A stretch of DNA of 64,000 nucleotides from Nakamurella deserti (lineage in GTDB: Bacteria > Actinomycetota > Actinomycetes > Mycobacteriales > Nakamurellaceae): contig NZ_QCXS01000002.1 in NCBI RefSeq assembly GCF_003260015.1, positions 1,984,001-2,048,000 of the forward strand, read 5' to 3'. The notes beneath the pieces were generated by a model. The model ran no database searches, had not been told where the DNA came from, and was given only the letters and a program-made list of their open reading frames with translations. Positions 1 through 64,000 of this stretch are shown in pieces. The stretch's first letter is position 1. Every line of letters begins with the position of its first letter. Made by a program: the position numbers and the translations under genes.

Positions 1-2220
1 GGGCAGGTCCGGGAGGTGCGCTGCCGGGGGCGGGTCGAGGTCGACCTGGACGGCCCGGCGGTGACCGGCTCCCTGCAGGACATCACCGACGCGCGCGCCG
101 CCTCGCGCCAGCTGCGCGAGTCCCGGGACCGCTTCGCCGGGGTGCTGGACGCCGCGACCGACCAGTGCATCATGGCGATGGACGACCGGGGCCGGATCAC
201 CGTCTTCAACGCCGGCGCCGAACGGATGCTCGGCTGGTCGGCGGCGGAGGTCCTGGGACGGACCCCGGACCAGTTCCACGACGCCGGCGAGATCGCCGCG
301 CGGGCCGCCGAGCTGGCCCTGGAACCCGGCTGGCCGGTCATCGTCGGCGAGGCCGCCGGCGGCGGCGCCGAGACCCGGGACTGGACGTACCTGACCCGCG
401 ACGGCCGACGGTTGCGGGTGATGGTCACGGTCAACGCCCAGTTCGACCCGGACGGCACGGTCAGCGGCTACATCTCGGTGGGGACCGACATCTCCGAGCG
501 CATCCGGGCCCAGGTCGAGCTGCAGGAGAGCGAGTCGCGGTTCCGCGACACCTTCGAGTTCGCCCCGAACGGGATGATGCTGCTCTCCGCCGAGCCCGAC
601 GACGTCGGCCGGTTCATCAAGGTCAACCCGGCGCTGTGTGAGCTCACCGGCTACTCGGCCGAGCAGCTGATGCGGATGAACATCTACGACCTCACGCACG
701 AGGACCACCGCGCGGAACTGCGCCGGCGGGCGACCGACGTGCGCACCGGTGGGCTCGACATCCGGCCGACCGAGCGGCGGTGGGTGCACGCCGACGGCCA
801 CGACCTGTGGATCCAGCTCGCGCTGAGCCCGCTGCGCAGCGTCGACCTGCGCTACATCGTCGGCCAGGTGGACGACATCACCGACCGCAAGCAGGCCGAG
901 GCGCGGCTGACGCACCAGGCGCTGCACGACTGGCTGACCGGGCTGCCGAACCGGTTGCTGCTGATGGACCGCATCGAGCACGCGCTCGCCGCGAGCAGCC
1001 GCAGTGGCCGGCTCGTCGGGTTGCTCTACATCGACCTCGACGGGTTCAAGGCGGTCAACGACACGGGGGGCCACGCCGCCGGCGACCACACCCTCATCCA
1101 CATCGGTGACCGCATCCGGCAGGTGGTGCGCCCCGGGGACACCGTCGCCCGGCTCGGCGGCGACGAGTTCGTCGTCGTCTGCAGCGATCTCGACGGCCCG
1201 GCGGTCGCGGTGCACATCGCCGAGCGGGTGCTGGACACCATCCGGGTGCCGCACCGATACCAGGGCCGCACCTACACGCTGGGGGCCAGCATCGGCGTCA
1301 GCATGTCGCGGGCCGACTCGCAGCCGGACACGATGCTGCGGGAGGCCGACGAGGCGATGTACGCCGGCAAGGTCGCCGGCAAGGGCCGGGTCCGGATCAG
1401 CGGCGTGCACCCCGCCGACGCGGGCGCCGACCGGACCCGGGCGCAGGAGCAGGCGGTGCTCACCGCGGAGCTGCGCTCCGCGGTCGACCGCGGCGAGCTC
1501 GCGCTGTGGGGGCAGCCCATCCACGACATGGCCAAGGGCCGCATCGTCGCCGTCGAGCAGTTGCTGCGGTGGAACCACCCGCGACGCGGGGTGCTGGAGC
1601 CGGCGGAGTTCCTGGACCTCGCCGACGCCGCCGACCTGCTGATCGCGCTGAGCCGCCGGGTGCTGGTCGAGGCGTGCGCGCTGGCCCGGGAGTGGCTGGA
1701 CGGACTGGGTGACCGGGCGCCGTCGGTGCACGTCAACATCGCCGGCCGGCAGCTCGACTCGGGCCGGCTGCTCGTCGACGTGCTGGACGCGCTGCGGATC
1801 CACCGGCTGCCCGCCGACCGGCTCGTCCTGGAGCTGGCCGAGACGCACCTGCCGATGCTGACCGACCAGGTCCGCGGTGACCTGGAGACGCTGCGCGAGC
1901 GGGGCGTCCGGCTCGCGCTGGACGACCTCGGCACCGGCCACGCCAGCCTCGGGGACGTCATCGGGTTCCCCGTCGACCTGCTCAAGGTCGACGTCGACAG
2001 CGTCCGCCGGATGCACACCGACAGCACCGCCCGGGCCACCGTCGCCGGCATCCTGGCCATCGGCCGGTCGCTGGGCGTGCCGGTCATCGCCGAGGGGGTG
2101 GAGACCGACGACCAGCTGGCCGAGCTGCTCGCCGCGGGCTGCGAGCTCGGCCAGGGGTTCCTGCTGGGCCGGGCGATGCCGGCCGAGGCCGTCCGGGAGA
2201 CGCTGGGGCTGCGGCGCTGA
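1..2220 (+). CDS. PAS-PAS-GGDEF-EAL cyclic-di-GMP signalling protein (5' end missing)
   Basis: This bifunctional protein would make and/or break cyclic-di-GMP in response to a PAS-sensed signal. The reading frame is open from base 1, and the first residues look like the end of another PAS domain, so the true start lies outside the window. Two PAS domains follow (about bases 120-510 and 520-890), then GGDEF (about 900-1410) with an intact RLGGDEF site, then EAL (about 1455-2200). The EAL signature reads EQL, but the usual catalytic residues seem kept (the Glu, N in VNIAGRQL, DD in LALDDLGTG, K in LLKVD, E in IAEGVET). No transmembrane segment is visible in the part seen, so it is probably cytoplasmic. 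Whether both catalytic halves are active cannot be judged. Confidence 0.93.
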   Translation, partial: GQVREVRCRGRVEVDLDGPAVTGSLQDITDARAASRQLRESRDRFAGVLDAATDQCIMAMDDRGRITVFNAGAERMLGWSAAEVLGRTPDQFHDAGEIAARAAELALEPGWPVIVGEAAGGGAETRDWTYLTRDGRRLRVMVTVNAQFDPDGTVSGYISVGTDISERIRAQVELQESESRFRDTFEFAPNGMMLLSAEPDDVGRFIKVNPALCELTGYSAEQLMRMNIYDLTHEDHRAELRRRATDVRTGGLDIRPTERRWVHADGHDLWIQLALSPLRSVDLRYIVGQVDDITDRKQAEARLTHQALHDWLTGLPNRLLLMDRIEHALAASSRSGRLVGLLYIDLDGFKAVNDTGGHAAGDHTLIHIGDRIRQVVRPGDTVARLGGDEFVVVCSDLDGPAVAVHIAERVLDTIRVPHRYQGRTYTLGASIGVSMSRADSQPDTMLREADEAMYAGKVAGKGRVRISGVHPADAGADRTRAQEQAVLTAELRSAVDRGELALWGQPIHDMAKGRIVAVEQLLRWNHPRRGVLEPAEFLDLADAADLLIALSRRVLVEACALAREWLDGLGDRAPSVHVNIAGRQLDSGRLLVDVLDALRIHRLPADRLVLELAETHLPMLTDQVRGDLETLRERGVRLALDDLGTGHASLGDVIGFPVDLLKVDVDSVRRMHTDSTARATVAGILAIGRSLGVPVIAEGVETDDQLAELLAAGCELGQGFLLGRAMPAEAVRETLGLRR

Positions 2221-2343
2221 ACCGGCCGGGTCCGGGACGCTCAGTGGTCCGCGCGGCGCCGGCGGGGCCGTCCGTGGTTGGCTTGTGCCGGCCGATCCGG
2301 GGCCGGCAGTCGCCGGCCCACCAGGCGAGAGAGGGTCAGGCAC

Positions 2344-3828
2344 GTGGGCGACGACATCGCGGGCTCGGAGTACACGCGCGAGGACCGCAAGCGGTACCGC
2401 GAGAAGGTCCGGCAGTGCCTGGACGTGTTCGAACGGATGCTCGTGGAGCACACCTTCGAGTTCGACCAGCAGCTCACCGGTCTCGAGATCGAGCTGAACC
2501 TGGTGGACGACAGCGGCGATCCCGCGATGGACAACGCCGCGGTGCTGGCCAACATCGCCGACCCGGCGTACCAGACCGAGCTGGGCCAGTACAACATCGA
2601 GCTCAACGTGGAGCCGCAGGCGATGCCGGGTGACACGCTGCTGGAGCTCGAGGCGTCGCTGCGGTCGTCGCTGGACCACGCCGAGGCCAAGGCCAACGAG
2701 CGCGGCGCCGACATCGTCATGGTGGGCATCCTGCCGACGCTGATGCCGGAGCACCTGACCGCGGACTGGATGAGCGCCAACCCGCGGTACGCGGCGCTCA
2801 ACGAGGCCATCTTCGCCGCGCGCCGCGAGGACCTCGAGCTCGACATCCACGGGACCGACGAGGCCCTGCACATGGACGCCGACACCATCGCCCCCGAGTC
2901 GGCGTGCACCTCGGTGCAGCTGCACCTGCAGGTGTCCCCCGCCGACTTCGCGGCGAACTGGAACGCCGCCCAGGCGCTGGCCGGCCCGCAGCTGGCGCTG
3001 GCCGCGAACTCGCCGTTCCTGTTCGGGAAGAAGCTGTGGGCCGAGACCCGCTGCGAGCTGTTCCTGCAGGCCACCGACACCCGGTCGCCGGAGCTGAAGA
3101 CCCAGGGGGTGCGGCCCCGGGTCTTCTTCGGCGAACGCTGGATCACCTCGATCTTCGACCTGTTCGAGGAGAACGTCCGCTACTTCCCGGCGCTGCTCCC
3201 CGAGACCACCGACGAGGACCCGGTGGCGGTGCTCGACGCGGGCCACGCGCCGCGGCTGCAGGAGCTGCGGCTGCAGAACGGCACCGTGTACCGCTGGAAC
3301 CGCCCGGTGTACGACGTGGCCGACGGCCAGCCGCACCTGCGGGTCGAGAACCGGGTGCTGCCGGCCGGTCCCACCGTGGTGGACGTGCTGGCCAACGCCG
3401 CGTTCTACTACGGCGCGATCCGGATGCTGGCCGCCGAGGAGCGGCCGGTGTCGTCGAAGATGACGTTCTCGACCGCCGCCATGAACTTCGACGCCGGGGC
3501 GCGCCTCGGGGTGGACGCCCGCTTCTACTGGCCCGGGTTCGGCGAGATCACCTGGGACGAACTGACGCTGCGGCACCTGTTGCCGATGGCGCACGAGGGC
3601 CTGGATCGCTGGGGGGTGTCCGCCGCGGCCCGTGACCGCTACCTCGGGGTCATCGAGGCGCGCTGCAAGACCCGCCGCAACGGCGCGTCCTGGCAGGTGG
3701 AGACGGTCGAGGCGTTGGAGAGGTCCGGGCTGTCGCGGGTGCGGGCGCTGCACGAGATGCTGCGGCACTACCGCGAGAACATGCACGCCAACGAGCCGGT
3801 GCACACCTGGGAGGTCCCGGCCGGTTGA
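2344..3828 (+). CDS. glutamate-cysteine ligase family protein (GCS2-like)
   Basis: This is a 494-residue ATP-grasp-like carboxylate-amine ligase of the glutamate-cysteine ligase 2 family, expected to join glutamate to an amine such as cysteine. It is recognised by the conserved block TGLEIELNLVD near residue 45, the ELGQYNIELNVEP block near residue 80, and a C-terminal block ending HANEPVHTW. The frame stays open upstream to 2278, but GTG at 2344 follows a GAGAGG ribosome site and gives the family's normal N-terminus. Actinobacteria make mycothiol rather than glutathione, so the real acceptor is uncertain; some relatives are annotated only as carboxylate-amine ligases. It stands alone between the cyclic-di-GMP protein and the kinase. 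Confidence 0.8.
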   Translation: MGDDIAGSEYTREDRKRYREKVRQCLDVFERMLVEHTFEFDQQLTGLEIELNLVDDSGDPAMDNAAVLANIADPAYQTELGQYNIELNVEPQAMPGDTLLELEASLRSSLDHAEAKANERGADIVMVGILPTLMPEHLTADWMSANPRYAALNEAIFAARREDLELDIHGTDEALHMDADTIAPESACTSVQLHLQVSPADFAANWNAAQALAGPQLALAANSPFLFGKKLWAETRCELFLQATDTRSPELKTQGVRPRVFFGERWITSIFDLFEENVRYFPALLPETTDEDPVAVLDAGHAPRLQELRLQNGTVYRWNRPVYDVADGQPHLRVENRVLPAGPTVVDVLANAAFYYGAIRMLAAEERPVSSKMTFSTAAMNFDAGARLGVDARFYWPGFGEITWDELTLRHLLPMAHEGLDRWGVSAAARDRYLGVIEARCKTRRNGASWQVETVEALERSGLSRVRALHEMLRHYRENMHANEPVHTWEVPAG

Positions 3829-3910
3829 CCCGGGCCGCCCCAGCCCGGAGGAGACGGCACACCCGGACCGCGCGAGTGCGCGGCGGCCGGTGTGCGGCGT
3901 CCGCGTGACC

Positions 3911-3916
3911 GACAAT
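3911..3916 (+). promoter_or_regulatory. candidate -10 element for a leaderless kinase transcript
   Basis: GACAAT lies exactly six bases before the ATG at 3923, the same spacing seen for several other genes here with TANNNT-type elements. No ribosome site is visible before that ATG, which supports a leaderless start. Confidence 0.4.
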
Positions 3917-3922
3917 GGTCCG

Positions 3923-5596
3923 ATGCCGCATCCGGAGCCCGACGAGGACACCGCGCGCCCGGCGACGCCCCCGCCCGCGTCGCCGCGGCAGAACCTGGAC
4001 CGGGCCGTCGAGGAGACCCGCGCCGACCTGGCCGCGATGCCCCCGGTCGACCCGGCGACCGCCTCCGGGCAGGCGCCGCCGGCAGGCGGCCCGGCGGACC
4101 CCGGACCGACCGACGCTGCAGGCCACGCCCCCGTGATGCAGCCGCACCCCGTCCCGCGCACTCCGGCCGGTTCCCGGGTCACGCCGCCGCCGGCGACCCG
4201 GCCGGGGCAGGTGCCGTCCGCGGCGCGCCGCCCCGCCGGTGCCGAGCGGGTTCCGGCGGCGGGCCGGATGGTGGCGGACCGCTACCGGCTGGACCGGGTG
4301 CTCGGCAAGGGATCGATGGGCACGGTGTGGGCCGCCTACGACGAGGTGCTGCAGCGCCGGGTGGCGATCAAGGAGATCTACATCCCGCAGGGCACCACCG
4401 GCACCGAGGCGGCGATGCTCGTCGAGCGGACGCTGCGGGAGGCCCGCGCCATCGCCGCCCTGTCCCATCCGAACGTCATCACCCTCTACGACATCCTGAC
4501 GCTGCCCGGCGGTCCGGTCATCGTGATGGAGGTGCTGGCCTCGCGCTCACTCGGCGAGGTGATCAAGGAGGCCGGTCCGCTGACCGTCGGGCAGGCCGCC
4601 ACCGTGGGGCTGGCCGTGGCCGCGGGCCTGGACGCGGCCCACCACGCCGGGATCACCCACCGGGACGTCAAGCCGGGCAACGTGTTGATCGGGGCGGACG
4701 GCCGGATCAAGCTGACCGACTTCGGCATCGCCCGCAGCGCGGCCGAGAACCCGATGACCGCAACCGGTCTGCTGCTGGGTTCGCCGGCCTACATCGCGCC
4801 GGAGGTGGCGTCCGGGGTCACGGCCGGGCCGCCCGCCGACGCGTGGGGGCTGGGTGCGCTGCTGTTCGTCTGCATGGAGGGGCGACCGCCGTTCGACAAG
4901 GGTGCACCGGTGGCCACGCTGATGTCGGTGGTCAACGACCCGGTTCCGCCGGCGGTCCACGCGGCGGCGCTCCGACCGGTCGTCGAGGGTCTGCTGGACA
5001 AGGACCCGGCACGCCGATGGACGCTGCGGCGGACGATGTCGGCGCTGCGGCCGTTGGCCGACGATCCGGTGGAGACCCGCCTGGTGTTCGGACCGGTCAC
5101 CACACCACCGGCCGAGCCGGGATGGCGCGCACCGGCGGGCGCGGGCTTCGGTGACGGCGCCGGCACCGGGACCGCGCGGTCGGCCGGGCCGACCCGCACG
5201 GCGGCGATGCGGCCGCCGTGGCTGGACGAGGCCACCGGTCACGGCCGCCCGGGGCTGGCCGCGCCCGGTCTCGCCGCCGCCGGCGGTCCCGCGCTGCCGC
5301 CACCGCCGTGGGCCGCGGCGGGCGCCGCCGACCTCGCCCCGCTGCCGCCGGGGCCGGCGGCGACCACGGCCACCCGGGTGCGGCCCGCGCCCGCCGAGCA
5401 GCAGGTCCGGGTGCACCCCTCGACGCGGTGGCTGCTGGTCGTCGTCGTCCTGGTCACCGCCGCCCTGATCGGGTACTTCGGGGTCCGGGCCATCGCCGAC
5501 GCCGTGGCCACCGCGGACGCCGTGCCCACCGCGGGCGCCGTGGCTCCCGACGCCCCGGTCGGCACGGCCGCCACCGCGGGACCGCTGCGGGGCTGA
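3923..5596 (+). CDS. membrane-anchored Ser/Thr protein kinase (PknB-like, no PASTA)
   Basis: A 557-residue Hanks-type kinase. A Pro/Ala-rich, low-complexity segment of about 115 residues precedes the kinase domain (about residues 119-380). Visible motifs are the glycine loop GKGSMG, the ATP lysine in VAIKEI, the catalytic loop HRDVKPGN, the DFG motif and the APEV activation-segment end. A Pro/Ala-rich juxtamembrane part follows, then one transmembrane helix (around LLVVVVLVTAALIGYF) and a short outside tail of about 45 residues with no PASTA repeats or other sensor. ATG 3923 is chosen for the -10-like sequence six bases upstream; GTG 3905 or ATG 4268 (just before the kinase domain) are alternatives. 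A PP2C phosphatase at 23531 could be its partner, but nothing links them directly. Confidence 0.88.
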   Translation: MPHPEPDEDTARPATPPPASPRQNLDRAVEETRADLAAMPPVDPATASGQAPPAGGPADPGPTDAAGHAPVMQPHPVPRTPAGSRVTPPPATRPGQVPSAARRPAGAERVPAAGRMVADRYRLDRVLGKGSMGTVWAAYDEVLQRRVAIKEIYIPQGTTGTEAAMLVERTLREARAIAALSHPNVITLYDILTLPGGPVIVMEVLASRSLGEVIKEAGPLTVGQAATVGLAVAAGLDAAHHAGITHRDVKPGNVLIGADGRIKLTDFGIARSAAENPMTATGLLLGSPAYIAPEVASGVTAGPPADAWGLGALLFVCMEGRPPFDKGAPVATLMSVVNDPVPPAVHAAALRPVVEGLLDKDPARRWTLRRTMSALRPLADDPVETRLVFGPVTTPPAEPGWRAPAGAGFGDGAGTGTARSAGPTRTAAMRPPWLDEATGHGRPGLAAPGLAAAGGPALPPPPWAAAGAADLAPLPPGPAATTATRVRPAPAEQQVRVHPSTRWLLVVVVLVTAALIGYFGVRAIADAVATADAVPTAGAVAPDAPVGTAATAGPLRG

Positions 5597-5612
5597 CCGC
5601 GGGGGCCGTGCG

Positions 5613-5945
5613 TCAGCGACTGACGGTCACCGCCAGGCCGACCAGGGCCACCGCAAACCCGGCGGCGGCCGTCAGCGCGGGCAACGTGCCGTCCGGCAGG
5701 GCGGCTCCGCGGCGGAGGCGGGTGTGCTGCAGCCGGTAGCGCCGCTGGGCCAGGACGAGCAGCACCAGCGACCCGGCGATGCCTGCCCCGCCGACCACCA
5801 ATCCGAACGGCCCCCACACCTCGGGCAGCAGCCGGGTGCCGGCGAGCGAACCCACGAGCAGCGCGAGCGTGGTGCGCCGCCACGCCAGTGCGGTGCGTTC
5901 GGGCTGCAGGCCCGGGTCGAACGGCCGGTCCGCGGGCGTACTCAC
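5613..5945 (-). CDS. DUF202 small membrane protein B
   Basis: A 110-residue DUF202-type protein with the family's N-terminal signature (LQPERTALAWRRTTLALLVG) and three predicted membrane helices. Its GTG start overlaps the stop of the upstream DUF202 gene by four bases (GTGA), so the pair is translationally coupled. The function of DUF202 proteins is not established. It converges on the kinase gene, and a short inverted repeat (CGTCAG/CTGACG, 5611-5625) covers its stop codon. Confidence 0.8.
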   Translation of the reverse strand: MSTPADRPFDPGLQPERTALAWRRTTLALLVGSLAGTRLLPEVWGPFGLVVGGAGIAGSLVLLVLAQRRYRLQHTRLRRGAALPDGTLPALTAAAGFAVALVGLAVTVSR

Positions 5946-6325
5946 CGGAGCACGATCGCCAGCAGCACGAGCGCCCCGACGGCGACCAGCGCGACCGCGG
6001 CCGGCAGTGCCAGCGTGGGCGCGGGCAGGGGGCGGTCGAGCCGCAGCGACCGCTCGGTACGCAGCCACCCGCGCCAGGCCTGCACCGCGGTGGCGATCCC
6101 GGCCGCGATCAGCAGCAGCGACGCCGCCAGCCGCAGCTGCGGCTGAAGCCCCAGGCCGAGCGCCTCGAGGGCCACCCCACCGGCGGTCATCGCCAACGAG
6201 GTGCGCAGCCAGGCCAGGAAGGTCCGCTCGTTGGCCAGGGTGAACCGCGGGTCGGGCTCCTCCCCGGCGGCGTACAGCGCGGCCGGGAACCGCCCGTCCG
6301 GCGTGTCCACGGGCCGCTCGGCCAT
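5942..6325 (-). CDS. DUF202 membrane protein A (YidH-like)
   Basis: A 127-residue protein with the DUF202/YidH signature PRFTLANERTFLAWLRTSLA at residues 26-45, followed by three hydrophobic helices. The ATG follows an AGGGG ribosome site. Pairs of tandem DUF202 genes are common in actinobacteria and may form one membrane complex; that is inference. No enzymatic role is known. Confidence 0.85.
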   Translation of the reverse strand: MAERPVDTPDGRFPAALYAAGEEPDPRFTLANERTFLAWLRTSLAMTAGGVALEALGLGLQPQLRLAASLLLIAAGIATAVQAWRGWLRTERSLRLDRPLPAPTLALPAAVALVAVGALVLLAIVLR

Positions 6326-6415
6326 CGTCGCGCCCCTCCGTCACCGGCACCGGGCCCGGTCCGGCCCCGCCCGGCGATGGTATGCCGCACCCGGACGGCG
6401 CCCGCGGCCCGCGGT

Positions 6416-6421
6416 TAGGCT
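6416..6421 (+). promoter_or_regulatory. -10 element for leaderless pnp
   Basis: TAGGCT ends six bases before the ATG at 6428 and no Shine-Dalgarno sequence is present, the pattern of leaderless actinobacterial transcripts. Confidence 0.6.
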
Positions 6422-6427
6422 CCGTCC

Positions 6428-7225
6428 ATGACCTCCGACCCGTACCAGTCCGCCCAGCACGCCGCCGACGCCCTCGCCGCCGCCACCGGCGTCGACAAGC
6501 ACGACGTGGCGGTCGTTCTCGGCTCCGGCTGGAAGACCGCGGCCGACCACTTCGACGACGTCACCGCCGAGATCCCGATCGCCGACCTGCCGGGCTTCTC
6601 CGCGCCGGTCGTCGAGGGCCACGGCGGCACCCTGCGGTCGGTGAAGGTCGGCGACCGGCAGGTGCTGATGATGCTCGGCCGCACCCATCTCTACGAGGGA
6701 CGCGGCGTGCAGGCCGTGGTGCACGGCATCCGGACCGCGGCCAAGGCCGGCGCCGAGGTGGTCATCCTGACCAACGCCGCCGGCGGTCTGCGTCCCGGGA
6801 TGCGTCCCGGCCAGGCGGTGCTGATCAGTGACCACCTCAACCTGACGTCACTGTCCCCCATCGTCGGGCCGACGTTCATCGACCTGACCGACCTGTACTC
6901 CGCGCGGCTGCGAGCGGTGGCCCGCGAGGTCGACCCGTCGCTGACCGAGGGCGTCTACGCCCAGCTGCCCGGCCCGCACTTCGAGACGCCGGCCGAGATC
7001 CGGATGCTGCAGGGCCTGGGCGCCGACCTCGTCGGCATGTCCACCGTGCTGGAGGCCATCGCCGCCCGCGAGGCCGGCGCGGAGGTGATGGCGCTGTCGC
7101 TGGTGACCAACCTGGGTGCCGGGATGACCGGGGAGGCACTGAACCACCTCGAGGTGCTCGAGGCCGGGGCGGCCGCGGCCGAGACGATGGGCGCCCTGCT
7201 CGCCGACGTGATCCGCCGGGCGTGA
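6428..7225 (+). CDS. purine-nucleoside phosphorylase
   Basis: A 265-residue trimeric-type (PNP/MTAP family) phosphorylase that splits inosine and guanosine with phosphate into base and (deoxy)ribose-1-phosphate. Visible hallmarks are VVLGSGW near residue 30, GRTHLYEG near 83, the TNAAGGL phosphate/base segment, the purine-site region [15 protein letters not shown], and GMSTVLEA. It overlaps the next gene (a sugar-phosphate mutase) by four bases, which fits conversion of the released pentose-1-phosphate to the 5-phosphate. A leaderless promoter lies immediately upstream. Confidence 0.93.
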
Positions 7226-8892
7226 CCGCGCCGGACCGCCTCGGCGCCGCGGCCCGCACGGCGGCGATGCGCTGGATCGCCGACGACCCGCACGCCGGCG
7301 ACCGGGCCGAGTTCCAGCAGCTCGTGAGCCGCGCGCTGGGCACCGAGCAGGCCGCCGTCACCGAGGTCGTCGAGCGGCTGACGCCGCTGACGTTCGGCAC
7401 CGCCGGGCTGCGGGGACCGCTGCGTGCCGGCCCGGGCGGGATGAACCTGGCCACCGTCCGCCGCACCGCCGCGGGGCTCGCGGCCCACCTGTCCCGCGAC
7501 GGGGTCCACGGCACGGTGGTCGTCGGCTACGACGGCCGGCACCGCAGCGCCGAGTTCGCCGCCGACGCGGCCGGCGTGCTCGCCGCGGCGGGTTTCACCG
7601 CGCTGCTGGCCCCCGGCGCGCTGCCGACCCCGGTCACCGCCTACGCCGTCCGCGCACTGGGCGCGGTGGCCGGGGTGCAGATCACCGCATCGCACAACCC
7701 GCCGCAGGACAACGGCATCAAGGTCTACCTGGCCGGTGGGGCGCAGCTGATCTCACCGGAGGACCGGGCCATCGAGGCGGCCATCGCCGCGTCGCGGCCG
7801 GCGGTCTCGATCGACGCGTCCGGCACCCCGGCACCGTGGCCCGCCGACCTGCTGGACGACTACATCGCCGCCGCCGCCACCGCCGGCGGGACGGTGCCGC
7901 CGACCCCGGTGCGGATCGTGGCGACCGCGCTGCACGGCGTGGGCGGACAGACCCTGGTCCGCACGCTGCGCGCCGCCGGTTTCGACGACGTCCGGGTGGT
8001 CGGCGCCCAGGCCGTCCCGGACGGCGACTTCCCCACGGTCGCCTTCCCCAACCCCGAGGAGCCGGGCGCCACCGACCTGCTGCTCGCACTGGCCGAGGAG
8101 GCCGGCGCCGACCTCGCGATCGCCAACGATCCGGACGCCGACCGGTTGGCCGTCGGCGCCCGCTTCGTCGACGGCTGGCGGATGCTGTCCGGTGACGAGA
8201 CCGGCTGTTTGCTGGGTGATTTCCTGCTCGGCCGGTTGGACCGCGCCGCCCATCCCGCGCCGCTGGCGGCGACGACCATCGTCAGCTCGACGCTGCTGCG
8301 GTCGGTCGCCGAGGCGCACGACGTCCGGTTCGCCGAGACGCTCACCGGCTTCAAGTGGATCGTCCGGGCCGGTGACGGCGCCGGGACCGGCCTCGTCTAC
8401 GGCTATGAGGAAGCTCTCGGACTGTGCGTGCAGCCCGACGTGGTGCGTGACAAGGACGGCATCTCCGCCGCGGTCGTGGCCGCGAAGCTGGTCGCCACAC
8501 TGAAGGCCGACGGCGGCGACATCTCCGGCGCGCTGGACGATCTCGCGCGTCGCTTCGGCCTGCACGTCACCGACCAGCTGTCGTTCCGGGTCGCCGACCT
8601 GTCGCTCATCGCCGACGCGATGCGCCGGTTGCGCGCGGACCCGCCGACGACGCTGATGGGCGACCCGGTGCAGGAGTCGCAGGACCTGCTGCCGGCGACC
8701 GACGCGCTGATCTACCGCTCCACCCGGCTGCGGGTCGTCGTCCGGCCGTCCGGCACCGAGCCCAAGCTCAAGTGCTACCTGGAGCTCGTCGGGAGCCCGG
8801 GCACCGGCGCGGACCTCGGGGGGCAGCGCGCCGCGGCCCGCGCGGACCTGGCGACGCTGCGGGCCGAGCTGACGGCGGCCCTGGGTCTGTGA
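7222..8892 (+). CDS. pmmB: phosphohexomutase/phosphopentomutase family protein (PmmB-like)
   Basis: A 556-residue alpha-D-phosphohexomutase superfamily enzyme, moving phosphate between C1 and C6 (or C5) of sugars. The catalytic serine loop reads [12 protein letters not shown] (about residue 155), the Mg loop is DPDADRL, the sugar loop GYEEALG, and the phosphate loop RPSGTEPK. The GTG start overlaps the pnp stop (GTGA), so it is co-translated with pnp. That context suggests phosphopentomutase activity in nucleoside breakdown, although relatives are usually named phosphomannomutase; which substrate is used cannot be read from sequence. Confidence 0.88.
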
Positions 8893-8921
8893 CCCCGGCC
8901 CCGAGGGGGCCGCAGGGTCAC
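8889..8921. terminator. bidirectional terminator hairpin containing both stop codons
   Basis: The arms GTGACCC/GGGTCAC enclose a second stem CGGCCCC/GGGGCCG with a GAG loop. The TGA of the mutase gene lies in the left arm and the TGA of the deacetylase gene, on the other strand, lies in the right arm. Confidence 0.75.
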
Positions 8922-10243
8922 GAACCGGCGATGGAGGCCGGGCGCTGCGGGTCGAGAACGCTGGTCACGTCGAAGAACTCGCCGAGTACCTGCCGGCCCT
9001 CCACGGCGGCCTTCATGCTGATGCCGTCGATGTTGATGCGGGCCTCCCGCAGGTACGCGTCGCCCCACTGACCCCAGGCCGGCACCGAGCCGTCGACGTT
9101 GAAGAAGAACGAGTAGCCCTGGCTCTTGAGGTAGTCGAACTTCTCCCCGCGGTAGCCGGGCACACCCGAGATGTCCGCGCCGAACGGGTAGATCAGCAGG
9201 TCGGTCGGGCCCACGATCGGTTCCACGTCGGCCTTCCACTTCGCGGTGTCGGCCTGGATGCCGCCCAGCGAGGAGTCGGTGAAGTTGATGTGCCCCCACG
9301 AGTGGGAGGCGAACTCCCATCCCTCGGCCTTGAGCGCGTCGGCGACGCCCTTCGCGGTGACGATGTCGGCGTCGAGGTCCGGGTTCTTCCCGGCGTACTC
9401 ACTGGGCGACGAGCGGTAGCCGAGCACCCCGTTGTAGCCGGTCAACGCGATCACCCCACGGGCACCCTCGTGGGAGAAGTCGGGATGTGCCCGGACGAAG
9501 TCGTCGACCATCGGCATGACGTCGTAGGAGCCCTGGGTGGTGACGCCCCGGGCGTCGGTGTAGTTGTTGCGCACGCGCCCGTCCTCGGCGACGAACAGGT
9601 CCGTCGCGAAGCCGTCGCCGTCCATGTACTCGTAGTAGGAGACGTCGTCGATGGAGATCACTAACGGCTTCTTGCCCACGGGCAGCGCCAGCGGCTTCGG
9701 GGTGACCCGGCCGTCGGTCTCGACGGTGGCCAGCTGATGCGGGCTGACCAGCACGTAGCCCTTGGCGTACAGCTGATCGAGGATCTTCGCGAACTCGGAC
9801 TGCGTCGCCATGTAGTCCAGGTAGCCCGGGCCGGATTCCGCGTCGTTGAAGGCGCGCTCCGGATCCACCACCAGTGAGTGGAAGAAGATGTGCGGCACCA
9901 TCGAGTTGTCCGGCCAGACCTCGGTGGCCACCGGGGCGGCGACCGTGGACGTCGCCTCCGCCTCCGACGTCGCCGACGCCGACGCCGACGCCGTCGACGG
10001 GGCGGCCGAGGTCTCGGTGGTGGTCGAGGTGGAGGTCGAGGTGGAGGGTGCCTCGCTCGTCGTGGTGGCCGCCGCGCTGGTGGTGGGGTCCGCGGTCGGC
10101 GCCACCGTCGTGGTCAGGGTGACCGGCGCCTCGGCCGAGGTCCCCGAGCCGGCGGTGCACGCGGCGAGCCCCAGCGCGGCAGCGGCGAGCAGGACGGCGG
10201 TGCGGCGGGCGGTTCTCGGGGCGACCGGGCGGCGTCGGGACAT
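8918..10243 (-). CDS. secreted polysaccharide deacetylase-like lipoprotein
   Basis: A 441-residue exported lipoprotein. The signal peptide ends in a lipobox (LGLAAC, Cys about residue 29). A Thr/Ser/Ala low-complexity linker of about 70 residues follows, then a NodB-type domain from about residue 115 with SIDDVSYYEY (catalytic Asp pair) and SHSWGHI (HxxxH zinc ligands). It would de-acetylate a surface polysaccharide or peptidoglycan outside the membrane, but the substrate is unknown. AGGAG sits well placed before the ATG. The domain is longer and more divergent than textbook NodB, so exact activity is uncertain. Confidence 0.82.
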   Translation of the reverse strand: MSRRRPVAPRTARRTAVLLAAAALGLAACTAGSGTSAEAPVTLTTTVAPTADPTTSAAATTTSEAPSTSTSTSTTTETSAAPSTASASASATSEAEATSTVAAPVATEVWPDNSMVPHIFFHSLVVDPERAFNDAESGPGYLDYMATQSEFAKILDQLYAKGYVLVSPHQLATVETDGRVTPKPLALPVGKKPLVISIDDVSYYEYMDGDGFATDLFVAEDGRVRNNYTDARGVTTQGSYDVMPMVDDFVRAHPDFSHEGARGVIALTGYNGVLGYRSSPSEYAGKNPDLDADIVTAKGVADALKAEGWEFASHSWGHINFTDSSLGGIQADTAKWKADVEPIVGPTDLLIYPFGADISGVPGYRGEKFDYLKSQGYSFFFNVDGSVPAWGQWGDAYLREARINIDGISMKAAVEGRQVLGEFFDVTSVLDPQRPASIAGS

Positions 10244-10372
10244 CGGGGAACTCCTGAGTTCGGATCGTCAGCTGTCGGTACTCCCAGGCTGGCACATCCC
10301 GGCCGATCCGCCCACCAGGCGCCACCAGCCGGCGCCGGTCGGGTGTGGCCCTCCCGCGCCCGAGCTCCCGCA

Positions 10373-10434
10373 GAAGCCGGACGACTGCGACGGAGCCCCC
10401 TGCGAATTCGGCATCCTCACAGTCGTCCGGCTTC
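10373..10434. terminator. 15-bp inverted repeat, probable terminator
   Basis: GAAGCCGGACGACTG (10373-10387) is perfectly repeated in inverse at 10420-10434, with a 32-base loop. It lies just past the small membrane ORF (minus strand) and before the deacetylase gene. No T-tract follows. Confidence 0.55.
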
Positions 10435-10478
10435 CGGGGGCCGTCAGCGGCCGTCGGTGTCCGGCGGCGACCGCCGGC

Positions 10479-10577
10479 TCAGGCCATCCCGATCATCACC
10501 GGGGTGACCATCGCCGCCAGGACGATCAGCAATCCCAGGGTCAGGGCGGGCATGCTCTGCACGAAACGCTTCACCAC
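10479..10577 (-). CDS. 32-residue single-pass membrane microprotein
   Basis: A short ORF with two adjacent GTG codons (start 10577 or 10574) preceded by a strong GGGGGAGG ribosome site five to eight bases away. The peptide starts VKRFVQSMPAL and then has one long hydrophobic segment (TLGLLIVLAAMVTPVMIG) that could span the membrane. A 15-bp hairpin follows the stop. I know no family for it. The good ribosome site, hydrophobic helix and its own downstream hairpin are why I call it real; a ribosome profile would settle it. Confidence 0.55.
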   Translation of the reverse strand: MVKRFVQSMPALTLGLLIVLAAMVTPVMIGMA

Positions 10578-10705
10578 GGTGTCCTCCCCCGGCACCGGCG
10601 TGTCCGGGCCCTGTCATCACGGTGCGCGCCGCGCCTGAGTGCGGCAGTCGCGTCGGATGTGCGTCGCCTGTGCGAAAACCGGTGGTTGCACCCCCCGTGG
10701 GCGGT

Positions 10706-10711
10706 TACCGT
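10706..10711 (+). promoter_or_regulatory. -10 element for leaderless GNAT gene
   Basis: TACCGT lies six bases before the GTG at 10718 with no ribosome site between them. This element decides the start codon of the acetyltransferase. Confidence 0.55.
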
Positions 10712-10717
10712 GCGGAC

Positions 10718-11242
10718 GTGTCCGCCCACCCGGTGCTGCGCTCGGCGCGGCTGGAGCTGCGCCCGCTGCGGACCGACGACGTCCCAGCACTGCTGGCCGT
10801 GCTGCGCACCGCCGAGGTAGCCCGCTGGTGGGGGCCGATCGGCGACGACGACGTCGACCCGGACGACCCCGACGTCGTCCAGCTCGCCATCCGCAGTTCC
10901 GACGACCCGGCCGGGTCACTACTGGGCCTCATCCAGTACGCCGAGGAGACCGACCCGATGTACCGGCACGCCGGCATCGACCTCGTCCTGGACCCGGCCG
11001 TCCACGGACGCGGCCTCGGTCGGGAGGCCATCCGGGCCGTGGCCCACCACCTGCTCGACACCCTGGGCCACCACCGGCTCACCATCGATCCGAGCGCCGC
11101 CAACGAACGGGCGATCCGGACCTACACCGCCGTCGGCTTCCGCCCGGTCGGGGTGCTGCGCCACTACGAACGCGACCCGGACGGCCGCGGCTGGCATGAC
11201 GGCCTGCTCATGGACCTGCTGGCCGGTGAGCTGATCGACTGA
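10718..11242 (+). CDS. GNAT family N-acetyltransferase (AAC(6')-like)
   Basis: A 174-residue acetyl-CoA-dependent acetyltransferase. The opening LRSARLELRPLRTDDV, the acetyl-CoA loop HGRGLGREA (about residue 95) and the C-terminal ANERAIRTYTAVGFRPVGV block define the GNAT fold. The AIRTYTAVGF ending resembles aminoglycoside 6'-acetyltransferases and RimJ/RimL-type enzymes; the substrate cannot be named. The frame runs open upstream to 10622, but GTG 10718 has a -10 element at the leaderless spacing and gives the family's normal N-terminus. It converges on the META lipoprotein gene. Confidence 0.83.
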   Translation: MSAHPVLRSARLELRPLRTDDVPALLAVLRTAEVARWWGPIGDDDVDPDDPDVVQLAIRSSDDPAGSLLGLIQYAEETDPMYRHAGIDLVLDPAVHGRGLGREAIRAVAHHLLDTLGHHRLTIDPSAANERAIRTYTAVGFRPVGVLRHYERDPDGRGWHDGLLMDLLAGELID

Positions 11243-11260
11243 GGCAGGCGGTGTCAGTCG
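11236..11260. terminator. short hairpin across convergent stop codons
   Basis: CGACTGA (stop of the GNAT gene) pairs with TCAGTCG (stop of the META lipoprotein) across an 11-base loop. It is weak, but follows the same design as the hairpin at 8889-8921. Confidence 0.4.
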
Positions 11261-12102
11261 CCGACCCGTTCCAGCAGCACGGTGGCGCCAGGTGATCCGG
11301 CGGTGCGCAGGGTCAGCACGTCCCCCTCCAGCTGCACCGCGGGCTCGTCTTCGACGAACGCCCGGAACCATTCGTCCCAGACGGTGCCGAAGCCCGGCTG
11401 GCAGCCGATCGCGGGCACGGTCAGCGGACCGGCGAGGAGCCGACCGCCGCCGACCACCCCGTCCCCGGCCCCGCCCGGACAGCCGCCGAGCATCCCGACA
11501 CGGCCGTCGGCCAGCCACAGCGCCGGAGTGAGGGGGCCACCGATCGCCGCCACGACGTCGGGGTCGAGATCGCCGGCGCTCACCGACCGCACCTCGTAGG
11601 TGCCGGCCGGCGTTCCGGACAGCCGGCCCTCACCCGCCCCGGCCGGCGTCCCGGTGCGCTGCAGCACGACCTGGCGCTCCGGCGGACCGACGGCGCGCAG
11701 CGTCATCGACGTCGCGGTGAGGGTGACGGCCGGGTCGTCGGTGAGGAACGGCAGGAAGAACTCGTCCCAGACCGTCGTCGGCGCTCCCGACTCGCACCCG
11801 ATGGCCGACGACTCGACGAAGTCGACGAACAGCCGTCCGTCCCGCACCGTCGTCTCCGCGGTCCCGCCGGGGCAGCCGCCGTACGTGCCGAACCGACCCT
11901 GCTCGACCCAGAACGTCACCGCTGCGGGCACCGGCGGCGTCCCCACCGTGCCGGCCACCCGGTACCAGCCCTCCAGACGATCGACGGCGACTTCCACCGG
12001 GGCCGGGAAGCCGGGGCCCGCGCCACCCACGTCCGGGGTGCCGCACCCGACCGCCGCCGTCACCACGGCCAGCACCGCCAGCCCGGGCCCGATTCGCTTC
12101 AT
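11254..12102 (-). CDS. lipoprotein with two META/HslJ-like repeats
   Basis: A 282-residue exported lipoprotein with lipobox AAVGC (Cys about residue 20). The mature part is an internal duplication: each half (about residues 40-150 and 165-280) contains GGCPGG, then an AIGC-type cysteine, then a VWDEFF/VWDEWF block and a closing VVLQRTG/VLLERVG strand. This order matches META (HslJ-like) domains, whose function is poorly defined. The paired cysteines in each half may form disulfides outside the cell. GGGAGG precedes the ATG. Confidence 0.75.
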   Translation of the reverse strand: MKRIGPGLAVLAVVTAAVGCGTPDVGGAGPGFPAPVEVAVDRLEGWYRVAGTVGTPPVPAAVTFWVEQGRFGTYGGCPGGTAETTVRDGRLFVDFVESSAIGCESGAPTTVWDEFFLPFLTDDPAVTLTATSMTLRAVGPPERQVVLQRTGTPAGAGEGRLSGTPAGTYEVRSVSAGDLDPDVVAAIGGPLTPALWLADGRVGMLGGCPGGAGDGVVGGGRLLAGPLTVPAIGCQPGFGTVWDEWFRAFVEDEPAVQLEGDVLTLRTAGSPGATVLLERVGD

Positions 12103-12141
12103 GCCTCCCGGACGGAACCCACCCGCCGCCGGGTTGCCCGG

Positions 12142-12435
12142 TCAGGCGTCCGGCACCTCGAACTGGACCCGGGTCACGGCGGCGCAGCGGGCGACGATCG
12201 CCTCCCGGTGCCGCAGGTGCTCCGGGTCGACGTCGTAGCGGGCGTACGCATCCGCGCCGGCGAAGTCGTTGACGATGGCGAAGTCCCATCCGCCGTCCCG
12301 AAGGCCGGCGTCGAACCCGGTCGTGGACCGCAGCATCCCGGGCAGCCGGAGCGCGTCGATCCCGGCCAGCGCCGCGGTCACCGCCGCCCGGCCGTCCGGT
12401 GACGACAGCCGCCCGGTCACCACGTTGCGGATCAC
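12142..12435 (-). CDS. Dabb (stress-responsive alpha/beta barrel) domain protein
   Basis: A 97-residue protein with the Dabb fold signature: IRNVVTGRL at the start, a central GWDFAIVNDFAGADAYARYDVDPEHLRH and a valine-rich last strand. Such proteins form dimeric barrels; most lack an assigned reaction. It starts four bases after the upp stop on the same strand, so it is probably the second gene of a upp operon. Confidence 0.85.
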   Translation of the reverse strand: MIRNVVTGRLSSPDGRAAVTAALAGIDALRLPGMLRSTTGFDAGLRDGGWDFAIVNDFAGADAYARYDVDPEHLRHREAIVARCAAVTRVQFEVPDA

Positions 12436-12439
12436 CGAC

Positions 12440-13093
12440 TCACACCGCGCCGAACTGCCGGTCCCCGGCGTCCCCGAGTCCCGGCACGATGTAGCCGGAG
12501 TCGTTGAGGCGTTCGTCGATCGACGCGGTGACCACCCGCACGCCGAGGTCGGCGTCCCGCAGCGTCACGAGCCCCTCGGGCGCGGCCAGCGCGCAGATCG
12601 CGGTGACGTCCGTCGCCCCGCGGGTCAGCAGCAACTGGATCGTGTGCACCATCGACCCACCGGTGGCCAGCATCGGGTCCAGCACGAACACCGGCCGGCC
12701 GGCCAGCGACTCCGGCAGCGACTCCATGTACGGCTGCGGCTCCAGCGTCTGCTCGTTGCGGGCGATCCCGACGAAGCCCATCTGCGACTCCGGGATCAGC
12801 CGGTGCGCCTGGTCGGCCATCCCGAGCCCGGCGCGCAGCACCGGTACCAGCAGCGGCGGGTTCGCCAGCCGCACCGCGCCGGTCCGGGCCACCGGCGTGT
12901 GGATCGGCACCAGGCTGATCGCGAGATCCCGGGTCGCCTCGTAGATCAGCATCAGGGTCAACTCCTGCAGCGCGGCCCGGAAGGTCGCGTTGTCGGTGCG
13001 GGCGTCGCGCATCGTCGACAGTCGGGCCTGGGCCAACGGGTGGTCGACCACGACGACGGGCAGCCCGTCGGGAACGGCGTGCGGGGACGGCAT
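12440..13093 (-). CDS. upp: uracil phosphoribosyltransferase
   Basis: A 217-residue enzyme that makes UMP from uracil and PRPP. The PRPP loop reads [12 protein letters not shown], the uracil site and C-terminus read [15 protein letters not shown], and [11 protein letters not shown] is the conserved upstream block. An upstream ATG at 13138 is possible, but ATG 13093 has an AGAGGT ribosome site and the family's usual length. It is divergent from deoC and shares a palindromic promoter with it. Confidence 0.95.
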
Positions 13094-13153
13094 CAGCGGA
13101 CCTCTTCTCCGGCGGCCGGGTCCGGATGCCGGCCGCACTCTCCGGAGCAGTCA

Positions 13154-13172
13154 ACCCTATTGCCGATAGGGT
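13154..13172. promoter_or_regulatory. symmetric divergent promoter of upp and deoC
   Basis: ACCCTAT and ATAGGGT form an inverted repeat with a five-base centre. Read rightward it gives TAGGGT, six bases before the deoC ATG (leaderless). Read leftward it gives TAGGGT as the -10 of upp, with about 50 bases of leader. Confidence 0.6.
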
Positions 13173-13178
13173 CGGAGC

Positions 13179-14204
13179 ATGAGCTCATCGCAGGCCGATC
13201 CGGCCGGAACGCACCCTGAGCCGACCCTCGCTCCGCCACCGTCCGCGCCGCCACCGCCCCCGTCACTGCCGCCGCACCTGTCCGACGCCACCGTGGACGC
13301 CGCGTCACTGAAGCGGTTCCTGCACGGGCTGCCCGGCGTCGACCCGGTCGGTCTCGAGCAGCGCAGCGCCGCGCTGGCCACCCGCTCCATCAAGAAGGAC
13401 AGCAAGCGCCAGGCCATCGACCTGGCGATCTCGATGGTCGACCTGACCACGCTGGAGGGGGCCGACACCGCCGGCAAGGTGCGCTCGCTGTGCGCCAAGG
13501 GCCGCCGTCCCGACCCCGACCACCCGGACGTGCCCACCGTCGCCGCGGTCTGCGTCTACCCGGACATGGTCGCCCACGCCGTGCCGCACCTCGCCGGCAC
13601 CGACGTCGGGATCGCCTCGGTGGCAACGGCTTTCCCGGCCGGCCGGTCGAGCCTGGCGGTCAAGCTGGCCGACACCCGGGACGCGCTGGACGCCGGGGCC
13701 ACCGAGATCGACATGGTCATCGACCGCGGCGCCATGCTCACGGGCAACTACGGCCTCGTCTTCGACGAGATCGCCGCGGTCAAGGAGGTCTGCGGCGACA
13801 CCGTCCTCAAGGTCATCCTGGAGACCGGTGAACTGGGCACCTACGACACCGTGCGCCGCGCCTGCTGGCTCGCCCTCCTGGCCGGCGGCGACTTCATCAA
13901 GACCTCCACCGGCAAGATCAACCCGGCCGCCACGCTGCCCGTCACCCAGGTGATGCTGCAGGCGGTCCGCGACTTCCACGCCGAGACCGGTGAGCGCCGG
14001 TCGGTGAAGGCCGCCGGCGGGATCCGCACCACCAAGGACGCCATCAGGTTCCTGGTGTCGGTGCACGAGGTGGCCGGCCCGGAGTGGTTGTCCCCCCGGT
14101 ACTTCCGGTTCGGCGCCTCCGGGCTGCTGAACGACCTGCTGATGCAGCGACGCACCCAGACCGACGGCCACTACAGCGGCCCCGACTACGTGACGGTGGA
14201 CTGA
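13179..14204 (+). CDS. deoC: deoxyribose-phosphate aldolase
   Basis: A 341-residue class I aldolase cleaving 2-deoxyribose-5-phosphate into glyceraldehyde-3-phosphate and acetaldehyde. Schiff-base and site residues are visible in KVILETGELGTYD, FIKTSTGKINPAAT and VKAAGGIRTTKDA. It is longer than the usual 220-260 residues: a Pro-rich N-terminus of about 35 residues plus extra helices, as in the long form next to aldehyde dehydrogenases in actinobacteria. Its stop overlaps the start of the following aldehyde dehydrogenase (TGATG), so the three genes are translationally coupled. Confidence 0.94.
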   Translation: MSSSQADPAGTHPEPTLAPPPSAPPPPPSLPPHLSDATVDAASLKRFLHGLPGVDPVGLEQRSAALATRSIKKDSKRQAIDLAISMVDLTTLEGADTAGKVRSLCAKGRRPDPDHPDVPTVAAVCVYPDMVAHAVPHLAGTDVGIASVATAFPAGRSSLAVKLADTRDALDAGATEIDMVIDRGAMLTGNYGLVFDEIAAVKEVCGDTVLKVILETGELGTYDTVRRACWLALLAGGDFIKTSTGKINPAATLPVTQVMLQAVRDFHAETGERRSVKAAGGIRTTKDAIRFLVSVHEVAGPEWLSPRYFRFGASGLLNDLLMQRRTQTDGHYSGPDYVTVD

Positions 14205-15643
14205 TGGACTGGCAGTACGCATCTGCACCCGAGAATGCCTCGATCGGCCGGGTCAAGCCCCGGTACCAGCCGTTCATCGACGGCGTGTTCGCCGACGGCT
14301 CCGGCGCCGACGCCCCGACGATCAACCCCGGCACCGGTGAGACGCTGGCGCAGGTCTCGCAGAGCAGCGTGGCCGACGTCGACCGTGCGGTGGGCGCGGC
14401 CCGCGCCGCCTACACCGACGTCTGGGGTCCGATGTCGGGCACCGAACGCGGCAAGTACCTGTTCCGGATCGCCCGCGCCGTCGCCGAGCGGTCGCGGGAG
14501 CTCGCGGTCGTCGAGACGCTCGACAACGGCAAGCCCATCCGCGAGTCGCGGGACGTCGACATCCCTACGGCCGCAGCGCATTTCTTCTACCACGCGGGGT
14601 GGGCCGACAAGCTCGAGCACGCCGGTCTGGGCCCGTCCCCGCAGCCGCTGGGCGTGGCCGGCCAGGTCATCCCGTGGAACTTCCCGCTGCTGATGGCGGC
14701 CTGGAAGATCGCCCCGGCGCTGGCCGCCGGCAACACGGTGGTGATCAAACCCGCGGAGACGACACCGCTGTCGCTGTTGGTGCTGGCCGAGATCTTCGCC
14801 GACGCCGGCCTCCCGCCGGGAGTGGTCAACATCGTCACCGGGGCCGGCGACGTCGGTGAGGCGCTGGTCAACCACCGCGACGTGGACAAGGTGGCGTTCA
14901 CCGGCTCGACCGAGGTCGGCAAGCGGATCCAGTCGTCGCTGGCCGGCACGGGCAGGCGACTCACCCTGGAGCTGGGCGGCAAGGCCGCCAACATCGTGTT
15001 CGACGACGCCCCGATCGACCAGGCCGTCGAGGGAATCGTCAACGGCATCTTCTTCAACCAGGGCCACGTCTGCTGCGCGGGATCCCGGCTGCTGGTGCAG
15101 GAGTCGATCGCCGAGGAGTTCCTCGACAAGCTCAAGGCGCGGATGGCGACGCTGCGGCTGGGCGACCCGATGGACAAGAACACCGACATCGGGGCGATCA
15201 ACTCCGCCGAGCAGCTGGCCCGGGTGACCGCGCTGGCCGACGTCGGCGACGCCGAGGGTGCGCAGCGGTGGAGCCCGCCGTGCGTGCTGCCGGACCGCGG
15301 CTTCTGGTTCCCGCCGACGATCTTCACCGAGGTGTCACAGGCGATGCGGATCTCGCGGGACGAGATCTTCGGACCGGTGCTGGCCGTGCTCACCTTCCGC
15401 ACCCCCGAGGAGGCGGTGGCCAAGGCGAACAACTCGCCGTACGGCCTGTCGGCGGGGGTGTGGACGGAGAAGGGCTCGCGCATCCTCGGGATGGCCGGCG
15501 CCCTGCGGGCCGGCGTGGTGTGGGCCAACACCTTCAACCGCTTCGACCCGGCCGCGGCGTTCGGCGGCTACAAGGAATCCGGCTTCGGCCGTGAGGGCGG
15601 CCGGGCCGGACTCGCCGCGTACCTGGACAGTGGAGACTACTGA
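14204..15643 (+). CDS. aldehyde dehydrogenase (DeoC-linked)
   Basis: A 479-residue NAD(P)-dependent aldehyde dehydrogenase. The general-base Glu lies in LELGGKAANIVF and the nucleophile Cys in NQGHVCCAGSR; the proline-rich substrate-binding block GVAGQVIPWNFPL is intact. Coupling to deoC by a TGATG overlap suggests it oxidises the acetaldehyde made by DeoC, an inference from position. The frame extends upstream to 14084 inside deoC, but ATG 14204 is the natural start. Confidence 0.92.
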   Translation: MDWQYASAPENASIGRVKPRYQPFIDGVFADGSGADAPTINPGTGETLAQVSQSSVADVDRAVGAARAAYTDVWGPMSGTERGKYLFRIARAVAERSRELAVVETLDNGKPIRESRDVDIPTAAAHFFYHAGWADKLEHAGLGPSPQPLGVAGQVIPWNFPLLMAAWKIAPALAAGNTVVIKPAETTPLSLLVLAEIFADAGLPPGVVNIVTGAGDVGEALVNHRDVDKVAFTGSTEVGKRIQSSLAGTGRRLTLELGGKAANIVFDDAPIDQAVEGIVNGIFFNQGHVCCAGSRLLVQESIAEEFLDKLKARMATLRLGDPMDKNTDIGAINSAEQLARVTALADVGDAEGAQRWSPPCVLPDRGFWFPPTIFTEVSQAMRISRDEIFGPVLAVLTFRTPEEAVAKANNSPYGLSAGVWTEKGSRILGMAGALRAGVVWANTFNRFDPAAAFGGYKESGFGREGGRAGLAAYLDSGDY

Positions 15644-16560
15644 TGGTGGATCAGCAGCAGCCGGAGCCGTCGACCGGCTCCCGGCTCGCGGTGGCCAAGA
15701 CCTACAAGCTGTACCTGGGTGGGAAGTTCCCCCGGTCGGAGTCGGGCCGGACGTACCCGGTGTTCGACAGTGCCGGCGGCTTCCTGGCCAACGCCGCCCA
15801 GGGCTCCCGCAAGGACGCGCGGGACGCGGTGTCGGCGGCACGGAAGGCGTTCGCCGGCTGGTCGGGCGCCACCGCCTACAACCGAGGCCAGGTGGTCTAC
15901 CGGATCGCCGAGATGCTCGAGGGCCGCCGGGCCGACGTGGCCGAGGTCGTCGCCGCGGGCGAGGGCGTCGACGTGGCGGCCGCCCGGAACACCGTGGACC
16001 TGGCCGTCGACCGTCTGGTGCACTACGCCGGCTGGACCGACAAGGTCGCCACCGTCTTCGGCGGGGCCAACCCGGTCGCCGGTCCGTTCTTCGCCTTCTC
16101 CGTCCCGGAACCGACCGGTGTGGTCGCCGCGGTCGCGCCGCGGGACGACTCGCTGCTCGGGCTGGTCTCGGTGCTCGCACCGATCGTGTCCACCGGCAAC
16201 AGCGTGGTCGTCGTCGCGTCGCAGACCCGGCCGCTGCCGGCGATCGTCCTGGGCGAGATCCTGGCGACCTCCGACGTGCCGGGCGGCGTGGTCAACATCC
16301 TCACCGGCTCCCCCGCCGAGATGTTCCCCTGGCTGGCCCGCCACGGCGACGTGAACGCGCTCGACCTGACCGGCGCCGACCCCGACCAGCGCGGGTCCTG
16401 GGAGCGGGACGCGGCGGGCACCGTCAAGCGCGTCTTCAGCCCGCCGCCGACGGACTTCACCCGCTCCCCCGGAACGGCGCGGCTGCGGGCGTTCCTGGAG
16501 ACCAAGTCCGTGTGGCACCCGACCGGCTCGCTGTCGCTGTCGGGCGGCTCCAGCTACTGA
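15643..16560 (+). CDS. truncated aldehyde dehydrogenase homologue without catalytic domain
   Basis: A 305-residue protein matching only the NAD-binding half of aldehyde dehydrogenases: the N-terminal TYKLYLGGKFPRSESG, then GVVAAVAPRDDSLLG in place of the PWNFP block, and VPGGVVNILTG. It stops before the catalytic cysteine region, and no Cys-containing active-site block exists in any frame downstream. It overlaps the full-length dehydrogenase stop (TGATG). The frame is intact and coding, so I read it as a maintained partner subunit or regulator rather than a decayed gene; that is inference. Confidence 0.85.
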   Translation: MVDQQQPEPSTGSRLAVAKTYKLYLGGKFPRSESGRTYPVFDSAGGFLANAAQGSRKDARDAVSAARKAFAGWSGATAYNRGQVVYRIAEMLEGRRADVAEVVAAGEGVDVAAARNTVDLAVDRLVHYAGWTDKVATVFGGANPVAGPFFAFSVPEPTGVVAAVAPRDDSLLGLVSVLAPIVSTGNSVVVVASQTRPLPAIVLGEILATSDVPGGVVNILTGSPAEMFPWLARHGDVNALDLTGADPDQRGSWERDAAGTVKRVFSPPPTDFTRSPGTARLRAFLETKSVWHPTGSLSLSGGSSY

Positions 16561-16583
16561 CCCGGGCACCCGGACCGCCGCAC

Positions 16584-16589
16584 TAGCAT
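16584..16589 (+). promoter_or_regulatory. -10 element for the DUF1737-rhodanese-metZ operon
   Basis: TAGCAT lies about 33 bases before the ATG at 16623, which has its own GAGGAAG ribosome site. This gives a short normal leader. Confidence 0.45.
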
Positions 16590-16622
16590 CGATCGCGCAC
16601 GCACCCACCGAGGAAGACGCCC

Positions 16623-16838
16623 ATGACAGAGCCCGCGGCCCAGACCGCCCCGAAGTTGACCTACCGCCTGATCACCGGCCCCGACGACGTGACCTTCTGC
16701 GAGCGGGTGAGCGCGGCGTTGACCGACGGCTACCGGCTCTACGGCAGCCCGTCGACGACCTTCGACGGCGAGCGGGTCATCAACGCCCAGGCCGTGGTGC
16801 TCGACATCGCCGTCGACAACAAGGGTGCTGCGCGATGA
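16623..16838 (+). CDS. DUF1737 domain protein
   Basis: A 71-residue protein containing the DUF1737 core LTYRLITGPDDVTFCERVSAAL followed by GYRLYGSPSTTFDG. The family has no known function. GAGGAAG precedes the ATG. It is the first gene of a run with a rhodanese and metZ, starting about 30 bases before the rhodanese. Confidence 0.85.
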   Translation: MTEPAAQTAPKLTYRLITGPDDVTFCERVSAALTDGYRLYGSPSTTFDGERVINAQAVVLDIAVDNKGAAR

Positions 16839-16869
16839 GCGCCCGCACGCAGAGCCGGGGAGTGCGGCG

Positions 16870-17286
16870 ATGAGCGACGGTTACGCCGGGGACGTCGATC
16901 CCCGGGAGGCCTGGGAGATGCTCGCCACCACCGAGAACGCGGTCCTCGTCGACGTGCGGACCGACGCCGAGTGGCGGTTCGTGGGCGTGCCGGACACGTC
17001 GTCGCTGAACAAGGGCGCACTGCTCGTCGAGTGGAACACCGCCGACGGCCGCAACCCCGACTTCCTCGAGGAGCTCGCCGCGCACGGCGTCACGCCGGGC
17101 AGCGGACCGGTGCTGTTCCTGTGCCGCTCCGGGGTGCGCTCGATCGCGGCCGCGCAGGCCGCCACCGCCGCCGGCATCACCCCGGCCTACAACATCACCG
17201 AGGGCTTCGAAGGCCCGCTGGACGACGCCGGTCACCGCGGCGGCGCCGGTTGGAAGGCCACCGGCCTGCCCTGGCGGCAGTCGTGA
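16870..17286 (+). CDS. rhodanese-like sulfurtransferase
   Basis: A 138-residue single-domain rhodanese. The active loop LCRSGVRS carries the sulfur-accepting cysteine, and VLVDVRTDAEW is the usual early block. It overlaps metZ by four bases (GTGA). The same pair (Rv0390-Rv0391) exists in mycobacteria, so a role in supplying sulfide or persulfide for homocysteine synthesis is a reasonable inference. An ATG at 16825 is possible, but 16870 has a GGGGAGTG site and the family's normal N-terminus. Confidence 0.88.
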   Translation: MSDGYAGDVDPREAWEMLATTENAVLVDVRTDAEWRFVGVPDTSSLNKGALLVEWNTADGRNPDFLEELAAHGVTPGSGPVLFLCRSGVRSIAAAQAATAAGITPAYNITEGFEGPLDDAGHRGGAGWKATGLPWRQS

Positions 17287-18473
17287 CCGACCGCGTCCTG
17301 CGCCCGGACACCCTCGCCGTCCGCGGCGGGCTGCACCGGAGCAACTTCGAGGAGACCGCCGAGGCGCTGTACCTGACCTCGGGCTACGTCTACGAATCGG
17401 CGGGTAGCGCCGAAGCGGCCTTCAAGGGCGACATCGACCGCTTCGTCTACTCGCGGTACGGCAACCCCACGGTCGCCACCTTCCAGGAGCGGTTGCGCCT
17501 GATCGAAGGCACCGAGGCGTGCTTCGCCACCGCGAGCGGGATGGCCGCGGTGTTCAACGCGCTGCTCGCCGTGGTGAAGTCCGGCGACCGCATCGTCGCC
17601 GCGCGCTCGCTGTTCGGGTCCTGCTTCGTCATCCTGGACGAGATCCTGCCGCGCTACGGCGTGACCACCGAGTTCGTCGACGGCAGCGACCTCGCGCAGT
17701 GGGAGAAGGCCCTGTCCACCCCCGCGGCCGCGGTGTTCTTCGAGACCCCGTCGAACCCGATGATGGAGCTCGTCGACATCCGGGCCGTCAGCGACCTCGC
17801 CCACGCCGCCGGCGCGAAGGTCGTGCTGGACAACGTCTTCGCCACCCCGGTGCTGCAACGCGGCACCGGGTTCGGCGCCGACATCGTCGTCTACTCGGCG
17901 ACCAAGCACATCGACGGCCAGGGCCGCGTCCTCGGCGGGGCCATCCTCGGCAGTGCGGAGTACATCGACGGCCCGGTGCAGGACCTGATGCGCCACACCG
18001 GCCCGTCGATGAGCCCGTTCAACGCCTGGGTGCTGGTCAAGGGCCTGGAGACGATGAGCATGCGGGTCCGCGCGATGAGCGCGTCGGCGCTGAAGGTCGC
18101 GACGTTCATGGAGCAGCACCCGGGGGTGCGCTGGGTGAAGTACCCGCACCTGGAGTCGCACCCGCAGTACGCGTTGGCGAAGGCGCAGATGGAGCTGGGC
18201 GGCAGCGTGCTGACGTTCGAGCTCGACGCACCCGCCGACGAGGCGAAGGACCGCGCGTTCCGGATGCTGGACGCCCTCGAGGTCGTCGACATCTCCAACA
18301 ACCTCGGCGACTCGAAGTCGCTGATCACCCACCCCGCGTCGACGACGCACCGGCGGATGGGCCCGGAGGGCCGCGCCCGCGTCGGCATCACCGACGGGGT
18401 CGTCCGGCTGTCGGTCGGTCTCGAGGACGTCGAAGATCTTCTGGAGGATCTGGAGTTCGCCCTCAAGGCGTGA
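17283..18473 (+). CDS. metZ: O-succinylhomoserine sulfhydrylase
   Basis: A 396-residue PLP enzyme of the Cys/Met metabolism family that makes homocysteine from O-succinylhomoserine and sulfide. The PLP lysine is in SATKHIDGQGR, a segment typical of MetZ; YSRYGNPTVATFQERL and the C-terminal VRLSVGLEDVEDLL block are also present. The GTG start overlaps the rhodanese stop. Family relatives (cystathionine gamma-synthase, MetY) are similar, but the KHIDGQGR segment and the rhodanese neighbour favour MetZ. Confidence 0.92.
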   Translation: MTDRVLRPDTLAVRGGLHRSNFEETAEALYLTSGYVYESAGSAEAAFKGDIDRFVYSRYGNPTVATFQERLRLIEGTEACFATASGMAAVFNALLAVVKSGDRIVAARSLFGSCFVILDEILPRYGVTTEFVDGSDLAQWEKALSTPAAAVFFETPSNPMMELVDIRAVSDLAHAAGAKVVLDNVFATPVLQRGTGFGADIVVYSATKHIDGQGRVLGGAILGSAEYIDGPVQDLMRHTGPSMSPFNAWVLVKGLETMSMRVRAMSASALKVATFMEQHPGVRWVKYPHLESHPQYALAKAQMELGGSVLTFELDAPADEAKDRAFRMLDALEVVDISNNLGDSKSLITHPASTTHRRMGPEGRARVGITDGVVRLSVGLEDVEDLLEDLEFALKA

Positions 18474-18574
18474 GTCGGGGCGCTCCCGCGGCGGTGGATC
18501 CTCCGCGGGGCCCGACCGGCGGCGGACCCGCGTGAGTCGCGTCACCGCAGGTCAGAGCGGGTGTGCGACGCGGG

Positions 18575-18580
18575 TAATCT
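18575..18580 (+). promoter_or_regulatory. candidate -10 for ferredoxin reductase gene
   Basis: TAATCT lies in the 274-base gap after metZ and would give a leader of about 160 bases. Nothing else recognisable is in the gap. Confidence 0.35.
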
Positions 18581-18747
18581 GGGAGTCGCAGCGCCGGTCG
18601 GCCGCGCTGACGCCTGCCCGGGTCCCGCACGGGCGCGCCCGGCGTCACCGGCCGCTGACCGCGGCGGTGTGGGACCCGTCGAAGCGGATCCCCGCGCCGC
18701 GGCACCACCAGTACAGCGTTATTCAGTCGAATGATATGGAGTGCTCC

Positions 18748-20118
18748 ATGACCTTGCCGTTGCGGGTGGCCGTCGTCGGCGCCGGTCCGGCCGGCATCTA
18801 CGCCTCGGACATCCTGACCAAGAACGATCCGGACGTGACGGTCGACATCTACGACCGGCTGCCGACCCCGTACGGCCTGATCCGGTACGGCGTGGCGCCC
18901 GACCACCCGCGCATCAAGCAGATCATCGTGGCCCTGCACCGGGTGATGGAGAACCCGCGGATCACCTTCACCGGCAACGTGCACGTCGGTGTGGACATCA
19001 AGATGGACGAGCTGCGCCAGTTCTACGACGCGATCGTCTTCGCCACCGGCGCCGAGCGGGACCGGCCGATGGAGATCCCCGGCATCGACCTGCCGCGGTC
19101 CTACGGCGGCGCCGACTTCGTCGCCTTCTACGACTCGCACCCCGACCGCCCGCAGAACTGGGACCTCTCCGACGCCACCAGCGTCGCGGTCATCGGCGTC
19201 GGCAACGTCGGCCTGGACGTGGCGCGGATGCTGGCCCGCACCGCCGACGAGCTGCTGTACACCGAGATTCCGCAGCACGTCTACGACGTGCTCAAGGACT
19301 CCGCCGTCACCGACGTGCACATGTTCGCCCGACGCGGGCCGGCGCAGGCGAAGTTCACCCCGGTGGAGCTGCGCGAGCTGGACCACTCCCCCAACGTCCA
19401 GGTCGTGGTCAGCCCGGAGGGCATGGAGTTCGACGAGGCGTCCGAGACCGAGCTCACCCACCACAAGAGCCTGCGGATGGTCGTCGACGTGCTGTCCGGC
19501 TGGGCGATGCGCGACCCGGAGGACGGTCCGCACCGCCGGATCCACATCCACTTCCTGGAGAACCCGGTCGAGGTCCTGGGGACCGTCGACACCGGTGTCA
19601 CCGGGCTGCGGACCGAGCACCAGGAGCTCACCGGAGACGGCAACGTCCGCGGCACCGGGGAGTTCACCGACTGGCCGGTGCAGGCGGTCTACCGCTGCGT
19701 CGGCTACCGCTCCGAGGCCATCGACGACCTGCCGTTCGACGACCGCCGGATGGTGCTGCCCAACACCGCCGGGCGGGTGCTGGACATCGACGGCGCCCCG
19801 CTGCCGGGCGTCTACGCCACCGGCTGGGTCAAGCGCGGACCGGTCGGACTGATCGGACACACCAAGTCCGACGCCGCCGAGACCGTCGCAAACCTGCTCG
19901 CCGACGCGCCGAACCTGCCGCAGGCGCCGCAGCGCGACCGGGACGCGGCCCGCGACCTGCTGCACTCCAAGGGCCTGCCGGTCACCGACTTCGACGGCTG
20001 GGACCGCCTCGAGGACCACGAGCGTGGGCTCGGCTCGGCCGTCGGGCGCGAGCGGATCAAGCTCATCTCGCGGGGCGAGATGACCGAGGTGGCCCGGATC
20101 CTGGCGCGCAACGGCTGA
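18748..20118 (+). CDS. fprA: ferredoxin/adrenodoxin-NADP+ reductase (FprA type)
   Basis: A 456-residue FAD protein moving electrons between NADPH and ferredoxin. The FAD site RVAVVGAGPAGIYA lies at the N-terminus, the PYGLIRYGVAPDHPRIK block is characteristic of the adrenodoxin reductase group, the NADPH loop is VIGVGNVGLDVARM, and GWVKRGPVGLIGHTKSDA closes the FAD fold. ATG 18748 with GGAG upstream is chosen over the long upstream extension. Ferredoxins at 33072 and the Rieske protein at 29560 are possible partners, but the catabolic cluster has its own reductase. Confidence 0.92.
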   Translation: MTLPLRVAVVGAGPAGIYASDILTKNDPDVTVDIYDRLPTPYGLIRYGVAPDHPRIKQIIVALHRVMENPRITFTGNVHVGVDIKMDELRQFYDAIVFATGAERDRPMEIPGIDLPRSYGGADFVAFYDSHPDRPQNWDLSDATSVAVIGVGNVGLDVARMLARTADELLYTEIPQHVYDVLKDSAVTDVHMFARRGPAQAKFTPVELRELDHSPNVQVVVSPEGMEFDEASETELTHHKSLRMVVDVLSGWAMRDPEDGPHRRIHIHFLENPVEVLGTVDTGVTGLRTEHQELTGDGNVRGTGEFTDWPVQAVYRCVGYRSEAIDDLPFDDRRMVLPNTAGRVLDIDGAPLPGVYATGWVKRGPVGLIGHTKSDAAETVANLLADAPNLPQAPQRDRDAARDLLHSKGLPVTDFDGWDRLEDHERGLGSAVGRERIKLISRGEMTEVARILARNG

Positions 20119-20141
20119 TCGCACGCGACACCCGCCGACGG

Positions 20142-20176
20142 CAGCGGGGTGGGGCCTTCCGGGCGCCACCCCGCTG
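20142..20176. terminator. bidirectional terminator between convergent genes
   Basis: CAGCGGGGTGG at 20142-20152 pairs perfectly with CCACCCCGCTG at 20166-20176 around a 13-base loop. It lies between the convergent fprA and the gene at 20223. Confidence 0.75.
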
Positions 20177-20222
20177 ACGCGTTTCCGGGCCCCGTCCCCG
20201 CGGCCTGAGGGGTGCCTCGACG

Positions 20223-20864
20223 TCAGGAGCCGTCGTACTCGCTCAGGCTCGGCAGCAGCACGTCGGAGGTCAGGTGCGGCGGGGCGCCCCGGTCCAGGTC
20301 GACGCCGTCCTCGGCGAGCTGGTCGCGGGCGATCTCGGCGTCGTCGGCCCGTACGAGATCCCGGTCGTCGAGCAGCCGGTCGAGGCCCTCGCCGCCGAGC
20401 AACGCGATCATCAGCCGCTGCAGCCGCTGCCGTACGTCGTCGTCGGGATGCCCCAGCAGCACGACCATCTCGACCGCGTCGTCGTCGCGGGCGAGTCCGT
20501 CGAGTGCTTCGGCGGCATGCACCGCGGCGAGCCCGCCCTGGCCGGCGACGAGGTCCAGCAGCGCATCGACCAGCGCGACGCGGTCCTCCTCCGCGACGGG
20601 CGCCGGCAGCCGGGAGGCACCGACCGCGGCGGCCAACGGCAGGTAGCCGTCGTCCTCCAGCCCGCGCACCAGGGTGGGCACCCGCAGCGGCGCGGCGATC
20701 AGGTCGGGGTGCATCAGCACGTTGGCGACGGCCTGGACGTCCTCCCAGGCGTCCAGCGCGTACTGCACCTCACCGAGGGTCTCGTCGTCGACCGGGAGCA
20801 GCGCATCGTGCGCCGAGGTCGCCTCGGCGAGGGTGGTGGCGGCCAGGAACGGCGCTGCGGTCAT
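20223..20864 (-). CDS. hypothetical helical protein, possibly HEAT-like
   Basis: A 213-residue acidic, alanine- and leucine-rich protein without a signal or membrane segment. Regular helical pairs (for example ALVDALLDLVAGQGGLAAVHAAEALDGL) hint at HEAT/ARM-like repeats, but no repeat consensus is strict enough to assert. A perfect GGAGG stands before the ATG. It is divergent from the Nei-type glycosylase gene. I do not recognise the family. Confidence 0.7.
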   Translation of the reverse strand: MTAAPFLAATTLAEATSAHDALLPVDDETLGEVQYALDAWEDVQAVANVLMHPDLIAAPLRVPTLVRGLEDDGYLPLAAAVGASRLPAPVAEEDRVALVDALLDLVAGQGGLAAVHAAEALDGLARDDDAVEMVVLLGHPDDDVRQRLQRLMIALLGGEGLDRLLDDRDLVRADDAEIARDQLAEDGVDLDRGAPPHLTSDVLLPSLSEYDGS

Positions 20865-21017
20865 CGGTACCTCCGGGTGCGGGGAACGGCACCGCGAACG
20901 CTACGGGGTGCCGACCGGCGCCCACGACACCGATCGCCGCGGGCGGGTATGACTGGTCCGGTACCACCGTCACGGCCCGGCGTGCCCGGGCCCCCACCAC
21001 GACGTGAAGGATCGCGC

Positions 21018-21839
21018 ATGCCCGAAGGCCACACCATTCTGCGGCTCGCTCGCGAGCACCAGAAGCTGTTCAAGGGCAGCGTGCTGCACGTGGACAGTCC
21101 GCAGGGCAAGTTCGCCGAGGGTGCGGAGTTGCTGGACGGCGGGCGGCTGATCGGCGTGCAGGCGTTCGGCAAGCACTCGCTGCACCGTTTCCGGCCCTTC
21201 GAGGACGGCCCTCCGCGGTTCGACCTGTGGCTGCACGTGCACCTGGGGCTGTACGGCAAGTGGGTCAGCGGGCCGCTACCCCTGCCGGAGGTGGTCGGCC
21301 AGGTGCGGCTGCGGATCTGGGACGAGCACCACTTCGCCCAGCTGCGGGGCGCGACCGTGTCCGAGGTGCTGACCGCGGAGGCGGTCAAGACGCTGCAGGC
21401 GCGGCTCGGCGAGGATCCCCTGAAGTCCAGGGACGCCGGTGCGACGTCGTACGCGAAGGTCTCCCGCAGCAGCAAGCCGATCGGTCTGCTGCTGATGGAT
21501 CAGGCGGTGATGGCCGGCGTCGGCAACGTCTACCGCGCGGAGATCCTGTTCATCCACCGCATCGACCCGCACCGCCCCGGCAACCAGGTCACCGAGGAGC
21601 AGTGGCAGCTGCTGTGGGCGGACCTCATCACCCTGATGCGCGCCGGCGTACGGGCCGGCCGCATCGTCACCACCGCCCCCGCGGACCGGGAGAAGGTCTC
21701 CGGCCCGGTCCGCCGCGACGACGCGCACTACGTGTACCGCCGGCACGGACTGCCCTGCCGGATCTGCGGCACCGAGGTCCTGATGGAGGAGTTCGGAGGA
21801 CGCCGCCTCTACTGGTGCCCGACCTGCCAGGCGACCTGA
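21018..21839 (+). CDS. Fpg/Nei family DNA glycosylase (endonuclease VIII-like)
   Basis: A 273-residue DNA-repair enzyme that removes oxidised bases and nicks the abasic site. It starts MPEGH, so after Met removal Pro is the Schiff-base nucleophile and Glu the acid. GVGNVYRAEILF is the helix-two-turn-helix, and the C-terminus has a zinc finger CxxC...CxxC (CRICGTE...CPTC). PEGH rather than PELP, and the finger spacing, place it with Nei-type enzymes. A longer open frame upstream exists, but the MPEGH start is decisive and has GAAGGA before it. Confidence 0.93.
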   Translation: MPEGHTILRLAREHQKLFKGSVLHVDSPQGKFAEGAELLDGGRLIGVQAFGKHSLHRFRPFEDGPPRFDLWLHVHLGLYGKWVSGPLPLPEVVGQVRLRIWDEHHFAQLRGATVSEVLTAEAVKTLQARLGEDPLKSRDAGATSYAKVSRSSKPIGLLLMDQAVMAGVGNVYRAEILFIHRIDPHRPGNQVTEEQWQLLWADLITLMRAGVRAGRIVTTAPADREKVSGPVRRDDAHYVYRRHGLPCRICGTEVLMEEFGGRRLYWCPTCQAT

Positions 21840-21846
21840 GCGTCGG

Positions 21847-22413
21847 TCAGAGCGCGGGGGTGACCGCCGGCAGGATCTCGTGGAAGGTCCGGCCGCGGGC
21901 CGGGGTGCCGATCGCGGTCATCGCCCACCCCGCGCCCGAGCGGGTCACCTTGGCCATCACCAGCGCGGTGTGGTCCCCGGACCCGGCCAGCGTGTAGCCG
22001 GCCAGCGCGGTGTTCGTGGTGGCGTCGAACAGCTGCACCGACGCCGTCTCGATCTGGGTGAACGCCTGCCCCAGGAACGAGTTGACCGTGAACACCAGCG
22101 ACTGCGCGGTGGCCGGCAGCGCCGCCAGATCCACCCGGATTGTCTCGCCCGCACCACCCGCGCGGTCGTCACCGGTGTGCTGGATCGACCCGTCCCTGCT
22201 CTGCAGCTGCTGGAACCAGACCTGGTCGACGAGCTGCCGGTTGCCGTCGAACACCAGGCAGCTGGCGTCGAGATCGACCGAGACCTTCTTGGAGCCGAAG
22301 AAGCCCTTCTTGGTCAGGCCCTCCCAGCCGAGGACCAGGTTGACGCTGGTGAGGGTGCCGCCGCCGCTCTTGGTCAGCGAGACACTCTGTCCCTTGGTCA
22401 TGTTGATGGCCAT
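21847..22413 (-). CDS. TerD family protein
   Basis: A 188-residue TerD/tellurium-resistance fold protein, a calcium-binding beta-sandwich found in stress and surface-defence clusters. Visible: MTKGQSVSLTKSGGG, VNLVLGWEG, KKVSVDLDASCLVFD and the GDDRAGGAGETI calcium-loop region. GGAG precedes the ATG. It directly follows a TerC-like (DUF475) membrane gene on the same strand, the usual TerD-TerC pairing. Confidence 0.93.
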   Translation of the reverse strand: MAINMTKGQSVSLTKSGGGTLTSVNLVLGWEGLTKKGFFGSKKVSVDLDASCLVFDGNRQLVDQVWFQQLQSRDGSIQHTGDDRAGGAGETIRVDLAALPATAQSLVFTVNSFLGQAFTQIETASVQLFDATTNTALAGYTLAGSGDHTALVMAKVTRSGAGWAMTAIGTPARGRTFHEILPAVTPAL

Positions 22414-22454
22414 GTTGCTCCGCTCGTCGTGTCGGGCGGGGACCGGTCAGGCCC

Positions 22455-23514
22455 CTACGCCGGTACAACGCCTCGGGCCAGCCGGCGGTTCCGCAGCACA
22501 CTGGACCCGAACGCGGCGGCGATCAGCACCACGCCGATCAGGCCGGTGAAGACCTCGTCGAGCTCGATGCCGAACGACAGCAACAGGATGACCGCGAGTG
22601 CGCCGATCGCCCAGTGCGCGCCGTGCTCCAGGTAGACGTAGTCGGCCAGGGTGCCGTTGCGGACGAAGAACACGGTCAACGAGCGGACGAACATCGCTCC
22701 GATCAACCCCAGGCCGAGGGCGATCAGGATGGGGTCGGAGGTGATGGCGAAGGCGCCGATGACGCCGTCGAAGGAGAACGAGGCGTCCAGCACCTCCAGG
22801 TACAGGAACAGGAAGAAGGCCGCCCGCCCGACGACGATCACCGGCGTCGGGCGCGTCCCGCCCGGCACCGGTTCCGCCGGTGTGGGCTGTTCGAACAGGG
22901 CGCTCAACCCGTTGACCGCCAGATAGCCGACCAGACCGAGCATCCCGGCCGGCAGGACGACATCGGGCTCCTCGGCGAGCGTCTCGGCGCAGATCAGAAG
23001 GGCCCCGACCGCGACGACCACCGACAACTGGTCCAGCCGGCCGATCGTGGCCAACGGCCGTTCGATCCAGCTCAGCCAGGTGATCTCGCGCTCGGTCAGG
23101 ACGAAGTCCAGGAACAGCATCAGCAGGAACATGCCGCCGAACGCGGCGATCTGCGGGTGTGCGTCGGCGAGCAGCGCGGCGTAGCTGGTCGGATTAGACT
23201 CCGGACGCTGCTCCATGGCCAGCGAGATCGCCTCGACGGGACCGAGTCCTGCGGTGACCGCGACGATCAGCAGCGGGAACACCAGGCGCATCCCGAAGAC
23301 GGCGATGACGATGCCGACGGTGAGGAAGATGCGTTGCCAGAACGGGCTCATCCGCTCCAGCACGGTCGCGTTGATGACCGCGTTGTCGAACGACAACGAG
23401 ATCTCCAGGACGCCCAGCACCGCACAGAAGAACAGCGCGGTGTGCCCGCCGTAGACGAACGCCCCCAACGAGCGCGGCCAGCGAGACGACCGCCGCGCCG
23501 GTGAAGGTGCGCAT
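22455..23514 (-). CDS. DUF475/TerC-like integral membrane protein, frameshifted near the N-terminus
   Basis: A polytopic membrane protein of the TerC-related DUF475 family (FDNAVINATVL and FSFDGVIGAF are the two paired acidic helix motifs). The open frame as read begins with an unconvincing TTG at 23468. The normal N-terminus, MRTFTGAAVVSLAALVG, is encoded just upstream from ATG 23514 in another frame. Removing one base from the run of five C at 23462-23466 (G on the coding strand) joins the two halves into a full-length protein of about 352 residues. Either this is a sequencing slip in a homopolymer, a real mutation, or phase variation; sequence alone cannot decide. Confidence 0.85.
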
Positions 23515-23530
23515 CAGGACGGCCGGGGCG

Positions 23531-24379
23531 TCACGGGGAGCGGCGTGGCGTGAGCGGGGTGAACGGGCGGGTGTCCGAGGAGGGGGCGTCACCCGGGTCC
23601 GGCACCGTCCCCCCGGTGGCGGGGTCCGACGACGCCCCGGCCGCGGGGACCGCGCCGGGCGCGGCGACGTCGACGACGTCGACCACCACGACGGTGATGT
23701 TGTCCCGGCCCCCGGCCGCGACCGCCGCGGCGACCAACCGGTCGGCCACCTGCTGCGGCGGATCGCGACGGCACAGCAGCTCGGCCAGGTCGGGCGGCTC
23801 GACCTCGCCGGTCAGCCCGTCCGAGCAGACCAGGAAGCGGTCTCCGACGGTGGCCGGCACCAGCCAGAAGTCGGGCACCGGGTCGTCGTCGGCGCCGATG
23901 GCCCGGGTGACGATGTTGCGTTCGGGATGGTGGCGGGCCTCGTCCGGGGCGAGCATCCCGCTGTCGACCATCTCCTGCACCAGCGAGTGGTCGACGCTCA
24001 CCTGGACCACCTCACCGCCGGTGCGGCGGTAGACACGGGAGTCACCGACGTTGAAGACCAGCCAGTGCGCGATGCCCTCGAAGGTCGTCGCGACGATCCC
24101 GGTGACGGTGGTGCCGCCACCGGTCGGCCGGACGGCGTCCGCTGCGGCCGCGATCCGGCCCTCCGCCCAGCGGCGGTCGAGGTCGTCGCGGCCCGCACCC
24201 TCGGCGAACTGCTCGACGGTCAGCCGGCTGGCGATGTCACCGGCCTCGTAGCCGCCCATGCCGTCGGCGACGACGAACACCGGGAACGCCGCCAGCACGG
24301 CGTCCTCGTTGACCTCACGGACCCGGCCCACGTCCGTGGCCGACCCGTACGCGACGGTGATCACCGGCGCCCGCCCCAC
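23531..24379 (-). CDS. PP2C-type Ser/Thr protein phosphatase
   Basis: A 282-residue metal-dependent phosphatase. The catalytic metal residues appear in VREVNED, VADGMGGYEAG, CSDGLTGEV and GGRDNITVVVV. After the domain (about residue 240) comes a Pro/Ala-rich tail of about 40 residues with no membrane helix, unlike PstP which has one. It would reverse Ser/Thr kinase signalling in the cytoplasm. GTG 24379 is taken as start; a GTG five codons further in is also possible. Confidence 0.9.
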   Translation of the reverse strand: MGRAPVITVAYGSATDVGRVREVNEDAVLAAFPVFVVADGMGGYEAGDIASRLTVEQFAEGAGRDDLDRRWAEGRIAAAADAVRPTGGGTTVTGIVATTFEGIAHWLVFNVGDSRVYRRTGGEVVQVSVDHSLVQEMVDSGMLAPDEARHHPERNIVTRAIGADDDPVPDFWLVPATVGDRFLVCSDGLTGEVEPPDLAELLCRRDPPQQVADRLVAAAVAAGGRDNITVVVVDVVDVAAPGAVPAAGASSDPATGGTVPDPGDAPSSDTRPFTPLTPRRSP

Positions 24380-24412
24380 CCGTTGTCCCTGCGCGCTCCG
24401 TACACGCCGACG

Positions 24413-24418
24413 AGCGTA
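24413..24418 (-). promoter_or_regulatory. -10 element for the PP2C gene
   Basis: TACGCT on the minus strand, about 34 bases before the GTG at 24379. Confidence 0.35.
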
Positions 24419-24464
24419 GCGGCGCCGGTCGTCGTGGCCCGCGGGGAGGTGGGCTCGGGACCCG

Positions 24465-25121
24465 TCACGAACCCCGGACGGCCTCGGCCAGCTTGCCGGG
24501 GATCTCGGCCGCGGTCATCCGCGGGCCGTAGGCGGGCCGGTCGCGCTCGAAACGCCAGCTCTCGGCCAGCGATCCGGCGTCGACGGCATCGAACCCGAAC
24601 TCGTCCAGCAGCGTGGTCACCAGCGCCTTCGCCTCGAGGTCGTCGCCGGCGACGGGCAGCGCGCGGCGGTCGGGCGTGTGGGCCGGGGTGCCGTCGGTGG
24701 TCAGTTCCTCGGCGCGGATGCCGTTGAAGACCTTGACGATCCGCGAGGTCGGCAGGTGCTCCTGGAGCATCTGCGACACCGTGGTGCGCTCCGCGTCGAG
24801 CTCGGCGATGTGACCGTCGCGCTCGAAGTAGTAGTTGTTCGTGTCGATGACGATCTTGCCGGCCAGCGGCTCGACGGGGACGTCACGGTAGTTCTTGAGC
24901 GGCACCGTGACCACGACCAGGTCTCCCGCGGCAGCCGCCTCGGCGGCGCTGCCGGCGGTGGCCGACGGGCCCAGCTCGGTCACCAGGTCGGTCAGGGTCT
25001 CGGGTCCCCGGGAGTTGCTGACGACGACGCGGTAGCCGGCGGCGACGGCGAGGCGGGCGAGTTGGCCGCCGATGTTGCCGGCGCCGATTAGTCCGATGGT
25101 GGTGAGTCCGGTGGCGGTCAT
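24465..25121 (-). CDS. NADPH:F420 oxidoreductase-like dinucleotide-binding protein
   Basis: A 218-residue single-domain Rossmann protein. GLIGAGNIGGQLARLA is the NADP site and SNSRGPE matches the F420-dependent NADP reductase group. VVTVPLKNYRDVP, NNYYFERDG and VAGDDLEAKALV follow family order. It may exchange electrons between NADPH and F420, but related proteins act on other substrates, so the reaction is a guess. ATG 25121 has GAAAGGTG ahead. It is divergent from mscR. Confidence 0.8.
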   Translation of the reverse strand: MTATGLTTIGLIGAGNIGGQLARLAVAAGYRVVVSNSRGPETLTDLVTELGPSATAGSAAEAAAAGDLVVVTVPLKNYRDVPVEPLAGKIVIDTNNYYFERDGHIAELDAERTTVSQMLQEHLPTSRIVKVFNGIRAEELTTDGTPAHTPDRRALPVAGDDLEAKALVTTLLDEFGFDAVDAGSLAESWRFERDRPAYGPRMTAAEIPGKLAEAVRGS

Positions 25122-25232
25122 GGTGGTGCACCTTTCGTCGTGCCGTGTGTCCGGCGGTACGTCTCGCGGCGGCCGGACCCTGGCCACAACCCCGGGGGCG
25201 ACGGGGATGTTCCCGCCCGCGGGGTGACGAAC

Positions 25233-25261
25233 GGGACAGCCTCCGGTGGGCCACCTAGAGT
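25233..25261 (+). promoter_or_regulatory. sigma-70-type promoter of mscR
   Basis: GGGACA at 25233-25238 and TAGAGT at 25256-25261 are separated by 17 bases. A GGAGG ribosome site precedes the GTG at 25294. Confidence 0.45.
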
Positions 25262-25293
25262 CAGGCCGTACCCGTCTCGCATCGGAGGTAGCT

Positions 25294-26382
25294 GTGCCGC
25301 ACGCAGTCAAGGCCGTCATCGCCCGCACCAAGGACGCACCCGTCGAGGTGGTCACCATCCACGTGCCCGACCCGGGCCCGGGTGAGGCGCTGGTGCAGGT
25401 CCAGGCGTGCGGCGTGTGCCACACCGACCTGCACTACAAGCTCGGCGGGATCGGGAACGACTACCCGTACCTGCTCGGCCACGAGGCCGCGGGCATCGTG
25501 GAGGCGGTCGGCGACGGCGTCACCGACGTCGCGCCCGGCGACTACGTGATCCTCAACTGGCGGGCGGTCTGCGGCGAGTGCCGGGCCTGCCGCCGCGGCC
25601 GCCCCTGGTACTGCTTCAACACCCACAACGCCACGCAGAAGATGACGCTCGAGGACGGCACCGAGCTGTCCCCCGCGCTCGGGATCGGCGCGTTCGCGGA
25701 GAAGACGCTGGTGCACGCGGGTCAGTGCACGAAGGTCGACCAGGAGGCGCCGGCCACGGTGGCCGGGCTGCTGGGCTGCGGCGTGATGGCCGGGCTGGGG
25801 GCGGCGATCAACACCGGTGCCGTCAGCAAGGAGGACACCGTCGCGGTCATCGGCTGCGGTGGCGTCGGTGACGCGGCGATCGCCGGCGCGAACCTCGTCG
25901 GCGCCCGGCGGATCATCGCCGTCGACCGCGACGAGCGGAAGCTGCAGTGGGCGAAGGAGTTCGGCGCCACCCACACCGTCCTGGTGGGCGAGGACACCGA
26001 CGTGGTCGCCGAGATCCAGGCGCTGACCGACGGTTTCGGCGCCGACGTGGTGATCGACGCGGTCGGCCGGCCCGAGACGTGGAAGCAGGCGTTCTACGGC
26101 CGCGACCTCGCGGGCACCGTCGTGCTCGTCGGGGTGCCCACGCCGACGATGCAGCTCGAGCTGCCGCTGCTGGACGTCTTCGGCCGCGGCGGATCGCTCA
26201 AGTCCTCCTGGTACGGCGACTGCCTGCCGTCCCGCGACTTCCCCGTGCTCATCGAGCTGTTCCTCGGCGGCCGGCTGCCGCTGGACAAGTTCGTCTCCGA
26301 GACCATCGGCCTCGACGCCATCGAGGAGGCCTTCGACAAGATGCACCGCGGTGAGGTCCTGCGGTCGGTCGTGACGCTCTAG
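25294..26382 (+). CDS. S-(hydroxymethyl)mycothiol dehydrogenase
   Basis: A 362-residue zinc-dependent alcohol dehydrogenase that oxidises the mycothiol-formaldehyde adduct (and reduces S-nitrosomycothiol in relatives such as MscR). Zinc ligands: [16 protein letters not shown], and the structural zinc cysteines in [15 protein letters not shown]. The [12 protein letters not shown] block binds NAD. The [15 protein letters not shown] stretch is characteristic of the mycothiol subgroup. GTG 25294 has a GGAGG site. The metallo-beta-lactamase that often follows it in mycobacteria is absent here. Confidence 0.9.
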
Positions 26383-26986
26383 CGGCGTCCCCGGCGCAGG
26401 TCGCCGCCGACGGAGCTCCCCGTCGGGTCACCGGTCGGCGGCGGACGGCCCCCGCGGGGCCACTGGACACCCGTCGACGGGCACGCCACCTCCCGACCGG
26501 GGCCCGCTCCGAGGAGCGGCGGGCCCGCCGTCGACGACCCGGATGCCGGGCGGCGGCGTCCGGTGAGCCGGCGTCCGGCCGGGAGTGGCGGGCGGCGGGA
26601 CCGTCGGACACGTCGACCCGGCCGCCCTGCCGTCCATCGAGCGCGGCGCCGCGCCCGATCGCGACGGCGGGCGGTCACCGGACTCCCCGAGCGTCCGAAG
26701 CGGCATCGCTCCGCAGTGACCCGTCCGTCGCCCACGGATGAGTTCGATGAGTGGCTGACCCCGCCGACGAGGTCAGCGGACCTCCGCCGCCGTCCTCTCG
26801 CCGACTCCGCGGCGGACCGCCCCTTCTCGGCCGCTCCCGGTCGAGCCGCAGTGCACACCCGTCCCGGCCCGGGAACGGGTGCCGGTCAGTACACCGCACC
26901 CCGGCCCGCCGGCCGCCGGGACGCCCCGCGGAGCCGGAGCGGCACCGCTGCGCAGCAGCCCGACCACCCCGGACGATTGCCCCTGC
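26383..26986. other. long gap without recognisable genes
   Basis: About 600 bases between mscR and the catabolic operon promoter. Open frames on both strands encode only Arg/Pro-rich, shadow-like peptides with no ribosome site. A 15-base sequence (CGTCCGGTGAGCCGG, 26557-26571) recurs at 37099-37113 on the other side of the cluster. Confidence 0.5.
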
Positions 26987-27021
26987 GCAAACTTTGCAAA
27001 ATATAAACTTTGCTCTAGGCT
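26987..27021 (+). promoter_or_regulatory. promoter and paired operator-like repeat of the catabolic cluster
   Basis: AAACTTTGC occurs twice (26989-26997 and 27005-27013), 16 bases apart. The first copy is also half of a dyad GCAAA-C-TTTGC (26987-26997). TAGGCT at 27016-27021 fits a -10 element, with TTTGCA (26993-26998) 17 bases upstream. It is by far the most A/T-rich patch nearby. A leader of about 130 bases runs to the GTG at 27162. Confidence 0.65.
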
Positions 27022-27161
27022 GGTGCCGATCCCGTTCACAGCCAGGGTGCTGCGGCGGGCCCCTCGCACGCAGGACGTCGCGACAGCCCCACTCGTCGCG
27101 ACCCGTGCCGTCCTGTGCGACCGGCAACGCTCTCACTCAACGACGAGGCAGGAGTCCGAAG

Positions 27162-28331
27162 GTGTCCATCACCGAACTCGACCAGCCGGCGCAGATGTCG
27201 CCGACCGCGTCCCACCGCCGTCTGGGCGTCATCGACGTCGACTTCCACCCGATGCCCGTCCCCACCGACCCGCAGGTCGCCGACCACCTGCCGCAGCGTT
27301 GGCGCGACCACATCGCCCGGTACGGCCTCGGGTCGTTCGGCGGCGGCGTGTCCCCCGCACAGCGCGAGTTCACCCACCGTCTGGACGCGGTGGACGTCAA
27401 CGGCCGGGTCGGCGTCGACCCGGCGCTGGCCGTCGAGCAGGTCGTCGACCTCTACGACATGTCGGCCGTGGTGCTCACCTGCCCGCAGACCTACATCATC
27501 ACCAGCGGCGGCGTGAACATGCCGCACCAGCTGGCCACCGCGCTCTACCGCGCCTACAACGACGCCCTGGCCCACACCTGGTGCGGCTACGACGACCGGT
27601 TCCGGGCCTCCATCACCGTGGCCCGCGACATCCCCGGCGGCGAACGGGAGATCGAACGCTGCATGACCGAGCACGGCGACAAGTTCGTGCAGGTGCTGAT
27701 GTCCCCGTCCGGCGCCGATCCCATCGGCCGGCGCCGCTACTGGCCGATCTTCGAGGCCTGCGAGGCCTACGACATTCCGCTGGGATTCCACGTTCCCGGC
27801 ATGGGCCGCCAGCCCACCGGCGCCGGCAGGCAGAGCTTCTACGGCGAGATGCACGCCGCGTTCTCCGTGCTGCCGTTGTCCATGGTGCCGAGCCTGATCT
27901 TCGAGGGCGTCTTCGACCGTTTCCCCAGGCTCAAGATCGCCGCGCTGGAACTGGGCTGGGACTGGGTGGTGCCGTTCAGCTGGCGGCTGGACGCGGTGTA
28001 CGACAAGCACCGTGCCGACCTGCCGCACCTGTCGCGCCGGCCGTCGGAGTACCTGCGTGAGCACTTCTGGTTCAGCACCCAGCCCCTGGAGGAGCCCGAG
28101 CGGCCGGACATGACCGAGGGGGTGTTCCGGCTGTTCGAGGAGGCGGGTTTCGCCGACCGGCTGATGTTCTCCAGCGACTACCCGCACTGGGACTTCGACT
28201 CGCCGTACGAATCCGTCCCGGAGCACTTCCCCGAGGACCGCCGCCGCCGCATCCTGGGCGAGAACGCCAGTGCGCTCTACCGCCTGCCGCTCAAGCCCGG
28301 CCACGGGCTGCCGTCGCCGACGGACGCCTGA
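27162..28331 (+). CDS. amidohydrolase family 2 protein (ACMSD-like), catabolic cluster
   Basis: A 389-residue metal-dependent TIM-barrel hydrolase or decarboxylase. The first metal motif reads VIDVDFHPM (DxH rather than HxH, common in this subgroup), the barrel histidine is in GFHVPGMG, and the last acidic ligand is in SSDYPHWD; SMVPSLIFEGVFDRFPRLKIAALE is the family's conserved strand-helix block. Relatives decarboxylate aromatic acids or hydrolyse lactones. GTG 27162 follows GGAG; the open frame upstream to 26751 is low quality. It is the first gene of an operon of at least eight genes. Confidence 0.87.
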   Translation: MSITELDQPAQMSPTASHRRLGVIDVDFHPMPVPTDPQVADHLPQRWRDHIARYGLGSFGGGVSPAQREFTHRLDAVDVNGRVGVDPALAVEQVVDLYDMSAVVLTCPQTYIITSGGVNMPHQLATALYRAYNDALAHTWCGYDDRFRASITVARDIPGGEREIERCMTEHGDKFVQVLMSPSGADPIGRRRYWPIFEACEAYDIPLGFHVPGMGRQPTGAGRQSFYGEMHAAFSVLPLSMVPSLIFEGVFDRFPRLKIAALELGWDWVVPFSWRLDAVYDKHRADLPHLSRRPSEYLREHFWFSTQPLEEPERPDMTEGVFRLFEEAGFADRLMFSSDYPHWDFDSPYESVPEHFPEDRRRRILGENASALYRLPLKPGHGLPSPTDA

Positions 28332-28333
28332 CC

Positions 28334-29563
28334 GTGCTGCGCACCACGGCGCTCACCCGGCACCGGCTGGCCGGCGTCCTCAACTACGAGGACGCCCGGG
28401 CGGCGGCCCGGCGGGCGCTGCCGAAGTCGATCTTCCAGTACGTCGACGGCGGTTCCGAGGACGAGCTCACCCTGGGTTGGAACCGCCAGGCCTTCACCGA
28501 TCTCTCCTTCGCCCCGCGCGGGGCGGTGTGGGTACCCGACCCGAAGCTGGCTACCACGGTGCTCGGTGTCCCGGTGTCCATGCCGATCCTGACCGCACCG
28601 TGCGGCGGCATGCGGCTCATCCATCCGGACGGCGACCTCGGCATCGCCCGGGCCGCCCACCTGGCGGAGACCGTCCACGTGTCGACGTCGGCGTCCGGGT
28701 TCTCGCTGGAGCAGATCGCGGAGGTGCCGGGCCCGAAGTTCTTCCAGGCGTACAGGTTCTCGAATCAGGAGGCGATGAAGTCGCTGGTGCGTCGGGCCGA
28801 CGCCGCCGGGTACGCCGGCCTGGTCGCCACCATCGACACGAGTGTGGGCGGGAACCGGGAACGGGACTTCCGCAACGGCTTCAGCTACAACATGCGGATC
28901 AACCTGCGCAACGTCGTGAAGATGACGCCGCGGGTCATCGGTCATCCGGGGTGGGTCTACCGCTTCACCCGCGACGGCATGCCGTTCCAGCTGCCCAACA
29001 CCGCGGACATCACCCCGGACGGCAGACCGATGGAGCTCTCCGCGCTGACCCGCACCGGCGCGGAGTCCCACTCACCGGACTGGGACGACATCGCCTGGAT
29101 GCGGGCCCACTGGGACGGCCCGCTGGTGGTCAAGGGCGTGCTGACGGTGGCCGATGCCCGGCGGGCCCGGGCCCTCGGGGCCGACGGCATCATCGTGTCC
29201 AACCACGGCGGCCGGCAGCTCGACGGAGCTCCGGCCACCCTGCGGGCGTTGCCCCGCATCGTCGACGCGGTCGGCGACCACGTGGAGATCGTGCTGGACA
29301 GCGGGATCCGCCGCGGTGCCGACGTGGTGAAGGCCCTCGCCCTGGGCGCCCGCGCCGTCCTCGTCGGTCGCTACCCGGCCTTCGGGCTCGCGGTGGGCGG
29401 CACCGCCGGCGTGAGCCACGTCCTGGAGCGCATGCGCATCGAGCTGATCCGCACCCTGCAGCTGCTGGGCTGCGACGACATCCACACCCTGGACGCGAGC
29501 TGGGTGACCGACCGGTCGACCCGGCCGCTGTCCGAGACCGAACCGGAGCTGGTGACACGATGA
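28334..29563 (+). CDS. FMN-dependent alpha-hydroxyacid oxidase/dehydrogenase
   Basis: A 409-residue member of the glycolate oxidase/lactate dehydrogenase (LldD) group, oxidising an alpha-hydroxy acid to the 2-keto acid with FMN. Visible: the N-terminal block SIFQYVDGGSEDE, TAPCGGMRL, the catalytic SNHGGRQLDG (His base and Arg) and the FMN phosphate block DSGIRRGADVVKALALGARAV. It begins two bases after the amidohydrolase stop and ends inside the start of the Rieske gene (ATGA). Its substrate is presumably a pathway intermediate. Confidence 0.9.
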   Translation: MLRTTALTRHRLAGVLNYEDARAAARRALPKSIFQYVDGGSEDELTLGWNRQAFTDLSFAPRGAVWVPDPKLATTVLGVPVSMPILTAPCGGMRLIHPDGDLGIARAAHLAETVHVSTSASGFSLEQIAEVPGPKFFQAYRFSNQEAMKSLVRRADAAGYAGLVATIDTSVGGNRERDFRNGFSYNMRINLRNVVKMTPRVIGHPGWVYRFTRDGMPFQLPNTADITPDGRPMELSALTRTGAESHSPDWDDIAWMRAHWDGPLVVKGVLTVADARRARALGADGIIVSNHGGRQLDGAPATLRALPRIVDAVGDHVEIVLDSGIRRGADVVKALALGARAVLVGRYPAFGLAVGGTAGVSHVLERMRIELIRTLQLLGCDDIHTLDASWVTDRSTRPLSETEPELVTR

Positions 29564-30225
29564 CCGAACCGACGACTCCCGCACCCGGCACCGAGGCTGC
29601 GGCCAGGGCCCGGAAGCCCCAGCGCTACGTGGTCGGGCGGGTCGAGGACTTCCCCGACTCCGGACGGCTGCTGGTCGAGGTCAACGGCCGCGAGATCGGC
29701 GTGTTCCGGGTCGACGGGGAGTTCCACGCGGTGCTCAACCGCTGCCCGCACCTGGGCGGCCCACTGTGCTACGGCCAGATCGTCAGCAAGGTGAGCTCCC
29801 CCGCCCCGGGCATCGTCACCCTCGACCGGTCGCAGACCCTGCTGACCTGCCCGTTCCACAACTGGGAGTTCGACATCCGTACCGGGCAGTCGTACTTCGA
29901 TCCGCACAACCTGTCCGCGCGGCCGTTCCCCATCGGGGTCGAGACCGGCACCGACCTCGAGCCCGACCTGCAGTCCGGGGTGGCGGGCATGGTTCCCGGG
30001 CCGTACTGGGCCGAGAAGATCGACGTCGACGTCGAGGAGCAGTACATCGTGCTGACCCTCAAGGCACCGTCCCGACGCCGCGCCGCCACCGCGGCGGACG
30101 GCCCGGCGGACGCGGCCGCCACCGGTCCGACCGCCGCCGCACCGGTCGAGCCGCGGGTCCCCCGCCCCCAGGCCGTCACCGAAGCCGGATCGGCCCCCGC
30201 ACCCACCCGGCCCGCCGCTTCCTGA
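29560..30225 (+). CDS. stand-alone Rieske [2Fe-2S] protein
   Basis: A 221-residue Rieske ferredoxin-like protein. The cluster ligands are C62-P-H64 and C97-PF-H100. The spacing between the two ligand pairs (32 residues) is about twice that of ring-hydroxylating oxygenases (15-17). There is no mononuclear-iron catalytic domain; the C-terminal 50 residues are an Ala/Pro-rich tail. It is therefore an electron carrier or a regulatory subunit rather than a full oxygenase. It overlaps the oxidase gene (ATGA) and is followed 32 bases later by a second amidohydrolase. It may accept electrons from the reductase and ferredoxin encoded downstream. Confidence 0.85.
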   Translation: MTEPTTPAPGTEAAARARKPQRYVVGRVEDFPDSGRLLVEVNGREIGVFRVDGEFHAVLNRCPHLGGPLCYGQIVSKVSSPAPGIVTLDRSQTLLTCPFHNWEFDIRTGQSYFDPHNLSARPFPIGVETGTDLEPDLQSGVAGMVPGPYWAEKIDVDVEEQYIVLTLKAPSRRRAATAADGPADAAATGPTAAAPVEPRVPRPQAVTEAGSAPAPTRPAAS

Positions 30226-30257
30226 GCGCGGCCACCCCTCTCGCGAAGGACCAGACA

Positions 30258-31343
30258 ATGACGACTGTTCTCCCGCAGGCCACCCGGCCCTCCTCCTGGA
30301 CCGGCGCGGTCATCGACTGCGACGTGCACGCCAACGTCCCGACACTCGACGCGATCCTGCCCTACCTGGACCCGGTGTGGCAGGAGGCGACCCGCGAACG
30401 CGGCTGGCACGGCCCCACCGGGCCGGCGTTGAGCTATCCGCCGGGCGCACCCACCACCGCCCGCCCGGAGTGGATCCAGGCCGACGGCACCAGCGCCACC
30501 CGGGTGGAGCTGCTGCAGCACCAGGTCCTGGAACCGTGGCGGACCGAGAAGGCCGTCCTCAACTGCTATTACGGGGTTGACTCGCTGCGGCACCCCGACT
30601 GGGCGCCGGCCCTGGCCCGCGCGGTCAACGACTGGATGGTCGCCGAGTGGTTCGCCGCCGACGAACGGCTGGTCGGATCGCTCGTCATCCCCGCCCGTGA
30701 CCCGCAGGCCGCGGCGGCCGAGATCGACCGCGTGGGCGGGCATCCGCAGTTCAAGCAGGTGATGCTGCCGGTCCGGTCCGAGCGGCTCTACGGCCAGCGT
30801 TACTTCCACCCGATCTACGAGGCGGCCGCCCGGCACGACCTGGTGCTCGGCCTGCACTGGGGCGGGACCACCGAGGACGCGCCGTCACCCACCGGGTACG
30901 CGGGCCATTTCGCCGAGGAGTACGCGGTCGAGACGCAGCTGTACCTGGCCCAACTCACCAGCGTCGTCTTCGAGGGCGTGTTCCAGAAGTTCCCCACCCT
31001 CCGCTTCGCCGTGCTGGAGGGCGGTTTCACCTGGGTCCCGACCTGGGGGTGGAGCATGAACAAGAAGTGGAAGGGCCTCCGTCGCGACTTCCCGTGGTTG
31101 GATCGGCTCCCGCTGGACGTCGTCCGCGACCACATCCGGTTCTCCGTCGCCCCGTCCGACCTCGGCTCGGTCGCGCAGACCCGGACGATCGTCGAGTGGC
31201 TCGGGTCCGAGGACATCCTGATGTTCGCCACCGACTACCCGCACCGGCACGACGACGACCTGGAGAAGCTGCTCGAGGCGGTGCCGGACACCATGCGCCC
31301 GAAGCTGATGGCCGAGTCGGCCCGGCAGTGGTACCGGCTGTGA
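30258..31343 (+). CDS. second amidohydrolase family 2 protein
   Basis: A 361-residue paralogue-type TIM-barrel amidohydrolase. The first metal motif is VIDCDVHANVP, the middle histidine is in GLHWGGT and the last acidic ligand in ATDYPHRHDDD. The strand-helix block TSVVFEGVFQKFPTLRFAVLE aligns with the same block of the first amidohydrolase gene. GAAGGA precedes the ATG. It overlaps the aldolase gene (GTGA). Two different amidohydrolases in one operon suggest two hydrolytic or decarboxylation steps. Confidence 0.87.
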   Translation: MTTVLPQATRPSSWTGAVIDCDVHANVPTLDAILPYLDPVWQEATRERGWHGPTGPALSYPPGAPTTARPEWIQADGTSATRVELLQHQVLEPWRTEKAVLNCYYGVDSLRHPDWAPALARAVNDWMVAEWFAADERLVGSLVIPARDPQAAAAEIDRVGGHPQFKQVMLPVRSERLYGQRYFHPIYEAAARHDLVLGLHWGGTTEDAPSPTGYAGHFAEEYAVETQLYLAQLTSVVFEGVFQKFPTLRFAVLEGGFTWVPTWGWSMNKKWKGLRRDFPWLDRLPLDVVRDHIRFSVAPSDLGSVAQTRTIVEWLGSEDILMFATDYPHRHDDDLEKLLEAVPDTMRPKLMAESARQWYRL

Positions 31344-32095
31344 GCCGGAACCGGTTGCGCGACCGGCTGTCCGAGGGGCGCGCCGCCACCGGTCTGTCCT
31401 GCGTGCTGGGTGACGCGCAGATCGCCGAGGAGTTCACCGTCGCCGGGTACGACTACGTCTACCTCGACCAGCAGCACGGCCTCATCCCCGCCGAGCGTCT
31501 GGTGCCGATGCTGCGTGCCCTGGCCCGGGGCACGGCCACGCCCCTGGTCAGGGTGGCGGGCAACGACGCGACCCTGATCGGCCAGGCCCTGGACGCCGGC
31601 GCCGAGGGCGTCATCGTGCCCATGGTCGACACCGCCGGCGACGCCGCCCGCGCCGCGGCCGCCTGCCGGTACTTCCCGGACGGCACCCGCAGCTGGGGAC
31701 CGGTCCGCGCCACCCACGGCCTCGGCGGTGACCCGGCCACCGTCAACGGTCAGGTGATGTGCCTGGTGATGATCGAGACCGCCACCGCCGTGGACGATGT
31801 CGACGCCATCGTGGCCACCCCCGGCGTCGACGGCGTGTACATCGGACCCGCCGACCTCTCGGTCAGTCTGGGCGGCGCGCCCACCGGTATCGAGGCGGCC
31901 ACCGAGCCGGCCCTGCTCGACGCCGTCCGGGCCATCCGGGAGGCCTGCGCACGGCACGGCAAGGTCACCGCCATCACCGGTGTCCCGGCCACCCGCCACG
32001 CCGAGGGATTCGGCATGGTCACCGCCGGTTCCGACATCGGCTTCATCCGGGCGTCCCTCGCGGCGCTCGCCCACACCCCAGGAGGACCGGCATGA
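31340..32095 (+). CDS. HpcH/HpaI family aldolase
   Basis: A 251-residue class II (metal) aldolase of the 2-keto-3-deoxy-sugar-acid / 4-hydroxy-2-oxoheptanedioate group, releasing pyruvate and an aldehyde. Conserved: VYLDQQHG, AGAEGVIVPMVDT, MIETATAVDD (metal Glu) and GPADLSVSLG. GTG 31340 overlaps the stop of the upstream amidohydrolase. It is likely the carbon-carbon cleavage step of the pathway. Confidence 0.88.
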   Translation: MSRNRLRDRLSEGRAATGLSCVLGDAQIAEEFTVAGYDYVYLDQQHGLIPAERLVPMLRALARGTATPLVRVAGNDATLIGQALDAGAEGVIVPMVDTAGDAARAAAACRYFPDGTRSWGPVRATHGLGGDPATVNGQVMCLVMIETATAVDDVDAIVATPGVDGVYIGPADLSVSLGGAPTGIEAATEPALLDAVRAIREACARHGKVTAITGVPATRHAEGFGMVTAGSDIGFIRASLAALAHTPGGPA

Positions 32096-33069
32096 CCACC
32101 GTCGACACCGTCAACGGCCCCGTCGAACTCGGCGCGATCGGCCGCACGCTCACCCACGAGCACATCTTCACCAAGAACCCCGAGATCGAGGAGGGCTGGC
32201 CCGACCCGGAATGGGAGGGTGAGGACGCCATGGTCGCCAAGGCCGTCGACACCCTCGACGAGCTCAAGACCCTCGGCATCGAGACCATCATCGACCTCAC
32301 GGTTCCCGGACTCGGGCGGTCGATCCCGCGCATCCAGCGGGTGGCCGCGGCCAGCGCGGTGAACATCGTGGTGGCCACCGGTTATTACACCTTCAACGCG
32401 CTGCCCACCTTCTTCCAGACCCACGGCCCCGGCCTGATGGTCGACATGGACGACCCGATGCCGGCGCTGTTCATCCGTGACCTCACCACCGGCATCGGTG
32501 ACACCGGAGTCAAGGCGGTCATGATCAAGGTGGCCACCGACGAACCCGGGCTCACCCCGGGCGTCGAACGGGTGATGGGCGCCGCCGCCACCGCACACCT
32601 GGAGACGGGCGCCACCATCACCACGCACACCCACGCCCGCGAGTTCCGCGGCCGCGATCAGCAGGAGTTCTTCCGCGCGCGGGGCGTACCGCTGGAGCAT
32701 GTGCTGATCGGCCACTCCGGGGACAGCACCGACCTGGACTACCTGCGCGAGATGATGGACAACGGCTGCACTCTCGGCATGGACCGGTTCGGCATGGTCT
32801 CGATGCGCAGTGACGAGGAGCGGGTGGACACCGTCGTGCGCCTGGTCGAGATGGGGTACGCGGAGAAGCTCACGCTGTCCCACGACGCGGGGGTCTTCAG
32901 CATCAACACCCCGCCGTCCTTCCGGCGACGGGAGTCCCCGAACTGGAACCACGCCCACATCTCACGGGACATCCTCCCCCAGCTCCGGGAGCGGGGCGTC
33001 TCCGACGCCGACATCGACCAGATGATGATCACCAACGCGGCGCGCATCCTCGTCGGGGCGCGGAGCTGA
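32092..33069 (+). CDS. phosphotriesterase-like lactonase/hydrolase
   Basis: A 325-residue binuclear-metal hydrolase. All expected metal ligands are visible: LTHEHIF (HxH), VMIKVATDE (the carboxylated lysine), TTHTHA, IGHSGD and LSHDAGVF. Members hydrolyse lactones or phosphate esters. It overlaps the aldolase stop (ATGA). A lactone-opening step in the pathway is plausible but not shown. Confidence 0.88.
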   Translation: MTTVDTVNGPVELGAIGRTLTHEHIFTKNPEIEEGWPDPEWEGEDAMVAKAVDTLDELKTLGIETIIDLTVPGLGRSIPRIQRVAAASAVNIVVATGYYTFNALPTFFQTHGPGLMVDMDDPMPALFIRDLTTGIGDTGVKAVMIKVATDEPGLTPGVERVMGAAATAHLETGATITTHTHAREFRGRDQQEFFRARGVPLEHVLIGHSGDSTDLDYLREMMDNGCTLGMDRFGMVSMRSDEERVDTVVRLVEMGYAEKLTLSHDAGVFSINTPPSFRRRESPNWNHAHISRDILPQLRERGVSDADIDQMMITNAARILVGARS

Positions 33070-33071
33070 CC

Positions 33072-33395
33072 GTGCCCACCATCACCTACCACCACAGTGA
33101 CGGCTCCGTCGACGAGATCGACGTGGTGCCGGGCACTTCCGTGATGCGCGGAGCCGTGGCCGGCGGGATCTCCGGCATCGTCGGCGAGTGCGGCGGTCAG
33201 GCCATCTGCGCCACCTGCCATGTCTACGTGCGGCCGGAGTACCTCCCCGCCCTGCCGCCGCCCTCCGACGACGAGGAGGAGATGCTCGAGGAGACCGCGG
33301 CGCCGCGGGACCCCGAACGCTCCCGGCTGGGCTGCCAGCTCAAGACCGGGCCCCGCCTCGAGCGCATCGTGGTCGACGTGCCGGAGGAGCAGTGA
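33072..33395 (+). CDS. adrenodoxin-type [2Fe-2S] ferredoxin
   Basis: A 107-residue plant/adrenodoxin-type ferredoxin. Cluster ligands are C40, C46, C49 and C88 (ECGGQAICATC and LGC). The ECGG and CATCHVYV blocks match bacterial ferredoxins that serve P450s or hydroxylases. Two bases separate its GTG from the preceding stop, and its own stop overlaps the reductase start (GTGA). Its terminal acceptor is not encoded next to it. Confidence 0.92.
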   Translation: MPTITYHHSDGSVDEIDVVPGTSVMRGAVAGGISGIVGECGGQAICATCHVYVRPEYLPALPPPSDDEEEMLEETAAPRDPERSRLGCQLKTGPRLERIVVDVPEEQ

Positions 33396-34654
33396 CCGGC
33401 GGGCGGCGCGTCGTCGTCGTCGGCAGCGGGCAGAGCGGCATCCAGCTCGTGGACTCGCTGCGCAGCGAGGGTTTCGACGGGGACGTCGACCTCTTCGGCG
33501 ACGAGCCCCATCTGCCCTACCAGCGGCCACCACTGTCCAAGGACTTCCTGGCCGTCGCCGGCGGCGACACCGGCGGCGGAGGCACCGCGCTACCGCTGCG
33601 TGCGGAGAGGTTCTTCGCCGACCGCGCCGTCACCTTCCACCGGGGCGTCGCCGTCGCCGCCGTCGCCACGGCGGCCGGCACCGTCGCCACGGCGGACGGA
33701 CACGTCCTCGCCTACGACGACCTGGTGCTCGCCACCGGCGCCCGCAACCGGGAGCTGCGCATCCCGGGCGCCGACCTGGCGGGAGTGCACTCGCTGCGCA
33801 CCCTGGACGACGCCGTCCGCCTGCAGTCCGAGCTGCGGACCGCCCGCCGAGCGCTGGTCGTCGGAGCCGGGTTCATCGGTCTGGAGTTCGCCGCGTCCGC
33901 CCGCGCCCACGGAGTGGAGGTGACCGTGCTCGAGCTCGCGCCCCGGATGATGGGACGTGTGCTGTCTCCCGAGATGTCGGACCACTTCCACGAGCTGCAC
34001 GCCGCCGGTGGGGTCCGGACGCACTTCGGCGAGGGCATCACCGAACTCCGCGGCGAGGACGGCCGGGTGACCACCGGGGTCGGCACCTCCGGCACGGCGT
34101 ACCCGGCCGACCTCGTCGTCGTCGGGGTCGGGGTGGTACCCAGCACCGGACTGGCCCAGCAGGCCGGGCTCGCCGTCGGCAACGGCATCGTGGTCGACGA
34201 GTACCTGCGGACCGGCGATCCGCACATCTGGGCGCTGGGCGACTGTTGCGCCTTCCCCGACGCCCGCACCGGGGAACTCGTCCGGTTGGAGTCGGTGCAG
34301 AACGCGGTGGACCAGGCCAAGACCCTGGCCCGCACCCTGGCCGGCACGCCCACGCCGTACACCGCCACCCCGTGGTTCTGGTCCCACCAGGGTGAGAACC
34401 GCCTCCAGATCGCCGGTCTCATCCCGACCGACGCCGATTCGGTCCGCCGTGGTGATCCCGCGGGCGGGTCGTTCTCCGTGTTCCGGTTCGTCGCCGGCGC
34501 CTTCGCCGGGGCCGAGTCGGTGAACAGCGCCGCGGACCACCTGGCCGCCCGGCGCATCCTGGACCGCCGTCTCCCCCTCACCCCGGCCGAGGCGGCCGAT
34601 CCCGCGTTCGACCTCAAGGCGTACTCCCGCACCACGTCCGTGCCGGCCGCCTGA
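33392..34654 (+). CDS. FAD-dependent NAD(P)H:ferredoxin reductase
   Basis: A 420-residue reductase of the putidaredoxin reductase group. VVVVGSGQSGIQ is the first nucleotide loop, PLSKDFL the conserved FAD-side block, LVVGAGFIGLEFAA the NADH loop, and WALGDCCAFP the FAD-binding Asp. It follows and overlaps the ferredoxin gene, so the pair forms an electron chain from NAD(P)H. No P450 or oxygenase alpha subunit is in the cluster. Confidence 0.92.
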   Translation: MTGGRRVVVVGSGQSGIQLVDSLRSEGFDGDVDLFGDEPHLPYQRPPLSKDFLAVAGGDTGGGGTALPLRAERFFADRAVTFHRGVAVAAVATAAGTVATADGHVLAYDDLVLATGARNRELRIPGADLAGVHSLRTLDDAVRLQSELRTARRALVVGAGFIGLEFAASARAHGVEVTVLELAPRMMGRVLSPEMSDHFHELHAAGGVRTHFGEGITELRGEDGRVTTGVGTSGTAYPADLVVVGVGVVPSTGLAQQAGLAVGNGIVVDEYLRTGDPHIWALGDCCAFPDARTGELVRLESVQNAVDQAKTLARTLAGTPTPYTATPWFWSHQGENRLQIAGLIPTDADSVRRGDPAGGSFSVFRFVAGAFAGAESVNSAADHLAARRILDRRLPLTPAEAADPAFDLKAYSRTTSVPAA

Positions 34655-34752
34655 CCCGCGTCCGGTCCCGCTGTCCTGCACCACCCCAGCGGCTCCTCCA
34701 CCGGGACGAGTCCGCCGCCCAGCACCCTTCCCGCGACGCAATGGAGGATCCC

Positions 34753-36090
34753 GTGGACACGACGTCGTCTCCCGGCAGCACGGCACTGAAGAACGACGCG
34801 ACCGACCCCCTGGACCCGACACGACGGCGGCAGATCCGCCGCGTCCTGGTGTCCAGCTTCATCGGCTCGCTCATCGAGTGGTACGACTTCTATCTCTTCG
34901 GGCTGGCGTCGGCGCTGGTGTTCAACCAGCTCTTCTTCCCCGACTTCAGCAACGCCGCCGGCACTCTCGCCTCGTTCGCCACCCTGGCCATCGGGTTCTT
35001 CGCCCGCCCGGTCGGCGGGGCCATCTGGGGGCACTACGGGGACAAGCTGGGCCGCAAGAAGATGCTCGTGCTCTCCATCATCCTGATGGGCGTCGGCACG
35101 ACGCTGATCGGGCTGCTGCCGACCTACGCCCAGATCGGGATCGCCGCGCCCATCCTGCTCGTCGTGCTGCGCACCCTGCAGGGTGTCGCCGCGGGCGGGG
35201 AATGGGGCGGGGCGGTCCTCATCGCCATGGAGCACTCCCGGAGTCGCCGCGGTTTCTCCACCAGCATCCCGCAGATGGGACTCACCGGCGGGATCCTGCT
35301 GGCCACCGGGGTTTTCGCGTTGCTCACCCAGCTGCCGCCGGACGCGCTGCTGAGCTGGGGCTGGCGGCTGCCCTTCATCCTGTCCTCGGTGCTGGTGGTC
35401 GTCGGGTTGTGGATCCGGCTCGGTGTGCACGAGAGCCCGGTCTTCCTCGAGGCCCAGAAGAACGCCGACACCGCCGACGGCGAGCGCGCCCCCATCATCG
35501 AGGTCTTCCGCCACCCGAAGACCCTCCTGATCGCCATCGCCCTGGTGGTCGGTCCGTTCGCGGTCAGCTCCATCTACTCGACCTACGCCGCCGCCTACGG
35601 ACTGCAGACCGGGTTCACCCGGTCGGAGATGTCCTCGGTGGTCCTGCTCAGCGCGGCCATCGGCTTCCTCGGGCAACCGATCTTCGGGACGCTCTCGGAC
35701 CACTGGGGCCGGCGCAACGTCACCCTGATCGGGCTGGCCATGCAGGCCGTCAGCGTCGTGTTCCTGTTCAACGACCTCAACTCCGGGAACCTGGGCGCGC
35801 TCTACATCTCGATGGCGGCCATCGCCATCGGACACTCCATCTGCTACAGCCCGGTGGCCGCGTGGCTGGGCGAGCTGTTCCCCACCCGCCTGCGGTACAC
35901 CGGCGCGTCGCTGGGCTACCAGCTGGCCGGGTCCATCGGCGGTCTCACCCCGCTGATCTGCGCGGCCCTGCTGATCGCCGGCGGTGGCACCTTCAACACC
36001 GGGTACATCGTGGCCTTCGGGATCGCGGTCAACGTGCTGGCGTTCGTGGCCGCGATGGCCGCCCGGGAGACGTCCCGGGACGTCCTGTAG
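34753..36090 (+). CDS. MFS transporter, metabolite:H+ symporter (MHS) type
   Basis: A 445-residue 12-helix proton-coupled importer for small organic acids. The MHS signatures IEWYDFYLFGLAS (helix 1), RPVGGAIWGHYGDKLGRKK (loop 2-3) and LRTLQGVAAGGEWGGA (helix 4) are clear. GTG 34753 is preferred over ATG 34741 because GGAGGA stands at 34743-34748. A gap of 98 bases precedes it, so it may also have its own promoter. It would import the compound the cluster degrades. Confidence 0.88.
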   Translation: MDTTSSPGSTALKNDATDPLDPTRRRQIRRVLVSSFIGSLIEWYDFYLFGLASALVFNQLFFPDFSNAAGTLASFATLAIGFFARPVGGAIWGHYGDKLGRKKMLVLSIILMGVGTTLIGLLPTYAQIGIAAPILLVVLRTLQGVAAGGEWGGAVLIAMEHSRSRRGFSTSIPQMGLTGGILLATGVFALLTQLPPDALLSWGWRLPFILSSVLVVVGLWIRLGVHESPVFLEAQKNADTADGERAPIIEVFRHPKTLLIAIALVVGPFAVSSIYSTYAAAYGLQTGFTRSEMSSVVLLSAAIGFLGQPIFGTLSDHWGRRNVTLIGLAMQAVSVVFLFNDLNSGNLGALYISMAAIAIGHSICYSPVAAWLGELFPTRLRYTGASLGYQLAGSIGGLTPLICAALLIAGGGTFNTGYIVAFGIAVNVLAFVAAMAARETSRDVL

Positions 36091-36096
36091 GGCGGC

Positions 36097-36879
36097 TCAC
36101 CCGTCCTGTGGGCCGGCGCCGGCGGATGCCGGGCCGGCCCACAGGCCCAACTGGTCCAGCTGGGAGATGAGCAGCTCACCGGTCCGCACGAAGTGGTCCT
36201 CCATCAACTCGCCCGCCCGGTGGGCGTCGCCGGCCTCCATCGCCTCGACGATCGGTGTGTGACCGTGCCGGTTGACCTCCGCCCAGCCGGGAACGCTCTG
36301 GAACGCCTCGTTGAACCGCAGGGGTACCGACCGGATGGCCACATCGGCGAACCAGACCAGTCGGTGGGCGCCCGACACCGCGTGGACCGCGGAGTGGAAC
36401 TGCTCGTTGAGGTCCAGGGCGGTCTGGCTGTGGTGGTCCTCCAGCGCGGTCAGGGCGCTGTTGAGGGCACGGACCTCCGCGAACTGGGCCGTCGTGGCCC
36501 GTTGGACGGCGCGGGTGGCGATCTCGCCCTCGATGTGGGCCCACACGTGGTAGGTGTCGCGCAGGTCCGCACGGTCCAGCGGAGCGACCCAGAAACCCCG
36601 GTGCGGCTCGTGGACCAACCACCCGTCCTGGGACAGCTGGAACAGGGCCTGGCGCACCGGGGTGGTGCTCATCCCCATCAACTCCGACAGCCGCGTCAGA
36701 CCCAACCGCTCGCCGGGACGGACGTCACCGCTGAGGATCAGGTCCCGCACGACCCCGACGACGGCGCCGCCCAACAACTCGCGCTTGCCCGGTGTCCGCA
36801 CCGCGTTCCTTCCGATCGCCCCCCGTGGGCCCTCCGGCGACGGCCGACCTGCCCGACCGCGGCGAGGCGCCCCGGACAT
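36097..36879 (-). CDS. GntR family regulator (FCD/FadR subgroup)
   Basis: A 260-residue repressor-type regulator. A Pro/Arg/Gly-rich lead of about 30 residues precedes the winged helix (PGERLGLTRLSELMGMSTTPVRQALFQLSQDG), followed by an all-helical FCD ligand domain with metal-binding-type residues in EQFHSAVHAVSGA. It is convergent with the transporter gene and stops six bases after it. It probably controls the cluster; the AAACTTTGC pair at 26987-27021 is a candidate site. The long open frame upstream to 37284 is not part of it. Confidence 0.85.
   Translation of the reverse strand: MSGAPRRGRAGRPSPEGPRGAIGRNAVRTPGKRELLGGAVVGVVRDLILSGDVRPGERLGLTRLSELMGMSTTPVRQALFQLSQDGWLVHEPHRGFWVAPLDRADLRDTYHVWAHIEGEIATRAVQRATTAQFAEVRALNSALTALEDHHSQTALDLNEQFHSAVHAVSGAHRLVWFADVAIRSVPLRFNEAFQSVPGWAEVNRHGHTPIVEAMEAGDAHRAGELMEDHFVRTGELLISQLDQLGLWAGPASAGAGPQDG
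36106..36144. terminator. 12-bp inverted repeat at the end of the catabolic cluster
   Basis: CTGTGGGCCGGC at 36106-36117 pairs with GCCGGCCCACAG at 36133-36144 around a 15-base loop. It lies 16 bases past the transporter stop and inside the last codons of the GntR gene, so it could end the plus-strand operon. Confidence 0.6.
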
Positions 36880-37282
36880 GCGGATTCCGCTGTCCTGCGA
36901 CCTATTTCTACCCGACCGGACCGGCGCGGGGGTGCGCGCGGGAGTCTCGGGGACCGGGCCGTACCGGCACCGACGGGCCCGGCCCGCTCGCCGGCGCACG
37001 CGACCTCCGCAAGCACGGCCGACCGGACGCACGGCGCACCGGACGCACCGGGCGGGTCCCGCGGTGCGTGTCGACTCCTGTGACCACCGCCGCGCCGCCG
37101 TCCGGTGAGCCGGGCGCCGGGCCGCCGGCCGGTGGGGATCCCGCGGGGCGGGTCCCGGCCCGGCCGACGTTGCCACGGTGCACTTCTCGTCCCGGACCGG
37201 GTGTCGGGCATCACGCCCGGCGATGCGGCCGCGTCGCCCCCGGGACACGGTGATCGGGCCCGTCGGTGGGTAACCAGGGGTC
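36880..37282. other. 403-base gap between divergent GntR and SDR genes
   Basis: No gene is recognised. The first 40 bases are A/T-richer and probably hold the GntR promoter. The rest is very G/C-rich with shadow-like frames and includes the second copy of a 15-base sequence (37099-37113) shared with 26557-26571. Confidence 0.45.
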
Positions 37283-38194
37283 ATGACAGATCAGAAGACC
37301 GACCAGTACACCCTGCAGGACCCGACGAAGCTGTACGCCGACCGCAAGCCGGACGAGCAGTACCTCGAAGGCGCCGGCACGGACGCGGAGATGGCCGAGA
37401 ACGTGCCCGCCGACCACGGCGAGGACTCCTACCGGGGCTCCGGCCGGTTGGCCGGCCGCAAGGCGCTGATCACCGGCGGTGACTCCGGAATCGGTGCCGC
37501 GGTGGCCATCGCCTTCGCCCGCGAGGGAGCCGACGTGGCGATCTCCTACCTCCCGGAGGAGGAGGTGGACGCCCAGCGGATCGTGGGATTCATCGAGGCC
37601 GCCGGCCGCAAGGCCGTGGCGCTGCCCGGGGACATCACCTCGAAGGCCTGGTGCGAGGAACTCGTCGCCAAGGCCGTCGAAGGTCTGGGTGGACTCGACA
37701 TCCTCGTCAACAACGCCGGCAAGCAGCAGAACGTCGACTCGATCACCGACCTCGACGACGACGAGTTCGACGAGACCTTCAAGACCAACGTCTACGCCAC
37801 GTTCCGGATCACCAAGGCCGCCGTTCCGCACCTCGTGCCCGGGTCGACCATCATCAACACGACCTCGATCCAGGCCTACGCACCGTCCCCGCACCTGGTG
37901 CACTACGCCGCCACGAAGGCGACGGTGAACAACCTGGCCAAGGGCCTCGCAGCGCAGCTCGCACCCAAGGGCATCCGCGTGAACGCCGTGGCGCCCGGCC
38001 CCATCTGGACGCCGCTGCAGCCGGCGGGCGGGCAGAAGCCCGAGGACCTGCCCAGCGCGGGCGAGCAGACCTACCTGGGTCGTTGGGGGCAGCCGGCCGA
38101 ACTGGCGCCGGCCTTCGTCTTCCTGGCCAGCGGTGAGTCGTCGTACGTGGTCGGCGAGACCCTGCACGTCGACGGAGGCATGCCGACGCCGTGA
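37283..38194 (+). CDS. SDR family oxidoreductase (general stress dehydrogenase type)
   Basis: A 303-residue NAD(P)-dependent short-chain dehydrogenase with the ~50-residue N-terminal extension typical of the GSP39/YhdF-like group. GGDSGIGAAVA binds the cofactor, LVNNAG is conserved, and the catalytic Tyr/Lys are in HYAATKAT. VNAVAPGPIWTPLQ follows. GGGG stands just before the ATG and TAACCA sits six bases before it, so the start is clear either way. Substrate unknown; relatives are induced by stress or desiccation. Confidence 0.9.
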   Translation: MTDQKTDQYTLQDPTKLYADRKPDEQYLEGAGTDAEMAENVPADHGEDSYRGSGRLAGRKALITGGDSGIGAAVAIAFAREGADVAISYLPEEEVDAQRIVGFIEAAGRKAVALPGDITSKAWCEELVAKAVEGLGGLDILVNNAGKQQNVDSITDLDDDEFDETFKTNVYATFRITKAAVPHLVPGSTIINTTSIQAYAPSPHLVHYAATKATVNNLAKGLAAQLAPKGIRVNAVAPGPIWTPLQPAGGQKPEDLPSAGEQTYLGRWGQPAELAPAFVFLASGESSYVVGETLHVDGGMPTP

Positions 38195-38200
38195 CGCAGC

Positions 38201-38230
38201 CCCGGACACGGACCACGGTCCGTGTCCGGG
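38201..38230 (+). terminator. terminator hairpin after the SDR gene
   Basis: CCCGGACACGGACC and GGTCCGTGTCCGGG form a perfect 14-bp inverted repeat with a two-base centre, starting seven bases after the stop codon. Confidence 0.7.
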
Positions 38231-38308
38231 CGTCCCGCCGTCGGGGCGGCGCGCTGGGTCCGGTGGAGCTCACCACTGTCGCGGTGAGTATCCTCGCGAC
38301 CACGTTCA

Positions 38309-40234
38309 GTGGTTCGGCTCGATGTAACCCACACGGCCGGGGGCGGGTCCGCGGTCGAGCGGGCAAGCCGCCGGGCGGTGGAGTCGATGCTGTCGGACAT
38401 GGTGTGGGCGCTGGGCGACCTCGCCGCCCGCGCGGCGCAGGGAGCCACCCCGGACGAGCTGTTGACCGGGTTGTGCTCGGCCGCGGTCGCGGCGTTGGAG
38501 GTCGACGGCGCGGCGGTGATGGCGGTGCGCGACGGCCGGTGCCGGTTCGTCTGGGCGCGACCCGCCGAGTTCACCGGCTTCAGCAGGCTGCAGGAAGCGT
38601 TGCAGCAAGGTCCGTGTCGCGACGCCATGAGCACCGGGACGGTGATCCGCGCCGACACGGCCGCGGAGCTTCAGATGCGATGGCCGGAGCTGTCGTCCGC
38701 GGCCGCCCCCGGCTCCCCGGACATCAGCTCCGTGCTGGTGGTGCCGTTGATGAGCCGGGGCAGGTGCTGGGGAACCCTGGACCTGTTCTGGGTGGCCGAC
38801 GGCGAGCTGCCGCCCGGCATGGAGACAGCCGCCCGGGCGCTCGCCGAGGTGGCGGTCTCCTACCTGGTGCTGGCCGTGGATTCGGCCGCAGCCGGCGAGC
38901 TGCACGACCGGATGACACACAAGCTGCTCCACGATCAGCTCACCGGGCTGCCCAACCGCGGCCTCATCCACGAGATGGTCTTCCACGCGCTGAGCGCCGT
39001 CCACCGCCGGGGTTCCGCGGTGGCGGTGCTGTTCGTCGACCTGGACGGTTTCAAGGCGATCAACGACGTCCACGGACACGTCGCCGGCGACACCGTCCTG
39101 CGCGAGGTGGCCCTGCGCCTGCGCGCCTGCGTCCGTGACAGCGACAGCGTCGCCCGGCTCAGTGGCGACGAGTTCCTCGTCCTCTGCGAAGACCTCCCCG
39201 CGGCCGGGACGGACGTCACCGCCGCCACCACGGTGCTGGCCGACCGGATCCGAGCCGCCGTCGCGCGGCCGATCGTCGTGGAGGGTGTGTCGGTGACCGT
39301 CACCGCCAGCATCGGTGTCGCGATCACCACCGACCGGCCGTCGGTGGCGGAACTGATCCACGACGCCGACATGGCCATGTACGAGGCCAAGGCCCTCGGA
39401 CCCGGCGGCACCGTCACGCACAGCGACCCTCGGCACCTCGACGGCCACCGGCGCCATTCCCTGGAACGGCGCTTGTTCGACGCGCTGCGGCGTGAGGAGC
39501 TCACGGTGCTCTACCAGCCCATCGTGGCCCCCGATGCGACCGTCGTCGCCGTGGAGGCCCTGCTCCGCTGGCAGCGTCCCGGCGACACGCTCGTGGCCGC
39601 CGCGGATTTCATCGATCTCGCCCAGAGCACCGGGGTGATCGTGCCCATCGGGCACTGGGTCATCCGCCGCGCCCTGACCGACCTCCGGCACTGGCGGGAC
39701 ACCGCGCCCGGGACCGCACCGGACACGGTGTGGTGCAACCTCAGTCCCCGGGAGCTCGTCGCGCCGGACCTCCCCGGCGTCATCCGGGACGCACTCGCCG
39801 ACGTCGGCCTCCACCCCCGTCACCTGGGTGTGGAGATCCTCGAACAGCATCTCACCGACGTCCGCGCCGTCGCCGCGCTCGCCGCGTTACGGGCCGCCGG
39901 GCACCCGCTGGCCATCGACGACTTCGGCACCGGCTACTCCTCGCTGTCCCGGCTGGTGGACCTCCCCGTCACCCACCTGAAGATCGACCGGTCCCTCGTG
40001 GCCGGACTGCCCGATCACGAGCGTTCCCGGACGCTGACCCGGGCCGTGCTGACCATCGCCGACGAACTCGGCGTCACGGTCGTCAGCGAAGGCATCGAGA
40101 CGCAGGCCCAGGCCGCCTACCTGACCGCAGCCGGCACCCACCTCCTGCAGGGTTTCCTCTACAGCCGGCCCAGCAGCGCGGACACGATCACCCGCAGGCT
40201 CGCCGCACCGGGCGGTACGTCACCGGCGGCGTGA
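38309..40234 (+). CDS. GAF-GGDEF-EAL cyclic-di-GMP protein
   Basis: A 641-residue soluble protein. A GAF-like sensor fills about residues 30-185, GGDEF follows (about 205-365) with the signature SGDEF in place of GGDEF, and EAL (about 380-625) has EALLRW, NLSPREL, DDFGTGYSSL and KIDRSLV. SGDEF is sometimes active. The EAL half looks intact, so net activity may be hydrolysis. GTG 38309 is used; ATG 38387 is an alternative just before the GAF fold. TATCCT at 38289-38294 may be its -10 element. Confidence 0.92.
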   Translation: MVRLDVTHTAGGGSAVERASRRAVESMLSDMVWALGDLAARAAQGATPDELLTGLCSAAVAALEVDGAAVMAVRDGRCRFVWARPAEFTGFSRLQEALQQGPCRDAMSTGTVIRADTAAELQMRWPELSSAAAPGSPDISSVLVVPLMSRGRCWGTLDLFWVADGELPPGMETAARALAEVAVSYLVLAVDSAAAGELHDRMTHKLLHDQLTGLPNRGLIHEMVFHALSAVHRRGSAVAVLFVDLDGFKAINDVHGHVAGDTVLREVALRLRACVRDSDSVARLSGDEFLVLCEDLPAAGTDVTAATTVLADRIRAAVARPIVVEGVSVTVTASIGVAITTDRPSVAELIHDADMAMYEAKALGPGGTVTHSDPRHLDGHRRHSLERRLFDALRREELTVLYQPIVAPDATVVAVEALLRWQRPGDTLVAAADFIDLAQSTGVIVPIGHWVIRRALTDLRHWRDTAPGTAPDTVWCNLSPRELVAPDLPGVIRDALADVGLHPRHLGVEILEQHLTDVRAVAALAALRAAGHPLAIDDFGTGYSSLSRLVDLPVTHLKIDRSLVAGLPDHERSRTLTRAVLTIADELGVTVVSEGIETQAQAAYLTAAGTHLLQGFLYSRPSSADTITRRLAAPGGTSPAA

Positions 40235-40292
40235 GCGTCACGCCCCGCCCGTCCGTGCGCGACGGCACCCACGGCGCGCGTGCCGCGGCGGG

Positions 40293-40298
40293 TAGGTT
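40293..40298 (+). promoter_or_regulatory. -10 element of the TetR gene
   Basis: TAGGTT about 35 bases before the ATG at 40334. Confidence 0.4.
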
Positions 40299-40333
40299 GA
40301 CGGGGATCCTGCGTCGCGTCTCGAGGTGTGGAA

Positions 40334-40966
40334 ATGCCCGACCCATCGGAAGTGGAGCGGCGTCACGACGTCGCCGCGCGGATCGTGCGCTCGACCGCCG
40401 CGCTGGTCAACCGGCACGGGATCGAAGGGGTGTCCGTGCCGGCGATCTGCGCCGCGGCGGGGGTGGGTGAGAGCGCCTTCGCGGACCGTTTCGGCTCCGT
40501 CAACGACGTCTTCGTCGAGATCGCCCGTTTCATGACCGCCGCTTTCGGCACCGCGATCGACGCCTCGATGAACAGCGACCACTCGCTGCTCGAGTCCATC
40601 CGCGCCGCACAGCACAGCTTCCTGGATGTCGTGGAGGAGCACGTCGACATCCAGAACGCGCTGATGGTGATCCGGTCCGCGGCCGCAGTGGATCCGACCG
40701 TCGGGGTGGCCGCGGGGTCGTCGTCGTCGCTGCAGGCCGAACTCGTGCTCAACGCGGAACTGTGGCTGATCGAGACCGCCCGGCTGCACGACATCACCTG
40801 GGACCTGCCGCGCCCGCTGCTCGCGGCGTTCGTCTCCACCAGCCTCACCGGGGTGGTCATCGACTACCTGGCGCGCCGGGAGATGCCGGAGAGCCGGCGG
40901 TTGGTCGACATGGTCGCCGCCGACCTGGCCCGGCACGGTGCCGCCCGGACGGACCGGGACGGCTGA
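40334..40966 (+). CDS. TetR family transcriptional regulator
   Basis: A 210-residue one-component regulator. The N-terminal helix-turn-helix reads IVRSTAALVNRHGIEGVSVPAICAAAGVGESAF, followed by the family's FADRFGSVNDVFVEI. The C-terminal ligand domain is not recognisable. ATG 40334 follows GAGGTG. Its target is unclear: the nearest genes are the cyclic-di-GMP protein (same strand, 100 bases upstream) and the DUF5302 and dehydrogenase genes downstream. Confidence 0.88.
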   Translation: MPDPSEVERRHDVAARIVRSTAALVNRHGIEGVSVPAICAAAGVGESAFADRFGSVNDVFVEIARFMTAAFGTAIDASMNSDHSLLESIRAAQHSFLDVVEEHVDIQNALMVIRSAAAVDPTVGVAAGSSSSLQAELVLNAELWLIETARLHDITWDLPRPLLAAFVSTSLTGVVIDYLARREMPESRRLVDMVAADLARHGAARTDRDG

Positions 40967-40970
40967 GCCG

Positions 40971-40988
40971 GGTCCCGCGCGCGGGACC
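40971..40988. terminator. 18-base perfect palindrome after the TetR gene
   Basis: GGTCCCGCG/CGCGGGACC begins five bases after the TetR stop codon, consistent with a terminator stem. Confidence 0.5.
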
Positions 40989-41062
40989 GCGGTCCCGGTC
41001 ACGGAGACGTCCGAACGGGCCGATCCTGCCGGGCGGAACGACCGGCAACGCCCCGGGGCCGG

Positions 41063-41088
41063 GCGGGGGCGACGGTCGTCGCCCCCGC
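41063..41088. terminator. 12-bp hairpin between convergent genes
   Basis: GCGGGGGCGACG and CGTCGCCCCCGC are perfect inverse repeats around a two-base centre (loop opens to about six bases). It lies between TetR (plus) and the DUF5302 gene (minus). Confidence 0.6.
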
Positions 41089-41180
41089 GGGGCGGAGACG
41101 ACGGGCCGGCGGCCACGACGGGCGCCGCGCCGGGGCACTCCGGCCGATGACCAGGTGCCGCCGGGACGGGCGCCGCCCGG

Positions 41181-41390
41181 TCAGCCCGACTTGCGGCGGA
41201 AGACCCGCTTGGCACCCGCGGCGTGCGAATCGCCCGACACGTGGTTGTCGCCGTCCGCGGTGGTCCGGTTGCGCGCGTGGTTGGCGGCGTTCTTCCGCTC
41301 CAGGGCGGCCTTGAACCGGGCCTTCTGGTCCACCGGCCCGGCGTCGGTCCCGACGGTCTCGTCGGGCGTGCTCTCAGCGCTGGCTGACAT
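41181..41390 (-). CDS. DUF5302 family small protein
   Basis: A 69-residue, highly charged, probably unfolded protein ending GAKRVFRRKSG, with the internal RFKAALERKNAANHARN helix typical of DUF5302. It is confined to actinobacteria and has no known function. AGGAGG stands seven bases before the ATG. Confidence 0.85.
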   Translation of the reverse strand: MSASAESTPDETVGTDAGPVDQKARFKAALERKNAANHARNRTTADGDNHVSGDSHAAGAKRVFRRKSG

Positions 41391-41567
41391 GGTGGCCTCC
41401 TCGGCAGTGGGCGGTCGCGACGCTACCCGACCGCGGTGCGGACCCGGTCATCATCACCGCCGGAGCCGGGTGGCGGCGAGTCATTTACCCTCGGCACAAC
41501 CGTCGAGCGGCCGGAGCGGACCGGAGATGCCGTGACCGTCGGCCGCCGTGAATCGGAGAGAACAGTC

Positions 41568-42995
41568 ATGACGCTGGCCCTGCAGAACTTCGTCAACGGC
41601 GCCCGGACCCCGGCCGCCTCCGGCGAGACGATGGACGTCGTGGACCCGTCGACCGGCGAGGTCTACGCCGCCGCACCACGTTCCGGCCCCGCCGACGTCG
41701 ACGCCGCCTACGCGGCCGCGGCCACCGCGTTCCAGACCTGGGGCGAGACGACCCCCGGCGAGCGGCAGCTCGCACTGCTGCGCATCGCCGACGCCCTCGA
41801 GGCCCGCGCCGACGAATTCGTCGACGCCGAGGTCGCCAACACCGGCAAACCCCGCGGGCTCACCGCCAGCGAGGAACTGCCGCCGGCCGTCGACCAGCTG
41901 CGCTTCTTCGCCGGAGCGGCCCGGGTGCTGGAGGGGCGCGCCGCCGGCGAGTACCTGGCGGGTCACACCTCGTTCGTCCGCCGGGAACCGATCGGCGTCG
42001 TCGGACAGGTGACGCCGTGGAACTACCCGCTGATGATGATGGTCTGGAAGATCGGTCCGGCGCTGGCCGCCGGCAACACCGTGGTGCTCAAGCCGTCCGA
42101 CACCACTCCCGTCACGTCCCTGCTGCTCGCCGAGCTGGCGGCGGAGTTCCTGCCGGCAGGCGTGCTCAACGTCGTCACGGGTGACCGGGACACCGGGCGC
42201 GCCCTGGTGTCGCACCCGACGCCGGGGCTGGTCGCCATCACCGGCTCCATCCGGGCCGGGATCCAGGTCGCGGAAGCCGCTGCGGCCCAGGTGAAGCGGG
42301 TGCACCTGGAGCTCGGCGGCAAGGCGCCGGTCATCGTGTTCGACGACGCCGACGTCGCCGCCGCCGCCGAGGCGATCGCGATGGCCGGGTACTTCAACGC
42401 CGGCCAGGACTGCACCGCCGCGACGCGGGTGATGTGTGCACCCGGGGTCCACGACGACTTCGTCGCCGCCCTCACCGAGCAGGCGAGGAACACCGTGACC
42501 GGCCCGCCGTCGAACACCGATGCGTTGTACGGCGCGGTCAACAACGCCGCGCAGCTCGCCCAGGTCAGCGGCTTCGTCGACCGCCTGCCCGACCACGCCG
42601 TGCTCGACGCCGGGGGCCACGCGCTCGGCGGCCGCGGGTACTTCTTCGAGCCGACGGTGATCTCCGGTCTCCGCCAGGACGACGACGCCGTGCAGAACGA
42701 GATCTTCGGTCCGGTCATCACCGTCCAGCGGTTCGCCGACGAGGCCGAGGCGCTGCGGTCGGCCAACGGCACCCGGTACGGCCTGGCCTCCAGCGTCTGG
42801 ACCACCGACCACGCCCGCGCGATGCGGATGAGCAAGGGCCTGAACTTCGGCTGCGTGTGGATCAACACCCACATCCCGCTCGTCGCCGAGATGCCGCACG
42901 GCGGTTTCGGGCAGTCCGGTTACGGCAAGGATCTCTCGATGTACGGCTTCGAGGACTACACCCGCATCAAGCACGTGATGAGCGCCATCGGCTGA
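41568..42995 (+). CDS. aldehyde dehydrogenase, gamma-aminobutyraldehyde dehydrogenase-like
   Basis: A 475-residue NAD-dependent dehydrogenase. Active-site Glu in HLELGGKAP and Cys in FNAGQDCTAATR; the AGQDCTAATR context is typical of the aminobutyraldehyde/betaine-aldehyde branch, which makes GABA in putrescine breakdown. No aminotransferase or GABA gene is adjacent, so the substrate is a family-level guess. ATG 41568 has GGAGAG upstream; TACCCT in the upstream gap may be its -10. Confidence 0.9.
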   Translation: MTLALQNFVNGARTPAASGETMDVVDPSTGEVYAAAPRSGPADVDAAYAAAATAFQTWGETTPGERQLALLRIADALEARADEFVDAEVANTGKPRGLTASEELPPAVDQLRFFAGAARVLEGRAAGEYLAGHTSFVRREPIGVVGQVTPWNYPLMMMVWKIGPALAAGNTVVLKPSDTTPVTSLLLAELAAEFLPAGVLNVVTGDRDTGRALVSHPTPGLVAITGSIRAGIQVAEAAAAQVKRVHLELGGKAPVIVFDDADVAAAAEAIAMAGYFNAGQDCTAATRVMCAPGVHDDFVAALTEQARNTVTGPPSNTDALYGAVNNAAQLAQVSGFVDRLPDHAVLDAGGHALGGRGYFFEPTVISGLRQDDDAVQNEIFGPVITVQRFADEAEALRSANGTRYGLASSVWTTDHARAMRMSKGLNFGCVWINTHIPLVAEMPHGGFGQSGYGKDLSMYGFEDYTRIKHVMSAIG

Positions 42996-43081
42996 ACCGG
43001 ACGTCGCCGGCGGCGGCGGCCCTGCCACGATCCACCGGTGCGCCCCAGGCGGCGCACCGGGGACGCATGGTCGTACTGGGT

Positions 43082-43087
43082 AGGCTC
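43082..43087 (+). promoter_or_regulatory. -10 element with a ~90-base leader
   Basis: TAGGCT matches the leaderless -10 consensus but the nearby GTG at 43090 is out of frame with the gene at 43184, so a leader of about 90 bases results. Confidence 0.4.
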
Positions 43088-43183
43088 CGTGGGCGCAACG
43101 GGCGTACGGGCGGTCCCGACCGTCCGTACGCGATCACCGCGGGACTCGCCGACAGCCCCGGACAGCACGGAAAGGACCACGAC

Positions 43184-44449
43184 GTGGCAGCGGACATCGT
43201 GCCCATCGAGCTCGGCCTCACGGCCGGCAACCTGGTGACCCTGTGGGCACCGCGCTGGCGGGAGGACGGCGAGGAGTGGGAGGCCTTCCTCGGCCACGGC
43301 GAGTTCCTGTACGCCTTCCCCGACACCGCGCACCTCGCCGCGTTCATCCGGACCGAGACCGAGCACGACCTCGCCGACCATCCCGACTGGGCGGACGTCC
43401 CCGACGCCCTCGTCGACGAGCTCGAGCCGTCGGACGAGCGCAGGATCGATCTCGTCGGCGTCCCCGAGCTCGTCGCCGGTCCCGCCGACATCTGGACCGT
43501 CGCCGAACTGGCCGACACCGTCGCGATCCTGCGGTCGCTGGCCGAGGTCTGCGACCTCGAGGTGGTGCTTGAGGTACTGGGGTCGACCGAGGGGTTCGAG
43601 GTACTGCCGCTCGGCGACAGCGCCTTCACCGGCCGCACCGGCGAGAAGCTCTGGGACGGCATCGGCGCCGCCGTCGTGGCGCGCTGGGACGAGGTCGTGG
43701 ACGCCGTCGACGCCATCGTCACCACCCCCGACGTCGACCCCGAGGCGCTCGCGCGTGCGCAGGCCGAGCTCGCCTCGGTGTCGAAGCTGACCCTGAGCGA
43801 CGCGGAGGGATCGGTGGCGGTCTCCGACGCCGCGCCCGAGGCGGCGCCGGAACTGGAACGGGCCGCGGAGCTGGAGTTCTGGGACGAGCTGGGCATCGAC
43901 TGCATCTCGGTCGCCGTCGACGGCGTCACCGGCTACACCCTGCGCTGCTACCTCGGCGAGGACCCGGTCTTCCTCGCGGAGAACGGCCGGATCCAGATGT
44001 TCACCGACACCGAGCTGCTCGCGACCTACCTGGCCGACGCGTCGGTCAACCACACGATGGCCAACCTCGAGGTCTTCGGTGAGGTCCGCGACGAGGCCGC
44101 CACCGGCGACCTGGAGATCGCCGTCGGTCCCGAGAACACCTACGAGCTCGACGGTCTCATGCAGCAGCTGATCAAGGGTCCGGGTGCGGTCGACCGCAGG
44201 CAGCTCGAACTGGCTGTCGAGCTGCTGGTCGACGCGGCCGCCGTCCGGGGCGACGACGAGACCGCCGAGGCACTGGGCAGCTCCTCACCGCTGGGCTTCC
44301 TGATCAACGCCACCCTGCGGCCGGACCCCAACCGTATCCAGCCGACCCCGCCGTTCACCGACGAGGTCACCGCCTGGAACGTGCTCGTCGAGTCGTTCGT
44401 GGCCGGCCTCGACTGGCACCCGGAGCGTTCGGCTCCCGCCGACGTCTGA
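43184..44449 (+). CDS. acidic actinobacterial protein of unknown function with an internal repeat
   Basis: A 421-residue, strongly acidic, soluble protein. GTG 43184 follows AAAGGA. The segment around residues 30-70 (WEAFLGHGEFLYAFPDTAHL) is echoed near residues 250-290 (LRCYLGEDPVFLAENGRIQMF), suggesting two copies of one fold. From memory, actinobacterial relatives starting IVPIELGLTAG are labelled 'primosomal protein' without evidence; I do not transfer that name. No catalytic motif is visible. The next gene starts 10 bases after its stop. Confidence 0.8.
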   Translation: MAADIVPIELGLTAGNLVTLWAPRWREDGEEWEAFLGHGEFLYAFPDTAHLAAFIRTETEHDLADHPDWADVPDALVDELEPSDERRIDLVGVPELVAGPADIWTVAELADTVAILRSLAEVCDLEVVLEVLGSTEGFEVLPLGDSAFTGRTGEKLWDGIGAAVVARWDEVVDAVDAIVTTPDVDPEALARAQAELASVSKLTLSDAEGSVAVSDAAPEAAPELERAAELEFWDELGIDCISVAVDGVTGYTLRCYLGEDPVFLAENGRIQMFTDTELLATYLADASVNHTMANLEVFGEVRDEAATGDLEIAVGPENTYELDGLMQQLIKGPGAVDRRQLELAVELLVDAAAVRGDDETAEALGSSSPLGFLINATLRPDPNRIQPTPPFTDEVTAWNVLVESFVAGLDWHPERSAPADV

Positions 44450-44458
44450 CCCGTCGGT

Positions 44459-44803
44459 ATGAGCGACGCCGCCTGGCCCCGGATCACCTCCGATCCGGGA
44501 CCGGCGGCGGTCTACGAGGCGCTGCTCGCCGCGGTCACCGAGCTCGGGCCGATCGGGATCCGCCTCCGTAAGTCGGCGGTGCAGGTCGTCCGCCCCGACG
44601 GGGCCGGCGTGCTGGCCGTGTACGCCGACGCGGACGGCCTCGTCGTCACCCTGGTCACCGACCGGCGCCACACGTCACCCAGGTTCTCGACGGCGCAACA
44701 ACTGTCGTCCGGGGTGTGGAACCAGCGGGTGCGACTGACGGCCGTCGCCGACGTGGACGACGAGGTCCGCGGGTGGCTCGCCGCGTCCTACCACCGTCGC
44801 TGA
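44459..44803 (+). CDS. DUF5655 domain protein
   Basis: A 114-residue protein with the DUF5655 pattern: VYEALLAAVTELGPIGIRLRKSAVQV, then the strand LVVTLVTDRRHTSPRF and the closing DVDDEVRGWLAASYHRR. Function unknown. It follows the acidic protein by 10 bases and probably shares its transcript. Its stop and that of the convergent VOC gene lie in the palindrome TGACCGGTCA (44801-44810). Confidence 0.75.
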   Translation: MSDAAWPRITSDPGPAAVYEALLAAVTELGPIGIRLRKSAVQVVRPDGAGVLAVYADADGLVVTLVTDRRHTSPRFSTAQQLSSGVWNQRVRLTAVADVDDEVRGWLAASYHRR

Positions 44804-44807
44804 CCGG

Positions 44808-45215
44808 TCACCCGGGGGCGTGACACGCGGCCTCCAGGCTGATGCCCAGCGGGTCGGTGACGAAGCCGCCGTAGTAGTCGGCGTGGTACTCGGGATGGAC
44901 CGCGGGCGCCAGCTCCTCGGTCGCCCCCGCCGCCATCGCCGCCCGGTGGAAGGCCTCCACCTCGCCGCGGTCGCCGGCGGTGAACGCGAGGTGCATCCCG
45001 GTACCGACCACCCCTTTCTCCAGCAGCCAGAAGAACGGCTTCACCTCGGCCCAGCCGAACCCGACCATGGCGTGCTGGCCGGGGAAGGCGGGGATGGTCA
45101 GGATCCGCACGATCCCCAGGGTGGCCAGTACCGGCTCGTAGAACGCGACGGCCGCGTCCAGGTCGGGGACGGCGACGTTGAGGTGGTCGATCTGCGATCC
45201 GGAACGGTCGGTCAT
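44808..45215 (-). CDS. VOC (glyoxalase/bleomycin-resistance) superfamily protein
   Basis: A 135-residue single VOC module: IDHLNVAVPDLDAAVAFYEPVL at the N-terminus, HLAFTAGDRGEVEAFH in the middle and GGFVTDPLGISLEAACH at the end carry the usual His and Glu positions for a metal site. Substrate unknown. It is divergent from a WYL-type regulator; this pairing recurs in actinobacteria, and an 8-bp-arm palindrome lies between them. Confidence 0.88.
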   Translation of the reverse strand: MTDRSGSQIDHLNVAVPDLDAAVAFYEPVLATLGIVRILTIPAFPGQHAMVGFGWAEVKPFFWLLEKGVVGTGMHLAFTAGDRGEVEAFHRAAMAAGATEELAPAVHPEYHADYYGGFVTDPLGISLEAACHAPG

Positions 45216-45274
45216 GGTGGTCCTCTCGACGGCCGGCGGACGTCGTGCCCGCACGATGGCCACCGTCGCAGCCG

Positions 45275-45297
45275 GAGCGGACGCAGGATGTCCGCTC
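45275..45297. promoter_or_regulatory. palindromic operator candidate between VOC and WYL regulator genes
   Basis: GAGCGGAC (45275-45282) and GTCCGCTC (45290-45297) are perfect inverse repeats with a seven-base spacer, in a 100-base divergent gap. It is a likely binding site of the adjacent regulator. Confidence 0.55.
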
Positions 45298-45315
45298 TGC
45301 GCGGATGATCGGGGA

Positions 45316-46266
45316 ATGGCCACCACCTCCGCCCGGCTCCTGCAGCTGTTGTCCCTGCTGCAGTGCGACGGCGCCTGGACCGGACCGGCCCTCGCCACCG
45401 CCCTCGGGGTGTCCGACCGGACGGTGCGTCGCGACATCGACGCGCTGCGGACCCTGGGGTACGCGGTGGACGTCAGCCGCGGGGCGGGCGGCAGCTACCG
45501 GCTCGGCACCGGGCGGCGGCTGCCACCCCTGGTCTTCGACGAGGAGCAGGCGATGGCCGTGGCCGTCGCGCTGCAGGCGGCACCGCGGTCGATCGTCGGG
45601 CTGGACGCCGCGGCGGCCCGGGCGCTGACCACGCTGCTGCAGGTGCTGCCGGGACGGCTGGGCCAGCAGGTCGCCGGCCTGACCATCACCTCGGTGACCA
45701 ACCTGTGGGACCTGGCGCCGCCGCCGGTGGACGCGGCCGTCCTGCGGGACGTCGCCACCGCCATCCACCGCACGGAGACGCTGCGGTACGACATCACCGG
45801 CGCCGCACCAGGTCCCGCGGCGACGCTGGAGCCGCACCATCTGGTGTCGTGGGCCGGTCGGTGGTGCCTGCTCGGTCGGGAGCCGACCGGTGGAGGGTGG
45901 CGGGCCGTGCGACTGGACCTGCTGACGCTGCGGACGCCGAACGGTCCCCGCTTCGACCGCCGGACCATCCCCGGCGGTGACGTCGCCGCGTACTTCAGTA
46001 CGCTCCCCGACCGCGGCGACAACCTCGACCACTGGCCGTGTCAGGGGTCGGCGGTCGTCGAGCAACCCGCCGAACTGATCGCCCGGTTCGCGCCCGGCGG
46101 CACCAGGGTGCAGCCGATCGGCCCCACGAGCAGCCGGGTGACCATGGGCGCATGGTCGTGGAACGGCATCGCCGCACTCCTGGGCTCCTTCGACGCGGTC
46201 GTCCGGGACGCCGAACCCGCCGCGCTGCGGGAGGCCTGCCGGGAGCTCGCGTCCCGCTACCGCTGA
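45316..46266 (+). CDS. YafY-type (HTH_11 + WYL) transcriptional regulator
   Basis: A 316-residue regulator. The N-terminal DeoR-like helix-turn-helix reads WTGPALATALGVSDRTVRRDIDALRTLGY, and the middle contains the WYL-like segment with LEPHHLVSWAGRWCLLG (Y/W positions altered) and RLDLL. These proteins bind a ligand through the WYL domain and control a neighbouring gene, here probably the divergent VOC gene. ATG 45316 is chosen for the standard start; the open frame upstream runs through the divergent gap. Confidence 0.9.
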   Translation: MATTSARLLQLLSLLQCDGAWTGPALATALGVSDRTVRRDIDALRTLGYAVDVSRGAGGSYRLGTGRRLPPLVFDEEQAMAVAVALQAAPRSIVGLDAAAARALTTLLQVLPGRLGQQVAGLTITSVTNLWDLAPPPVDAAVLRDVATAIHRTETLRYDITGAAPGPAATLEPHHLVSWAGRWCLLGREPTGGGWRAVRLDLLTLRTPNGPRFDRRTIPGGDVAAYFSTLPDRGDNLDHWPCQGSAVVEQPAELIARFAPGGTRVQPIGPTSSRVTMGAWSWNGIAALLGSFDAVVRDAEPAALREACRELASRYR

Positions 46267-46329
46267 CCAACTCCGGACGGTGATCCCACGGTTCCCCGGC
46301 AGTCCGCCGAACGCCCGGGGTCACTGCGG

Positions 46330-46335
46330 TACGGT
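46330..46335 (+). promoter_or_regulatory. -10 element for leaderless add
   Basis: TACGGT ends six bases before the ATG at 46342, with no ribosome site. Confidence 0.55.
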
Positions 46336-46341
46336 GCCTGG

Positions 46342-47442
46342 ATGTCACCCCATCACGGCCTCGAGCTGACCAGCGAGACCATCCGCCGGGCACCGAAGGT
46401 GCTGCTCCACGACCACCTGGACGGCGGCCTGCGCCCGTCGACGGTCATCGACCTGGCCGCTCGGATCGGGCACGAGCTGCCGGCGCAGACGCCGGCGGAG
46501 CTCGCGCACTGGTTCGTCACCGCGGCGAGTTCCGGCGACCTGGTCACCTATCTCGAGACGTTCGCGCACACCGTCGCGGTGATGCAGACCCGCGAGGCGT
46601 TGATCCGGGTCGCGTCCGAGTGCGCGCAGGACCTCGCCGCCGACGGCGTGGTCTACGCCGAGGTGCGGTTCGCACCCGAGCTGCACACCGAGCAGGGCCT
46701 GCCGATCACCACCGTGGTCGAGGCGGTGCTGACCGGGTTCGCCCACGGCGAGGCCATGGCCGCCCAGCAGGGGCACCCCATCGTCGTCCGTGCGCTGCTG
46801 ACCGCCATGCGGCACGCCGCGCGGTCGCGCGAGATCGCCGAGCTGGCGGTGAACTACCGCGACCGCGGCGTCGCCGGCTTCGACATCGCCGGCGCCGAAG
46901 CGGGTTTCCCGCCCTCGCGGCACCTGGACGCCTTCGAGTACCTGAGCCGCGAGAACGCGCACTTCACCATCCACGCGGGCGAGGCGTTCGGGCTGAAGTC
47001 GATCTGGGAGGCACTGTCGTGGTGCGGCGCCGACCGGCTCGGGCACGGCGTGCGGTTGATCGACGACGTCACCGTCGGCGACGACGGTGTCGTCCGACTC
47101 GGCCGGCTCGCCGCCTACATCCGGGACACCCGGGTGCCGCTGGAGATGTGCCCCACGTCCAACGTCCAGACCGGCGCCGCGCCGTCCATCGACGAGCACC
47201 CGCTGGGACTGCTGGCCCAGCTCAAGTTCCGGGTCACCGTCAACACCGACAACCGGCTGATGAGCGGCTGCTCGATGACCAGCGAGATGACGGCGGTGGC
47301 CAACGCTTTCGGTTACGGCTGGGCCGATCTGCAGTGGCTCACCCTGAACGCGATGAAGTCGGCGTTCCTGCCCTTCGACCGCCGGTTGGCCATCATCGAC
47401 GAGGTCATCAAGCCCGGCTACGCGGCCCTGCTGGCCGGCTGA
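46342..47442 (+). CDS. add: adenosine deaminase
   Basis: A 366-residue zinc hydrolase turning (deoxy)adenosine into (deoxy)inosine. Zinc ligands HxH in LHDHLDGG, His in IHAGEA, and catalytic Glu in the same block; CPTSNVQTG and NTDNRLMSG are also typical. Its product feeds the purine nucleoside phosphorylase at 6428. It faces thymidine phosphorylase (convergent), with two repeat hairpins between. Confidence 0.95.
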
Positions 47443-47468
47443 GCACAAAGCTCCCCGACTCGGGTAGC

Positions 47469-47575
47469 GATGTTCCCGCTGAGCGGGCACATTCCTCCCC
47501 GACTTCCCGGCCGGCGACGGCGCATCGGAATCCGGTGGAGATGTTCCCGCTGAGCGGGCACATTCCTCACCGACT
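47469..47575. repeat. two 36-bp repeats, each a TGA-loop hairpin
   Basis: The 36-base unit at 47469-47504 recurs at 47540-47575 with one difference. Each holds CCCGC-TGA-GCGGG, a hairpin with a TGA loop. A stronger relative is at 57472-57512. The pair lies between the convergent genes add and deoA, so it may act as a bidirectional terminator. Confidence 0.7.
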
Positions 47576-47590
47576 CGGGGCGGATCGTGC

Positions 47591-48877
47591 TCAGCGCAGG
47601 ACGTCGAGGATCAGCGGGGTCGCGGTCACGGATGTGCCGGGGGCGGCCACCGTGAGCGCCGCCTCGACGAGGGCCACCGCCTCGGGGAGACGGTCCTCGT
47701 CGTCGGTGCACAGCTCGAACACCGGTTGCCCGACGCGGACCGGCTCCCCCGGCTTGGCCAGGCACACCACGCCGGCGGCGGCCTGCACCAGGTCCTCCTT
47801 GCGGGCGCGGCCGGCACCGAGCCGCCAGGCCGCGACGCCGACGCCCATCGCGTCCAGCGCGCTGACCGTGCCCTCGGTGGTCGCACGCACCACGTGCCGG
47901 ATCAGCGGCGTCGGCAGCTCCGCATCGGGGTCGCCCCCCTGCCCGGCGATCATCGCCCGCCAGGTGTCCATCGCGGCGCCGCCGGCGAGCGCGACGGCCG
48001 GATCGGTGTCGAGCCCGGCCAGCGCGAGCATCTCCCGGGCGAGCGTCAACGTCAGCTCGACGACGTCGGCCGGTCCCCCACCGGCCAGTACCTCGACCGC
48101 CTCGGCGACCTCCACCGCGTTCCCCGCGGCCCGGCCCAGCGGAGTCGACATCGCCGACAACACCACAGTTGTCGTCACGTCATGGGCGGCACCGATGTCC
48201 ATCATCGAGCGGGCCAGCGCGGTCGCCCGCTCCTGATCGGGCATGAACGCCCCGGCACCGACCTTGACGTCGAGCACCAGCGACGGGGTGCCCTCGGCGA
48301 TCTTCTTGCTCATGATCGACGCCGAGATCATCGGGATCGACTCGACCGTGGCGGTGACGTCACGCAGCGCGTAGAGCTTGCGGTCGGCCGGCGCGAGGTC
48401 GGCGGACGCGGCACAGATGACCGCCCCGACGTCGCGCAGCTGGCCGACCATCCGGTCCGCCGGCAGCACCGCCGACCAGCCGGGGATGGACTCCAGCTTG
48501 TCCAGGGTGCCACCGGTGTGACCGAGTCCGCGGCCCGACAGCTGCGGCACCGCCGCCCCGCAGGCCGCCACCAGCGGCGCCAGGATCAACGAGACCTTGT
48601 CCCCCACACCGCCGGTCGAGTGCTTGTCGACGACGGGCCGGCCGATGCCGGCCAGGTTGAGCCGGATGCCGGAGTCGATCATGGCGGCCGTCCAGGTGGA
48701 CGTCTCCTCCGAGGTCATCCCGTTGAGGTAGATCGCCATCAGCAGCGCCGACATCTGTTCCTCCGCCACGGCTCCCGCGGTGTAGCCGTCGACCATCCAG
48801 CGGATCTGCGCGTCACTGAGCGGCCGGCCGTCCCGCTTGGCCCGGATGACGTCGACGGCGGCGATCGCGTTGCTCAT
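47591..48877 (-). CDS. deoA: thymidine phosphorylase
   Basis: A 428-residue pyrimidine nucleoside phosphorylase splitting thymidine or uridine with phosphate. KHSTGGVGDK binds phosphate; GLGHTGGTLDKLESIPG is the family signature; the small C-terminal domain ends VTATPLILDVL. ATG 48877 has GATACT six bases upstream and no ribosome site, so it is read as leaderless; the frame extends upstream to 49072 inside the divergent ABC-F gene, which is rejected. Confidence 0.95.
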   Translation of the reverse strand: MSNAIAAVDVIRAKRDGRPLSDAQIRWMVDGYTAGAVAEEQMSALLMAIYLNGMTSEETSTWTAAMIDSGIRLNLAGIGRPVVDKHSTGGVGDKVSLILAPLVAACGAAVPQLSGRGLGHTGGTLDKLESIPGWSAVLPADRMVGQLRDVGAVICAASADLAPADRKLYALRDVTATVESIPMISASIMSKKIAEGTPSLVLDVKVGAGAFMPDQERATALARSMMDIGAAHDVTTTVVLSAMSTPLGRAAGNAVEVAEAVEVLAGGGPADVVELTLTLAREMLALAGLDTDPAVALAGGAAMDTWRAMIAGQGGDPDAELPTPLIRHVVRATTEGTVSALDAMGVGVAAWRLGAGRARKEDLVQAAAGVVCLAKPGEPVRVGQPVFELCTDDEDRLPEAVALVEAALTVAAPGTSVTATPLILDVLR

Positions 48878-48883
48878 CCGACC

Positions 48884-48889
48884 AGTATC
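48884..48889 (-). promoter_or_regulatory. -10 element for leaderless deoA
   Basis: GATACT (minus strand) ends six bases before the ATG at 48877. Confidence 0.45.
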
Positions 48890-48932
48890 GCCGGGGCCGG
48901 TAGACCCGGTCGGGACCGGGCCGCGCGCCTGG

Positions 48933-48938
48933 CAGGAT
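48933..48938 (+). promoter_or_regulatory. -10 element for leaderless ABC-F gene
   Basis: CAGGAT ends six bases before the GTG at 48945; no ribosome site is present. Confidence 0.4.
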
Positions 48939-48944
48939 CGATCC

Positions 48945-50585
48945 GTGACCGCAACGCTGAAGGCCGACGGCCTGGGAGCCGGGTTCGGTGACCGGACCCT
49001 GTTCACCGATTTCGACCTGGTGATCGCCCCGGGGGACGTGGTCGGCCTGGTGGGCGCCAACGGCGCCGGCAAGTCGACCCTGCTGAAGATGCTGGCCGGG
49101 ATCGAGACACCCGTCGAGGGCCGCGTGACGCTGTCGCCGTCGGACGCGACCGTCGGCTACCTGCCGCAGGAGGTGGAACGCCGGGCCGGCGAGACGGTGG
49201 CCGGGCACCTCGCCCGCCGCACCGGCGTCGCCGACGCGCAACGGGACCTCGACGCGGTCACCGAGGCGCTCACCGCCGGCGAGCCGGGCGCGGACGACGC
49301 GTTCACCCCGATCCTGGACCGCTGGCTGGCCCTGGGTGGCGCCGACCTGGAGAGCCGCACCGATGCGGTGCTGGCCGACCTGGGACTCCACGTCGACCCG
49401 ACGATGCCGATGACGGGACTGTCCGGCGGGCAGGCCGCGCGGGTGGGACTCGCGGCGCTGCTGCTGTCCCGCTTCGACGTGCTGCTGCTGGACGAGCCGA
49501 CCAACGACCTCGACCTGGACGGCCTCGATCGGCTGGAGCGCTTCGTGACCGGCGCCCGCACCGGCATCGTCCTGGTGTCCCACGACCGCGAGTTCCTGGC
49601 CCGCTGCGTCAGCACCGTCGTCGAGCTCGACCTGGCCCAGCAGCAGATCAGCGTCTACGGCGGCGGCTACGAGTCGTACCTGACCGAGCGGGAGGTCGCC
49701 CGGCGGCACGCGCGGGAGGCGTTCGAGGAGTACGCCGACAAGCGGGACGAGCTCAAGGAGCGTGGGCAGATGCAGCGCACGTGGATGGATGTCGGCATCC
49801 GCAAGCAGGCCATCGCACGCAAGAAGGACAACGACAAGATCGCGCGGGCGTCGCGGATCGAGCAGACCGAGAAGCAGGCCGCCAAGGTCAGCCAGACCGA
49901 GCGGATGCTGGAGCGGCTGCCCGAGGTGGCCGAGCCCCGCAAGGAATGGAAGCTGCACTACACGATCCAGGCGGCGGGCCGGTCGGGTTCGGTGGTGGCG
50001 ACGCTGCGGGACGCGGTGGTGCAGCGCGGCGACTTCACCCTCGGACCGGTGAGCCTGCAGGTCGACCTGGGCGACCGGATCGGTGTCACCGGCCCCAACG
50101 GCGGCGGCAAGTCGACGCTGCTGGCGCTGCTGCTGGGGCGACTGACGCCCTCCGTTGGGGCGGCGGCCCTGGGCTCCGGGGTGCAGATCGGTGAGATGGA
50201 CCAGGCCCGGCAGCTGCTCACCGGCGGCGCCACCCTGCTGGACGCGTTCGAGGCCGAGGTACCCGACTGGGCGCCGAACGACATCCGGACGCTGCTGGCC
50301 AAGTTCGGGCTCGGGGCGCACCACGTCCTGCGGCCGACGGCGACCGCCTCGCCGGGTGAGCGCACCCGGGCGGCGATGGCGCTGCTGCAGGCCCGCGGGG
50401 TGAACCTGCTGGTGCTCGACGAGCCGACGAACCACCTGGACCTGCCGGCGATCGAGCAGCTCGAATCGGCGCTGGAGAGCTACACCGGGACGCTGCTGCT
50501 GGTCACCCACGACCGGCGGATGCTCGACGCCGTGCGGCTCAACCGCCGCTGGCACGTCGAGGCCGGGACCGTCACCGAGCGCTGA
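48945..50585 (+). CDS. ABC-F family ATPase
   Basis: A 546-residue soluble twin-ATPase without membrane domains, the class that acts on ribosomes (translation factors or antibiotic protection). Walker A sites GANGAGKST and GPNGGGKST, the first signature LSGGQ and Walker B LLLDEPTN twice are visible. The second signature is altered (ASPGERTRAAMALL). The inter-domain linker (about residues 240-330) is charged and helical, as in ABC-F proteins. Which subfamily it belongs to cannot be read from sequence alone. It is divergent from deoA. Confidence 0.9.
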   Translation: MTATLKADGLGAGFGDRTLFTDFDLVIAPGDVVGLVGANGAGKSTLLKMLAGIETPVEGRVTLSPSDATVGYLPQEVERRAGETVAGHLARRTGVADAQRDLDAVTEALTAGEPGADDAFTPILDRWLALGGADLESRTDAVLADLGLHVDPTMPMTGLSGGQAARVGLAALLLSRFDVLLLDEPTNDLDLDGLDRLERFVTGARTGIVLVSHDREFLARCVSTVVELDLAQQQISVYGGGYESYLTEREVARRHAREAFEEYADKRDELKERGQMQRTWMDVGIRKQAIARKKDNDKIARASRIEQTEKQAAKVSQTERMLERLPEVAEPRKEWKLHYTIQAAGRSGSVVATLRDAVVQRGDFTLGPVSLQVDLGDRIGVTGPNGGGKSTLLALLLGRLTPSVGAAALGSGVQIGEMDQARQLLTGGATLLDAFEAEVPDWAPNDIRTLLAKFGLGAHHVLRPTATASPGERTRAAMALLQARGVNLLVLDEPTNHLDLPAIEQLESALESYTGTLLLVTHDRRMLDAVRLNRRWHVEAGTVTER

Positions 50586-50602
50586 GGCGCCGCCGGTGGT
50601 GA

Positions 50603-50653
50603 CGGATCGGGGCACCGGACACCCGGTCAGCGGTCACGAAGGGCCCCGATCCG
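50603..50653. terminator. bidirectional terminator, 11-bp stem
   Basis: CGGATCGGGGC (50603-50613) pairs with GCCCCGATCCG (50643-50653). The loop holds a second small stem. It lies between the ABC-F gene and the convergent gene at 50634, whose last codons form the right arm. Confidence 0.65.
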
Positions 50654-51062
50654 AGCGGTGCCGGGCGATGAGGGAGAAGCCGGCCAGGAAGCAGAGCACC
50701 GCCGACACCATCACACCGTTCTCGACCCAGAAGCCGGGCCGCCCGGGAATGACGTCCTTCATCACCATCCCGAGGAACACGAGAACGGTCCCGGCGGTGA
50801 ACTGCCGCCAGTCCTCAGCGGTGAGTTCACGCTTCCGTCGGGTGGGCGGCTTCGGTCGCCGCTCCGTCGAGTCGGGGAGGACCCGGAACACCAGCACGCC
50901 GAGAACGGCGGCCGCCAGCGCCCAGCCCGTGGCCACCCGTCGCTGACCGGTGTCGACGACCCAGGCCCACGCGGCGATCGCGTGGACCAGCTCGAGCACC
51001 GCGAGCGCCAGACACCACCGTCGCACCGTCCGCGCGCTCGCTTCGAACTTCTGTCCCGCCAC
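50634..51062 (-). CDS. small integral membrane protein of unknown function
   Basis: A 142-residue protein with about four hydrophobic helices (around residues 15-35, 45-60, 88-105, 115-132) and a basic middle loop (RRPKPPTRRKRE). GTG 51062 has TACCGT six bases upstream on its strand and no ribosome site, the leaderless pattern. No family recognised. Confidence 0.7.
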   Translation of the reverse strand: MAGQKFEASARTVRRWCLALAVLELVHAIAAWAWVVDTGQRRVATGWALAAAVLGVLVFRVLPDSTERRPKPPTRRKRELTAEDWRQFTAGTVLVFLGMVMKDVIPGRPGFWVENGVMVSAVLCFLAGFSLIARHRSDRGPS

Positions 51063-51068
51063 GACGGC

Positions 51069-51074
51069 ACGGTA
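51069..51074 (-). promoter_or_regulatory. -10 element for leaderless membrane-protein gene
   Basis: TACCGT (minus strand) ends six bases before the GTG at 51062. Confidence 0.5.
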
Positions 51075-51126
51075 CGAGCCGGTGGACGGCCGCCGGCACC
51101 CACCTGGCAGATCGGGGCAAGAACTT

Positions 51127-51137
51127 CCGCTGAGCGG
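51127..51137. repeat. shortened copy of the TGA-loop hairpin
   Basis: CCGC-TGA-GCGG with a four-base stem, related to the repeats at 47469-47575 and 57472-57512. It lies between two minus-strand genes. Confidence 0.35.
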
Positions 51138-51177
51138 TCGGGGACCTCCCCGGTTCCGACGGCCGGGGCAGATCCGG

Positions 51178-51588
51178 TCAGGCGTCCTTCAGCTCACCCC
51201 AGGCGTGCCAGCGCTCGATGGTCAGGTGCGTGTACACCCGGGGGCGCACATGATCGGGGTAGGGCTGTCCGCCGTAGTGGATCGAGAGCCGGTCGATCTG
51301 GCGGTGCCCGACGTCGTCGAGGATGTCGCCGATCCGGCCCTGCACGCTGGCCTGGGTGTACCAGCTGGCTTCCGACAACGCGGTGAGCGAGACGCGTGGG
51401 TCGTGCCGCATGTGCTCCAGCCGGGCGCGGCCGGCGTCCAGGCCCAGCAGGATCGTCCCGTCGTCCTCGAGCAGGTACCAGGTGGCCACCGAGACCGGCC
51501 GGCCGTCCGTCGCGACCGTCGCCATCACGGCAGGGTTGGGCAGGCGCAGGAAGTCGCGGACACGGGCCGGAAGTGGTGTCGTGGGCAT
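51178..51588 (-). CDS. pyridoxamine-phosphate-oxidase-like, F420- or FMN-binding protein
   Basis: A 136-residue split-barrel protein (PPOX class). The opening NPAVMATVATDGRPVSVATWYLLEDDGTILLGL is typical, and actinobacterial members often bind F420. Substrate unknown. ATG 51588 has TAGCGT six bases upstream on its strand and no ribosome site, so it is read as leaderless. Confidence 0.85.
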   Translation of the reverse strand: MPTTPLPARVRDFLRLPNPAVMATVATDGRPVSVATWYLLEDDGTILLGLDAGRARLEHMRHDPRVSLTALSEASWYTQASVQGRIGDILDDVGHRQIDRLSIHYGGQPYPDHVRPRVYTHLTIERWHAWGELKDA

Positions 51589-51594
51589 GCCGGA

Positions 51595-51600
51595 ACGCTA
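51595..51600 (-). promoter_or_regulatory. -10 element for leaderless PPOX gene
   Basis: TAGCGT (minus strand) ends six bases before the ATG at 51588. Confidence 0.55.
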
Positions 51601-51990
51601 CCCAGCGCCCCGGAGGTCTGCTCGACACGGCCGTAGAACCAGGTGTGTCGCGCTCGCAGCGTGAACACCTCGAGCCAGACGGAACGTCGCGCGGCCGGGC
51701 ACCGTCCGGCCGTCCTCACCGCGAACGACACCGCGCTGCGTGGGTGGGCCGAGGTGTCGGTCGGGAACGCCGGAGCCGCGGAGCCACGACAGCGCGTGGC
51801 GGCGCCGCCGCGAGCGCTGAGCGTCGACACCGTTCCGGCGAACGCCGTGAGACACCTCAACCGGCTCCGACTCACCGCCGGACGGCGGCGTGACGTCGTG
51901 GGAGAGCTCCCCGGACAGGCCGCCGCACTGGATGTGGCGGTCGCCCCGCCCTGGGGTCGGGGTGGCGCCGGACACCGTCGATCCACCGCG
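51601..51990. other. 390-base gap without a recognisable gene
   Basis: Frames on both strands give only shadow-like or low-quality peptides without ribosome sites. Third-position G/C bias is weaker than in neighbours. It may be a decayed gene or a plain spacer; nothing in it is named. Confidence 0.45.
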
Positions 51991-52833
51991 TCAGCACACC
52001 GGGCGCCCAGGGAGCACCGGCTGGGTGCTGACGACGTAGGTGCCGTCGGGAGTGGTCCAGTCACCGATGTCGTACGGCCCCGTGGTGATGTCCATCAGCT
52101 CGTCGGCGACGCTCCCGGTGAGCGTGACGCAGCGGCCCTCGCCGGCGAGGGCGACCAGCAGCGCGGCATCCAGCGGCCAGTCACCACGGCCGGCGACACC
52201 GGTGGCGCCATCGGACGGACGCGCAGACATCATCATCGCCGACGGGCGCCAGGGCTCGTCCCCGCTCGCCGCGTCCCGCAGATCGGCCAGCACGTCGACG
52301 AAGGCGTTCCTCGCCTCGACCACGTCGGCCGGTAGTCCCATCGACGCATCGGTCGGGAAGTCCAGCGCGGAGACGCTGCGAGTGCCGCCGTTCGCCGTGA
52401 AGGTGAGGGTCACCGACCCTGCGTCCGTCACGACCGCCGACACGAGATCGTCGCGGAGCGGCACCGCATGCCCGGGTGACGCCATGAAGACGTCCAGGAT
52501 GGAGCGCAGCTCGTCCGGATCGGCGCGGCCGATGGTCGCCCGGTCCCACCCACCCCACGGCGCCGGCTGGATCACCGTGCCGTCGGTGTAGGCGATCCAC
52601 TCGGGCACGCCGTTCCGGTACGCCGATTCGGCCGCGTTGCCGCCCGAGAAGCTGATCATCGCCACCACCCCGGCACCGAGCGGGTTCTCCTCACGGGGCG
52701 GTCGTCGCCCGGTGAGGTCCCCGGAGTACGTCGTGGTCGCCCGGTGGTCGGCGGTCGGTGCGGTCACCGGCGTCTCGCCGCACGAGACCAGCAGGATGGC
52801 GACGAGCATCGCGGCGATCGGGGTCCGGCGCAT
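51991..52833 (-). CDS. putative lipoprotein of unknown function
   Basis: A 280-residue exported protein. The signal peptide MRRTPIAAMLVAILL ends in a lipobox-like LVSC. No domain is recognised; the mature part has several mixed strands and a Cys at the very C-terminus that could pair with the GRCVTL cysteine. ATG 52833 has a perfect GGGGAGG site; the longer open frame is rejected. It is transcribed away from nadC (same strand, downstream). Confidence 0.7.
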   Translation of the reverse strand: MRRTPIAAMLVAILLVSCGETPVTAPTADHRATTTYSGDLTGRRPPREENPLGAGVVAMISFSGGNAAESAYRNGVPEWIAYTDGTVIQPAPWGGWDRATIGRADPDELRSILDVFMASPGHAVPLRDDLVSAVVTDAGSVTLTFTANGGTRSVSALDFPTDASMGLPADVVEARNAFVDVLADLRDAASGDEPWRPSAMMMSARPSDGATGVAGRGDWPLDAALLVALAGEGRCVTLTGSVADELMDITTGPYDIGDWTTPDGTYVVSTQPVLPGRPVC

Positions 52834-52914
52834 CGGTGTCCTCCCCACCCGCGCCGCGTGGTCAGCGGCAGCATCCACCAGACGGGTCCGGCAGACCTGC
52901 GGTTGCATCCGGCG

Positions 52915-53805
52915 TCAGGTCAGGTCCAAGCCCAGGTCCAACGCCGGCGCGGAGTGCGTGAGCGCCCCGACGGCCAGGTAGTGCACGCCGGTGGCGGCGA
53001 CGGCGTGCGCCCGATCCAGGGTCAGGCCGCCGGACGCCTCGAGCCGGACCTCCGGATAGGCGGCCGCCCGGCGCACCGCGGTCGCGGTGTCGCGCAGCGA
53101 GAAGTTGTCCAGCAGAACGAGGGTCGCGCCGTGGTCGAGGGCCTCGGTGAGCTGGTCCAGGGTGTCGACCTCGACCTCCAGGGCGATGTCGGGTCGCAGG
53201 CTCCGGACGGCGGCGATGGCCGCACCCACCGAACCGGCCGCGGCCACGTGGTTGTCCTTGATCAGCGCGGCATCGCCCAGCGACATCCGGTGGTTGCGCC
53301 CACCGCCGCAGCGCACCGCGTACTTCTCCAGCGACCGCAGGCCGGGCAGGGTCTTGCGGGTGTCGCGGACGACCGCCCCCGTCCCGGCCACCGCGTCGAC
53401 CCAGCGACGCGTCTCGGTGGCGATCCCCGAAAGGTGGGTCACCAGGTTCAGCGCCGTCCGCTCGGCGGTCAGCAACCCGGCCAGTGCGCCCTCGACCCGC
53501 AACGCCACCGTCCCGGGTGCCAGCACCCCGCCGTCGGCCACTTCGAGGTCGACCTGGACGTCCCCGCCGAGCACCTGGTCGAACACCGCCACCGCCAGCG
53601 GCCCGCCGGCGAGCACCCCGCTCTGCCGGCTCACCATCAGCGCGGTCCCGTGCACGTCCGGGCCGACCGTGGCCATCGTCGTCACGTCCGGGCCGTCGCG
53701 CAGGTCCTCCTGCAGCGCCCGGCCGACCACCGCGTCGATCTCGTCGGAGCGCAGACCGGCCGCGGCGAGCTGCGCCTCCTGCGCCATCCACGCCTGGACG
53801 CTCAT
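52915..53805 (-). CDS. nadC: nicotinate-nucleotide pyrophosphorylase (carboxylating)
   Basis: A 296-residue enzyme converting quinolinate and PRPP to nicotinate mononucleotide with CO2 loss. DTRKTLPGLR, GGGRNHRMSLGDAALIKDNH and ASGGL carry the phosphate and quinolinate sites. The start overlaps the nadB stop (ATGA). It is last in the nadA-nadB-nadC operon of de novo NAD synthesis. Confidence 0.96.
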   Translation of the reverse strand: MSVQAWMAQEAQLAAAGLRSDEIDAVVGRALQEDLRDGPDVTTMATVGPDVHGTALMVSRQSGVLAGGPLAVAVFDQVLGGDVQVDLEVADGGVLAPGTVALRVEGALAGLLTAERTALNLVTHLSGIATETRRWVDAVAGTGAVVRDTRKTLPGLRSLEKYAVRCGGGRNHRMSLGDAALIKDNHVAAAGSVGAAIAAVRSLRPDIALEVEVDTLDQLTEALDHGATLVLLDNFSLRDTATAVRRAAAYPEVRLEASGGLTLDRAHAVAATGVHYLAVGALTHSAPALDLGLDLT

Positions 53806-55396
53806 CGGTTGGCCACCTCTCGTCCGCTGGGCCGCCGATCATCCACCACCGGTGCGCCGTCGCGCCAGGACACGAACAAGGAGCCGACCAGCCCGTCCGG
53901 CCGGTCATCGGTCCGCACGTGGCATCCCACGCCGGCGCTCCGCGCGGTGGCCGCGGCCGCCAGTACGGCACCGACCTGCGCCAGGTTCGTGGCCTCGACC
54001 GACGCCCGGCTCGGCCCCGCGCCGCCCGGCCCCCCGTCGGTGATCCGCCCCGCGAGGCGACGCACCGCCCCCAGTCCGACCGCGTCCCGGCCGATCCCGG
54101 CGTACCGACTCATGCTGCGCTGGAACTCCTCCCGCCGGGCCGGCGGGCACCACCGGGTCGCCGGCGCCCGCACCGTCGCGGTATCGGCCGCCCGCACCGG
54201 CTCGGCCGCGATCGCCGCCGCCGCCCGGCCACCCATCACCAGACCCTCGAGCAGCGAGTTCGACGCCAGCCGGTTCGCACCGTGCAGTCCCGTCCGCGCC
54301 ACCTCCCCCACCGCCCACAGCCCGGGCACCGAGGTCCGCCCGGAGCGGTCGGTCCACACGCCCCCGCAGCTGTAGTGCGCCGCCGGCGACACCGGCAGCA
54401 GGTGCCGGTCCAGGCGCAGCCCCAGCTCGCCCGCGGCGGCGGCCACCGTGGGGAACCGCCGAGTCACCTCCGGTACCGCCCGCGCGTCCAGGAAGACATG
54501 ATCGTCGATCCCGCACACGTTCTCGGCCATCCGCCGGGTGACGGCCAGTGCCACGACGTCCCGCGGGGCCAGATCACCCGCCGGGTGCACGCCGGCGGTC
54601 ACCGAACGGCCCGCGCCGTCGACGAGCACCGCACCCGCACCGCGCAGGGCCTCGGTCACCAGGTCCCGGCGCCCGGCGGCGACGCCGCCGAACAGCGCGG
54701 TGGGATGGAACTGCACGAACTCCAGGTCCGCGGTCACCGCACCGGCCCGCAGGGCCATCGCCACACCGTCGGCGGTGGCCACGGCCGGGTTGGTGCTGGA
54801 CGCGAACAGCTGACCCAGCCCGCCGGTGGCCAGCACCACCGCGGCGGCGCGGATCGAACCCGTCGTCCCGTCCGGCGTGAGGACCCGGACCCCGACGGCG
54901 GTGCCGTCCGGCGAGAGGGCGACGTCGAGAGCGAGATGGTCGGCCAACGTCACCGGCAGCCCCTGCGGCGCGGTCAACGCCCGGGCGACCTCCGCGCCGG
55001 TCGCGTCGCCGCCGGCGTGGACGATCCGGTCGGCGTGGTGCCCGCCCTCCCGGGTGCGCAGCAGCACGCCGTCCGGGTCGGTGTCGAACACCGCGCCCCG
55101 GCGGCGCAGCCGGGCCACGGCCGTCGGGCCCGCGGCCAGGATGTCGCGGGCCGCGACCGGATCGCAGAGCCCGGCGCCCGCGCTGAGCGTGTCGGCGAGA
55201 TGCGCCCCGACGCTGTCGCCGGCCGCCTCGTCCACCACGGCGACCCCGCCCTGCGCCCACCGGGTACTGCCGTCGTCGACGCCGGCCTTGGTGACGACGA
55301 GGACCGACAGGCCGTAGGCGGCCGCGTCTCTGGCGCAGGTGAGCCCGGCGACGCCGGAACCGACGACGACCACGTCCGCGGCCGCCTCCCAGGCGG

Positions 55397-55400
<4 letters not shown>
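53802..55400 (-). CDS. nadB: L-aspartate oxidase
   Basis: A 532-residue FAD enzyme oxidising aspartate to iminoaspartate. The FAD loop [13 protein letters not shown] is at the N-terminus, followed by GGVAVVDE and the substrate block [16 protein letters not shown] and [18 protein letters not shown] close the fold. GTG 55400 overlaps nadA (GTGA). The much longer open frame upstream is a shadow within nadA. Confidence 0.94.
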
Positions 55401-56452
<1,052 letters not shown>

Positions 56453-56474
56453 GGGGCGACTCCCGATCTGGCGG

Positions 56475-56497
56475 GTTTTCGACTGGTAGGCGAAAAC
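56475..56497. promoter_or_regulatory. candidate NrtR operator between nadA and nrtR
   Basis: GTTTTCG (56475-56481) and CGAAAAC (56491-56497) are perfect inverse repeats with a nine-base spacer. On the minus strand TAGCCT just upstream could be the nadA -10, placing the palindrome over the start of transcription. NrtR proteins of actinobacteria are known repressors of nad operons. Confidence 0.6.
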
Positions 56498-56539
56498 GAG
56501 TCGAGGCTAGCACGGTGCAGGACGGCGACACGGCGCCCG

Positions 56540-56545
56540 TAATCT
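56540..56545 (+). promoter_or_regulatory. -10 element of the NrtR gene
   Basis: TAATCT, eight bases before the GTG at 56554, which is therefore taken as a leaderless start. Confidence 0.5.
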
Positions 56546-56553
56546 CGATCGTC

Positions 56554-57267
56554 GTGACCCCTGACGCTTCCCCGCCGTGCGACCCGCTCCGGCACGAGGT
56601 CCTCGCCGCGGTGTTCGGCGTCCGCGCGGACGCGCAGGGCTTCGCCTCGCTGCACGTCCTCGTCTGGCAGCGCGCCCAGGCGCCCGACGCCGGACGCTGG
56701 GCCCTCCCCGGTGGCGACCTGGCCGCCGGCGAGGACGTCGAGCGCTCCATGCGGCGCCACCTCGCGGACAAGGTCGACCTGGCCGAGGTCGCCCACCTCG
56801 AGCAGCTGGCCACCTTCTCCGACCCCGCACGGGTTCCCGGCCGGCGGGTGGTGGCCACCGCGTTCGTCGGGCTGGTGCCGTGGGGCGTGCACCCATCACT
56901 GCCGGCGGACACCGCGTGGCGCTCGCTGGACCATCTGCCACCGACCGCGCTGGATCACGGCCGCATCATCGACCGCGCCCACGAACGGCTCCGGGGCAAG
57001 CTGTCGTACACCAACATCGCCTTCGCGCTGGCCCAGGACTCCTTCACCATCGCCTCGCTGGCACGGATCTACTACGCGGTGCTCGGTCACCACGTCGATC
57101 CGACCAACCTGCAGCGCATCCTGGCCCGCCGGGGGATGCTGCAGCGCACCGGCGGGACGGCCTCCCCCGGACCGGCCGGCGGACGCCCGGCCGCGCAGTA
57201 CGCCTTCACCACCCGCGAGCTGCGGGTCACCGACCCGTTCGCCGCCTTCCGGCCACCGGACCACTGA
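56554..57267 (+). CDS. nrtR: NrtR-type Nudix-related transcriptional regulator
   Basis: A 237-residue protein: a Nudix fold (about residues 15-140) whose Nudix box is degenerate (GGDLAAGEDVERSMRRHLADKV lacks the REXXEE metal residues), then a winged-helix-like C-terminal part (YTNIAFALAQDSFTIASLARIYYAVLG). This is the layout of NrtR, which binds ADP-ribose or an NAD-related ligand and represses NAD-synthesis genes. It is divergent from nadA. GTG 56554 is preferred over GTG 56515 for the leaderless promoter. Confidence 0.88.
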   Translation: MTPDASPPCDPLRHEVLAAVFGVRADAQGFASLHVLVWQRAQAPDAGRWALPGGDLAAGEDVERSMRRHLADKVDLAEVAHLEQLATFSDPARVPGRRVVATAFVGLVPWGVHPSLPADTAWRSLDHLPPTALDHGRIIDRAHERLRGKLSYTNIAFALAQDSFTIASLARIYYAVLGHHVDPTNLQRILARRGMLQRTGGTASPGPAGGRPAAQYAFTTRELRVTDPFAAFRPPDH

Positions 57268-57293
57268 ACCGGCCGGGCGGGCTGATCACTGTC

Positions 57294-57426
57294 GGCGTGA
57301 TGGCAACCGGATTTCGGTGACGATCACGCCGAACCAGCAGGCCGGGACGGCTGCCCGGGCGACACGGTCCCGCCGCTCGCTTCCGGCGTGGATACGACCG
57401 GAATGCGGTGATGGTCACGCCGAACC
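57294..57426. repeat. two copies of a 42-bp palindromic repeat
   Basis: The 42-base unit at 57294-57335 recurs at 57385-57426 with about 33 of 42 positions the same. Each has GGCGTG/CACGCC arms. They lie between the convergent NrtR and cdd genes, beside the TGA-loop hairpin. Confidence 0.6.
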
Positions 57427-57471
57427 GACGGACGAGAGACCGGGTGGGTCCGGCCCGGCTGGGCCCGACAT

Positions 57472-57512
57472 CGTGAAGGGTTGTGCCCGCTGAGCGGGCA
57501 CAACCCTTCACG
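57472..57512. terminator. 19-bp perfect hairpin with TGA loop, bidirectional terminator
   Basis: The left arm (57472-57490, CGTGAAGGGTTGTGCCCGC) is perfectly inverse to 57494-57512 and the loop is TGA. It stands between the convergent NrtR and cdd genes. Confidence 0.8.
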
Positions 57513-57530
57513 GGTTGGGTAGGAAAACGC

Positions 57531-57959
57531 TCAGCCCGGCAGGTGCTCCGGCCCGAAGGCGTCGGGCAGCACCCAGCTCATCGGCTTGACCCCCGACGGC
57601 GTGTCGACCAGCAGATCCGCACCGCCGAACTCGTAGATCACCTGCCGGCACCGGCCGCAGGGCATCAGCAGGTCGCCCGCCCCGGACCGGCAGGCCAGCG
57701 CCACGAGCCGACCGCCGCCGGTCAGCCGCAGCTGGCCGACCAGGGCGCACTCCGCGCAGAGGCCGAGCCCGTAGGAGGCGTTCTCGACGTTGCAGCCGGT
57801 GATGACGCGGCCGTCGTCGACGACCGCCGCCACCCCGACCTGCAGCCCGGAGTACGGGCAGTAGGCGTGACCGGCTGCCTCGACCGCGAGCCGGCGCAGT
57901 GCCTCCCAGTCGTAGCCGTCGGCCAGCGCGGCGGTGGTCTCGTCGGGCTGGGTGCTCAA
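57531..57959 (-). CDS. cdd: cytidine deaminase
   Basis: A 142-residue zinc enzyme deaminating cytidine and deoxycytidine. CAECALV and PCGRCRQ carry the zinc ligands and catalytic Glu; TGCNVENASYG binds the ribose. The likely start is TTG 57959, which overlaps the stop of the preceding permease gene (TTGA), so it is translated by coupling. It is last in the nucleoside-uptake operon. Confidence 0.93.
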   Translation of the reverse strand: MSTQPDETTAALADGYDWEALRRLAVEAAGHAYCPYSGLQVGVAAVVDDGRVITGCNVENASYGLGLCAECALVGQLRLTGGGRLVALACRSGAGDLLMPCGRCRQVIYEFGGADLLVDTPSGVKPMSWVLPDAFGPEHLPG

Positions 57960-59302
57960 TGGTTGTCCCCGGATCGGTACGGCAGGCCGGCGTGCGCCGG
58001 TGGTCTGAGTCGTTGGGAGGCGACGGCGAGCACCAGCAGTGTCACCACGTACGGCGTGATCGTCACCAGGTCGGCGGTCAGCGCGTCGACCGTCAGGTAC
58101 AGCGCGAGGAACCCGACGGCGCACACGAAGGCGATGACCGCCGCCCGCATCCGCTTCCGGCGGAGCTGCAACAGCGTGATCATCGCCAGCAGGAACGCCA
58201 CGAACAGGAACAGCGCCGGGATCGCACTGGATCCGAGCAGCTGCAGCGCGTCGGTGAAGCCGAACAGCGACGCGCCGCCGAGCAGCCCGGTCGGTCGCCA
58301 GTTGCCGAAGATCATGATGGCCAGGCCGATGTACCCGCGGTTGGCGGTCTGTCCCTCGCGGTAGGCCGAGCTGGCCACGATGGACAGGAACGCACCACCG
58401 AAACCGGCCAGGCCGCCGCTGACGGCCATCGCCAGGTAGCGCAGCCGGATCACCTTGACGCCCAGGCTCTCCGCCGCGGCCGGCGCCTCGCCGGAGGACC
58501 GCAGGCGCAGCCCGAACGCGGTGCGCCACAGGATGAACGCGGTCAGCGGCACCAGCAGCAGGGCCACGATGGTGGCCCACGACAGGTCGGTGAGCACGCC
58601 CCTCAGCACGCCGGCGGCGTCGGACACCACGGGGATCTTCTCGTCGTAGAGCGAGCCCAACAGGTCCGAGGTGGGCTGGCCGCCCACCGCCCCACCGGCC
58701 AGGTAGGGGGCGGTGAGCGACTCCACGGGCGCCATCTGCGGCGGCGACTTGGACACGCCACCGCCCTGCTGCCCGTTGAAGAAGATCTCCGACAGGTACT
58801 GCGTCGCCCCCAGGGCCAGGATGTTGATCGCCACACCGCTGATCACGTGGTCGACGTTGAACTTCACCGTCGCCACCGCGTGGATCAGGCCACCCAGGCA
58901 GCCGCCCACGATGCCGAGCAGGATCCCGGTCCAGGGACCGAACTTCCACGCCCCGTAGGCGCCGAACCAGGTGCCGAGGATCATCATCCCCTCGATACCG
59001 ATGTTGACGATGCCCACCCGCTCCGCCCACAGGCCGGCCAGTCCGGCGAGCAGCAGCGGGATCGACAGCCGCAGCGTCGCCGAGACGGTGCCGGGGGCGG
59101 TGAGCTCGTCGGCGCCGGTGATCACCCGGACGATCGACAGCACCACGAACAGCACGACGGCGGCCAGGATCAGCTTGCCGCTGGTGGAGCCCAGGAAGCT
59201 GCGGCGACCGGGGTCGGGCGCGGCGTCGGCCGACCGGCCCGCCACCTTGCTCAGCTGGTCGGGGCCGATGCCCGACGTCGAACGCTGCGGATCCAGGGTC
59301 AT
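57956..59302 (-). CDS. nucleoside ABC transporter permease 2 (BMP-type system)
   Basis: A 448-residue permease with about nine membrane helices, of the YufQ/BmpD-like branch: ERVGIVNIGIEGMMILGTWFGAY and GFGLRLRSSGEAPAAAESLGV are diagnostic. It pairs with the permease upstream. ATG 59302 is used (53-base gap); a GTG at 59353 would place the start almost at the upstream stop, and a 19-codon ORF from ATG 59359 also overlaps it. Confidence 0.9.
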   Translation of the reverse strand: MTLDPQRSTSGIGPDQLSKVAGRSADAAPDPGRRSFLGSTSGKLILAAVVLFVVLSIVRVITGADELTAPGTVSATLRLSIPLLLAGLAGLWAERVGIVNIGIEGMMILGTWFGAYGAWKFGPWTGILLGIVGGCLGGLIHAVATVKFNVDHVISGVAINILALGATQYLSEIFFNGQQGGGVSKSPPQMAPVESLTAPYLAGGAVGGQPTSDLLGSLYDEKIPVVSDAAGVLRGVLTDLSWATIVALLLVPLTAFILWRTAFGLRLRSSGEAPAAAESLGVKVIRLRYLAMAVSGGLAGFGGAFLSIVASSAYREGQTANRGYIGLAIMIFGNWRPTGLLGGASLFGFTDALQLLGSSAIPALFLFVAFLLAMITLLQLRRKRMRAAVIAFVCAVGFLALYLTVDALTADLVTITPYVVTLLVLAVASQRLRPPAHAGLPYRSGDNH

Positions 59303-59354
59303 GCCGCCACCCGCCCCGTGACCACGCCGGACGTGGAACTCCGCACAGCACACC

Positions 59355-60461
59355 TCATGTCAGCACCTTCCCGGTGTCCAGTGCCTTCGACGTGCCCCGG
59401 GCCGTCCGTTTGTCCAGCCACCGCCCGACGAGTCCGTTGACCACGACCACGGTCAGCACGACCACGCCCTGGATGATGTCCACGATCGACTTGGGCACGT
59501 CCTGGATCTGCAGGATGCCCGAGGACGCCTGCAGGAAGCCGAAGAGCAGTGCGGCGACGACGATGCCGCCGGGGTGGTTGCGGCCGAGCAGGGCCACGGC
59601 GATGCCGGTGAACCCCAGGCCGGTGGCCAGACCCGGCCGGTAGGAGTGTTCGTCGACCATCAGCGCCTGCATGCCGACCAGCCCGGCGATCGCACCGGAG
59701 ATCATCATCGACCGGACGATCATCTTCCGTGAGTCGATGCCCGCGGTCTGCGCCGCCACCGGGTTCAGCCCGGACGAGCGCAGCTGGAAGCCGAAGGTGG
59801 TGCGGAACAGCAGCAGCCAGACCAGGAACGCCACCACCACGGCGAGGACGAAGTACCAGGACAGCGAGCCGTTGCCGGTGGAGATCATGCTGCCGATCCA
59901 GCCGTTCTCGGGCAGCGGCTCGGTCTTGACGTCCAGCGAGGTCCGCCCGGTGCTGTCGACCTTCTCGAAGCGGAAGTAGGTGTTGTAGAGGAAGGCGGTC
60001 AGGCCCACCGCGATGGCGTTGAGCATGATCGTCGAGATCACCTCGTTGACCCCGCGGCGCACCTTCAGCACCGCCGGGATCCACGCCCACCCGGCGCCGA
60101 ACACCATGGCGACCACCAGGATCAGCAGGATCTGCAGCGGTCCGGGCAGCACCAGGCTGGATCCGATGACCGCGGCGGCCAGCATCGCCACCCGGTACTG
60201 ACCCTCGACGCCGATGTTGAACAGGTTCATCTTGAACCCGATCGCCACCGCGCAGCCGGAGAGGATCAACGGCCCGGCCCGCTTGGCCGCGTCCAGCAGC
60301 TGGGTGGACTGAGTGCCGTAGTCGAACATCTGCCCGTACACCGACAGCGCGTTGTGACCGGTGAACTGCAGCAGCAGCCCACCGAGGACGAAGGCGATCG
60401 CGACCGCCGCGATCGAACTGAGCGCGGTGTATCCCAACCGCTGCCAACCGGCCCGATCCAT
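59355..60461 (-). CDS. nucleoside ABC transporter permease 1 (BMP-type system)
   Basis: A 368-residue permease with about ten helices. KMNLFNIGVEGQYRVA and GFQLRSSGLNPVAAQTAGID are typical of the YufP-like subunit of nucleoside importers. Its start shares one base with the stop of the ATPase gene (TGATG). Confidence 0.9.
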   Translation of the reverse strand: MDRAGWQRLGYTALSSIAAVAIAFVLGGLLLQFTGHNALSVYGQMFDYGTQSTQLLDAAKRAGPLILSGCAVAIGFKMNLFNIGVEGQYRVAMLAAAVIGSSLVLPGPLQILLILVVAMVFGAGWAWIPAVLKVRRGVNEVISTIMLNAIAVGLTAFLYNTYFRFEKVDSTGRTSLDVKTEPLPENGWIGSMISTGNGSLSWYFVLAVVVAFLVWLLLFRTTFGFQLRSSGLNPVAAQTAGIDSRKMIVRSMMISGAIAGLVGMQALMVDEHSYRPGLATGLGFTGIAVALLGRNHPGGIVVAALLFGFLQASSGILQIQDVPKSIVDIIQGVVVLTVVVVNGLVGRWLDKRTARGTSKALDTGKVLT

Positions 60462-62032
60462 CAGGCGACCTCCTGCTCTCCGCCGGTCATGTACGTGCCC
60501 AGCAGTTCGGGGGTGGCCTCGCCGGGGGTCAGCGAGGCGGTGATCCGGCCGTCGTACATCACCAGGATCACGTCGGACAACGCGAGGATCTCGTCCAGGT
60601 CGGCGGAGATGAGCAGCATGCCGGTGCCGCCGTCGCGGGCCTGGCGCAGCTCGTCCCAGATGGTGGCCTGGGCACCGACGTCGACGCCACGGGTGGGATG
60701 CGCGGCGATCAGCACGCTGGGGTCGGACTCGAGTTCGCGGCCGACGATGAGCTTCTGCTGGTTACCGCCGGACAGCGCGAACGCGGGCACCGTCTCGTTC
60801 GGGGTCCGGACGCCGAAGGTGGTGATGATGTCGCGGGTGTCGGCCTTGACCGCCGCCGCGTCGACGAAGGGGCCCTTGCGGAACTTCGGCTCGATCTCCC
60901 GGCCGAGCAGCGCGTTCTCCCACAGCGGCGCGGACAGCATCAGTCCCTCGCGGTGCCGGTCGAACGGGATGTAGCCGATGCCTTCGCCGCGGGTCTGCTG
61001 GGCGGTGAGCTCGGTGATGTTGCGGCCCGCCAGGCGGATCGTCCCGGAGGCCAGCGGACGGATGCCCATGATGGCCTCGCACAGCTCGAACTGGCCGCTG
61101 CCCTCGACGCCGGCCACCCCGACGATCTCGCCGCTGCGGACCCGGAACGAGACGTGGTCCACGACGTCCTTGGCGCCCGCAGAGCCCCCGACCACGACGT
61201 CGGTGAGCTCCAGCCGCACCTCGTCGGCCACGGCGGTCGTCCGCGGCTCGGAGGTGGGGAGCTCGAAGCCGACCATCATCTCCGAGAGGCTCCGCCGGTC
61301 GACGTCCTTCGGGGTCACCGAGCCCACCGTGGTGCCGGCGCGGATCACCGTGATGTCGTCGGCGACGGCCAGCACCTCGTCGAGCTTGTGGGAGATGAAG
61401 ATGATGGTCGCGCCGTCGGCGACCAGCAGCTTGAGGCTGTCGAAGAGCTCGTCGACCTCCTGCGGCACCAGCACCGCGGTCGGCTCGTCGAGGATCAGGA
61501 TCCGCGCACCGCGGTAGAGCACCTTGATGATCTCCACCCGCTGCCGGTCGCCGACGCCGAGCTCGGCGACGAGCCGCCGCGGGTCGATGTGCGAGCCGAT
61601 CAGGCGGGCGCAGTCACGGAACCGCTGCTCGGCCGCCCGCAGATCGATGCGGCCGCCCTTCTGCGGCTCGGAGCCCAGGATGACGTTCTCCAGCACGGTC
61701 AGGTTGTCCGCCAGCATGAAGTGCTGGTGGACCATGCCGATGCCGGCCGCGATGGCGGCGGCGGGCGACTTGAAGGTGACGGTCCGGCCGTTGACGCCGA
61801 TGGTGCCGGCGTCGGGCTGGTGCATCCCGTACAGGGTCTTCATCAGGGTGGACTTGCCGGCGCCGTTCTCCCCCACGATCGCGTGGATCGTGCCGGGGCG
61901 GACCTTCAGCCACACGTCCTTGTTGGCGATGACACCGGGGAACCGCTTCTCGATGCCGTCCAGCTCCACCGCGAGGGGCGCGCCGGACGCCGGTCCGGCC
62001 GGAGGGACGGGTGCCGCCACGGGACTGCTCAC
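60461..62032 (-). CDS. nucleoside ABC transporter twin ATP-binding protein
   Basis: A 523-residue ATPase with two fused domains (about residues 25-265 and 280-515). Walker A GENGAGKST is perfect in the first; the second has GVEGSGQ, a degenerate site as in this family. The second signature, FALSGGNQQKL, is clear. Q-loop HQHFMLADNLTV and the second-domain switch ISADLDEI are present. GTG 62032 follows GGTAGG. It energises uptake of (deoxy)nucleosides bound by the BMP lipoprotein. Confidence 0.92.
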   Translation of the reverse strand: MSSPVAAPVPPAGPASGAPLAVELDGIEKRFPGVIANKDVWLKVRPGTIHAIVGENGAGKSTLMKTLYGMHQPDAGTIGVNGRTVTFKSPAAAIAAGIGMVHQHFMLADNLTVLENVILGSEPQKGGRIDLRAAEQRFRDCARLIGSHIDPRRLVAELGVGDRQRVEIIKVLYRGARILILDEPTAVLVPQEVDELFDSLKLLVADGATIIFISHKLDEVLAVADDITVIRAGTTVGSVTPKDVDRRSLSEMMVGFELPTSEPRTTAVADEVRLELTDVVVGGSAGAKDVVDHVSFRVRSGEIVGVAGVEGSGQFELCEAIMGIRPLASGTIRLAGRNITELTAQQTRGEGIGYIPFDRHREGLMLSAPLWENALLGREIEPKFRKGPFVDAAAVKADTRDIITTFGVRTPNETVPAFALSGGNQQKLIVGRELESDPSVLIAAHPTRGVDVGAQATIWDELRQARDGGTGMLLISADLDEILALSDVILVMYDGRITASLTPGEATPELLGTYMTGGEQEVA

Positions 62033-62226
62033 GGGTCCTACCTCTCTCAGGGGCGCGTCCCGGCCGGTCGGGCCGGGCGGACGCCACCACCGGGGGCCGG
62101 CGACGGTGCCGGCCTCCGGAACGACTGCTGTGGAGAAACTATCCGCCGCCGGGGATTCCGGTGTGACGGGACGGTCGCGGCCAACGTGTCGGGGGTGCCC
62201 GAGCATTGTGTCCGACCGGGAAAACG
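62033..62226. other. gap between the BMP gene and the transporter ATPase
   Basis: About 300 bases separate the two genes (62033-62333). No gene is seen; it holds the hairpin at 62227-62262, and a longer open frame reaches back from the ATPase gene without a ribosome site. Confidence 0.5.
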
Positions 62227-62262
62227 AGCGGAGTCCCGGGACCTGCGCCCCGGGACTCCGCT
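62227..62262 (-). terminator. intra-operon hairpin with T-run after the BMP gene
   Basis: AGCGGAGTCCCGGG and CCCGGGACTCCGCT (14 bp, eight-base loop). On the minus strand it is followed by CGTTTT, close to an intrinsic terminator. It could stop part of the transcript after the binding protein, giving more lipoprotein than transporter. Confidence 0.65.
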
Positions 62263-62333
62263 GTACCGCTCACTGCACGTTCACTGCCGGACACCCACCG
62301 CCGGCCGTGGCCGACCCGTGCCGGGCAGGTCGA

Positions 62334-63545
62334 TCAGGCGTCGGCCGGATCGGTCGGAACGGTGATCTCGCCGTCGACGATCTGCTGCTTGAGCGCCTCC
62401 AGCTGCGGGACGATGTCGGTCAGGTAGTCACCGGAGGTGGAGTAGCCGACACCGTTGGTGGACAGGTCGAAGACCTTGGTGCCACCGGCGGTGTCACCCG
62501 CCTGGACCTGCTCGATGGTCTGGTAGACGGCCTCGTCGACGCGCTTGAGCATCGAGGTCAGGATGACCTTCTGCTGCTCCGGGGTGGCCAGCAGGTAGGT
62601 GTCGGAGTCGACGCCGATGGCCCACTTCTGGGTGCCCGCCGCGGTCGCCTCCGTCGCGGCGTCCACGGTGCCGGCACCGGATCCGCCGGCCGCGCTGTAG
62701 ATGATGTCGGTGCCCGCGGAGTACCAGTTCTTGGCGATCTCCTTGGCCTTGTCCGGCGAGTTCCAGGCCGCGTTGTCACCCTCGGCGCCCAGGTAGCTGG
62801 ACTCGATCTCGATGTCCGGCGCGACGGCCTTGGCCCCGGCGCGGTAGCCCGCCTCGAAGCGCTTGATCAGCGCGCCCTCCTGGCCACCGATGAAGCCGAT
62901 CTTGCAGGTGGTGCTCTTCAGCGCGGCGGCCGCACCGACGAGGAAGGAACCCTGCTCCTCGGCGAAGACCAGGCTCTTCACGTTCGGCTCGTCCACGACG
63001 GAGTCGATGATCGCGTAGGTCAGGTCGGTGTTGGCGGCGGCGGCCGCGGCCACCGTGTCGGTCCACAGGAAGCCGACGGCGATGATGGGGTTGTTCTTGT
63101 TCTGGGTCAGAGTGTTCAGGTTCGGCACCCGGTCGTCGTCGCTGTTGGCCTCGAGCTCGGTGACCGTGACGCCCAGGTCGGTCTCGGCCCGGTCGGCACC
63201 CGATGCGGCCGAGTCGTTGAACGTGCCGTCGCCGCGCCCGCCGGTGTCGAAGGCCAGGCCCACCTGCAACGGCGCACCGCCGCCGGTGGCGGCGGCGGAG
63301 GAGGACTCCGCGGCGGAGCTCGACTCCGCGGCGCTGGTCACCCCGGCGGTGTCGATCGTCTCGGTGGCGCAGCCACCGGCGCCGGTACCGCCGCCGGTGG
63401 AGCTCCCGCCGGTGGTCGCGGCGACCGACGAGGTGCTGTTCGCGGACGTGGACGAACCGGGGGTGCTGCTGTTACCGCAGGCTGCCAACGCGATGGCGGC
63501 GGCGGTGACTCCTGCGATCAGCCGAAGGCTGCGCGCTCGACGCAC
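62334..63545 (-). CDS. BMP family nucleoside-binding lipoprotein
   Basis: A 403-residue substrate-binding protein of the Bmp/PnrA family. The signal peptide ends in lipobox LAAC (Cys about residue 22); a Ser/Ala/Gly/Thr-rich linker of about 70 residues follows, then the BMP fold starting AFDTGGRGDGTFNDSA, with GFLWTDTVA, GFIGGQEGALIKRFEAGYRAGAKAV and NWYSAGTDIIYSAAGGSG. It captures nucleosides at the cell surface for the transporter encoded next. GTG 63545 has AAGGAG upstream. Confidence 0.92.
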   Translation of the reverse strand: MRRARSLRLIAGVTAAAIALAACGNSSTPGSSTSANSTSSVAATTGGSSTGGGTGAGGCATETIDTAGVTSAAESSSAAESSSAAATGGGAPLQVGLAFDTGGRGDGTFNDSAASGADRAETDLGVTVTELEANSDDDRVPNLNTLTQNKNNPIIAVGFLWTDTVAAAAAANTDLTYAIIDSVVDEPNVKSLVFAEEQGSFLVGAAAALKSTTCKIGFIGGQEGALIKRFEAGYRAGAKAVAPDIEIESSYLGAEGDNAAWNSPDKAKEIAKNWYSAGTDIIYSAAGGSGAGTVDAATEATAAGTQKWAIGVDSDTYLLATPEQQKVILTSMLKRVDEAVYQTIEQVQAGDTAGGTKVFDLSTNGVGYSTSGDYLTDIVPQLEALKQQIVDGEITVPTDPADA

Positions 63546-63602
63546 GATGATCTCCTTGTGTTCTCCGACAGGGCTGCCTCGCCGTGTCCCGGTGAGGATC
63601 TC

Positions 63603-63650
63603 CGGTGGTCGGACGACCGGACGGGAAGACCTGCGGTCGTCCGACGACCG
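63603..63650. promoter_or_regulatory. twin palindromic operator candidates upstream of the BMP gene
   Basis: The 17-base dyad CGGTCGTC-C-GACGACCG (63634-63650) is perfect; a second, CGGTGGTC-G-GACGACCG (63603-63619), has one mismatch. They are 31 bases apart, about three helix turns. Together they can also fold as one long RNA hairpin in the leader. Confidence 0.55.
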
Positions 63651-63980
63651 GCGGACGGAACCGGATGCACGGGGCATTGCTGGCGGACGTTACCGCCGGG
63701 TACGCCGAACGGGCCAGTCCCGCAGCGCTCCGTGACCGAATCGTGCCCCGCGGAAGAGCGGCGGCCCCGGGCTCCCCGGCGGCGCGGCGGCACGTCCCGG
63801 CTTCGTGACGACACCTTTCGAGGCAGGCGTGCGTCACCCGGATGCGGATGTGAGGTGTCTATGAAGTCACAGCCGCGCTGACGTGAGGTGGTCATCCGGC
63901 CGGGACTACCATCGGGTTCACACCTTTGGGCCGTCCCGGCCTATCGCGTCCCGCCGCCGACGTCGGAGGTCCACCAGATC
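63651..63980. other. divergent upstream region of the BMP gene
   Basis: 330 bases with no gene recognised. It should hold the BMP promoter and that of the plus-strand gene starting at 63981, but no -10/-35 pair stands out. Confidence 0.4.
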
Positions 63981-64000
63981 ATGGCCAGTACCGTTGTCCG
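63981..64000 (+). CDS. start of a further gene (cut by window edge)
   Basis: ATG at 63981 follows GGAGG (63965-63969) and reads MASTVV before the window ends. Only the first six codons are present, so the product cannot be named. Confidence 0.4.

Follow-up and report, generated by a model that had tools for sequence, protein, structure and literature searches.

Sequence and model comparisons incline us to read the operon at 27162-34654 as encoding an AibH1H2-type three-component monooxygenase (an amidohydrolase-related dinuclear oxygenase, ARO) together with the enzymes that consume its product. The operon lies in a 64-kb stretch of DNA (the window). Recomputed gene boundaries bore out the arrangement given in the initial annotation, namely eight closely packed genes on the + strand with overlaps or gaps of at most 32 bases, followed by an importer gene and a convergent GntR gene (Table 1).

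ATGA or GTGA had been noted at four junctions, and all four were located as 4-base overlaps (ATGA at 29560/29563 and 32092/32095; GTGA at 31340/31343 and 33392/33395). The intergenic gaps were 2 bases (28331/28334), 32 bases (30225/30258) and 2 bases (33069/33072). The importer gene lies 86 bases beyond the eight-gene run, and the stop of the GntR gene is 6 bases beyond the importer end. Every family name given earlier was matched by Pfam, with Amidohydro_2 scores of 142 and 95 bits for the two amidohydrolase genes.

Table 1. Features of the operon and its flanks, with predicted roles and Pfam scores
Feature	Coordinates	Strand	Assignment
Conserved AT-rich block GCAAACTTTGCAAAATATAAACTTTGC	26987..27013	+	Candidate operator and promoter
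ah1	27162..28331	+	AibH2-like, predicted catalytic subunit; monooxygenase with a dinuclear metal site (Mn/Fe or Fe/Fe); PF04909
hao	28334..29563	+	Predicted FMN-dependent 2-hydroxy-acid oxidase or dehydrogenase; PF01070 (FMN_dh) 405 bits
Rieske [2Fe-2S] ferredoxin	29560..30225	+	AibG-like, 221 aa; PF00355 (Rieske) 55 bits
ah2	30258..31343	+	AibH1-like, probably non-catalytic partner subunit
ald	31340..32095	+	Predicted HpcH/HpaI class II pyruvate aldolase; PF03328 (HpcH_HpaI) 118 bits
pte	32092..33069	+	Predicted phosphotriesterase-like lactonase (PLL) type hydrolase; PF02126 (PTE) 268 bits
fdx	33072..33395	+	Putidaredoxin-like [2Fe-2S] ferredoxin; Fer2 30 bits
fdr	33392..34654	+	FAD ferredoxin reductase, putidaredoxin-reductase / biphenyl dioxygenase reductase kind; Pyr_redox_2 226 + Reductase_C 85 bits
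mhs	34741..36090	+	Putative MFS metabolite:H+ symporter, candidate substrate importer; MFS_1/Sugar_tr 108/107 bits
GntR/FCD regulator	36097..36879	-	PF00392 + PF07729 (GntR 46 + FCD 64 bits); start = 36879 ATG or inner start

The probable oxygenase subunits and their putative electron chain

The best solved relative of ah1 was AibH2 (6m1w_B, 2.8e-61) and that of ah2 was AibH1 (6m1w_A, 3.6e-68). These are the catalytic and non-catalytic subunits, respectively, of a dinuclear (Mn/Fe) monooxygenase (PMC7782822, PMC10401708). The decarboxylase matches were far behind, at best 2.3e-17 for ah1 and 1.5e-14 for ah2. Identity was 37% for each of the two pairs, and 28-31% crosswise.

The metal-site residues of AibH2, including an acidic residue regarded as the mark of the dinuclear members, have been described (PMC7782822). 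In the alignment, ah1 kept all seven residues of the site (D/H/H/E/D/H/D), identical to AibH2, with all six metal ligands (Asp/His/His/Glu/Asp/His) aligned. The position of AibH2 Asp342 is Asp in ah1 and His in ah2, the same as in AibH1. The six ligands and the acidic residue were present in 89 of 90 ah1-type rows, the remaining row having its first columns missing and not aligning. The acidic residue was found in 9 of 86 ah2-type rows and was absent from the ah2 of the window.

For the fit to the AlphaFold model of ah1 (pLDDT 84), Z was 37.7-41.7 with the entries for AROs and AibH1H2, 32.5 with PtmU3 and 30.7 with the best decarboxylase, which placed the AROs 7-11 Z units above the last. The initial annotation had the two amidohydrolases hydrolyse or decarboxylate the substrate, and this was not borne out. 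Because AibH2 and AibH1 were the best relatives and the metal site was complete in ah1, we interpreted the pair as a dinuclear oxygenase, which on sequence and model is most likely what they form, rather than hydrolases or decarboxylases. From the resemblance to AibH2 and AibH1, ah1 is probably the catalytic subunit and ah2 the non-catalytic one.

The Rieske protein, the ferredoxin and the ferredoxin reductase had been given no role in the initial annotation. The Rieske protein contains CPH at 62 and CPFH at 97 (C-x-H...C-x2-H) and is under 250 aa; its gene adjoins ah2 and is one gene (hao) away from ah1. The best solved relatives of fdx were 4ltu and putidaredoxin, and those of fdr were 3fg2, 3lxd, putidaredoxin reductase and biphenyl dioxygenase ferredoxin reductase. 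No P450 was found in the window, the nearest match in the genome being about 113 kb before the operon, and the ferredoxin pair is therefore without another obvious client nearby. We infer that the three proteins form the electron chain of the ah1/ah2 oxygenase.

Accompanying enzymes, candidate importer and regulation

The motifs FQAY, DTS, VVKG and NHGGRQ were found in hao, and we take these to be the catalytic Tyr, Asp, Lys, His and Arg motifs. Mycofactocin synthase MftD was rejected as an identity for hao, the TIGR03966 score of 329.1 bits being under the curated cut-off of 470.85. The best solved relatives of ald belong to the HpcH/HpaI and hydroxyketoacid aldolase group (7o5i/6r62). It has H46, R71, D85, E146 and D171, presumably the catalytic His, Arg and Asp and the metal Glu and Asp. 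Its substrate was assigned to none of the four NCBIfam equivalogs listed, because it scored below their cut-offs.

The best solved relative of pte was phosphotriesterase homology protein 4if2 (4.1e-97), followed by 4rdy (4.1e-57), and the metal and Tyr/Arg stretches aligned with both. We assume that HEH at 22, K146, H179/H181, H208 and D265 make up the PTE metal site, and that the Tyr of GYYTF at 97 and the Arg of DRFG at 231 are of the lactonase type. From this site and these motifs, pte is predicted to be of the phosphotriesterase-like lactonase type.

Among the NCBIfam matches listed, the best for the importer was TIGR00883 (MHS), at 387.5 bits with a cut-off of 443.45; the shikimate transporter model gave 355 bits (cut-off 538). 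Importer homologues were present in the cluster of Saccharopolyspora spinosa (L012; 60%) and in that of G438 (52%), and the L012 and L093 clusters likewise contain GntR genes.

The initial annotation began at 26987, which is the first base of a 27-base block 149-175 bases upstream of ah1. The block contains an 11-base perfect palindrome and a repeated AAACTTTGC, and a candidate promoter-like pair (TTGCAA - 16 bases - TAGGCT) occurs in its region. It had one match in the window at ≤3 mismatches, and its first 15 bases occurred once in the whole genome at ≤1 mismatch. A close copy was found upstream of ah1 in a congener (G042), and exact motif searches in L012, L093, L014, L008 and L013 found none. 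These features suggest a candidate promoter and operator.

Related clusters and known systems

A search for the same gene order in other actinobacteria, proposed in the initial annotation, found it in the congener and, for six genes, in S. spinosa. The operon is syntenic in the former (L007; ah1 91% identity). The order of the six genes ah1-hao-Rieske-ah2-aldolase-PTE is kept in S. spinosa, which belongs to another family of the same order as the source organism (ah1 79%, hao 58-59%, Rieske 51%, ah2 66%, aldolase 58%, PTE 54%), and the genes there are likewise joined by 4-base overlaps. The operon is thus more than a chance assembly.

The S. spinosa cluster has a NuoF-like reductase in place of the ferredoxin and its reductase. 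In another related genome the aldolase is RraA and the hydrolase is of the SMP-30 type (a modest match, 80.6 bits), and in a further one the hydrolase is of the cyclase type. Across the hao-containing ARO clusters, the aldolase role is taken by HpcH or RraA, the hydrolase role by PTE, SMP-30/gluconolactonase or cyclase, and the reductase role by Fdx+FdR, a NuoF-like protein or one that combines NAD-binding and 2Fe-2S domains. These role-for-role swaps support a putative route of C-H hydroxylation, lactone or ester opening, 2-hydroxy-acid oxidation and retro-aldol cleavage that yields pyruvate.

Of 85 loci, 67 had ah1, ah2 and a Rieske gene together, and the Rieske gene lies between the other two in three syntenic operons. 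With queries drawn from the hao loci themselves, so that the aldolase and hydrolase counts lean toward these loci, an aldolase was found in 5 of 8 hao loci vs 4 of 77 others (Fisher 1.9e-4, or 1.1e-3 when the near-copy L007 is left out). MHS was found in 4 of 8 (one at only 23% identity) vs 1 of 77. The same query proteins detected neither aldolase nor hydrolase in three hao loci (L013, L015 and L019, the first and last being short stretches), and no hydrolase in L014.

AibH1H2-AibG-AibF is the 2-aminoisobutyrate monooxygenase of Rhodococcus wratislaviensis (PMC7782822, PMC10401708). Like it, the operon combines catalytic and non-catalytic PF04909 subunits, with identical metal-site residues, a small Rieske ferredoxin, an NADH-linked reductase and an importer in one actinobacterial catabolic cluster. 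On the other hand, identity is 37% per subunit, a separate ferredoxin and FAD reductase stand in for AibF, an FMN protein of 322 aa that carries a 2Fe-2S domain, the importer is a putative MFS symporter rather than an amino-acid permease, and the regulator is GntR rather than LysR. Pfam found no dehydrogenase or PLP genes (methylserine/aminomethylmalonate) of the aib list (PMC7782822) among the ten genes of the operon, which has the FMN oxidase, aldolase and lactonase instead. With these and an AibF-type reductase missing, identification as an Aib cluster was rejected.

SfbO and the other AROs with solved structures (8sm6-8sm9; PMC10811679), of which three are named TruffO in PDB titles, are also dinuclear PF04909 oxygenases found through Rieske neighbours (ah1 model, Z 39-42). 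According to their authors, natural substrates were not readily inferable from their neighbourhoods, whereas this operon has consuming enzymes attached. The diterpenoid hydroxylase PtmU3 and the oxidative decarboxylase LynB7 are amidohydrolase-related dinuclear oxygenases with three His, two Asp and one Glu at the metals (PMC10127204). Unlike the operon, both are biosynthetic; PtmU3 scored lower in structure, and the word Rieske does not occur in the LynB7 paper.

Proposed pathway and alternatives

From the families, metal-site residues, subunit resemblances and conserved gene order established by comparison, we infer a substrate class, step order, lactone intermediate, electron path and regulation. 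The importer would take up an organic acid, a 2-hydroxy acid being the likeliest. Electrons from NADH would be relayed by FdR (FAD), then by the [2Fe-2S] ferredoxin and finally by the Rieske protein, to the dinuclear site in ah1. In complex with ah2, ah1 would hydroxylate a C-H bond that is not activated, and C4 is the most plausible position. Ring closure of the 2,4-dihydroxy acid would give a 2-hydroxy-gamma-lactone, to be opened by the PTE-like lactonase. The FMN oxidase would convert the 2-hydroxyl to a 2-keto group, and the class II aldolase would cleave the 4-hydroxy-2-keto acid, releasing pyruvate together with an aldehyde or a ketone. The GntR/FCD protein would regulate, perhaps at the 26987-27013 block.

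Of the pathway proposed initially, the catabolic operon, the imported organic acid, the FMN-dependent oxidation to a 2-keto acid and the aldolase step to pyruvate plus a carbonyl compound agree with the gene content; hydrolysis or decarboxylation by the amidohydrolases is not supported. The claim that no described pathway has this exact set held in the open-access papers searched, among which none with the same set turned up. We suggest, tentatively, an undescribed route that starts with a Mn/Fe (or cambialistic) ARO hydroxylating C4 of a 2-hydroxy acid and leads to pyruvate through these intermediates. The route would have come together on several occasions, using lactonases, aldolases and reductases of unrelated families, here with the ferredoxin/FAD-reductase chain acting through the Rieske protein. 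The lactone step is suggested by enzyme families of broad substrate range; cyclase-family proteins cleave amides too.

It may be that the ARO identity is right and the order different; hao could act before the oxygenase. An imported lactone or ester would then meet the PTE-like enzyme or hao first (a 2-hydroxy lactone being a direct substrate of hao), and the ARO would act later or on the keto form before the aldolase. We consider this rather unlikely. Bacterial FMN-dependent L-pantolactone dehydrogenases (Nocardia, Amycolatopsis, Cnuibacter), perhaps related to hao, oxidise such a 2-hydroxy gamma-lactone directly (PMC10384591). One genome (G086, locus L100) repeats HpcH-cyclase-hao with no ARO in the 20 kb examined, but it has three ARO catalytic genes elsewhere, and the module thus need not run alone. 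Gene order fixes reaction order neither way. We know of no ARO linkage of the L-pantolactone dehydrogenases.

It is improbable that the ARO carries out N- or O-dealkylation with no lactone precursor, the released aldehyde being removed by an enzyme such as the mycothiol-dependent formaldehyde dehydrogenase encoded upstream. SfbO dealkylates PIPES to sulfoacetaldehyde, but PIPES is a surrogate with a KM of 83 mM (PMC10811679). The gene at 25246-26382 matched S-(hydroxymethyl)mycothiol dehydrogenase with 675 bits, above the cut-off of 512.9, yet it had no match in the compared G042 and S. spinosa stretches, and the upstream gene of G042 is aldo/keto-reductase-like instead (named by eye).

Very improbable is the original view of two ordinary mononuclear hydrolases or decarboxylases, with the Rieske protein and ferredoxin serving an oxygenase elsewhere: PF04909 does include such enzymes, and both proteins match 5-carboxyvanillate decarboxylase weakly (2.3e-17 and 1.5e-14), but ah1 has the full dinuclear site and the better model fit to AROs (by 7-11 Z units), and H2-like and H1-like subunits are paired around a Rieske gene in the three syntenic operons.

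On the ARO reading, the operon and its relatives place genes for an importer and for a 2-hydroxy-acid oxidase, a pyruvate aldolase and a hydrolase of the lactonase type beside the oxygenase, and suggest that the electron chain of AROs is exchangeable. Instead of any small molecule, the search for a substrate could then be confined to one class of acids that can be tested. Few natural substrates are known for this orphan oxygenase family, which gains a pathway to test; that pathway could yield a natural substrate of a Mn-using C-H monooxygenase other than 2-aminoisobutyrate.

The two amidohydrolase-family proteins

The initial annotation had read the two amidohydrolases of the operon as hydrolysing or decarboxylating enzymes. 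This reading was not supported: AibH2 and AibH1 were far better matches, and the first protein has the full dinuclear ligand set. The best solved-structure match of the gene 1 product (ah1) was AibH2 (6m1w_B, E 2.8e-61), followed by 8sm7 (1.1e-60), and that of the gene 4 product (ah2) was AibH1 (6m1w_A, 3.6e-68). By comparison, decarboxylases that share their Pfam family reached only 2.3e-17 and 1.5e-14, respectively. Identity was 37% for both ah1/AibH2 and ah2/AibH1, versus 28-31% for the crossed pairs.

In Rhodococcus wratislaviensis, AibH1H2 serves as the hydroxylase of a monooxygenase that acts on 2-aminoisobutyrate (Aib) (PMC7782822); its dependence on a Mn/Fe cofactor has been reported (PMC10401708), and the group is called amidohydrolase-related dinuclear oxygenases, or AROs (PMC10811679). 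The first of these papers lists Asp25, His27, His211, Glu265, Asp337 and His340 as the metal ligands of AibH2, with Asp342 nearby; its authors state that the acidic residue at 342 is kept only in dinuclear members and is absent from AibH1 (PMC7782822).

When the retrieved copies were aligned, ah1 showed D, H, H, E, D, H, D at these positions, identical to AibH2, with its Asp344 at the place of AibH2 Asp342. The pattern of ah2 was D, H, H, E, D, H, H, identical to that of AibH1. The full AibH2 pattern was present in 89 of 90 ah1-type rows, the remaining row being unaligned at its start. An acidic residue at the 342 position occurred in 9 of 86 ah2-type rows. The ah2 of Saccharopolyspora spinosa reads DHSEDHH, with one ligand gone, which fits a non-catalytic role for this subunit. 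Two AibH1 interface residues are named in a review (PMC12141560), where a different numbering prevented their mapping.

An AlphaFold model of ah1 was built from a 19-row alignment, from which one Pseudonocardia nigra row (L049) was omitted on account of a stop codon in its stretch. The mean pLDDT was 84.2 and the pTM 0.87. The first 20 Foldseek matches were all ARO and AibH1H2 chains. On realignment, the eight top entries, again all ARO or AibH1H2, gave Z 39.2-41.7 (rmsd 2.2-2.4 over 339-346 residues), and two older AibH1H2 entries gave 37.8 (the AibH1 chain 6m1w_A) and 37.7 (6m2i_B). PtmU3 scored 32.5, DitZ 31.8 and the best decarboxylase 30.7. A common fold by itself would not prove the function of ah1; it is the ligand pattern and the neighbouring Rieske gene that bear the argument. 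Taken from sequence and model together, ah1 and ah2 are very probably the subunits of an ARO.

Aib catabolism itself was rejected as the role of the operon. The reductase type, the downstream genes, and the transporter and regulator families all differ from those of the R. wratislaviensis Aib cluster.

Operon layout and upstream block

The genome carrying the window measures 4.63 Mb in 6 contigs. Recomputed boundaries reproduced the initially described layout of eight genes, spaced by 2-32 bases or overlapping by 4, and Pfam agreed with the family names given for all 10 genes. None of the NCBIfam matches listed for the ten genes passed its cut-off (for the reductase, among the best 25 of 55 matches), so no curated exact function is available for any of them.

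Coordinates of the operon, its surroundings and features of related loci
Feature	Location	Strand	Remark
F420 reductase-like (npdG) protein	window 24468-25121	-	45 bits, under the 149.8 cut-off
S-(hydroxymethyl)mycothiol dehydrogenase	window 25246-26382	+	TIGR03451, 675 bits (cut-off 512.9); ends 779 bases before the operon
AT-rich block	window 26987-27013		27 bases
Eight operon genes	window 27162-34654	+	
MFS importer	window 34741-36090		after the eight genes
GntR/FCD gene	window, stop at 36097		convergent to the importer
NuoF-like gene, S. spinosa	L012:15801-17084		Complex1_51K and NADH_4Fe-4S domains
ARO cluster with cytochrome P450 gene, genome G086	L008:1868-9734		P450 gene between ferredoxin reductase and Rieske
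HpcH-cyclase-hao module, genome G086	L100:7675-10761		
ARO stretch delimited by tblastn, P. nigra	L049:7629-8720		internal stop codon; broken gene or alignment edge

The mycothiol dehydrogenase had no match in the stretches examined of the congener (G042) or S. spinosa. It was therefore not counted as part of the operon, and a formaldehyde link through it was not adopted.

Within the AT-rich block lie a palindrome of 11 bases and repeated copies of AAACTTTGC. The block matched once in the window, and its first 15 bases once in the genome. The congener retains a close copy with one base changed and one missing, in an upstream region where little else aligns except the stretch directly preceding the start codon. 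The block also holds TTGCAA-16-TAGGCT (TACGGT in the congener), a promoter-like spacing. Exact motif searches in five more distant clusters found none. A FadR-type operator pattern had no match in the window or congener stretches searched, and one in the S. spinosa upstream stretch. We regard the block as a candidate operator for the GntR/FCD protein.

Electron chain and downstream enzymes

The Rieske protein (221 aa) has C-x-H at 62 and C-x2-H at 97, and corresponds to AibG. Instead of the AibF of the Aib system, the window has a separate putidaredoxin-like ferredoxin and an FAD-containing enzyme resembling putidaredoxin reductase. Electrons would pass from the reductase to the Rieske protein, either through the ferredoxin or directly. 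The place of the reductase is taken in S. spinosa by a protein of the NuoF (Complex I 51K) type, the apparent NADH entry of its ARO system; G086 as well as a Pseudonocardia bin (L015) has a protein with NAD-binding and 2Fe-2S domains.

A cytochrome P450 as the client of the ferredoxin and reductase was considered because of the P450 gene in the G086 cluster. The window contains none, and the nearest match in the genome lies about 113 kb before the operon; the P450 client was rejected.

The FMN 2-hydroxy-acid oxidase (hao) keeps the motif residues of its family; it is not MftD, scoring 329 bits against a cut-off of 471. Residues characteristic of a class II pyruvate aldolase, namely His, Arg, Asp and the metal-site Glu and Asp, are present in the aldolase. 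In the phosphotriesterase-like protein (PTE), motifs for a binuclear metal site are accompanied by a Tyr and an Arg of the lactonase type; among solved structures it is closest to 4if2, the phosphotriesterase homology protein. Pantolactone or pantoate was considered as substrate by analogy with L-pantolactone dehydrogenase (PMC10384591), and was not adopted.

Relatives and recurring roles

The operon is rare and patchy, judging from the low ah1 counts: 4 of 249 genomes sampled from the order (E <= 1e-60), 2 of 17 of the genus (<= 1e-75) and 2 of 396 sampled from the phylum (<= 1e-80), each including the window's own genome. Plasmid tblastn gave 72 records with ah1, all below 60% identity, and 6 with hao, at 39-41%. 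The collection scan for relatives covered the best 80 of 586 confirmed stretches. Gene calls in the relative clusters were based on GC content, some in the wrong frame, and their verification was limited to the surroundings of the genes named.

The PTE-containing set occurred, among the loci inspected, in three genomes, those of the window, the congener and S. spinosa NRRL 18395; a PTE search in five named relatives was positive for S. spinosa alone. The check for the same gene order elsewhere, proposed initially, was answered by this species, which keeps ah1, hao, Rieske, ah2, aldolase and PTE in order, followed by the NuoF-like gene and a convergent gntR. Four-base overlaps join hao to Rieske and each successive pair through PTE/NuoF-like. 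The importer gene precedes ah1 there, at the opposite end of the operon from that in the window. The G731 locus, which has the same coordinates as that of S. spinosa, belongs to another family (f14) within the window's order, so the operon spans two families. The congener locus (L007) also has an aldo/keto-reductase-like gene, named by eye from the sequence.

Other ARO clusters had related contents. One from another family of the phylum (G438) contains Rieske, ah2, GntR/FCD, ah1 on the other strand, an RraA-type aldolase, hao (42%), an SMP-30/gluconolactonase-like protein and an MHS importer (52%). In the G086 cluster, one strand bears ah1, ferredoxin reductase, P450, Rieske, ah2 and the NAD/2Fe-2S reductase; the facing one bears hao (40%), an aldolase of the HpcH type, a gene identified by eye as a small ferredoxin, and a hydrolase of the cyclase family. 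A Pseudonocardia bin (L014) has HpcH, Rieske, ah2, a PucR-type regulator, hao and ah1; a hydrolase was not found there with the queries used. The second G086 locus carries HpcH aldolase, cyclase-family hydrolase, hao (60% to that of the window) and a second hao-like gene (38%), with no ARO match in the 20 kb covered. G086 has three ARO catalytic genes in one genome. Elsewhere, two Poribacteria loci (L023, L027) have two adjacent ah1-type copies, and two Caldilineaceae loci (L021, L050) one ah1-type and two ah2-type genes.

Aldolase genes were present in 5 of 8 hao loci versus 4 of 77 others (Fisher 1.9e-4; 1.1e-3 without the near-copy L007), hydrolases in 4 of 8 versus 2 of 77 (4.8e-4; 3.4e-3) and MHS importers in 4 of 8 versus 1 of 77 (1.7e-4; 1.4e-3), numbers weakened by queries partly drawn from the same loci, by one MHS match of just 23% identity and by three hao loci (L013, L015, L019) where neither aldolase nor hydrolase was found. 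Weak matches were scored as present, namely MHS in L014 (23%) and a 28% cyclase in the S. spinosa locus, which counted anyway through its PTE.

In a quick tree of 91 rows (ah1 type plus AibH2), 9 hao-linked rows, the window included, fell into one 12-row group (SH-aLRT 99), the other three having no hao nearby. The hao label required 4 changes versus 8.8 in shuffles, and 0 of 500 shuffles were as low. The tree drew long-branch warnings, which make its fine placement unsure.

The same roles, namely oxygenase, 2-hydroxy-acid oxidase, pyruvate aldolase and hydrolase, return in these clusters, filled by different families. The proposed chemistry rests mainly on this recurrence. The substrate would be hydroxylated at C4, converted to a lactone and then to a 2-keto acid, and yield pyruvate. 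This route is consistent with the sequences, and we rate it from tentative to slightly favoured, according to how many of its steps are included.

The initial annotation knew of no described pathway with this gene set. Searches of mainly open-access full texts found none, nor any report in which hao, an aldolase and a lactonase accompany an ARO; a query for the gene set listed a paper on contaminant degradation (PMC11446756). The oxygenase class is already known; within the literature covered, the pathway attached to it and its electron chain are new.
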